Of a stretch of DNA of 34,324 nucleotides, positions 1 to 34,324 are shown piece after piece. The position numbers and the translations under genes are program-made. How positions within the stretch are numbered: the stretch's first letter is position 1; each line of letters opens with the position of its first letter. The notes beneath the pieces were generated by a model that ran no database searches, was not told the DNA's origin, and worked only from the letters and a program-made list of their open reading frames with translations. The DNA is from Psychrobacter piechaudii. GTDB lineage: Bacteria; Pseudomonadota; Gammaproteobacteria; Pseudomonadales; Moraxellaceae. The stretch lies in NCBI RefSeq assembly GCF_900162825.1, contig NZ_FUGE01000157.1, positions 1-34,324 on the forward strand. The letters are read 5' to 3'.

Positions 1-186
1 GCAAAGAAGCGTTGTAGCCGTCTGTAATTACTGTTTGTCCTACCTTTGACAAATCCTCTTGCTATTTGTTTGAGGTTGCTACTTTGTACTTGTATTATCA
101 CTAGAGTAATTAAGGCTAAACACGTCAATCTTGTTCATGGTTAGGTTTTGCGATAATATATTTACGAGCTGATTAAGGTTTGGCAT
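1..186 (-). pseudogene. IS4-family (ISAba1-like) transposase, N-terminal fragment with frameshift
   Basis: The reading starts at the ATG at 186 and gives MPNLNQLVNILSQNLTMNK, then the frame breaks. Moving to another frame at about position 130 restores a continuous stretch beginning TRLTCLALITLVIIQ and ending near SNYRRLQRFF at the window edge. Together these align without gaps to the N-terminus I recall for the ISAba1 transposase (a MTHLNELYLIL... start, then a YRRMQRFF motif). The break looks like loss of five bases, probably one copy of a tandem ACAAG. The DDE catalytic region would lie left of the window. The frameshift makes this copy probably inactive; a sequencing error is the alternative. 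Confidence 0.7.
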
Positions 187-244
187 AGTGTGGTTCGTAA
201 GAAAAATTACTATTATGCCTGATCCTTAGTCAGCTTTTTTGTTT

Positions 245-260
245 TTTGTCGTGTACAGAG
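245..260 (-). repeat. Terminal inverted repeat of the ISAba1-like element
   Basis: On the minus strand this reads CTCTGTACACGACAAA, which from memory is the 16-bp terminal repeat of ISAba1. It marks the exact junction with the interrupted ISAs1 remnant starting at 261. The partner repeat lies outside the window. Confidence 0.7.
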
Positions 261-1204
261 ATCGACCGTTTAAAAATGGCATACCCTCACATGACACCAT
301 CGCTCGGGTCATGTCAATATTAGATCCTGACACTTTAAACCAATGCTTTATAAGCTGGGTAAACCAAATAAGAGACCATCAAGACTTACAAATAATAGCC
401 ATACATGGTAAAACCTTAAAGCATTCCTATCAAAGCAGTACAGACAAACTCAGTGCTCTGCACAGTGTCAGTGCTTATGCAACAGAGCAAGGAATCAGTC
501 TAATACAAAAAAAGTCAGATGCTAAAAAAAATGAAGTCAAAGCCGTACTTGATATCATAGATGAGCTACAAATAAAGAAAACAGTGATTACTGCGGATGC
601 CATGAGCTGTTTAGGCAAAGTTACAGATAAAATCATTAAAAAAGGGGCTGATTATGTGTTACAACTAAAAGCCAACCAAGCCCTATTACTAAGAGAAACG
701 AAGGCCTACTTTCATAAAGTAAGGCGAGATAATCCAGAGTTAATCGAAAAAAACCGGTATACCGAAACAACGTCCGAGCATGGACGCGTTGAAACTAGAC
801 AGTGTACGCAGCTGCTTGTGACAGATTGGTTTGACCATACAGATAATTGGAACAAGCTTACTAGTGTGATTGAGATACAGCGTACTCGGTACAATAAAAC
901 GACTCACAAACAAACGACTGAGACAGTTTATTACCTCAGTTCCTTAAAGATTGATCCTAAACTGGCCAATAAAACTGTAAGAGAACATTGGAGAATAGAA
1001 AATAGTTTGCATTATGTATTAGATGTCACCTTTAAAGAAGATGATTCTAGAATACGATTAAAGAACGCGACTGAGAACATGGCCATACTACGTCGTTTAG
1101 CATTAAATTTAATCAAGATTTCTGATAAAAAAGGCAGTGTTAAGTCTATCCTTAAGCAGTGTGCTTGGAATGATGAGGTGCGCGACTTGATTATTATTTT
1201 TTAA
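261..1204 (+). pseudogene. ISAs1-family transposase, N-terminally truncated and catalytically damaged
   Basis: The recognisable protein begins at RPFKNGIPSHDT, a hallmark of ISAs1/H-repeat transposases that normally lies about 75 residues in. A TTG at 239 gives an open frame, but its first codons are read from the inverted repeat of the nested IS, so it is not a true start. The first catalytic Asp of the family motif (IAIDGKTLR) is His here: IIAIHGKTLK. The later motifs are intact: the second Asp in VITADAMSC and the Glu region REHWRIENSLHYVLDV. Truncation plus the Asp-to-His change indicates a dead transposase. Confidence 0.85.
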
Positions 1205-1205
1205 A

Positions 1206-1222
1206 AGTATGCGTTTGCCCTG
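1206..1222 (+). repeat. Candidate right terminal repeat of the ISAs1 remnant
   Basis: AGTATGCGTTTGCCCTG just after the transposase stop codon. The reverse complement, CAGGGCAAACGCATACT, is of the kind found at ISAs1-family ends. The left partner is missing from the window, so the boundary is inferred. Confidence 0.55.
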
Positions 1223-1260
1223 TACTGATTATTAAATAGTTGCTTTTTAGTTGATGCAAA

Positions 1261-1635
1261 CTATCTAATTGTGGTGGTATCGATAGGATCAACATACACC
1301 TCTGAATCAGTCTGCACTGTATGATCGACAACAGGAGTGTGTGATAGTTGTTCAATTTCGACTTGAGCCTGGGTCAACTTATCCTGTAAGCGTTTATTTT
1401 CTTTATTTAAACGGCTAATTTCCCATTTATTTTGGAATACTTTAAATAGCAATAAAGACAACAGCATGCCAATAAGCACCCCTAAGAACAGGCATAAAAT
1501 TAATAATAAACCTAGGTTCATAGCTGGCGCTTCAGTGAATAATAAATTCACCGCAATCTCACTGCTGTTGGTTAAAACCAACCCCAGAGAGTAACCAAAA
1601 ACTAAAAATAATAATATAATAAGTACAAAACGCAT
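1261..1635 (-). CDS. lapA: LapA-domain (DUF1049) inner-membrane protein
   Basis: A 124-residue protein with two transmembrane helices (about residues 3-22 and 41-66) followed by a short cytoplasmic coiled coil (about 72-97, KWEISRLNKENKRLQDKL) and an acidic tail. This is the LapA/YciS layout. In E. coli LapA works with LapB in the membrane to control LpxC turnover and so lipopolysaccharide synthesis. The open frame extends 23 codons further upstream, but the ATG at 1635 is preferred: AGAGG lies a few bases upstream and the protein then begins directly with the first helix (MRFVLIILLF). LapB is not adjacent. The downstream side is occupied by IS debris 38 bp away. Confidence 0.8.
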   Translation of the reverse strand: MRFVLIILLFLVFGYSLGLVLTNSSEIAVNLLFTEAPAMNLGLLLILCLFLGVLIGMLLSLLLFKVFQNKWEISRLNKENKRLQDKLTQAQVEIEQLSHTPVVDHTVQTDSEVYVDPIDTTTIR

Positions 1636-1717
1636 AACTACCTCTAAATCATAAAAATCGAATTTAAATAAGTATATCTTTTTATATGTAGACTTATTAA
1701 ACACACTAATGAATAAG

Positions 1718-1723
1718 ATTATA
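1718..1723 (-). promoter_or_regulatory. Possible -10 box of the lapA promoter
   Basis: The minus strand carries a perfect TATAAT about 83 bp upstream of the lapA start codon. No convincing -35 box is visible at 17 bp, so this is a weak prediction. Confidence 0.3.
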
Positions 1724-1848
1724 CCGTTATATTAGTCGCCGTCGCTAGCCTTCATTTTGGTTAAATACAATTTTTTAACTGTTAATAGCTTTTATAGGCC
1801 TTATTAACTACTGGTATTACAAGTAATAGTTATCAATGGGTCATTTTT

Positions 1849-1877
1849 TTGATACTATGCGTGTTAATTTATGATAA
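1849..1877 (+). promoter_or_regulatory. Possible promoter of yajC
   Basis: TTGATA (1849-1854), a 17-bp spacer, then TGATAA (1872-1877). The -35 is good and the -10 mediocre. It would give a leader of roughly 140 nt before yajC. Confidence 0.3.
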
Positions 1878-2025
1878 CTATACCCCTATCCATCAATATA
1901 CGGGTAAATATCCTTTTTAGCGGTTTCCGATTAAGCTGACTCCCTATTTTGGTTGCAACAACTTTATCGCCGCTTTGAGGCGCTATTTATCACGGTTATA
2001 CAGTAATTTCTAAGGATTTATTAAT

Positions 2026-2358
2026 ATGAATTTATTCATCCAAGCGGCTCATGCTGCACCAGAAGCCGCTAGTGGTTCTGCAATGATTATGCAGTGGATT
2101 TTTCCACTGGCTATTTTTGCCATCTTTTACTTCTTAGTAATTAGACCTCAGTCTAAACGTGCTAAAGAGCACCGCAATATGGTTGACTCACTAACTGTGG
2201 GTAATGAAGTTATCTTCGCGGGTGGTTTGATGGGCAAAATCAAATCTATTGATGGAGATTACGCAGTTGTGGCACTTAATGATAGAAACGATGTCATGAT
2301 CCAACGTGCTTCTGTAATTTCTGTGTTGCCTAATGGCACCATTGATGGTTTGCAATAA
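2026..2358 (+). CDS. yajC: Preprotein translocase subunit YajC
   Basis: A 110-residue, single-span membrane protein. A short periplasmic N-terminus rich in Ala is followed by one helix (about residues 24-43, IFPLAIFAIFYFLVIRPQ) and the conserved cytoplasmic part with RPQSKRAKEHRNMVDSL and the VGNEVIFAGGLMGKI motif. YajC associates with SecD and SecF, which boost SecYEG-driven export. The ATG is preceded by AAGGA at good spacing. secD follows, but after a 376-bp gap containing a long hairpin, which is wider than the usual tight yajC-secD spacing. Confidence 0.95.
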   Translation: MNLFIQAAHAAPEAASGSAMIMQWIFPLAIFAIFYFLVIRPQSKRAKEHRNMVDSLTVGNEVIFAGGLMGKIKSIDGDYAVVALNDRNDVMIQRASVISVLPNGTIDGLQ

Positions 2359-2382
2359 ATAGTACTAATATAACTGTTTGCT

Positions 2383-2450
2383 AATCCAAAAATTGAACCT
2401 ATCAAGAGTTAAGGCAAACCTTCATCTTTTGAGCGTTCAGTTTTTGGATT
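2383..2450 (+). repeat. 68-nt long hairpin between yajC and secD
   Basis: Two 32-nt arms fold on a CAAA loop. The outer 16 bases, AATCCAAAAATTGAAC (2383-2398) and GTTCAGTTTTTGGATT (2435-2450), pair with a single T-G wobble. After a small bulge, TCAAGAG pairs with CTTTTGA through one G-U, and AAGG/CCTT closes the loop. It lies 24 bp after the yajC stop. There is no run of T directly after it, so it is not a textbook terminator. It could be an attenuator, an RNA-processing or stability element, or a small palindromic repeat family. Confidence 0.75.
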
Positions 2451-2606
2451 ATATGTTTTAATTAAATTAATTAGAGTGCGCTACCCCTATAAAGTCTGTG
2501 TCAGCAAGAGCGACCTACTTTATAACTCGATAGGGCCGTTTTCAGATATCTAAATCGCGATAATTGTTGTCTTCGCGTAACTGTATTCAACTGTGTTAAG
2601 CCTATG

Positions 2607-2623
2607 TCAGCTATATTAGCTGA
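2607..2623. repeat. 17-bp perfect palindrome upstream of secD
   Basis: TCAGCTA-TAT-TAGCTGA, seven-base arms around three bases, about 110 bp before the secD start. It could be a protein-binding operator. No regulator can be named. Confidence 0.4.
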
Positions 2624-2734
2624 TTAAATATAGAATAAACCGGCCTAACACCTCGTTTTATATGTTCCTATCTATCGAAGATTGGCTCTGGCGTAGCGTT
2701 CTATTGTTACCTTCCCTCAAGTGAAGAAGCTACT

Positions 2735-4612
2735 ATGCATTACCCTGCCTGGAAATATTTCTTAATCGTTACCGTGCTTATTATATCAGGGCTCTATGCT
2801 CTGCCTAATCTATATCCAGATGAGCCTGCGGTACAAATCACTAGTGCCTCAGCAGGTACCGAGCTGACTGATGAGGTGCTGAATCAATCAAAACAACTTC
2901 TTGATCAAGCAGGTATCGCTTACCACGATCCTACTTTTTCAGAGAACAGTGCCTTATTACGAGTAGAAGATGGCGTGGCGCAGCGCAAGGCCCAAGAAGT
3001 CCTACGCCAAAAGCTTGGTAATGACTATGTTGTGGCTTTAAACCTAGCGCAAACCACCCCCGATTGGCTTCGTAGCATCGGTGCTAAGCCTTTAAAACTA
3101 GGTTTAGACTTACGTGGTGGTGTGCGCTTTGTTCTTGAAGTGGATATGGACAAGGCTCTTGAACAACGTTTAAAAACAGCCAGCAATGATGTGCGTAGCA
3201 GCTTGCGTGGTGAGCGCGTACCTGTAAAAGGTATCAATGTTACCAATCAAGGTCTATTGCTGCATTTTAAAGACACCGAGTTAAGAGACAAAGCGCAGCG
3301 TATTATCCAGCGTGATCAAGGTAACCAGTTTGAAATGCAAGCGTCGATGGACGATCAAGGTCCAGCGTTACGTTTACAATATAATGAAGCGACTTTAAAA
3401 GAGATTAATGAGTACGCAGTAGGACAAAACTTAACTACCCTACGTAACCGTATTGCAGAGTTAGGTGTTTCTGAAGCATTGGTTCAGTCTCAAGGTAGCA
3501 ACCGTATTGTGGTTGAATTACCAGGGGTTCAGGATACTGCCGAAGCGAAGCGTGTTCTGGGTCGTACTGCTAACCTTGAATTCCGATTGGTTGCCGATGA
3601 AAATGCCGCTTATTCAGGAGGCATACCTCCTGCAGGTACTGAAGCTTTCCCATATATGAGCTTAGATGGTCCGCCCTCACTATTAAATCGTCAACCTATC
3701 TTAACTGGTGAGAAAGTCCAAGGGGCAACCTCTGGCCTCGACGAGAATGGATCTCCTGAAGTAAATATTACGCTTGATACTGCCGGTGGTAAGCTGATGC
3801 ATAATGCTACCAAAAATGCGGTAGGTAAGCAGATGGCAGTACTATTTATTGAGAACAAGCAAAAAATCAGCTATGACAAGGATCCAGAAACTGGGGAAAC
3901 TATTGAAACTCGTACCCCTTATTCTGAAACTAAGATCATTAGCCAAGCGAACATTCAAGCGGTACTAGGTTCTTCTTTCCGTATTACCGGTCTAGATAGT
4001 AATGCAGAAGCTGGTGAATTGGCCCTGTTACTTCGCTCAGGTGCTCTTGCCGCACCTATGTACTTCGTAGAAGAACGCACTATTGGCCCTTCGCTAGGTC
4101 AGAAAAATATTGATGACGGTCTGTTTTCTACCAAAGTAGGTTACTTACTGGTCTTCTTATTTATGATTGTTTTCTACCGTCTATTTGGGGTTATTGCCAA
4201 CATTGCGCTAGCCTTTAACTTAGTTATTATGGTAGCTGTGCTTTCTATCTTAGGAGCGTCATTAACCTTGCCTGGTATTGCTGGTATTGTATTGACTATC
4301 GGTATGGCAGTAGATGCTAACGTCCTAATTTTTGAGCGTATTCGAGAAGAGATTGCCGAAGGGGTGAGACCTAAATCAGCTATCGTGGCTGGCTTTGATC
4401 GTGCTTTTAGTAGTATCTTTGATGGTAACATCACCACCCTACTGGTCGCTATCATCTTATTCTCTATTGGCTCTGGCCCAATTAAAGGGTTCGCTGTTAC
4501 CCTTGCCATTGGTATTTTAAGCTCGTTGTTTACAGCCATTATTGTAACCCGTGCTTTGGTCCAATTGGTTTATGGTAATCGTAAATCTGTCGATAAATTG
4601 AGCATAGGCTAG
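2735..4612 (+). CDS. secD: Protein translocase subunit SecD
   Basis: A 625-residue inner-membrane protein, close to the E. coli length (615). The first helix is at about residues 8-24. The conserved LKLGLDLRGGVRF motif opens the large periplasmic region (about 30-450). The C-terminal five-helix RND-like bundle holds FNLVIMVAVLSILGASLTLPG and GMAVDANVLIFERIREE, which carries the conserved acidic residue used in proton-driven pulling. With SecF it uses the proton gradient to draw exported proteins into the periplasm. The stop codon overlaps the Shine-Dalgarno of secF, 9 bp upstream of that gene, so the two are cotranslated. The start has only a weak ribosome site (AAGAAG). Confidence 0.97.
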   Translation: MHYPAWKYFLIVTVLIISGLYALPNLYPDEPAVQITSASAGTELTDEVLNQSKQLLDQAGIAYHDPTFSENSALLRVEDGVAQRKAQEVLRQKLGNDYVVALNLAQTTPDWLRSIGAKPLKLGLDLRGGVRFVLEVDMDKALEQRLKTASNDVRSSLRGERVPVKGINVTNQGLLLHFKDTELRDKAQRIIQRDQGNQFEMQASMDDQGPALRLQYNEATLKEINEYAVGQNLTTLRNRIAELGVSEALVQSQGSNRIVVELPGVQDTAEAKRVLGRTANLEFRLVADENAAYSGGIPPAGTEAFPYMSLDGPPSLLNRQPILTGEKVQGATSGLDENGSPEVNITLDTAGGKLMHNATKNAVGKQMAVLFIENKQKISYDKDPETGETIETRTPYSETKIISQANIQAVLGSSFRITGLDSNAEAGELALLLRSGALAAPMYFVEERTIGPSLGQKNIDDGLFSTKVGYLLVFLFMIVFYRLFGVIANIALAFNLVIMVAVLSILGASLTLPGIAGIVLTIGMAVDANVLIFERIREEIAEGVRPKSAIVAGFDRAFSSIFDGNITTLLVAIILFSIGSGPIKGFAVTLAIGILSSLFTAIIVTRALVQLVYGNRKSVDKLSIG

Positions 4613-4621
4613 GAGAGAATA

Positions 4622-5815
4622 ATGTCTACTAATAATCAGAATAATAATCAAAATCCAAACTCAGGAACGCCGAACAGCTCAACTCCTGCTTATATTGAGG
4701 GAGGCCGTCGTCGCAGACGTGGCCCTCGCCGTGATGGTAGAGGCAATAATACTACCTTGTCACCTAGCGATAATATCGAACAGGCCGAAATTGAAAATAC
4801 TGAGTTAGCCACGTCTGAAGTCTATGAAGATGAAGCCGCTTTAGCAGAAGGGGGCATTAAAGCCTTAGGCTCCAAGCGCATAATTCCATTTATGAAGCTT
4901 GAAAAGCCAATGGCAATCTTCTCTATTCTGATGATTATAATCAGTATAGGCGCTTTATTCATAAATGGTCTTAACCTGGGTCTAGATTTCACTGGCGGTG
5001 TGTCTGCTGACGTGAAATACGAAAACCCAGTGGAACAGACTGAAGTTATTCAGTCATTAGAAAAAGCGGGCTTTAATGATGCTGTGGTTCAATATTTGGG
5101 AGGCACAACAGAACTGTTGGTGCGCTTACCTCCTCAGTCTGACAACGTAGAAGGCTTGAATGAAAGTTTAGGCTCTGCTTTAGATTTACCGAACAACAGT
5201 GCTCAAATTAGTAACGTTAACATCATTGGTAGTCAGGTAGGCGGCGAAGTCTACTTAAGCTCAATGATAGCGATCATAACGGCACTGGGTATGATGATGC
5301 TCTACGTGGCCGTGCGCTTCCAATTTAAGCTAGCAGTGGGTGCGTTATTGGCTTTGGTGCATGATGCCATTGTAACCTTAGGCTTTTTTGCCTTATTCCA
5401 GTTCCCGTTTGATTTGACCGTTTTAGCGGCTATTCTAGCTCTGATTGGTTATTCATTGAACGATACGATTGTGGTCTTTGACCGTATCCGTGAGAACTTT
5501 AGAAGGGTTCGTGATGCCTCAGCCAGACAAATCGTTGACCTATCACTAACCGAGACATTACGCCGTACCATCATGACCATCTCTACTGTGTTGGTTGTGG
5601 TTCTAGCGATGTTATTCTTAGGCGGTGATGGCTTATTTTGGTTCTCAGTGGCCTTCTTCATTGGTCTAATTGCAGGTACTTACTCTTCAACATACATTTC
5701 AAGTTCTATTCCTTTAGCAATGGGCTTATCACGTGATGACTTTGTGGTGAAAATTAAGCCTGAGTTCCAAGAAGAAGAGGTAACCTTTAACGATCCAAAA
5801 TCTTTTGAAGATTAG
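4622..5815 (+). CDS. secF: Protein translocase subunit SecF with arginine-rich N-terminal extension
   Basis: A 397-residue partner of SecD. The core matches SecF: first helix about residues 96-114, the NLGLDFTGGV motif, and a C-terminal bundle with ALVHDAIVTLGFFALF and LNDTIVVFDRIRENFRR. E. coli SecF has 323 residues; the surplus is an N-terminal extension of some 65-80 residues. It begins with an Asn/Gln-rich stretch, has a basic patch GGRRRRRGPRRDGRG (about 27-41), then an acidic stretch. It should be cytoplasmic and disordered. The start is supported by AGGAGAG overlapping the secD stop, so the extension is probably translated. Methionines nearer the first helix are alternative starts with less support. 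Confidence 0.95.
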   Translation: MSTNNQNNNQNPNSGTPNSSTPAYIEGGRRRRRGPRRDGRGNNTTLSPSDNIEQAEIENTELATSEVYEDEAALAEGGIKALGSKRIIPFMKLEKPMAIFSILMIIISIGALFINGLNLGLDFTGGVSADVKYENPVEQTEVIQSLEKAGFNDAVVQYLGGTTELLVRLPPQSDNVEGLNESLGSALDLPNNSAQISNVNIIGSQVGGEVYLSSMIAIITALGMMMLYVAVRFQFKLAVGALLALVHDAIVTLGFFALFQFPFDLTVLAAILALIGYSLNDTIVVFDRIRENFRRVRDASARQIVDLSLTETLRRTIMTISTVLVVVLAMLFLGGDGLFWFSVAFFIGLIAGTYSSTYISSSIPLAMGLSRDDFVVKIKPEFQEEEVTFNDPKSFED

Positions 5816-5881
5816 GTTTTTACTTAGCCGATAATTGTTTTGGATAAACCAAATCTTTCTATCTACTAATCATTTATGTAA

Positions 5882-5913
5882 CAATAAAAAGCACCTTAGG
5901 GTGCTTTTTATTG
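5882..5913 (+). terminator. Intrinsic terminator after secF
   Basis: A 14-bp perfect stem, CAATAAAAAGCACC and GGTGCTTTTTATTG around TTAG, followed by GTTTT. It ends the yajC-secDF transcript 67 bp after secF and separates it from the MATE gene. Confidence 0.85.
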
Positions 5914-5947
5914 TTTTGGTCTTTTAATTTAATAAAGTATTGAGTCT

Positions 5948-7348
5948 ATGAGTCATATTAAGCCTGCCCCGATGGATTTAAGCTACCGCCATATTATTGC
6001 GATTGCTGCGCCTGTACTGATAGCCAACCTAGCCATGCCCCTACAAGGGGCGATAGATGTGGGTGTCGTTGGACATTTTCCCAAGTCTGCCCATTTGGCA
6101 GGGCTAGGTATTGCCTCCCAACTTTGGCTGCTGATACTGGTTAGCTTCAATTTTTTGCAATACGCCTCTTCAGGCCTAGCAGCTCAAGCTTTAGGAAGAC
6201 AAGCCACAGGGGTATCCGATGCCACAGAGCTATCAGATATTTTATCTCGTTCATTGGGGCTAGCTGTAATATTGGCCATGTTACTTTGGCTGTTTAAGCC
6301 CTTTATCTTAAAGTTAGGCCTACAGCTTTTAGGAGCACAACCCGAAAGCAGTCAAGCCGCTTATACATATCTGAGCGTGCGATATTATGGCATCATATTT
6401 GAATTGATGAACTACGCCTTTATTGGCTGGTTTGCTGGACAAGGCAAAACCAATCAGATGATGATGGTGCAGCTTCTGATTTCGATTATTAATATTATCC
6501 TGACCTTAACCTTCGTTTATGTGTTTGATTTGGGATTAAAGGGGGTGGCATTAGGGACAGTGATTGGCTACGCTGTTGGCTGTATTACTGCCATTGTTTT
6601 AGCGAAAAAAGTTTTGCATACTGACTCAGCTAAATATGGTGTTAAGACTCAGACCTCAAGTTTTAGCAAACAAAGACTTGCTGAGATATTCGCTTTGGAT
6701 AAAATGCTGAGCTTATTTTCTCTTAACAAAGACATTTTTATTAGAACTATTTTATTAACCCTAAGCTTTGCTTGGATCACTCGCCTTTCAGCTCAGCAAG
6801 GTGATTTGGAGATGGCTACCAATGCGGTATTGCTTCAGGTTCTTAGTATTTCAGCCTTTGCCTTAGATGGCGTAGCCGTTGCCGCTGAAAGCTTATCGGG
6901 TCAAGCCGCTGCTAGACAATCACGGCAACAATTTATCACTGCGGTAAAACGTACGGGTATTATCACTTTCGTACTGGCCCTAAGTTTAACTGTTATTTGG
7001 GCGTTTATCCTACCTAGCTTTTTAAGTGTCATGACGGACTTAGCAGCAGTAACTGAGCTGGCTCTAGAGTATCGCTATATCGCTACCCTACTTCCTTTGG
7101 TAGGTGCAGGTGCCTATTGGCTCGATGGAATCATGTTTGGTCTTACTGCGGGAGCCAAAATTCGTCAGGTGGCGATTATTGTCTCTGTCATATTTTTCCC
7201 ATTGACATACATAGTGTATGAGTTATATGGTCACGAGTATGCCATGCCCGTTGTGTGGTTTGCAGTATATTGGTTGCTACTGTCCCGCTTTGCTATTGCT
7301 GGGGTTATTTTATGGCGTAATCAACAAAGCCTTATTTATAATAAATAA
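5948..7348 (+). CDS. dinF: MATE-family efflux transporter, DinF-like
   Basis: A 466-residue polytopic membrane protein with about twelve hydrophobic segments in two halves, as in the MATE family. The first helix reads IIAIAAPVLIANLAMPLQG and is followed by DVGVVGH, the conserved motif of the DinF branch. MATE proteins export cationic drugs or metabolites in exchange for sodium ions or protons; the substrate cannot be told from sequence. The start at 5948 has a poor ribosome site. Methionine 9 (MDLSYRH) is a reasonable alternative because DinF proteins usually begin just before the first helix. The next gene begins 101 bp later with no terminator seen between them, so cotranscription is possible. 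Confidence 0.88.
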   Translation: MSHIKPAPMDLSYRHIIAIAAPVLIANLAMPLQGAIDVGVVGHFPKSAHLAGLGIASQLWLLILVSFNFLQYASSGLAAQALGRQATGVSDATELSDILSRSLGLAVILAMLLWLFKPFILKLGLQLLGAQPESSQAAYTYLSVRYYGIIFELMNYAFIGWFAGQGKTNQMMMVQLLISIINIILTLTFVYVFDLGLKGVALGTVIGYAVGCITAIVLAKKVLHTDSAKYGVKTQTSSFSKQRLAEIFALDKMLSLFSLNKDIFIRTILLTLSFAWITRLSAQQGDLEMATNAVLLQVLSISAFALDGVAVAAESLSGQAAARQSRQQFITAVKRTGIITFVLALSLTVIWAFILPSFLSVMTDLAAVTELALEYRYIATLLPLVGAGAYWLDGIMFGLTAGAKIRQVAIIVSVIFFPLTYIVYELYGHEYAMPVVWFAVYWLLLSRFAIAGVILWRNQQSLIYNK

Positions 7349-7449
7349 TAAACGCTTAACCTATTTATGCTGCCAAGCTTTATTGAACGAGTCTCACTAA
7401 ACAAACTCTCAAAATATCTATCTCATCATTCAACTAAAAAGGCTTAATC

Positions 7450-8928
7450 ATGTCGGAATTTTCAGAAAAACTTCCCTTCAAGCCCTTGCCCACAATACTG
7501 GCAATAGCCATTGGCTTTATCATTTGGTTCGTTATTCCCACTCCAGAGGGTGTGACTGATAACGCTTGGCACTTATTGGCCTTGTTCGTGGCGACCATTG
7601 TCGCAATCATTGGTAAAGCCCTGCCTATCGGGGCATTAGCGATTATAGCCATCAGCTTGGTGGCATTAACTGGGGTTACGGCAGACACCCCAAAACAAGC
7701 CATGCAAGATGCCTTATCGAGCTTCTCAAGTCCTTTGATTTGGTTAATCGGTATTGCAGTTATGATCTCGCGTGGCCTGATTAAAACAGGTCTTGGTTCA
7801 AGAATTGCGTATTACTTTATCTCTATCGTTGGTAAGAAGACCATCGGTATTGCCTACTCTCTAACGGCGGCAGAGTTACTGATTGCCCCTATTACTCCGT
7901 CTAACACGGCCCGGGGTGGCGGGATTATCCACCCCATCATGCGATCTATTGCCGAAAGCTTCCACTCAACCCCAAAAGAAGGCACGCAAAATAAAATCGG
8001 TCGCTATTTGGCTATGGTTAACTTCCATGCTAACCCCATTACCTCAGGTATGTTTATTACCGCTACCGCCCCTAACCCCTTGGTCGTAGACTTGGTTAAT
8101 AAAGCAACGGGCAGTGAAATACAGCTTTCTTGGACCACTTGGGCATTGGCTATGTTCGTCCCAGGTATGCTGTGTATCTTAGTTATGCCTTTAATTATTT
8201 ATATGATTTATCCCCCAGAGATTAAAGAGACACCTGATGCGAGAAAGTATGCCACTGAAAACTTAGCAAAATTAGGAGCTGTCACTCGACATGAAAAAAT
8301 CATGTTAGCAGTATTCACCTTGATGTTATTACTTTGGGCCAATATTCCCGCTCTAATCTTTGGTGAACAGTTCACGATTGATGCTACTGCTACCGCATTT
8401 TTAGGGTTATCAGTATTGCTAATTGCGGGGGTATTAACTTGGGAGGATGTGCTTAAAGAGAAATCGGCTTGGGATACCATTGTCTGGTTCGGTGCCTTGG
8501 TGATGATGGCAGACTTTTTGAATAAATTAGGATTAATTGGTTGGTTCTCCTCTAGCATCGAGTCAGCTATCGCCTTGACCGGGTTTAATTGGATGGGGGC
8601 CGTAGTGATATTGACCCTAGTTTATTTATACATGCACTACTTTTTTGCCAGTACCACGGCACACGTTACAGCGATGTTCGCTGCCTTCTATGCCGTTGGT
8701 CTTACCTTAGGTGCACCGCCTATGTTGTATGCGTTAATATTGGCTGCCGCTGGTAACATAATGATGACTTTGACCCACTATGCTACGGGTACCGCTCCAG
8801 TTATCTTTAACTCAGGCTATACCACCTTGCGTGAATGGTGGACTATCGGCTTTATCATGAGTGTGGCCAACCTAGTGATTTGGATTGGCTCAGGACTGAT
8901 CTGGTGGAAGGTGTTAGGTTATTATTAA
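7450..8928 (+). CDS. DASS-family (divalent anion:sodium symporter) anion permease
   Basis: A 492-residue inner-membrane protein of the SodiT1/CitT/YbhI type. It has about a dozen hydrophobic segments. The two family signatures are present: TPSNTARGGGI (about residues 149-159) in the first substrate loop, and YFFASTTAHVTAMFAAFY (about 398-415) with the later TGTAPVIF. Relatives carry C4-dicarboxylates, citrate, tartrate or 2-oxoglutarate across the membrane by sodium symport or exchange. The substrate here is not predictable. AAAGG about 9 bases before the ATG supports the start. No metabolic partner genes are adjacent. Confidence 0.9.
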   Translation: MSEFSEKLPFKPLPTILAIAIGFIIWFVIPTPEGVTDNAWHLLALFVATIVAIIGKALPIGALAIIAISLVALTGVTADTPKQAMQDALSSFSSPLIWLIGIAVMISRGLIKTGLGSRIAYYFISIVGKKTIGIAYSLTAAELLIAPITPSNTARGGGIIHPIMRSIAESFHSTPKEGTQNKIGRYLAMVNFHANPITSGMFITATAPNPLVVDLVNKATGSEIQLSWTTWALAMFVPGMLCILVMPLIIYMIYPPEIKETPDARKYATENLAKLGAVTRHEKIMLAVFTLMLLLWANIPALIFGEQFTIDATATAFLGLSVLLIAGVLTWEDVLKEKSAWDTIVWFGALVMMADFLNKLGLIGWFSSSIESAIALTGFNWMGAVVILTLVYLYMHYFFASTTAHVTAMFAAFYAVGLTLGAPPMLYALILAAAGNIMMTLTHYATGTAPVIFNSGYTTLREWWTIGFIMSVANLVIWIGSGLIWWKVLGYY

Positions 8929-9012
8929 CTCCTTAAGTAAAACCCTTCACCTTTCAAAGAAATCGTATTCATAGCGTATTAAAAACAATAGTGTTTGAAT
9001 ACTAGATTCAAT

Positions 9013-9045
9013 AAAAGCCGATAATCTTTAAGATTATCGGCTTTT
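9013..9045. terminator. Bidirectional terminator between anion permease and ridA
   Basis: AAAAGCCGATAATCT and AGATTATCGGCTTTT form a 15-bp perfect stem around TTA, with T runs on both strands. It can end the permease transcript (+) and the ridA transcript (-). Confidence 0.88.
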
Positions 9046-9096
9046 TGGTTGGTTTAAGAACGTACTGGTTTAGGAGTTAACAGATTAAGTACTGGC

Positions 9097-9612
9097 TTAT
9101 TTAACTGCCATACATTCAATCTCAACCTTCGCACCTAACGCTAAATCCGCCACAGCGAAAGCAGAACGTACAGGATATGGTTTGGCCAATTTGGCTTGAT
9201 AGCCTTTGTTGAACTCAGCAAAATCTTTCATATCAGTCAGCATGACCATGCATTTAACCAAGTCTGAGGATTGGTAGCCATAGCTCATTAATGTTTTATT
9301 GATATTATCTAAAGCCTGCTCTGTCTCTTTTCTGACCCCACCTTCGACAACTTTACCATCCTTCATGCCCAGCTCGCCAGAGAGGTATAACGTATTGCCC
9401 GCTCTTACCGCTTTTGAAAAAGGTAGTTCTCCGTCTGTGCCATAAAAAATAGGCGTGGTTTTAGAGTGAGTGGCCATTGCAGAAGTAGAAGCTTGCTTTG
9501 ATTGCTCAGCTTGTTGTGGCTTCTGATCTGTACCCTGTTCTGCTTGAGCTACTGAAGCGCCCATTAAGCCCATACTTAAAATAAGTGAACCAGCAATTAT
9601 TGGTAATTTCAT
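9097..9612 (-). CDS. RidA-family imine deaminase with signal peptide
   Basis: 171 residues: a Sec signal peptide (about residues 1-24, with a hydrophobic core and VAQA before the likely cleavage site), a Gln/Ser/Thr-rich linker (about 25-50), then a complete YjgF/YER057c/UK114 (Rid) domain. The catalytic-type Arg is present in PYPVRSAFAVADL, as is the Glu in KVEIECMAV. RidA proteins hydrolyse reactive enamine/imine intermediates and act as trimers, normally in the cytoplasm. The signal peptide points to a periplasmic version whose substrate is unknown. AAGGA seven bases before the ATG supports this start, so the signal peptide is genuine. It follows purF on the same strand but behind a terminator, so it is a separate unit. 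Confidence 0.88.
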   Translation of the reverse strand: MKLPIIAGSLILSMGLMGASVAQAEQGTDQKPQQAEQSKQASTSAMATHSKTTPIFYGTDGELPFSKAVRAGNTLYLSGELGMKDGKVVEGGVRKETEQALDNINKTLMSYGYQSSDLVKCMVMLTDMKDFAEFNKGYQAKLAKPYPVRSAFAVADLALGAKVEIECMAVK

Positions 9613-9656
9613 AATTTTTCCTTTTTATGTCTATTTACAGTTAAAATCCTCAAAAA

Positions 9657-9696
9657 AAAGCAGGTTATAAGCCATAAATGCTTATAACCTGCTTTT
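9657..9696 (-). terminator. Intrinsic terminator after purF
   Basis: GCAGGTTATAAGC and GCTTATAACCTGC form a 13-bp perfect stem around a 7-base loop. On the minus strand it is followed by a run of eight T, placing the end of the cvpA-purF transcript about 75 bp after purF. Confidence 0.88.
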
Positions 9697-9768
9697 ATAC
9701 TATCAAGAATAACCACTAGACCGACCTAAAAAATGTATAAGATACTTTAAGCCGCCCCAAATAGACTT

Positions 9769-11307
9769 TTAGTTTTCTTGTACTCCGGTCATATCAACTG
9801 GAGTATCTGGAGTATTATTAATCACTTCTATACCATTGGCTTTGGCTTTGTCATTACGTTGCTCTTGCAAGCAGTTTAAGTATTCTTCGGTAATGTTACC
9901 AGTGATGTACTTACCATCAAACACAGCACAATCAAAGCCTTCTACTTTACTATGCTTGGTGTCCTGTACCGCTTCGATCAAGTCATCTAAGTCTTGGAAT
10001 ATCAGACGATCGGCACCGATAATTTGACGCACCTCTTCTACCGTATGACCAGAGGCAATCAGTTCAGAACGCACAGGCATGTCGATACCATAGACATTAG
10101 GATACTTAACCGGCGGCGCAGCACTGGCAAAAAACACCTTGTTAGCACCCGCATCACGAGCCATTTGAATAATTTCATGACAAGTGGTACCGCGTACGAT
10201 TGAGTCATCTACCAACAACACGTTTTTGTTCTTAAATTCCAATGGAACAGCATTCAGCTTTTGGCGAACTGATTTTTTGCGTTGCTGTTGACCGGGCATA
10301 ATAAACGTACGGCCAATATAACGGTTTTTCATAAAGCCTTCACGGTACTTAACATTCAAGTTAAGCGCCAGCTCCATCGCTGAAGTACGTGAGGTATCTG
10401 GGATAGGAATAACCACATCAATATCATGATCTTCACCCCATTCTTTACGAATCTTCTGGGCCAGCTTTTCACCCATACGCAAACGGGCTTTATAAACTGA
10501 AATATTATCTATAATTGAGTCAGGACGGGCGAAATACACGTATTCAAACATACAAGGGGTGTATTCCTTTGGCTCAATACATTGATAGGTATGCAGCTTA
10601 TGATTTAAGTCGATGAAGATTGCCTCACCTGGCTTAACATCACGCACCACTTTAAAGCCAGAACCGGTTAAGGCTACAGACTCGGAAGCTACCATATATT
10701 CAGTTTGGCCATCAGCAGAAACGCGCTCACCATACACTAAAGGACGAATACCATTAGGATCTCTAAAAGCAATCAAGCCTTGGCCGGTAATTAAGGCGAC
10801 AACTGCGTAAGCCCCTTCAAGACGCTTATACATTGAGCTGATAGCGGTAAAGATATCATCAGGAGTTGGCTGAGTTTTGCCTAATGCCTGAATTTCATGC
10901 GCCAATACGTTTAGTAAAACCTCTGAATCTGAGTTGGTATTTAGGTGACGTAGGTCATCTTGATAAAGCTCTTTTGCTAATGTTTCAGCGTTGGTTAAAT
11001 TACCATTATGGGCTAGTGTGATACCATAAGGAGAGTTTACATAAAACGGTTGCGCCTCTGCACTACTTGACGTTCCAGCGGTCGGGTATCTCACATGCCC
11101 TACACCAAATTCACCAATTAGTCGCATCATATGACGTGTCATAAACACATCACGAACCATACCATTGTCTTTACGCAAATAGAAGCGTCCATCTTTCATG
11201 GTCACGATACCAGCGGCATCTTGACCACGGTGTTGAAGCACAGTTAATGCGTCATACAACACTTGGTTGACTGGTTCATGTGCTGCAACACCTACAACTC
11301 CACACAT
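9769..11307 (-). CDS. purF: Amidophosphoribosyltransferase
   Basis: A 512-residue enzyme (E. coli 505) that makes 5-phosphoribosylamine from PRPP and glutamine, the first committed step of purine synthesis. The N-terminal Ntn glutaminase domain begins MCGVVGV, with Cys2 as nucleophile exposed after Met removal. GHVRYPTAG and LAHNGNLTN are also conserved. The C-terminal PRTase domain has the PRPP loop [17 protein letters not shown] (about 365-380). There is no propeptide, as in the E. coli type. AAGGA six bases before the ATG is a good ribosome site. It lies downstream of cvpA (121-bp gap), the usual cvpA-purF order. Confidence 0.97.
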
Positions 11308-11428
11308 ACTCTATCCTTTTAAAATAGTCTTTACTGGTTAAAAGTTTCATTTAGTAGTGGCTAAATTACACTTAATCACTGATTCCTCAGCTATTTACTT
11401 ACTAACCTGTTGACCGTGAACTCAATGT

Positions 11429-11962
11429 TTATTGAGCGATAGCCTCTTGGTCGGTCTGTTGCGAGCTAGGCACGTCAATTTGTTGCCATGCCTCCCCTAA
11501 TACTTTTGTTGCAAATTCCTTAGCGAACGGGGCATAAGGAAGTAATTCTGGAGCTAAGACAGAGGATTGCCATAAAGCAGTATTGATAATAACCGGCGCA
11601 GACACACTTAACATCACCAAAACTACCAGTACGTTTTTTGCCGCTCCCAATACGCCACCAGCCAACTGATCAACGAAGCCTAACTTAAGCCCTTTTACGA
11701 TACCAGATACCAGTAACGTCAATATTTGAATAACAATTAATACCACCAATACAATAGCTAAGAAGCCCGCTCCCATCTGTAGTACAGGGGAGCTAACAAA
11801 GTTAGCCATATAAGGGGCTACGTCATCTGCCATTCGGGTAGCTGCCAAAAGGGCAATAAACCACCCTGCTAAAGCGATTGAGCTGCGGATAAATCCTGAG
11901 TTAAATCCTCGCCACAATCCGGCTAGCACTATTACAGCAATGACAATATCTAAAAACCCCAT
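11429..11962 (-). CDS. cvpA: CvpA family membrane protein
   Basis: 177 residues with about four hydrophobic segments, beginning MGFLDIVIAVIVLAGLWRGFNSGFIRS, the conserved N-terminus of CvpA (named for colicin V production in E. coli). It is an inner-membrane protein linked to envelope integrity; its molecular activity is not settled. AGGG seven bases before the ATG supports the start. pyrD ends 31 bp upstream and purF follows, so pyrD-cvpA-purF look cotranscribed. Confidence 0.93.
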   Translation of the reverse strand: MGFLDIVIAVIVLAGLWRGFNSGFIRSSIALAGWFIALLAATRMADDVAPYMANFVSSPVLQMGAGFLAIVLVVLIVIQILTLLVSGIVKGLKLGFVDQLAGGVLGAAKNVLVVLVMLSVSAPVIINTALWQSSVLAPELLPYAPFAKEFATKVLGEAWQQIDVPSSQQTDQEAIAQ

Positions 11963-11993
11963 GCAATAACCCTAGCTTTTATTTTTTACAAAG

Positions 11994-13022
11994 TTAATAA
12001 ATATCGCGATAACTGGTGATCGCTTCCACACACTGCTGAACCAGCTTGGGGCCTTTATAAATCATGCCACTATAAAGCTGAACCATACTGGCGCCTGCCT
12101 GTAGCTTTTGTACTGCCTTTTCGCCACTATCAATACCACCGACGCCTATAATGGGTAATTTATCTTCTAAACGCTCATGAAACTGCTTAATAATTTGAGT
12201 GCTTAGATGGCCTACAGGTCGACCTGATAACCCACCAGCTTCATTGCCATGCGGTAAGTCTTCTACGCCAGTTTTGCTTAAAGTTGTGTTGGTAGCGATA
12301 AGTCCATCAATCTCAAACTCAATCAGCTGCTTTGAGATGTAATCTACTTGTTCTTCTGTTAAATCCGGAGCCACTTTTAATACTATTGGCACATAAAAGC
12401 CATAGTCTGTGGCCAACTGAGTGTGACGATTTTTGATACTGTCTAACAATTCAGTTAAGGCATCCCCGCTTTGTAAATCCCGTAAATTCTTAGTATTAGG
12501 AGAGGAGATATTTACGGTAATATAAGAAGCATGGGGGTAAACACGATCCAGGCAATATATGTAGTCATCAGCGGCATTTTCAACGGGAGTTAGCGCGTTT
12601 TTTCCGATATTAATCCCAATATTACCTTGGTACTTACAGTTTCTGACATTTTTGATTAGATTGTCTACGCCAAGGTTATTAAAGCCCATACGATTAATGA
12701 TGGCATCTGCTTCTTTAAGTCTAAACAATCTAGGCTTCTCATTACCTTGCTGCGGTCGCGGCGTCACAGTACCTACTTCAATAAAGCCAAAGCCAAGCTC
12801 GGCTAGCGCATCAATATAACGGCCGTTTTTGTCTAAACCTGCTGCCAAACCTACTGGATTTGAAAACTGCAAGCCCATACACTCAGTCGGCAAAGACTGC
12901 TGAGAGTAAATAAAACCTAAGGTATGTGTCTTATGCGCTTTTTCTAACAGCTGTAGAGTTAAATCGTGAGCTTGCTCAGGGTCTAAATTAAATAAGAAAG
13001 GACGTAATAAGGCGTAGGACAT
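11994..13022 (-). CDS. pyrD: Dihydroorotate dehydrogenase (quinone), class 2
   Basis: A 342-residue FMN enzyme that oxidises dihydroorotate to orotate and passes electrons to the membrane quinone pool (pyrimidine synthesis). Conserved stretches are [45 protein letters not shown]-type [29 protein letters not shown] with the class 2 catalytic Ser, and the FMN phosphate loop [12 protein letters not shown]. The N-terminal membrane-anchor segment [21 protein letters not shown] is typical. A GTG at 13079 would add 19 residues; the ATG at 13022 is preferred because it matches the family start. Its ribosome site is weak either way. Confidence 0.95.
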
Positions 13023-13213
13023 AACGCTAGATAACCTGTTATGAAGTAAGTAAATTGAGAGAATTGTTATTAGCCGCACTCTTAAATAATGAAGTTTTTT
13101 TCATTCAAGATTGAGTTGTGCTCTACTCAGAAGCTGTTGATTATACCAGTATAATCGTAGCAAATCATCGATTAGTATCAACTAAAAAACCACTGTAGCA
13201 AGCCCCTAATTTA

Positions 13214-13753
13214 TCAAGGTACTGGTCTTTTGTCGGTTAGAGCTATCCAGCCTTTGACAATACGATAAATATGCCAAATAAAAGCAAACAGAAAAATAAG
13301 TCCGCCCAGTGCTGCCAACCCTGTTGATCCTAATGCCACATTGGAGCTATCGGCAAATACGCCAAGACCTAAACCACCCAAACCAATCACAGCCATTACA
13401 ATGCCAATCGCCCCAAAGATGATACTGTACCAGAAGGTCTTAATCTGCCAATCAAAGTGAGTAGATAGCCAAGTATAATCAGCTTGCCCACGGCGTGCAT
13501 AGTTCATAATGATAGGGACTATCCATAGCAAGCCTGCTGTAAAGTAGCTTAATACGTACAGTAAATAAGTAATATGATTATAACGAATCAAAGACTCTTC
13601 TTTAGATTTACTGATAACGGACGAAGAAGGATTCAACTGAGTCTTTATTAGCTGGGAGTGCTGCTGATAGGCACTATCTTGACCAGAAACAGGTATCTTT
13701 AAATCTGGCTGTTGCAGCTTTGTAGTTTGGCGTGTATCGCGATTATTGTCCAT
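13214..13753 (-). CDS. Conserved membrane protein of the COG3671/DUF4870 type
   Basis: 179 residues. About 55 polar, Gln/Ser-rich residues are followed by three or four membrane segments: YLLYVLSYFTAGLLWIVPII (about 63-82), a segment near 108-133, and LAALGGLIFLFAFIWHIYRI (about 146-165). The pattern of an N-terminal YLLYVLSYFTAG helix, then ARRG...TWLSTHFDWQIKTFW, and a final IYRIVKGWIAL is that of COG3671 membrane proteins, which have no assigned function. The ATG follows AGGGGAGGA-like sequence, a strong ribosome site. It lies upstream of pyrD on the same strand with a 190-bp gap and may be independent. Confidence 0.75.
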   Translation of the reverse strand: MDNNRDTRQTTKLQQPDLKIPVSGQDSAYQQHSQLIKTQLNPSSSVISKSKEESLIRYNHITYLLYVLSYFTAGLLWIVPIIMNYARRGQADYTWLSTHFDWQIKTFWYSIIFGAIGIVMAVIGLGGLGLGVFADSSNVALGSTGLAALGGLIFLFAFIWHIYRIVKGWIALTDKRPVP

Positions 13754-13810
13754 AATCCTCCCCTTTTATTAATAATAAACTGACTGTCTAACTGTTCAGC
13801 ATTACCTTAC

Positions 13811-13866
13811 TCAGCAAATTAGCTCACCCAGTAAATTAATTCAGCAAATTAATTCAACAAATAAGC
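13811..13866. repeat. Degenerate short tandem repeat between sixA and the COG3671 gene
   Basis: Four imperfect copies of a 13-16 bp unit related to TCAGCAAATTAAT, at about 13811, 13824, 13841 and 13854. The region is intergenic, downstream of sixA. It looks like slippage-generated low-complexity DNA rather than a functional array. Confidence 0.45.
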
Positions 13867-13906
13867 TTGGTAAATCAATTGCCCAGTGAATGACTTTGCT
13901 TAACCG

Positions 13907-14365
13907 TTAAACGTGCTGCCTAGGCACATAACGCTCAACTTCATTACCCATATCTGCTACAATAAGTTCCGCCTCAAATACGCGGGCTTCCGCCAGTTGA
14001 TAGGGATCCGGCGTCTCTGCAGTCAGGAGCGCGGCCATTTTTGCCACAATCGGCATATGACACACCACGACCACGCATTCCCCTTCCACATCCATTAAGC
14101 CGTGCAAAGCCTGCATAGCATCATCATCTGGAGTAATGTCTGAATGCACCTTCACAGGCACATCAGGTTTAAGAGCGATTAACGCCTGAAGGGTTTGCTG
14201 CGCTCTAACATAAGGACTAACCACAAAAACATCAGGATTATAGTTCTCTACAATATACTGCGCTGTCTCAGCGGCCTGTTGCTGCCCTAACTCAGTTAGA
14301 TTGCGCTGTGAATCTGGCTGAGTTTGATATTCAGCCTCACCATGACGCATTAAAATAACTTTCAT
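13907..14365 (-). CDS. sixA: SixA-type phosphohistidine phosphatase (histidine phosphatase family)
   Basis: 152 residues starting MKVILMRHGEAE: the RHG motif (residues 7-9) carries the phospho-accepting His. VVSPYVRAQQTLQ gives the second conserved Arg, and VVVCHMPIVAKM gives the catalytic His. It lacks the inserted lid regions of larger phosphoglycerate mutases, as in SixA (E. coli 161 residues). SixA removes phosphate from phosphohistidine in proteins such as the ArcB phosphotransfer domain or the nitrogen PTS. It starts 13 bp after gpsA and is probably cotranscribed with it. Confidence 0.88.
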   Translation of the reverse strand: MKVILMRHGEAEYQTQPDSQRNLTELGQQQAAETAQYIVENYNPDVFVVSPYVRAQQTLQALIALKPDVPVKVHSDITPDDDAMQALHGLMDVEGECVVVVCHMPIVAKMAALLTAETPDPYQLAEARVFEAELIVADMGNEVERYVPRQHV

Positions 14366-14378
14366 AATTTTATTCGTC

Positions 14379-15704
14379 CTATTTATCTGGCATGCCTGCG
14401 GTTATTTTTGCGTTTAATGCTTCATTACTATATTCATGGGGCATAACGAACTCAACATCACTTCTAAAGCCAGATTCCATTAGATGTAAGGCCACACCTA
14501 GCGCGGCTTGATCATCATATATAACCGCATGTAATGCATGAGTAATGGGCATATAAATACCCAGTTTCATCGCTTTTTCATGCACTTGCTGAATGGTATT
14601 GACCCCCTCAGCGGTTTGACCGAGTTTTTTAATGGCTGCCTCCAAGCTCATGCCTTTACCCAGCATATTACCAATGCGGTAGTTACGGCTTAGCTCTGAG
14701 CTACAGGTTGCGTATAAGTCACCCACACCCGATAAGCCTAAGAAGGTTAAAGGATTGGCTCCAGAGGCGACACCAAAGCGGCTCATCTCAGCCAGTGCAC
14801 GGGTCAACAGCATAGCTTTGGTGTTTTCACCCACGTTATAAGACGCTGCCATACCCATAGCGATAGCGTAAATATTCTTTAACGCACCGCCAAGCTCAAC
14901 GCCTTTAATATCATCGGAGGCAAATATTCTAAAAAAGACACTGTGCAGAGCAGATTGGACCGCATGACGCAGGAATTCTGAGTCACTGGCAATGACTGAA
15001 GCAGACGGCATATTCTGCATGATCTCAACCGCTAAATTAGGACCAGACATTACCCCGAAGTTCACTTCTGGCAACTCTTGTTCGATGATATCACTCATCA
15101 AACTAAACGTATCTTTTTCCATGCCTTTGGTTAAAGACACAATAGACTGCCCTGTTAAATAAGGGCGAATATTTCTTAGAGTCTCTCTAAATGCAGAGCT
15201 GGGTACTGCTACAAAAATAATGTCTTTATCTTGCACAGCAGCTTTTAAATCATGCTCATACTTCAAGCGCTCATCTAAGGTATAACCTGGTAAGTACTTT
15301 TTATTCACTCGGCTTCTTTGCAAAGACTTAACCGTGCGTTTATTACGAACCCATAAGGTTGAGTCACAACCATTACGCGCTGCTAAGTTTGACATAGCTG
15401 TACCGAAGCTACCACCCCCTAAAAAAGCCAAACGTAGCTGATGTGGCGGGGTAACCCCTTCCGGATTACTCATATTACTACGCGCCTTTTTTTCAATCTC
15501 TTCAGTATTAAGGGCTGATTGATCCCGCTTAGCCTTAACGCCCACTTTAGTAGCTTTGTCAAAAAGGCTGGCTAGAATACCTGAGTTAAATAAAGGCTTC
15601 TCTTCCTCCGACTCTACGTCATCGGTAGCATCTTTATTGGTTATAGCCTCAGCTTGATCCATGTTTTTATCTTCAATTTCACTATTTTTTTTGTCAGCTG
15701 ACAT
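14379..15704 (-). CDS. gpsA: Glycerol-3-phosphate dehydrogenase [NAD(P)+] with N-terminal extension
   Basis: A soluble enzyme that reduces dihydroxyacetone phosphate to sn-glycerol 3-phosphate for phospholipid synthesis. The Rossmann motif LAFLGGGSFGTAMSNLAAR starts near residue 92. VMSGPNLAVEI and the catalytic Lys region GVELGGALKNIYAIAMG are present. Total length is 441 residues against about 340 normally; the excess is an N-terminal acidic, disordered-looking tail of about 90 residues. The ATG at 15704 has GAGAG upstream. A second ATG at 15473 (MSNPEGVTPP), with AAAGG 11 bases before it, would give a normal-length enzyme, so the real start is uncertain. Confidence 0.93.
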   Translation of the reverse strand: MSADKKNSEIEDKNMDQAEAITNKDATDDVESEEEKPLFNSGILASLFDKATKVGVKAKRDQSALNTEEIEKKARSNMSNPEGVTPPHQLRLAFLGGGSFGTAMSNLAARNGCDSTLWVRNKRTVKSLQRSRVNKKYLPGYTLDERLKYEHDLKAAVQDKDIIFVAVPSSAFRETLRNIRPYLTGQSIVSLTKGMEKDTFSLMSDIIEQELPEVNFGVMSGPNLAVEIMQNMPSASVIASDSEFLRHAVQSALHSVFFRIFASDDIKGVELGGALKNIYAIAMGMAASYNVGENTKAMLLTRALAEMSRFGVASGANPLTFLGLSGVGDLYATCSSELSRNYRIGNMLGKGMSLEAAIKKLGQTAEGVNTIQQVHEKAMKLGIYMPITHALHAVIYDDQAALGVALHLMESGFRSDVEFVMPHEYSNEALNAKITAGMPDK

Positions 15705-15812
15705 AAGCTTGCTCTCTATAGTTCTAACAGATTTAAGTTTCTTTAAATGTATTTATTATAAGGGGTTGATGATGCGATTCAATCGTTCATTTACTTATTC
15801 TGAATCATATAT

Positions 15813-16475
15813 TTACTCTGAGTCATGAGCAATGAAGTTTGCAGTGTCGATATTACCTCGGCTTGGCATTTGGCAATGGCTACTTCCCACATACACAAAA
15901 GCGGTGACGTAGTCCTCTGATCCCACATTGAAATAACTTTTAACCGCCGGCTCGTTGGCTAAAGGTCCTGTACGCCAAACTGTATCAAATCCTTGTGCCT
16001 TTAAGGCCAATATCAGATTTTGCACTGCGGCTCCTGTACTCAATAACTGCTCAAAAGCCGGCACCTTTTCATGATATTGCATACGGGTGACTACCGTAAT
16101 TATCATAGGGGCTCTTAGAGGCATCTTTAATGTTTTCTCAGCGGTACGTTCATCCAGCTCTGCTCCTTCACGCAGTGCTTTTGCTTCTGCTGCTGCTAAT
16201 AGTGCTCGACCAAAAGCGTGTCTTCTTGGGCCTTCGGTAATAATAAAGCGCCACGGTTGTAGCTTTTTATGATCAGGGGCCGTCATTGCACACTCGATTG
16301 CGGCTTCAAGTTGATTTGGTTTAGGAGCTGGTATGGTTAAATTGCCAATACTACGACGTGATTTTATCCAATTTATAACCTGCTCGTCTGTTACTTGAGT
16401 TGACTGAGCATTGGCTTCCATATTATTAATATTGTTATTGATCACTAAATCATTATCAAAATTTTGGTCAGTCAT
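15813..16475 (-). CDS. YdjA-like nitroreductase family protein
   Basis: A 220-residue FMN-dependent oxidoreductase. The conserved start of the domain, IKSRRSIGNLTIPAPKPNQL (about residues 37-56), holds the FMN-phosphate-binding Arg/Ser. DHKKLQPWRFIITEG follows. LLSTGAAVQNLILALKAQGFDTVWRTG is the helix that contacts the flavin and is characteristic of YdjA, a small single-domain nitroreductase. The physiological substrate is unknown. The first 35 residues are Asn/Gln-rich and probably disordered; Met19 is an alternative start. It precedes gpsA by 108 bp on the same strand. Confidence 0.87.
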   Translation of the reverse strand: MTDQNFDNDLVINNNINNMEANAQSTQVTDEQVINWIKSRRSIGNLTIPAPKPNQLEAAIECAMTAPDHKKLQPWRFIITEGPRRHAFGRALLAAAEAKALREGAELDERTAEKTLKMPLRAPMIITVVTRMQYHEKVPAFEQLLSTGAAVQNLILALKAQGFDTVWRTGPLANEPAVKSYFNVGSEDYVTAFVYVGSSHCQMPSRGNIDTANFIAHDSE

Positions 16476-16900
16476 GAAAACCTCTATTTATAATTATTCC
16501 TTTATCTAGGGTAAGCCTTAATAAACTAGATAAAAATAAACTGGGTAAATTGCAGTTTATTATCGGCTTGTTTTACCCCGTCCCTCGTTTATATATTGTG
16601 CTATCAACATTAAACTGCTTACTAAATATGATCTTACTAAATGTCTTCTTACTATAGATATTGGTGCTGATTTTATTTTTCACAGCACTTTTTACCAAAC
16701 TGCTACTTATCTAACAAGTTTAAAAAAGCAAAGGTAATATAAAGAGCGAAAAACTGACAGGATATGAAATTAAAGCAATAGACTGGGTCTGTGTTTATTC
16801 CAACTCAAAGGTATGCAGGCAGTCTGCACTACAAGCGATAGTCCACCGCTACTTACGCAGCAGTGGACTCTCAACAAGCAGACCTTTTAAAGCAGTGATT
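16476..16900. other. Intergenic region between aroC and the nitroreductase gene
   Basis: 425 bp without a protein gene. The part next to aroC holds a strongly folded sequence (16822-16883). The middle is AT-rich and featureless apart from a small palindrome, AGAC-TGG-GTCT, near 16780. The promoter of the nitroreductase gene should lie in the left part, but I cannot place it. Confidence 0.55.
16822..16883 (-). other. Multi-stem RNA hairpin with GUAA tetraloop, downstream of aroC
   Basis: Read on the minus strand: GTCTGC, an 8-base internal loop, AGTCCAC, a T-G pair, GCTGC, loop GTAA, GTAGC, GTGGACT, a 12-base internal loop, GCAGAC. The inner helix is a continuous 13-bp stem (two wobbles) capped by a GNRA tetraloop closed by C-G; a 6-bp outer stem encloses it. 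It begins 18 bp after the aroC stop. No T run follows on the minus strand, so it is not a standard terminator. It may be a 3'UTR stability structure or part of a small RNA. Confidence 0.6.
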
Positions 16901-18004
16901 TTAAGTAATAGCAGACACTGGCGGGGTAACATCCGCATTCTGTCCCCGATGACGGAGATAATGATCAAGCAATACGATGGCCAGCATGGCTTCAGCAATA
17001 GGGGTAGCTCTAACACCGACACAAGGATCGTGACGACCTTTAGTCAGCATCTCGATAGCATTCCCCTCTACATCGATGCTCTTACCTGGAGTGGTGATAC
17101 TAGAAGTGGGCTTAAGGGCGATGCTCACCTTAATGTCTTGGCCTGAAGAGATACCCCCCAAAATACCACCTGAGTGGTTGGCAGTGAAGCCTTCTGGTGT
17201 TAACTCATCACGAGAGGTATGCCCAAATTGCTCAGCCACACTCATACCATCACCAATCTCAACCCCTTTTACCGCGTTGATACTCATCATGGCATGAGCA
17301 ATGTCAGCATCTAAACGATCAAAGACGGGCTCTCCCAAACCAACAGGAACACCGGAGGCAATAACCTCAAGCTTTGCTCCACAGCTGGTGCCCTCTCTTC
17401 TTAAACGCTCAATTAAAGCCTCAAATCTTGGAATCGCTTCGGCATCGGCACAGAAAAAAGGATTGCTATTTACAAACTGCCAATCGATATTGGCCGGGTC
17501 TTGTACCTTTGCAGCTTCATTACCCATCTGTACCACATGACCGTGAATCGTAATCCCAAGTCGCTGTTGCAAGTACTTTTTAGCGATTGCGCCAGCCGCA
17601 ACTCTCATGGCTGTTTCTCGGGCTGAAGAACGACCTCCGCCTCGATAGTCGCGAAAGCCATACTTCATGCTATAAGTATAGTCGGCGTGACCTGGGCGAA
17701 AGGTATCCTTGATATCGCTGTAGTCTTTTGACTTTTGATTGGTATTACGTATCAATAAGCCGATCGAAGTGCCTGTGGTTTTGCCTTCAAACACTCCAGA
17801 AATAATCTCCACTTCATCAGGCTCACGGCGCTGGGTAGCAAATTTAGAAGTGCCCGGCTTACGACGGTCTAAGTCAACTTGTAAGTCAGCGCTACTTAGT
17901 GCCATACCTGGGGGAATACCATCGACTATCGCCAATAACCCCTCGCCATGTGACTCGCCACATGTCGTTACCCTAAACACCTGTCCAATACTATTCCCTG
18001 CCAT
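16901..18004 (-). CDS. aroC: Chorismate synthase
   Basis: A 367-residue enzyme (E. coli 361) converting 5-enolpyruvylshikimate 3-phosphate to chorismate, the last shikimate-pathway step, with reduced FMN as cofactor. It shows the family signatures [18 protein letters not shown] near the N-terminus, then [20 protein letters not shown] and [21 protein letters not shown] (about 105-150), and [17 protein letters not shown]. It is complete at both ends. prmB lies 103 bp upstream on the same strand, a conserved gammaproteobacterial pairing, so they are probably cotranscribed. Confidence 0.97.
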
Positions 18005-18107
18005 AACTTATGCTCATTTTTTCTAATTAAATTTACCCATCCACTTTATCAAGCTGTGTCACTTTCACAAGTCCTATTTATGGATGGGCAGTGCGTTACC
18101 TTAACTG

Positions 18108-19298
18108 TTACGAATCTAGCTGTGCCACTTGGGCCGCAAATAAATGACGATGACTTAGTAACTCATCACGATCGATAGCAAAAACACCACTACCCCCGCG
18201 GGCAAAGCTCAACCAGTTAAATTGAATTTCAGGATAAGCTTGACGTAATGCCCAATCACTATCCCCTACTTCACATACTAGCAGGCCTTCTGGTGACAAA
18301 TAGTCTGCAGCTTCATTTAAAATCTTGTGAACTAAATCTAAGCCATCTTGACCTGCAGCCAGTGCATGTTCTGGCTCATGGATAAACTCAGGAGGAAGCT
18401 CTGCCATCGCTGCCGCATCAACATACGGAGGATTGGTGACAATTAATTCATACTGATTTTCCGCAGGAATCTTTTCAAATAAATCAGACTCTATAAGATT
18501 TAGTTGATGCTCCATACCGTGATGTTCTACGTTGACCGCTGCCACCTCTAGTGCTGAATTATCAATATCTGCCGCATCCACTAGAGCATCTCTAAATCTG
18601 CTGGCAAGGGCTACCGCAATACAGGCTGAACCCGTGCAAAGATCCAAAATACGCTCTGGTTGATAAAGCTGTTTGTTCTCTAGCCCATGTAAATAAAAAG
18701 AAGGGAGATCTGGCGTTGAGTCTGCTCCTAAAGGCTGAGCAATCTCGTTGGTCTCAAAATAAGGATAGAACTGCTGACGAATTAATTCAGCGATAGGTGA
18801 TCTTGGAATAAGCACTCGCTCATCCACATAAAAAGGCAGATCACAAAAGTAAGCCAAATTAACCAGATAGCTTAATGGTTGACGATACACAATACGCGAC
18901 TGCAACAAGGTCAACACCTCAGCTTTCTCTGAAGCGGTAAGACGGCAGTCAAGGATTTGCTCATCAGCAGACCAATCAAGCGATAAGGTGTGCAATACAA
19001 TAGCGGCCGCTTCTGCGAAAACATCATTGGTGCCTTGTGCTACCACCACATCATAAGTACGCAGCTGAGTTACACAAAAGCGGATAAAGTCACGAATGGT
19101 ATAAAGGGACTCGGTAGCCTCATGACTGGCAGCCAAAAGCTCATCAAACTCGCCATTTAACGAGTTATCGAACGCACCTTGAGACAAGTCTGCTTCTTCA
19201 GACCCTTGGATTTGAGCAAGCAAGGCTTGAGCATCCAGTGACGATAAAGAGGCATTTGAGTCGGTTGTGTTGTCTAGATTTGAGTGGTCTGTTGACAT
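18108..19298 (-). CDS. prmB: 50S ribosomal protein L3 N5-glutamine methyltransferase
   Basis: A SAM-dependent methyltransferase that modifies a glutamine of ribosomal protein L3. It has an N-terminal helical domain (about 65-165, with YRQPLSYLVNLAYFCDLPFY and VLIPRSPIAELI), then the Rossmann fold with ILDLCTGSACIAVALA (SAM loop) and the substrate-glutamine motif NPPY in LIVTNPPYVDAA. The family is normally about 300 residues; this one has 396. The surplus is an acidic N-terminal tail of about 65 residues and an insert between the N-terminal and catalytic domains (around QPLGADSTPDLPSF). aroC next door and the LIPRSP motif favour PrmB over PrmC. Confidence 0.93.
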   Translation of the reverse strand: MSTDHSNLDNTTDSNASLSSLDAQALLAQIQGSEEADLSQGAFDNSLNGEFDELLAASHEATESLYTIRDFIRFCVTQLRTYDVVVAQGTNDVFAEAAAIVLHTLSLDWSADEQILDCRLTASEKAEVLTLLQSRIVYRQPLSYLVNLAYFCDLPFYVDERVLIPRSPIAELIRQQFYPYFETNEIAQPLGADSTPDLPSFYLHGLENKQLYQPERILDLCTGSACIAVALASRFRDALVDAADIDNSALEVAAVNVEHHGMEHQLNLIESDLFEKIPAENQYELIVTNPPYVDAAAMAELPPEFIHEPEHALAAGQDGLDLVHKILNEAADYLSPEGLLVCEVGDSDWALRQAYPEIQFNWLSFARGGSGVFAIDRDELLSHRHLFAAQVAQLDS

Positions 19299-19470
19299 AG
19301 TTAATCTGCTATTCCCATTACTGAGTTAATTTCTAAAGTAAAACTTCTGGTGACTCATTCTATCTGATAATCATAAAATCTGATATTAATAAAAAGCTCG
19401 AATCCGCTTTACAGGTTGCTCCATTATAACCAACATTGTTTAAGAGAGACTATTATTGTAAGGAACTATA

Positions 19471-19515
19471 TTTTACAAAGTAGAAATTCTGAAAAGCACG
19501 GTGTTTTACAAAGTA
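19471..19515. repeat. Direct repeat TTTTACAAAGTA, two copies 33 bp apart
   Basis: TTTTACAAAGTA occurs at 19471-19482 and 19504-19515. The 33-bp spacing is close to three helical turns, which would suit paired binding sites for a regulator of prmB or the transpeptidase gene. Chance is possible in AT-rich DNA. Confidence 0.35.
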
Positions 19516-19545
19516 CTGTAACTGTCATTCGACACTTTACTCTTT

Positions 19546-19654
19546 GCCCCTCTATTTATCAAAATGTCCTTTTTTAATCAATATATTGCCTTTCAATAAG
19601 GGTGATAGCCTCTTCCCCACTCTAGAAGCATCTCCTTCCTAAATTTAGAGGGGC
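19546..19654. repeat. 109-bp segment with terminal inverted repeats (possible MITE-like element)
   Basis: GCCCCTCTATTTA (19546-19558) and TAAATTTAGAGGGGC (19640-19654) are inverted copies with a 2-base difference in length; the outer nine bases match perfectly. The interior has no coding capacity. Only TTT flanks both sides, so a target duplication is not convincing. Confidence 0.3.
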
Positions 19655-19761
19655 TTTAGATAGCACAATTGTTACGGTTACTTTCAATTTTGTGGTAAAC
19701 ATTTGCCACTAGCTGCTTTTCATCGCATAATAGCAGCACCTTTTCTATTGTGAATAACTGT

Positions 19762-21057
19762 ATGACTATGAACGCTAAACTTACCCTTACCAAAATGCCT
19801 ACTAAATTCGCTCCTAAGCTACTTGCCACTGCTGTTGCAGCTACCTTATTTGCTTTTAGCGGCTCCGCAATTGCTGAGACAACTCCCAAGGCTAAGCCAG
19901 TAGATAGCCTTCAGAAGTTAATCAATGACACTGAAAACCAGAAACAAAGTGCTGCCACCGAAAAAGCAAAGCAGGCAGATGACAACGCCGAATTGGCCAG
20001 TGACGATGCTGACGATTTTGCTATTCAGGCTCAGGTCAACAATGAAATTGCCGAACAAAACAAAGATGATGTCGAATCGGGCCAGGCCGTAGCAATTGCC
20101 ACCCCAAATCTAGACGATGGCTCTATCAAGAGTATCGAAAATAAAGACGGTAAAATTTATAAAACCACCAACCTTTCAAACTATGCTCGTGCGGTAAACA
20201 GTGCGGTTTGGACTCCAAACATGCGCAGAAACACAGCAATGACTGTGAAAATGCAAGCCCTACTAGATTGGAACCATGCTTCACCAGGTCCTATCGATGG
20301 TGGCTGGGGTATGAACAGTACCAAAGCTTTGGCTAACTTCCAAACCATGAAAGGCTTACCTAGCACTGGTAAAATGAACGCAGCGACTTGGAGTGCTTTG
20401 ACCAAGAATATCGACCCAAATCAGCCGGTATTGGTTGAATACACTTTAACCAAAGACGATGTCACCACCAATTTTGCGCAGACTCCTTCTGGTTCAGAAG
20501 CCAAATCTAAGATGAAAGGTTTGTATTATCAAAACATTAAAGAGATGTTAGGCGAGCGCTTCCACATGGATGTTCGCTATCTTGAAAAGCTAAACAAAGG
20601 TAAGAGCTTTACCGAAGGTGAAACCATCACGGTTATTAACGTAGGCACCCCATTAAAAGCTAAAATTAATCGTGTGGTAGCTGACAAGGCAACCAAAACT
20701 TTATATGCCTATAACGGAGATAAATTGGTAGCCACTTATCCAACGACTGTGGGTAGTACAGCAACTCCATCACCGACGGGTACCTTCAAGATTGTTAATA
20801 AAGTGAAAATGCCTTGGTATAAATCTACTGTGAAAAGTGGCGATAAAAAAGAAGTGTTCATGCTTCCTCCAGGACCTAATAACCCTGTAGGTGTGGTGTG
20901 GATGGGCTTATCTAAACCTTCTTATGGTATCCATGGCTCGCCAGTTCCAGAAGGTATTAGCCGTCAAGCTTCTGCAGGCTGTGTACGTTTGACCAACTGG
21001 GACGTACTTGAAGTCTATGCAAATATTGAAAATGGAGCTTCAGTTGAGCTTAAATAA
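19762..21057 (+). CDS. L,D-transpeptidase with peptidoglycan-binding domain
   Basis: A periplasmic YkuD-family enzyme. A signal peptide (about residues 1-40, ending SGSAIA) is followed by a Lys/Gln/Asp-rich linker. Next come a PG_binding_1 domain (about 145-205, with GPIDGGWGMNSTKALANFQ), a LysM-like stretch (YLEKLNKGKSFTEGETITVINV) and the C-terminal catalytic domain. That domain has PSPTGTF, YGIHGSP and SAGCVRLTNWD; the Cys is the nucleophile and the His in HGS is its partner. Such enzymes form 3-3 cross-links or attach proteins to peptidoglycan. A GTG at 19750 extends the frame by four residues. The ATG at 19762 is preferred, with a third option at 19768; none has a good ribosome site. Confidence 0.9.
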   Translation: MTMNAKLTLTKMPTKFAPKLLATAVAATLFAFSGSAIAETTPKAKPVDSLQKLINDTENQKQSAATEKAKQADDNAELASDDADDFAIQAQVNNEIAEQNKDDVESGQAVAIATPNLDDGSIKSIENKDGKIYKTTNLSNYARAVNSAVWTPNMRRNTAMTVKMQALLDWNHASPGPIDGGWGMNSTKALANFQTMKGLPSTGKMNAATWSALTKNIDPNQPVLVEYTLTKDDVTTNFAQTPSGSEAKSKMKGLYYQNIKEMLGERFHMDVRYLEKLNKGKSFTEGETITVINVGTPLKAKINRVVADKATKTLYAYNGDKLVATYPTTVGSTATPSPTGTFKIVNKVKMPWYKSTVKSGDKKEVFMLPPGPNNPVGVVWMGLSKPSYGIHGSPVPEGISRQASAGCVRLTNWDVLEVYANIENGASVELK

Positions 21058-21089
21058 GCTGAGTTGAACATTCTATAATTATCGCACGC

Positions 21090-21166
21090 TTAGCCAGTAT
21101 CTGTATTAATCAGTGTTGTTAACTAGGTTTAAGTTAGTAACTAGGATTGTATTAATAACTGGCTAA
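21090..21166. repeat. Inverted repeat between the L,D-transpeptidase gene and coq7
   Basis: TTAGCCAGT (21090-21098) and ACTGGCTAA (21158-21166) are perfect inverted copies. Between them TAACTAGG occurs twice (21120-21127 and 21138-21145), and ATTAAT occurs near each arm. It could fold as a long weak hairpin after the transpeptidase gene. No T run follows, so a terminator role is doubtful. Confidence 0.45.
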
Positions 21167-21230
21167 ACAGTGATAATAGTAAATAAATATTGACGACATT
21201 AAATCAATAACAAGTAGATAAGGGCTCGTT

Positions 21231-21872
21231 ATGTCAAAAAATTTGAGTATTATTGATCGTGCTATTGTTGGCTTTGATAGCAGTTTGCGCTCCATAATCC
21301 CCCATTCAAATCAGACTGCGCGCCCCCTACCTGTCAGCTCTGATGAAATGCCTGAGCTTTCTATCAATGAGTCTCGCCATGTGGCGGGGCTTATGCGTAT
21401 TAATCACACCGGTGAAGTCTGCGCTCAAGGCCTATATCATGGTCAAGCCTTTACCGCAAAAGACAGTCAAGTTAAACAAGCCATGCAACATTCTGCTGAT
21501 GAAGAAATTGATCACTTGGTATGGTGTGAGACTCGTCTGGATGAATTGGGCAGCCACCCTAGCGTATTTACCCCAGTTTGGTATGGGCTGTCATTTGGAC
21601 TAGGTGCTATTGCTGGTCTTATTTCTGATGAATTTAGCTTGGGTTTTGTGGCTGAGACAGAAGCTCAAGTTAGTGAGCATTTACAAGAGCACATAAGCTT
21701 ATTGCCAGAACAAGATATTCGCAGTAAAGAGATTTTGGCCCAAATGAATATCGAAGAACTTGAGCATCGTGAGGCTGCCCTTAATCATGGTGGTAAAGCA
21801 CTTTCAGCCCCTGTTAGAGTGTCCATGCGCTGGATGGCCAATCGCATGAAGGGCTTGGCTTATCATTTGTAG
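21231..21872 (+). CDS. coq7: Ubiquinone biosynthesis hydroxylase Coq7
   Basis: A 213-residue di-iron ferritin-like hydroxylase that adds the last ring hydroxyl in ubiquinone synthesis (demethoxyubiquinol to demethylubiquinol), peripherally bound to the inner membrane. The iron ligands are recognisable: Glu in NHTGEVCAQGLYHGQA, EEIDHL (Glu and His), Glu in SEHLQEH and EELEHREAAL. Full length for the bacterial family. Many proteobacteria use UbiF instead; Coq7 fits Moraxellaceae. It appears monocistronic. Confidence 0.96.
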   Translation: MSKNLSIIDRAIVGFDSSLRSIIPHSNQTARPLPVSSDEMPELSINESRHVAGLMRINHTGEVCAQGLYHGQAFTAKDSQVKQAMQHSADEEIDHLVWCETRLDELGSHPSVFTPVWYGLSFGLGAIAGLISDEFSLGFVAETEAQVSEHLQEHISLLPEQDIRSKEILAQMNIEELEHREAALNHGGKALSAPVRVSMRWMANRMKGLAYHL

Positions 21873-22175
21873 ATTTCGAGTTGGAAGGGTTGTTATTTAA
21901 CGATTTATTAAACTAAATAAAATAACCTTCTTACTAGTAAATGATAATCAAAGTTTACAACTGACCCCTTTAATGCCTTCTATAAAGTTGCTATCTTATA
22001 GCACTTATTATACTGAATAATTCTAGCTGGCGAGTTCAATTGTGGAGTCGATATTTATCAGAGTGTTGAGCCAATGATTATCAAATAGTCGGATAAATTG
22101 AACTGCTGTTCTAGTTGTCTAATTTTGGATATATAACCCGCATCATTAATTAATATTGATTATAAGGACCTAATA
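21873..22175. other. Intergenic region coq7 to lipoprotein gene
   Basis: 303 bp, no gene. An imperfect inverted repeat just after coq7 (21884-21898 with 21920-21930, GAAGG...TTATTT and AAATAACCTTC) could be a weak terminator. A second one, AGTTCAATT (22033-22041) and AATTGAACT (22096-22104), has perfect 9-base arms 54 bp apart. ATAAGGA before the ATG at 22176 is the ribosome site of the next gene. Confidence 0.5.
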
Positions 22176-23084
22176 ATGAATAAATCGGTATCTGCTAAAC
22201 TTATTTCAAGCGCTTTTTTAATAAGCTTGGTCGCTACAGGCTGTGAGTCTCTACCCACCTCTGGTACTAGCACAGCTCCTGGCAGCGCAGTGGTAGTAGA
22301 TGATACTACTGATACAGCTGCTGCCATCGAGGCAGACACCACAGGTGGTAAAGTTTTCAAGGTTAAGTATGATGCCAATGAATTAAGAAATGATCCTTTA
22401 ATTAATTCGGTAGACATCACAGCGACCCAGTTACCTGGTATTCCTACCCCAACGGTTTCGGTATCAGATGTTAACTACATTGCCACAGTAGTAATCCCTA
22501 AAACTCGTATCAACCCGAATGATCAGTTGGATGTGAGCTTATTAGATGATTTTATTGACGAAATCAGCCCCAATGCTCGTCACTATCCACCAAACTTCAA
22601 TAGTAAATCTGATCTTTACTATGCCAAAGAGAAGTTAAAAGAGTTAGAGCAGTGGCTACGTCCTTTTGCTGAAGATGAAAATGCTTCATACGAAGTTTTA
22701 CTAAGAGCTGCTAAATTAAACGGCATGGGTCGTAACTTAGACTTAGGCTCTGACTTTGCAGTGCGTGGTAGTACTTTTATCGCTAAAGCAATCGATAGAC
22801 AGCCTGAAAGTGCTGAGGCAAACTTTATCTATGGCATGATGCTGTCTGAAGGCGGTGGCTTTAAAGAGGGTAAAAAATACTTAATGAAAGCGGCTTCTCA
22901 AAGCTATAAAGAAGCTGAGCAAAGTTTAGCACAAGCAGACTTGCTTAATGACAACCGCCCTGCAGCGCTATCTCGCTTGAAAGCTTTACAGCAAAAACAT
23001 CCTAATGATGCCACTATTGCTAAGCAAATTGAAATTGTAGAAGCAGGTAAATACTATATTTGGGACTTACCTGTGGCCAAATAA
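22176..23084 (+). CDS. Lipoprotein with C-terminal TPR/Sel1-like helical repeats
   Basis: 302 residues. The signal peptide ends in a lipobox-like LVATGC, placing the lipidated Cys at residue 23. A Thr/Ser/Asp-rich linker (about 24-55) follows. The middle has a probable beta-rich region (ITATQLPGIPTPTVSVSDVNYIATVVIPKTRI). The C-terminal half is helical and resembles two or three TPR/Sel1 units (SAEANFIYGMMLSEGGGFKEG; KKYLMKAASQSYKEAEQSL). Such repeats usually bind other proteins. I do not recognise a named family and give no function. Position next to another lipoprotein gene suggests an envelope role, but a terminator separates the two. Confidence 0.8.
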   Translation: MNKSVSAKLISSAFLISLVATGCESLPTSGTSTAPGSAVVVDDTTDTAAAIEADTTGGKVFKVKYDANELRNDPLINSVDITATQLPGIPTPTVSVSDVNYIATVVIPKTRINPNDQLDVSLLDDFIDEISPNARHYPPNFNSKSDLYYAKEKLKELEQWLRPFAEDENASYEVLLRAAKLNGMGRNLDLGSDFAVRGSTFIAKAIDRQPESAEANFIYGMMLSEGGGFKEGKKYLMKAASQSYKEAEQSLAQADLLNDNRPAALSRLKALQQKHPNDATIAKQIEIVEAGKYYIWDLPVAK

Positions 23085-23159
23085 GGTTAATAAAAAGCCA
23101 ATGAAAAGATAGCAAGATGTTCTTTTTATAGGGACTAGCCGATTTGATTTTGCTTAAAG

Positions 23160-23185
23160 ATAAAGCCACTTAATTGTGGCTTTAT
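23160..23185 (+). terminator. Intrinsic terminator after the TPR lipoprotein gene
   Basis: ATAAAGCCAC and GTGGCTTTAT form a 10-bp perfect stem around TTAATT, followed by TGTTTT. It lies about 75 bp after the gene. Confidence 0.82.
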
Positions 23186-23381
23186 TGTTTTGGTACCTAC
23201 TCTATTATCTCTTAAACTTTCAATTATCACTTATCTACGACCTGCACCTGCCTGACGTTTTCTTTGCTATTGTCATACTAATTCCTCAAAAATAAGGTAT
23301 TATTAATTTTGACAACCACCCTTTGTCGCTATTTATTTAAATAAATAAAACATTACTGTTTTATTGTCTAAGTCATTGATT

Positions 23382-25988
23382 ATGGCCCTATTTATGCATA
23401 GTAATTTCAAAACATCTAAACTGGCTACATGCCTTGCTTTAGCCTCAAGCGTTTTAGTTATGGCTTCTTGTAGCACCGTTTCTGTTAGCCAAAAAGACTC
23501 CAGTAGAACCATTGCCAATAACCGAGGTAATATTGTTACTCGGTCTGACTTAAGTAATAAAAGCACCTCTCAACTGCTTTCGATAGGTATGCCTCAAGAT
23601 CAGTGTTTGAAGGACTTTAATAAATGCCTTAATAGAGTGGATAAAGGCATCTTAAACAAGAATAATAAAGAACATTTGGCATTATTGGCCGAGCTGCACT
23701 TAGCCAAAGCTAAATCCATTGCTGAATCTGAGAAATGTGTCCAAAGAATCACCCGCCCTCCTATTGATCCTTACTATGCCAATGCCCCTAAAACGGAGGA
23801 ACAATATGCGGATTTTCTATTGTATTTACGGGAGTGCAATACCGCTTATCGAGATAATTTATTAAGTGCCATTAAATACAGTTACGCCTATCTATTCTAT
23901 GCTCAGTTAAATCCTAGTACCGCGACACAGCTTAATATAAAAAATAAACCTAATAAATTATCGAGTAACTTAGACATTCAAACTCAGGATGTCTATGAAG
24001 CCGCCTCTGATGCCCTGCTCAAGCAGTTATATGCTAATAAGGATTATACTCAGCAAGCGGATAAAGTAACGTCGTTTATCAATACACAGCTAGTCAGTGA
24101 TAGCCAATCCTCTAAAACCAATGAATTAGACGATGCTAATGGGGTTAAATACGGAGATCAAATAAAGGTTCTTAACTTTACCTTTCCGCCTATTGAGCAA
24201 GATAAATACCTAGCTAACACTCGAGCGGCTAAAAAGGAAGGAGAACCCTCAACCTCATCTGGTAATGATGATGAAGCCTTTACTGATTTTGAGTCTTCAA
24301 TCAAACAAGGGGTAACTACTTCTATCGATCTTTATTTGCCCAATGAACCTGAGTACCTACAAAACACTGAAACTCATAACAAGAGTATTGATGCGCTTTA
24401 TGCCAGCCATGACTTAAGCTTCTCTGGCCTAAATAGCATCAGTGAACGTGAAGGTGTTGGTATTAGCTACGTCACCTTATTTGACGAGCGTCTGGATACT
24501 TCCGTAAAAGGCCTAATCACTTCAGACAATAAAAAACTAAACTCAGAAAACCCACTCGATAGAATTCATCTGACCGGCAACTTACTGTTGACCAGCTTGG
24601 TAATTCCCCATGGAACTACCCTAAAAGAGGTTTTAGACAGTAACCGTTACGACATTAATTTATACAACCCACATCATACTGAAAGTGTGGATATTCTTGG
24701 TAAACCTTACTATTTAGCGGCTAACTTCTCCGCAAGTTATGGCATGTGGTTGGCTGAAAATAGATTAGATAACGTAGGCTACTTCAACCTATTATCTAAG
24801 CAGCAAAGTTTAGTGTTGCCTCAGCTATTCATGCTTGAGCCTTATGACCCCAATAAACGCATTATCATTATGTTGCATGGATTGGCCTCAAGCCCAGCCA
24901 CTTGGATCAGTATTACCAACGATATTGCCAGTGATGATGAACTGCGCGATAACTATCAAGTATGGCAAATATTTTATCCCACAAATATTCCCATTTTAGA
25001 AAACCGCTACAGAATACAAGAGCTCATTGAGAGCGCCTACAAAATTAATGATCCTAACTCACAGCATATAGCCAGTCAAAACTCAGTATTGATTGGTCAT
25101 AGCATGGGCGCAGTTATTGGACGCATGTTGGTTTCTAATGAAAACCTTCAAGATAACTTCCACCGCTTGAGCCAAGAGCAAAGCACCTTACGCCTTAGTA
25201 AGCTGGTTAACAATGAGTTGGATAGAGAGAATGTGCTTAATAGATTGCAATTAAAGCAGCTAAAAAGTGTCGATACCGCAGTCTTTATTTCTGCTCCATT
25301 TAGAGGAACAGATTTCGCTGATAGATGGTTTACCCAGCTGTTAAGACGTGTGGTGCATTTGCCGCTTGGCTTTATCCAAACCATTACTGGTAACCTAGCC
25401 AGTATTGCCAGTGAAGGTGAGCTTGCTAGCAACCCTCTCGGGGCGCTTTATTTCCAAAACGGAGCCAGTCAATTAAGTGACAAGTCGTCTTTTATGAAGC
25501 TGACTGCAGATTTACAAATTGCTGATGATGTGACCTATCACTCCATTATTGCTAATAGAGACTCGGATATCTACAATGGATTCATGCGATTGAAGCTGAC
25601 AACAGCGCCTAGTACCAGCTTGTCAGATAAGACAGCTCCTGATGTACTTACTGCTGGTGTCAGTACGTTGCCAAGCTTCGTAGAAGAAGACACTGAGGTG
25701 AGTGCAGCTGAGAACTCAAGCGGCACAGCAACAAGCAGTGAGAATAGCGCCGGTCAAGATGCCGCTAATAAAATCAAAGAGGCTACTACTGATATTGCTC
25801 AATCAGTTACCCCTGCCTTGTCTGACGGAATTGTTCCTTATGCCAGCTCTCATCTTGAAGGAGCTGCCTCAGAAACAATCATTAAAGGCGGTCATAGTAT
25901 TCAAGATACTCCAGAGGCAGTATTAACTTTACGCAAAATTCTACACCAGCACTTAAAGCAGCATCCCATTGAAACTGAGCGTAAATAG
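23382..25988 (+). CDS. Large lipoprotein with alpha/beta-hydrolase (lipase-like) domain
   Basis: About 868 residues. A lipoprotein signal (ALASSVLVMASC) is followed by a helical, Lys/Asn-rich N-terminal region of about 300 residues and a second region to about 480. The alpha/beta-hydrolase part has IIIMLHGLASSPATW (oxyanion-hole HG), then VLIGHSMGAVIGRML (nucleophile Ser in GHSMG). Near the C-terminus are DGIVPYASSHLEGA and GGHSIQDTPEAV, supplying the likely catalytic Asp and His. A Ser/Ala/Thr-rich insert (about 755-800) precedes these last motifs. The triad appears complete, so an active esterase or lipase is likely; the substrate is unknown. A TTG at 23364 opens the frame; ATG at 23382 or 23394 is more credible. 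None has a strong ribosome site. Confidence 0.85.
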   Translation: MALFMHSNFKTSKLATCLALASSVLVMASCSTVSVSQKDSSRTIANNRGNIVTRSDLSNKSTSQLLSIGMPQDQCLKDFNKCLNRVDKGILNKNNKEHLALLAELHLAKAKSIAESEKCVQRITRPPIDPYYANAPKTEEQYADFLLYLRECNTAYRDNLLSAIKYSYAYLFYAQLNPSTATQLNIKNKPNKLSSNLDIQTQDVYEAASDALLKQLYANKDYTQQADKVTSFINTQLVSDSQSSKTNELDDANGVKYGDQIKVLNFTFPPIEQDKYLANTRAAKKEGEPSTSSGNDDEAFTDFESSIKQGVTTSIDLYLPNEPEYLQNTETHNKSIDALYASHDLSFSGLNSISEREGVGISYVTLFDERLDTSVKGLITSDNKKLNSENPLDRIHLTGNLLLTSLVIPHGTTLKEVLDSNRYDINLYNPHHTESVDILGKPYYLAANFSASYGMWLAENRLDNVGYFNLLSKQQSLVLPQLFMLEPYDPNKRIIIMLHGLASSPATWISITNDIASDDELRDNYQVWQIFYPTNIPILENRYRIQELIESAYKINDPNSQHIASQNSVLIGHSMGAVIGRMLVSNENLQDNFHRLSQEQSTLRLSKLVNNELDRENVLNRLQLKQLKSVDTAVFISAPFRGTDFADRWFTQLLRRVVHLPLGFIQTITGNLASIASEGELASNPLGALYFQNGASQLSDKSSFMKLTADLQIADDVTYHSIIANRDSDIYNGFMRLKLTTAPSTSLSDKTAPDVLTAGVSTLPSFVEEDTEVSAAENSSGTATSSENSAGQDAANKIKEATTDIAQSVTPALSDGIVPYASSHLEGAASETIIKGGHSIQDTPEAVLTLRKILHQHLKQHPIETERK

Positions 25989-26010
25989 CCTTTTAGTAGA
26001 TTAATTGCCA

Positions 26011-26041
26011 AAAAAACAGACGCTTGAAGCGTCTGTTTTTT
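26011..26041. terminator. Bidirectional terminator between the lipoprotein hydrolase gene and rnhB
   Basis: AAAAAACAGACGC and GCGTCTGTTTTTT pair around TTGAA, with A6/T6 flanks usable on both strands. Its right end touches the rnhB stop codon, so it serves both converging genes. Confidence 0.9.
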
Positions 26042-26952
26042 CATCTGTGTTGTTCAAGAGCCTGCTGAATCGGTTTAAAGCTGCGTCTGTGCTGGGGTAA
26101 TACACCCAATTGCTGTATGGCCTCAATATGAGCCTTGGTAGGATACCCTTTATGACCCTCGAGACCATAGCCTAGGTATGTAGCGCCATCAGCGATAAGC
26201 TGTCTGTCACGACTGACTTTAGCCAACACACTCGCTGCGGCTATGGCACTGTGACGAGCGTCCCCTTTTACCCAAGCTTCACCATAAACCGAGCACTTGG
26301 AACCAGAGAAGTTACCTACCCCATATTGTTGTAGAAATGACCAATCTAAATCTGGTAATTTATTACCATCTACTAATAGATTAAAGCGAACGTTTGGCTC
26401 AATTGAAGGTGTCACAGTTGAGCGCAAGGTGTCTACAATCGCAATCATCAGCTGCTCGCCGGCCACTCTCATACCAAGCATAGTAGCTTGTAGAATATTG
26501 ACTTCATCAATAACTGCAGCAGGTATTTCAACAATTATATAGGCCAAAGCGTGCTGCTTAATGGGGTCAAAAAGACGCTCACGCTTTGACTCGGTTAATT
26601 TTTTGGAGTCGGTGAGTATAGATAATGCGGTATCCTGCAAGGGATTTTGCTCAATTTCAGCAGACCATATCTGGGGTAAAATCGCTCCTGACACCACCAC
26701 ACTGCCATACAAGGGACCCCGCCCTACCTCATCAATGCCTATATCAAACTTTATTAAGTTATTACCCTGAGAAGCTTGCTCAGTAACTGCAGTGTTTAAT
26801 AGTTGCTGAAGATCTTGTAGCTCATTATTTAATAGCTGTTGATTGATGTTTCCCTCAATTTTAATAGGGGCACCCAAGGGCATCGGCAAGCTATTTTGGG
26901 CGGTAGATGAGAGTAAGGTTATTTCGGTTAAAGTATTATGAAAAGAGGTCAT
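26041..26952 (-). CDS. rnhB: Ribonuclease HII with N-terminal extension
   Basis: The enzyme cuts the RNA strand of RNA-DNA hybrids and initiates removal of misincorporated ribonucleotides. Conserved motifs are IGIDEVGRGPLYGSVV (catalytic Asp-Glu, about residue 73), LTDSKKLTESKRE, LLVDGNKLP, and KGDARHSAIAAASVLAKVSRD. At 303 residues it is about 100 longer than the E. coli protein. The first 65-70 residues are an unrelated, probably disordered Gln/Asn/Leu-rich tail, and there are small insertions in the core (around TLRSTVTPSIEPN). It lies 47 bp after lpxB on the same strand, the conserved lpxB-rnhB order. Confidence 0.95.
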   Translation of the reverse strand: MTSFHNTLTEITLLSSTAQNSLPMPLGAPIKIEGNINQQLLNNELQDLQQLLNTAVTEQASQGNNLIKFDIGIDEVGRGPLYGSVVVSGAILPQIWSAEIEQNPLQDTALSILTDSKKLTESKRERLFDPIKQHALAYIIVEIPAAVIDEVNILQATMLGMRVAGEQLMIAIVDTLRSTVTPSIEPNVRFNLLVDGNKLPDLDWSFLQQYGVGNFSGSKCSVYGEAWVKGDARHSAIAAASVLAKVSRDRQLIADGATYLGYGLEGHKGYPTKAHIEAIQQLGVLPQHRRSFKPIQQALEQHR

Positions 26953-26999
26953 TGAAAAACTGCTTAGTGATTAGTAAAAATAGAGGTTAAGGGGTCGTA

Positions 27000-28301
27000 T
27001 CAGCCCTGTGACTTAATAACAAGATTTTGGTTGAGATGATCATGCCAAGCATTCACCACAGCTGACACAGCACTCTGACTGCTTTGCTGCTTTAACCAAG
27101 TAGAAGTCTCCTCTAAACGGTCTAGCTGCTCTTGATAAGCCTGCGGTGTCATCAACCGTGTTACCGTGCGGCAGATACTGTCTCCATTGGCTTGCTCCTG
27201 AAGCAGCTCGGGCACAATCTTTTCTCCTGCCAAGATATTTGGCAAAGACACATAAGGTACTTTTACCAAGCGTTTGGCTATGGCATAGGTCAGTTTCTTC
27301 ATCTGATATACCACGACCATCGGGCGGTTAAGTAACATAGCTTCTAAAGTGGCTGTCCCTGATGCCAGAACTATCAGATCTGACATCGCCATAATGGACT
27401 GGCTAAAGTCTTGTTGCTGCTGCGTTTCATCATAAGCTACCGCCACAGCTTTTCTCAAAGACTCATCTTGACGCTCTATTAAATCTTTTACGATGTACTG
27501 ATGATTCTTATCTATGGTGGGAATAACAAAGCACAGCTTCTCATCAACCAATAACAGTCGACTCACCGCATTTAACATTAAGGGCAAAATAGCATTAATC
27601 TCTGAACGTCTAGAGCCTGGCATCAAGCAAATCATCTGGCTAATATCTTCTTTACGATTGGCAAAAAAGTTATGCAGCTCTGAGTTGTTCCAAATCAGCT
27701 CACGTCGCTGTTCATGAGTTTCGATTTCTACCAAGTCTTTTGGCAGATTGTGTAGTAGAGGATGGCCAACACAAACTGCAGGATGATGGTGACGCTGATA
27801 AACCTCAAGCTCAAATGGGAACAGACACAATACTAAGTGGGTGGCTTTCTTTATCGACTCAATACGAGACTCTCGCCAAGCCCAAATTGAGGGGCTTACA
27901 TACTGCACACAAAAGATACCTTTTGGTTTTAGTTTTTTGGCTACTCTCAAATTAAAGTCTGGGGCGTCAATGCCAATAAACCAATCTACTTGGGCGTCAA
28001 TAAAAGCAGAAACCAACTCTGTTCGCGCCTTTAATAGATCAGGGAGCTGCGACATTACCTCTACCAAACCCATTACTGCTAAGCGCTCTAAGGGAAATAA
28101 AGACTGCAGGCCCTGTGACTTCATCTTAGGCCCGCCTACTCCTACCCAGACCACATCTTCAATGAGGTCATTGACTTGGGCCATAAAGTCTGCCCCCAAG
28201 CTGTCGCCTGAAGCTTCTCCTGCAACTATGCCAATCACTAGCGGCTTGGTGGGGTCTTGAGTGTTTATAGGCTTAACTTGCCCTGAAGCACTTGCTAACA
28301 T
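27000..28301 (-). CDS. lpxB: Lipid-A-disaccharide synthase
   Basis: A 433-residue GT19 glycosyltransferase that joins UDP-diacylglucosamine and lipid X to form the lipid A disaccharide at the inner membrane surface. Signatures are IGIVAGEASGDSLGADFM near the N-terminus, GVGGPKMKSQGLQSLFPLERLAVMGLVEVM, FIGIDAPDFNLRVAKKLK, YVSPSIWAWRESRI, CLMPGSRRSEI and ASGTATLEAML (the UDP-sugar site). E. coli LpxB has 382 residues; the extra length is an N-terminal tail of about 20 and small inserts. It probably starts a two-gene unit with rnhB. Confidence 0.96.
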   Translation of the reverse strand: MLASASGQVKPINTQDPTKPLVIGIVAGEASGDSLGADFMAQVNDLIEDVVWVGVGGPKMKSQGLQSLFPLERLAVMGLVEVMSQLPDLLKARTELVSAFIDAQVDWFIGIDAPDFNLRVAKKLKPKGIFCVQYVSPSIWAWRESRIESIKKATHLVLCLFPFELEVYQRHHHPAVCVGHPLLHNLPKDLVEIETHEQRRELIWNNSELHNFFANRKEDISQMICLMPGSRRSEINAILPLMLNAVSRLLLVDEKLCFVIPTIDKNHQYIVKDLIERQDESLRKAVAVAYDETQQQQDFSQSIMAMSDLIVLASGTATLEAMLLNRPMVVVYQMKKLTYAIAKRLVKVPYVSLPNILAGEKIVPELLQEQANGDSICRTVTRLMTPQAYQEQLDRLEETSTWLKQQSSQSAVSAVVNAWHDHLNQNLVIKSQG

Positions 28302-28668
28302 AGCTAACTCTACTTTAATATCAAAGGATTAGAAGGAATTTAAACTTTAGGTATGGGAGGCATGATATAAATCGTCAAATCGAGCCCACAGTATAACAAA
28401 AATTTGTAGGGGTCATTCCCTATATGAAGCAATAAGGATAGCTTAACACTTGTCAATCATAGAATAACCCTCCATAATAAAGTTATCCCTAACTAAAAGT
28501 TATGACTTATTTAAGCTAACAAGCTTTAGCTCAGAACGGGCTACATAACTCTATGATATTTAAGCTTATAAGTTATTTCTTATGATTATCACAACTTGTC
28601 TTATAACGTTATACCAAAAATTAACTTCCCAATTTTTTTAACAATATTTTAAACTAGGCAATATAAAT
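28302..28668. other. Intergenic region between divergent lpxB and the DAHP synthase gene
   Basis: 367 bp, strongly AT-rich, no gene. It holds an operator-like inverted repeat TAGGG-GTCATT-CCCTA (28407-28422), a 12-bp perfect palindrome TATAACGTTATA (28602-28613), three copies of AAGTTAT (28480, 28497, 28570), and a 10-codon open frame MIFKLISYFL (28553-28585). A weak AT-only hairpin, AAAAATT/AATTTTT (28616-28637), sits before the synthase gene. Promoters for both genes must be here but I cannot place them firmly. Confidence 0.5.
28602..28613. promoter_or_regulatory. 12-bp palindrome upstream of the DAHP synthase gene
   Basis: TATAACGTTATA, perfectly symmetric, 55 bp before the start codon. 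It might be an operator overlapping the promoter. It does not match the TyrR box I know (TGTAAA-N6-TTTACA). Confidence 0.35.
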
Positions 28669-29754
28669 ATGACTATAAACTCGACTACCCATACAGCAGA
28701 TATTGATGACGTGAATATTGAAAAGTTTATCCCTTTAATTACTCCTAATAGCCTAAAAGCCGAGTATCCGCTATCTGAAACTGCATATAACACGGTACTG
28801 ACGGGTCGTACTACTATCCAGAGCATTCTAGATGGCACCGATAAGCGATTATTAGTGGTGGTTGGCCCCTGCTCTATTCATGATGTTAAAGCGGCTCATG
28901 AATATGCGGATAAACTGGTTAAGCTTGCAGACGAGCTTAAAGACAGTATCTACATCGTGATGCGTGTCTACTTTGAAAAACCGCGTACCACTGTGGGCTG
29001 GAAAGGTCTAATTAATGACCCTGATATGAACGATAGCTTTGATATTGAAAAGGGTCTGCGTACTGCCCGTAAGCTATTATTGGATTTAAATGAAAAAGGC
29101 CTACCTTGTGCCACAGAAGCACTGGACCCTAATACACCGCAGTACATACAAGACTTAATCAGCTGGTCAGCCATTGGTGCACGTACTACTGAAAGCCAAA
29201 CCCACCGTGAAATGAGCTCTGGCCTATCGTGCCCTGTTGGCTTTAAAAACGGTACTGATGGCGGTATGACTGTCGCAGTGAATGCAATGAATGCAGTCAA
29301 ATCAGGTCATAACTTCCTAGGCTTATCTAGCGATGGTCAGGTCTGTATCATCAAGTCAAAAGGTAACCCATACGCTCACGTAGTACTGCGTGGTGGTAAC
29401 GGTAAGCCAAACTATGATCAGTCTTCTGTCGAACAGGCTGAAAATGAGCTAGAAAAAGGCAATGCCATGGTAAAAATCATGATTGACTCAAGCCATGCTA
29501 ACTCAGGTAAAGACCCTTATTTGCAGCCTATGGTCATCCAAAACGTAGCTGAGCAAATCAGTAATGGTAACAAATCTATCATGGGGCTTATGATTGAAAG
29601 TCACTTAAAAGGTGGTAATCAAAAACTAAACAGCGATTTAAGCCAGCTTGAATACGGTAAGTCTATTACTGATGGCTGCTTAGACTGGGACAGTACGGTT
29701 GCCTCTTTACGCAACTTACGCAACACCGTTAAGGATGTACTACCTAACCGCTAA
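28669..29754 (+). CDS. aroG: 3-deoxy-7-phosphoheptulonate (DAHP) synthase, class I
   Basis: A 361-residue enzyme that condenses phosphoenolpyruvate and erythrose 4-phosphate, the entry step of the shikimate pathway. Motifs are LLVVVGPCSIHD (about 62-73), MRVYFEKPRTTVGWKGLIND, GARTTESQTHREMSSGLSCP, GFKNGTDG, HVVLRGG and IDSSHANSGKD, which provide the phosphate and metal ligands of the AroF/G/H type. The N-terminal segment (about 1-45) of such enzymes carries the feedback site. I cannot tell from sequence alone whether Phe, Tyr or Trp inhibits it, so the symbol denotes the family. aroC, the final pathway step, is 11 kb away. Confidence 0.94.
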   Translation: MTINSTTHTADIDDVNIEKFIPLITPNSLKAEYPLSETAYNTVLTGRTTIQSILDGTDKRLLVVVGPCSIHDVKAAHEYADKLVKLADELKDSIYIVMRVYFEKPRTTVGWKGLINDPDMNDSFDIEKGLRTARKLLLDLNEKGLPCATEALDPNTPQYIQDLISWSAIGARTTESQTHREMSSGLSCPVGFKNGTDGGMTVAVNAMNAVKSGHNFLGLSSDGQVCIIKSKGNPYAHVVLRGGNGKPNYDQSSVEQAENELEKGNAMVKIMIDSSHANSGKDPYLQPMVIQNVAEQISNGNKSIMGLMIESHLKGGNQKLNSDLSQLEYGKSITDGCLDWDSTVASLRNLRNTVKDVLPNR

Positions 29755-29784
29755 TTTAGCTTCTATAGCTTTCAATACTTATAA

Positions 29785-29817
29785 AAAAACGCCCGACATA
29801 ATATGTTGGGCGTTTTT
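29785..29817. terminator. Bidirectional terminator between the DAHP synthase gene and pepN
   Basis: AAAAACGCCCGACAT and ATGTTGGGCGTTTTT form a 15-bp stem with one wobble around AAT, with T runs on both strands. It serves the converging DAHP synthase (+) and pepN (-) transcripts. Confidence 0.9.
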
Positions 29818-29864
29818 ATTTATATAAGCTTTTACTCATATAAAGAGATACAACAAGCTTTAGA

Positions 29865-32555
29865 CTAGCCCGCCTTCAAAATCGTATGCAGACTTTCAGT
29901 AACGTTTTTCGACTTAACCTGCTTACTTAAGTGTTGCAATTGCTGCTTAGCTTCTGTGCGTACAGGCTCTACCAATGTATACCAGCGTGATAAGGTTTGT
30001 AATAAACGCGAGGCCAATACTGGGTTAGTTTCATCTAGCTTTTTTACCACAGCAATATAGGTTTGCAGGCCCTCTTTAGTCCACAGCTTGGTGGGCTGTG
30101 CAGCAAAGCTACCCACAACAGCGCGGATTCTATTAGGCGTTCCCCAATCAAAATCTTTACGCTCAATAAGGGCTGCAATATCAGCAATAGAGGCAGTTTC
30201 ATCTCCAGCTTGGACACTAAACCATAAATCCATTACCAAAGCTTCTTTATTGAAGCGTTGATAGAAGTCATCAAGTACCGCTTGCTTTTGAGGATGTTCA
30301 TAGTTGACCATGGCACTTAAAGCTCCCAAACGCTCAGTCATACAGCGGGCAGTTTGATACTGCTCGTAAGCCCAGTCATGTGCTTCTTCAACACCGGCAG
30401 TAAGCGCCATATCCAGCACCACATTACGTAGTGCCCGCTTACCTCTGGCTTGCGGCGTGTCTTCATAATCCTCTATGGGTAACTGCTGGTAGACCTGTTG
30501 CCAATCATCGAGCATATACTGTGCTAGATTGGCTTTTAGCTGGTCACGCTTTTGCTTCATAATGCTTGGCTGATAATCACTATTAACCGCTGAAGCAAGC
30601 TCACGCTCAGCAGGAATATCTAGAATTCTAGCCGCTAACATCGCATCTTCTTGCACCAAACTTAAGAACGCTTTTTTGACCGCTTGTAGATATACGTCTG
30701 GCTCGTTATTTTGCAGTAATATTTTATTTACCAAGGCTTGGGCACTTTGCCACTGGTTGAAGCCATTGGTTTCATGAGCCAATAAGAAGGCCAAATCTGC
30801 TTCACTATACTGATACTTCATTTGTACCGGAGCACTAAAATCACGCAATACAGAGACGATCGGCTCAACACCCTCTACTGTGCTCACATTGTCAAACACG
30901 AAGTCTTGTGTCTCTTTTTCTAGCATTAACAAGCGCTCTTCAATTAGCTCGCCACTGCTTCTATCAAATAAGGCTGTAGCCACAGGAATAGGCAATGCTT
31001 TTGGTGCCTCATAGCCTTCTACCTGACGCGTCTTTTGCGATAAAGTCACTGTCAGCTTGCCAACATTACCTTCCCCTAACTCAAAGCTTTGATGACCTGA
31101 TACCTCAGGTGTACCCGGCTGAGTGTACCAGTCGATGAAGTGTTCAACAGATTTACCTTGGGCACTTAATGCCGATAGCCAGTCCTCCACAGTCACTGCC
31201 TGACCATCATAACGCTCAAAGTAGGTGTCTGTTCCTTGACGGTACTCCTCACCTAAAGTATTGGCCAACATACGTACCACCTCTGCCCCTTTTTCATAGA
31301 CCGTGGTGGTATAGAAGTTATTGATTTCTACAAAGCTGCTTGGACGCGGTGGGTGTGACAAAGGACCTGCATCTTCGGTAAACTGATACGCGCGTAACAT
31401 AGACACGTCATCGATGCGCTGCACAGCAGGCGACTGATGATCGGCTGAGAAGGACTGATCACGATAGACTGTCAGCCCCTCTTTTAAACACAACTGGAAC
31501 CAATCGCGACAAGTCACACGGTTTCCAGTCCAGTTATGAAAGTATTCATGAGCAATAATAGATTTCACGCTAAAGCTGCGTGCATCAGTCGTGGTCTCAG
31601 GACTTGATAGTACACAAGAGGTATTAAAGATATTCAGACCTTTGTTTTCCATCGCTCCCATATTGAACTGGCTCACTGCCACGATCATATAACGGTCGAG
31701 ATCATAGGCTCTACCGTAATTAACCTCATCCCAGTGCATGGAGTCTTTTAACGCTTGCATCGCGACATGACATTTATCAATATCATACGCTTTTGCATAA
31801 ATCTGTAGTTTGACATCACGACCTTCGATGGTGGTATAGCTGTCCTCTAATACTGCTAAATTCGCAAAGACACAAGCAAATAGGTAGCTTGGTTTCTTGC
31901 TGACATCATGCCATATCGCATAGTGCCGATTGCTGTCCCCCGCCACCTCTCCTGACTCGATAAGATCCCCATTGGCTAATAAGGTAGGAAACTTCTTATC
32001 CGCCTCTAAGCGAGTGGTAAATACCGATAAAACATCTGGACGATCTGGATAATAGGTTATCTTACGAAAGCCTTCTGGCTCGCACTGGGTTACAAACATA
32101 ACCTCATCGCCTTCTCCAGCGATATACAGCCCTTCAAGTTCAGTGTTTTTTTGTGGTTGATGATGCACACAGATTTTTACCACAGCATCATCTGGGGCAT
32201 CAGAGACAGTCAACTGACCTTCATCAAGCTGATAATCACCTTCTACCAACGCCTCATCATTGATACTAATCGCTAACAGTTCCATATTTTGACCCAACAA
32301 CACCAAATCTCCTGGATGTTGTCTTTTCATGGTCAACACGCTGTCGACCGTGGCATGATCTTCAAAAAGCTTGATGTCCAACTCTACTTTTTCCACCGAA
32401 TAACTTGGCGGGGTATAATCTTTTAGATAGATCTTCTGTATGCCATTATCAGCCGTTGCCTCAACCGCTTCAGGATTATGCTCTGGAGCATCTGGCATTA
32501 GGCTATCCACAATCATGGCATTGTCTTTGGCATCAGTATTAATTAAATCTGTCAT
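29865..32555 (-). CDS. pepN: Aminopeptidase N (M1 family zinc metallopeptidase)
   Basis: An 896-residue cytoplasmic peptidase (E. coli PepN 870) that removes N-terminal residues from peptides. The GAMEN substrate motif is at about residue 297 (GAMENKGLNIF). The zinc site HEYFHNWTGNRVTCRDWFQL (about 335-354) is followed by the third ligand Glu in LKEGLTVYRDQ. Organisation is a beta-sandwich domain, the thermolysin-like domain, then the DUF3458 beta domain and the C-terminal helical domain. About 35 extra acidic residues precede the family start (YLKDYTPPSY). Confidence 0.97.
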   Translation of the reverse strand: MTDLINTDAKDNAMIVDSLMPDAPEHNPEAVEATADNGIQKIYLKDYTPPSYSVEKVELDIKLFEDHATVDSVLTMKRQHPGDLVLLGQNMELLAISINDEALVEGDYQLDEGQLTVSDAPDDAVVKICVHHQPQKNTELEGLYIAGEGDEVMFVTQCEPEGFRKITYYPDRPDVLSVFTTRLEADKKFPTLLANGDLIESGEVAGDSNRHYAIWHDVSKKPSYLFACVFANLAVLEDSYTTIEGRDVKLQIYAKAYDIDKCHVAMQALKDSMHWDEVNYGRAYDLDRYMIVAVSQFNMGAMENKGLNIFNTSCVLSSPETTTDARSFSVKSIIAHEYFHNWTGNRVTCRDWFQLCLKEGLTVYRDQSFSADHQSPAVQRIDDVSMLRAYQFTEDAGPLSHPPRPSSFVEINNFYTTTVYEKGAEVVRMLANTLGEEYRQGTDTYFERYDGQAVTVEDWLSALSAQGKSVEHFIDWYTQPGTPEVSGHQSFELGEGNVGKLTVTLSQKTRQVEGYEAPKALPIPVATALFDRSSGELIEERLLMLEKETQDFVFDNVSTVEGVEPIVSVLRDFSAPVQMKYQYSEADLAFLLAHETNGFNQWQSAQALVNKILLQNNEPDVYLQAVKKAFLSLVQEDAMLAARILDIPAERELASAVNSDYQPSIMKQKRDQLKANLAQYMLDDWQQVYQQLPIEDYEDTPQARGKRALRNVVLDMALTAGVEEAHDWAYEQYQTARCMTERLGALSAMVNYEHPQKQAVLDDFYQRFNKEALVMDLWFSVQAGDETASIADIAALIERKDFDWGTPNRIRAVVGSFAAQPTKLWTKEGLQTYIAVVKKLDETNPVLASRLLQTLSRWYTLVEPVRTEAKQQLQHLSKQVKSKNVTESLHTILKAG

Positions 32556-32721
32556 AGGGATCTCTTTATTTTTTGGTGGTCTTTATTTAGCGGTAATAGT
32601 AGCTTTTATATTGTAACATTCTGCCTGTTTTTAAACACATTAGGGGTAAAATATGTTATCTATACCCTACTGCCTCTATTGTTCTAGCTCGGCAAATAAT
32701 TCATTCTTTAAAGTGTAAACT

Positions 32722-33318
32722 ATGTCATTAACACCCGACCCAAAAACCACCTCATATCTAAATGCTATGGCTGCCCATATTCTACAAGTTGTGCATCAAT
32801 TGACCTTGCCTCTAGAGTCTGAAGCACAAAGTAACCAACAAGACAGCTCGCCATTTTGTATATTGTTAGTGAGTGATCATCAGATCAATGAGCTACTTTG
32901 TCAGTTATTAATAAAAGAGCATCCAAACCTTGTCATTGATAGCTTAACACTGACTGAGTTTGAGGCTATGCCCTTCAATAAACACTATACGCTCGGATGT
33001 TTGGTACAGCCTTTCTATCTGAATTCTGAATCTAATACGGATAAGACTCAGGCAAAAGCTAGTGTTGCAACCTATAACACTATTGCTATTAGACTACGAG
33101 ATTTATTTGCTGAACAAAGCTTATTACTGACTTATACGCCATTAAGTGAGCTTAACTTTACTTGCTTAGGCTATATTGCTCACCCCATTGAAACTTCTGA
33201 TGAGGTACCAGATTTTGTGAGTTGGCAATTTAACCTCTATGACTATAAACAGCGACCCGATTGGCTGAATGCCAAATACTGGGCCAACCCTGAAAATTTT
33301 GATAAATATAGATGGTAG
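32722..33318 (+). CDS. Conserved hypothetical protein, resembles DUF6231
   Basis: A 198-residue soluble protein. It has a Rossmann-like beginning (SSPFCILLVSDHQINELLCQLL), a second alternating hydrophobic stretch (TLGCLVQPFYL), and a very distinctive C-terminus, WQFNLYDYKQRPDWLNAKYWANPENFDKYRW. From memory this ending is typical of a small gammaproteobacterial family (DUF6231) of unknown function; I cannot verify this here. There is no signal peptide or membrane helix. It is divergent from pepN across 166 bp and upstream of pal by 278 bp. Confidence 0.75.
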   Translation: MSLTPDPKTTSYLNAMAAHILQVVHQLTLPLESEAQSNQQDSSPFCILLVSDHQINELLCQLLIKEHPNLVIDSLTLTEFEAMPFNKHYTLGCLVQPFYLNSESNTDKTQAKASVATYNTIAIRLRDLFAEQSLLLTYTPLSELNFTCLGYIAHPIETSDEVPDFVSWQFNLYDYKQRPDWLNAKYWANPENFDKYRW

Positions 33319-33404
33319 TGTGAAGAACCAGGACTTTTATTGAAGTTTTACAATAATACTCGCCTTTACCGCTGCATTAGTCAGATAAAATGCTTGTTTA
33401 ATTT

Positions 33405-33433
33405 TTGAAACTTTGTCATTATCCTGATATAAA
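33405..33433 (+). promoter_or_regulatory. Promoter of pal
   Basis: TTGAAA (33405-33410), a 17-bp spacer, and TATAAA (33428-33433): a good sigma-70 match. The leader would be about 155 nt. A 13-bp palindrome TACAAT-A-ATTGTA (33488-33500) lies within it, and TAAGGA is the ribosome site before the ATG at 33597. The rest of 33319-33596 shows nothing gene-like. Confidence 0.6.
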
Positions 33434-33596
33434 TTTACAGTAAAACTACTTACATAAAGTAACATCTGCTTTTAAATGTGCTATATTTACAATAATTGTA
33501 TTTGGCCATTCATGTGGTGTTGGTTAATGAGCAAGTTACAACAACATAAGTAAGAACATAAGCTCACAACACTTTTTAGGAATCTAAGGATCTAAT

Positions 33597-34109
33597 ATGT
33601 ATTCATCATTAAAAATTTCGGCAATCAGTCTACTTTCAGCGGCTCTTTTAACCACAGTGGGCTGTGCTAGCAAACCTCAAACTTCTGAGTTTGTAGTAGC
33701 TCCTATGGCAGTGCCAGGTAACGCAGCCTATCAAACCGGTCCTTTAGTAAATAACTCAGCAGAAGTCCAAGCCGCTGCCCAAAATGTACGTGGCATTGTT
33801 CATTTCGCCTTTGACAGCAGTGCCATTGATGCCGAAGCTGCGAATGTTCTAAACGAACAAGTTGCCTTCTTAAAGAATTATCCTGATGCCGTTGTGTTAG
33901 TTGCTGGCCATACGGATGAGCGCGGTAGCCGTGAGTACAACCATGCTCTAGGTGAACGCCGTGCCCAAGCCGTTAAAAACTACTTAGCTTCTCAAGGTGT
34001 TACCGATGCTCGCGTTGAAACCATTAGCTATGGCGAAGACCGTCCTGTGGCTACTGGTACTGATGAAGCCTCTCATGCTGAAAACCGTCGCGCTGAATTA
34101 TCATACTAA
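33597..34109 (+). CDS. pal: Peptidoglycan-associated lipoprotein Pal (OmpA-like)
   Basis: A 170-residue outer-membrane lipoprotein. The signal peptide ends TTVGC with the lipidated Cys at about residue 23; a short linker follows. The OmpA C-terminal domain (about 63-170) has VHFAFDSSAI, the peptidoglycan-binding GHTDERGSREYNHALGERRA and the terminal ENRRAEL. Pal anchors the outer membrane to peptidoglycan and works with TolB and TolQRA at division. Here pal has its own promoter, and the gene before it is not tolB. Its 3' side is cut off by an IS4-family element beginning about 55 bp after the stop. Confidence 0.92.
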   Translation: MYSSLKISAISLLSAALLTTVGCASKPQTSEFVVAPMAVPGNAAYQTGPLVNNSAEVQAAAQNVRGIVHFAFDSSAIDAEAANVLNEQVAFLKNYPDAVVLVAGHTDERGSREYNHALGERRAQAVKNYLASQGVTDARVETISYGEDRPVATGTDEASHAENRRAELSY

Positions 34110-34205
34110 TTTATTAACCGTTAACTTGATAATTTCAAACGACCATAAAAACCCAGCTTAGGCCTAATGCCAGTCAGTTAAGGCAAAAACTCAATAAAAG
34201 TAATA

Positions 34206-34240
34206 AAATAGCCCATCTAATAAGTAGATGGGCTATTTTA
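34206..34240 (+). terminator. Hairpin/terminator just before the IS4-type transposase start
   Basis: AAAATAGCCCATCT and AGATGGGCTATTTT form a 14-bp perfect stem around AATAAGT. It ends two bases before the transposase ATG and lies inside the IS. It can stop transcription from pal and could also shield the transposase from read-in expression. Confidence 0.75.
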
Positions 34241-34242
34241 CT

Positions 34243-34324
34243 ATGAGACTACAAGACGCTATTAATGAGACGCATAAAAGGATTCCAGACACCCTAGAAC
34301 AATTTAGTGAATTAATAGATCCTG
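34243..34324 (+). CDS. IS4-family transposase, N-terminal part (runs off the window)
   Basis: 27 complete codons are visible, starting MRLQDAINETHKRIPDTLEQ and ending FSELIDP. The pattern of a short helical start then LxQFSELIDP is like the Nterm_IS4 domain (family members continue with a LI..L...G..T.RKRRLP region, which is outside the window). An in-frame ATG at 34228, inside the hairpin, is an alternative start. No Shine-Dalgarno sequence is visible, consistent with low expression of transposases. The nearby IS4-like terminal repeat supports the call; activity cannot be judged. Confidence 0.55.
   Translation, partial: MRLQDAINETHKRIPDTLEQFSELIDP

Follow-up and report, generated by a model that had tools for sequence, protein, structure and literature searches.

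In Psychrobacter piechaudii, the chorismate synthase gene aroC is followed by a stable 13-bp hairpin. Most probably this is an ordinary stem-loop at the 3' end of an mRNA, like the usual terminators of the genus but with a poor U-run. It was analysed within a stretch of 34,324 nucleotides, referred to here as the window. As aroC and the next gene, encoding a nitroreductase-family protein, both lie on the minus strand (Table 1), the hairpin falls within the 3' region of the aroC mRNA. Our leading account, tentative and at slightly under even confidence, is that a terminator-type stem-loop forms and protects the 3' end of this mRNA and that Rho probably stops transcription just downstream.

Table 1. 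Coordinates of the aroC hairpin and of neighbouring features in the window
Feature	Position	Strand	Basis or scope
aroC, chorismate synthase, 367 aa	16901..18004	minus	Pfam PF01264, E 6.6e-136
Outer 6-bp helix GUCUGC/GCAGAC around the core via unequal internal loops	16822..16883	minus	predicted fold
Core 13-bp hairpin, loop GUAA	16840..16869	minus (aroC mRNA strand)	fold, stem scan and relatives
Candidate Rho loading region, best 78 nt for C over G (18 C, 7 G)	16716..16793	minus	within control range
Conserved block GTAGCAGTTTGGTA...ACCAATAT between the hairpin and the nitroreductase gene	16658..16706	minus	5 loci
Nitroreductase-family protein, 220 aa, next gene	15813..16475	minus	Pfam PF00881, E 3e-24

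A preliminary description of this region had claimed a 13-bp helix capped by GUAA on the minus strand, and the analysis confirms it. The arms of the core helix (16869-16857 and 16852-16840) include two G-U pairs, and the isolated core has a predicted energy of -23.0 kcal/mol, which makes it a stable hairpin shortly past the aroC stop codon, as in a terminator. The 82 nt from 16812 to 16893 reach a minimum free energy of -36.6 kcal/mol on the minus strand against -23.2 +/- 2.7 for shuffled sequences (z -4.93; none of 200 shuffles as low). As had also been claimed, the plus strand can fold, with an energy that proves weaker (-22.5, z -2.0, six of 200 shuffles as low), and an enclosing 6-bp helix with internal loops is present in the window's predicted fold (arms 16883-16878 and 16827-16822), which adds one G-U pair. 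When the folded stretch is lengthened by a few bases on its flanks, AAGGU/ACCUU pairing and a side hairpin replace the outer helix, which is therefore only one among several possible folds.

A scan of the window for near-perfect stems of at least 10 bp returned eight places with at least 12 bp, among which the aroC hairpin is the richest in G-C pairs (seven). One of the other seven (14289-14324) has 14 bp and four G-C pairs, and the remaining six are A-tract...T-tract shapes of 15 to 19 bp, unlike the aroC hairpin (5880-5915, 9013-9045, 9656-9696, 26009-26043, 29785-29817 and 34201-34243); these six are probable two-way terminators. In 12 Markov-simulated windows, scanned on the plus strand only, stems of 12, 13 and 15 bp were seen two, one and one times, respectively, which gives a rate of about 0.17 stems of at least 13 bp per strand and window. 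The length of a 13-bp stem alone is thus uncommon, though neither extraordinary nor decisive; better evidence comes from the relatives, in which the stem is retained. The hairpin is present as a single clear copy in its own genome, the next best BLAST match having an E of 3 and the next place found by a covariance model an E of 0.38. A repeat family of the REP type was accordingly rejected, as many copies per genome would be expected. A plasmid search gave no match.

Relatives were located mainly through gene order. A BLAST search with the hairpin in 100 genomes of the genus, its own included, returned only one clear relative (genome G023, E 2.5e-14; next E 0.02), and those beyond G023 were found through the neighbouring genes. 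The nitroreductase search had a match in all 105 genomes, and the best 30 of the 105 loci were compared. Nine of the 29 other loci among these have the same intergenic region, with aroC followed by the nitroreductase gene, and four of the nine carry a core hairpin, 11 to 14 bp long: L113 (G023), L114 (G005), L115 (G092) and L116 (G068). L114 is identical to the P. pasteurii locus L050 over 458 nt. In the other five (L117-L121) no core hairpin of the aroC type is present. The distance from the aroC stop codon to the start of the core is 31, 33, 53, 55 and 64 nt in the window, L113, L114, L115 and L116, respectively. The genomes with the hairpin, five in all, group as a single clade (support 100/99) in an aroC tree of 42 rows built without L033, L036 and L050. 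The nearest aroC to that of the window is 89% identical, and the AroC protein is 98% identical to that of P. pasteurii.

What is conserved within the clade is the lower part of the stem. Seven pairs of the form CCAC-UGC/GCR-GUGG are kept, with 28 of 28 cells being standard pairs in four aligned rows, and one position shows pair types such as U-A, U-G and C-G. L115 is absent from the pair counts, as well as from the covariance model, because MAFFT aligned its hairpin out of register. Over all 13 pairs, 86.5% of the cells in the four rows are paired, a value reached by 43 of 500 shuffles, while the nearest slid control gives 67.5%. Further, the covariation score of the four rows is matched by 130 of 500 shuffles. 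With so few rows and such shuffle counts, the covariation is only suggestive. As to the stem conservation and covariation named as checks in the preliminary description, the lower stem is retained, whereas the upper stem varies among the five genomes, the outer 6-bp helix is lost in the relatives and the covariation score does not stand apart from shuffles. The loop is likewise variable. GUAA occurs in the window only, the four relatives carrying other loops; the GNRA loop had been taken as a sign of a structured RNA, and a structured RNA on that basis is improbable because the loop is not conserved.

Among the isolated cores, G-U pairs make up 7 of 62 pairs on the aroC strand and 0 of 53 on the opposite strand. 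In all five genomes, folding of the core is also more favourable on the aroC strand, a comparison that is biased by the choice of the cores from aroC-strand folds. When flanks of 25 nt are included, L113 slightly favours the other strand (-30.8 vs -29.0), and the other four favour the aroC strand. Read from sequence, the placement of G-U pairs and the stability of the core suggest selection acting on the aroC RNA.

The same place after aroC is commonly occupied by intrinsic terminators. Among the 28 other named Psychrobacter loci scanned for a hairpin followed by a U-run (L032-L060 without L050), 25 score there, one of them weakly (L048), and none was found after aroC in L033, L036 and L055. 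In L033 and L036 an open reading frame follows aroC that, judged by eye, seems to contain a Walker A motif (GNNGSGKSS), and it is possibly an inserted ATPase-type gene. The same hairpin-plus-U-run scan was passed by 29 of 36 further loci from Acinetobacter, Moraxella and others (L061-L096), and of the five genomes outside the clade that share its gene order one (L117) has a hairpin with a U-run. Among the loci that fail the scan are L077, L080 and L085 of Acinetobacter, where aroC is followed by a hairpin with a CCACA-type stem but no strict U-run; stems of this sort thus occur outside the Psychrobacter clade as well.

Within the clade, no strict hairpin with a U-run was found up to 160 nt after aroC in the window, L113, L115 or L116. 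L114 gave a strict match only by an alternative fold (-13.4 kcal/mol) that precedes a run of seven U and takes the 3' arm of the core hairpin (core -18.3). The eight bases past the core hold 3, 5, 4, 2 and 2 U in the window, L113, L114, L115 and L116, respectively; the window's tail after the stem, AUCGCUUG, is too poor in U to count as the U-run of an intrinsic terminator. The window hairpin also lacks flanking A-tracts and U-tracts, and partial U-richness is seen in L113 and L114 only.

The resemblance of the stem itself to terminators was found with a covariance model that was built on four of the five cores and run against 105 genomes of the genus. All eight places away from aroC that were fetched (E <= 0.0013) are flanked by an A-tract and a T-tract on at least one strand, as ordinary terminators are; one further place, with an E of 0.0024, fell outside the fetched set. 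Among weaker places, L173 and L174 are without tracts and L175 has them. The flanking tracts of these look-alikes indicate that the aroC stem resembles a terminator stem of the genus with a poor U-run. Intrinsic terminators of Psychrobacter thus share with the hairpin the place after aroC, the stem length and a motif like CCACYGC/GCRGTGG, and differ from it in their A-tract and U-tract flanks. The element had been described as unlike simple terminators, which holds for its poor U-run but not for its stem. A search with the pattern CCACYGC...GCRGTGG, which matched in 68 of 105 genomes, was dropped since the reversed-pattern control also matched often; some of its matches are unchanged across species, which suggests coding sequence.

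On the leading account, transcription would end beyond the terminator-type stem with its poor U-run. RNA polymerase would probably read through the stem, and Rho would halt it in the C-richer stretch downstream of the hairpin. Exonucleases acting from 3' to 5', such as PNPase, would next shorten the transcript as far as the hairpin. The hairpin would thus become the stable end of the aroC mRNA and limit read-through toward the nitroreductase gene. The genome has both rho (694 bits) and pnp (1043.9 bits). Such an arrangement has been described for the E. coli galM mRNA, in which transcription is stopped by Rho at a C-rich terminator downstream of a stem-loop, and exonucleases then remove the 3' tail as far as the stem-loop (PMC9927376). 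As far as that account of the galETKM 3' end goes, a stem-loop near the stop codon is common to both, and the likeness of aroC in the C-over-G stretch that follows, in the Rho stop and in trimming to the stem is only probable. The two also differ in that the galETKM stem is an intrinsic terminator and its Rho step is experimental (PMC9927376), whereas the aroC stem has a poor U-run and is known from sequence.

The composition downstream of the hairpin may suit a Rho stop in some of the genomes. Within 170 nt past the hairpin, the maximum C-minus-G in 78 nt is 11, 4, 17, 20 and 6 for the window, L113, L114, L115 and L116, respectively, compared with a mean of 4.3 and a maximum of 14 in the controls, 25 loci with strict terminators. 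The clade exceeds the controls in a one-sided Mann-Whitney test (p 0.02) that was chosen after the sequences had been seen. Three of the 25 controls exceed the window's value of 11, the values of L113 and L116 are unremarkable, and 26% of all 170-nt blocks in the window reach a C-minus-G of 10. Given the post hoc test, the two unremarkable members among five and values as high in some controls and window blocks, the Rho step is weakly supported and, like trimming and protection, an inference.

A reading nearly as strong is intrinsic termination at the hairpin, either despite a poor U-run or without any U-run, the latter as in the I-shaped type described for mycobacteria. We regard this as possible, though somewhat doubtful. 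Its place and stem motif match the normal terminators of the genus, and its stem is strong, as the energy of the isolated core indicates. Further, in a lenient terminator scan that asks for 5 U in 8, the L114 core hairpin and a portion of the L113 one come out as terminator-like, whereas 0.2 and 0.1 such sites, respectively, are expected in shuffled versions of these regions; this favours plain intrinsic termination in L114 and L113. Also counting against the Rho account, L114 can form its alternative hairpin before the run of seven U. Because two relatives pass the lenient scan, intrinsic termination was raised and the Rho reading lowered in our estimate. Against it stand the tail of the window, with only three U in eight, and the hairpins of the window, L115 and L116, which the lenient scan does not list. 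Another, weak site picked out by the scan lies close to the end of aroC (16911-16936), at a rate no higher than chance (8 found, 6.4 expected). A review of mycobacterial termination states that terminators without a poly-U tail, lying up to 50 bp from the stop codon, predominate in mycobacterial genes (PMC12288462). Going by that review, I-shaped terminators resemble the aroC hairpin in having a strong stem-loop no more than about 50 nt past the stop codon (31 nt for aroC) and in lacking a poly-U tail; mycobacteria are, however, unrelated GC-rich organisms, and termination at the aroC hairpin is only putative.

A former terminator that has lost its role, and is now decaying or neutral, would suit the hairpin's poor U-run, its variable upper stem and loop and the loss of the outer helix. 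This is improbable, as every one of the five genomes in the clade has kept a stem 11 to 14 bp long even though the closest aroC is 89% identical.

The preliminary description had proposed three roles, a small RNA derived from the 3' UTR, an mRNA stability element and a leader of the nitroreductase gene. The second of these, placed in the aroC 3' UTR, is plausibly the best fit. Some small RNAs derive from mRNA 3' UTRs, and a stable stem located in a 3' UTR could belong to a trans-acting one released from aroC. Hfq needs a U-run, however, and the hairpin has neither this nor a conserved single-stranded seed, the loops being different in each comparison with the window. The suggested Rfam search found no family at gathering score in the whole window, and between 16440 and 16940 the two sub-threshold matches fall far below their cut-offs (sucC RNA, 16.6 bits against 50; a plasmodium snoRNA, 18.8 against 80). 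A small RNA is accordingly very improbable. A description of the aroC hairpin was likewise not found in the open-access literature, an incomplete body in which titles and openings of abstracts among the matches listed were covered.

The slimmest chance is that of a leader element, which would be on the right strand and upstream of the nitroreductase gene, with no mapped promoter speaking against it, but the hairpin lies 364 nt from the start codon, and the GTAGCAGTTTGGTA block stands between them in four of the five hairpin-clade genomes, a block whose role as a promoter is itself only putative. Among the best 30 of the 105 nitroreductase loci, the block is carried by five (the window, L113, L114, L115 and L117). 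It is possibly a promoter or operator. A promoter-like TTGGTA-17-TAAAAT inside it is found in the window only, and matches of the promoter scan are no commoner than chance. The ends of the block, GTAGCAGTTTGGTA and ACCAATAT, are partly self-complementary, and no second clear copy was found in the window's own genome (next best E 0.235).

The original lead is thereby mostly settled: the fold proposed in it holds up, but relatives do not share the GNRA loop. It is conceivable, albeit unlikely, that in one clade the aroC terminator has left U-run termination, keeping its stem with little or no U-run and terminating by itself or with Rho. If the terminator of the clade had switched in this manner, its sister species would form a natural series for a change of termination mechanism. 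If the Rho reading is true, related species bear stems with and without a U-run after the same gene and at the same place, which would offer a tidy comparison for the evolution of bacterial transcript ends.
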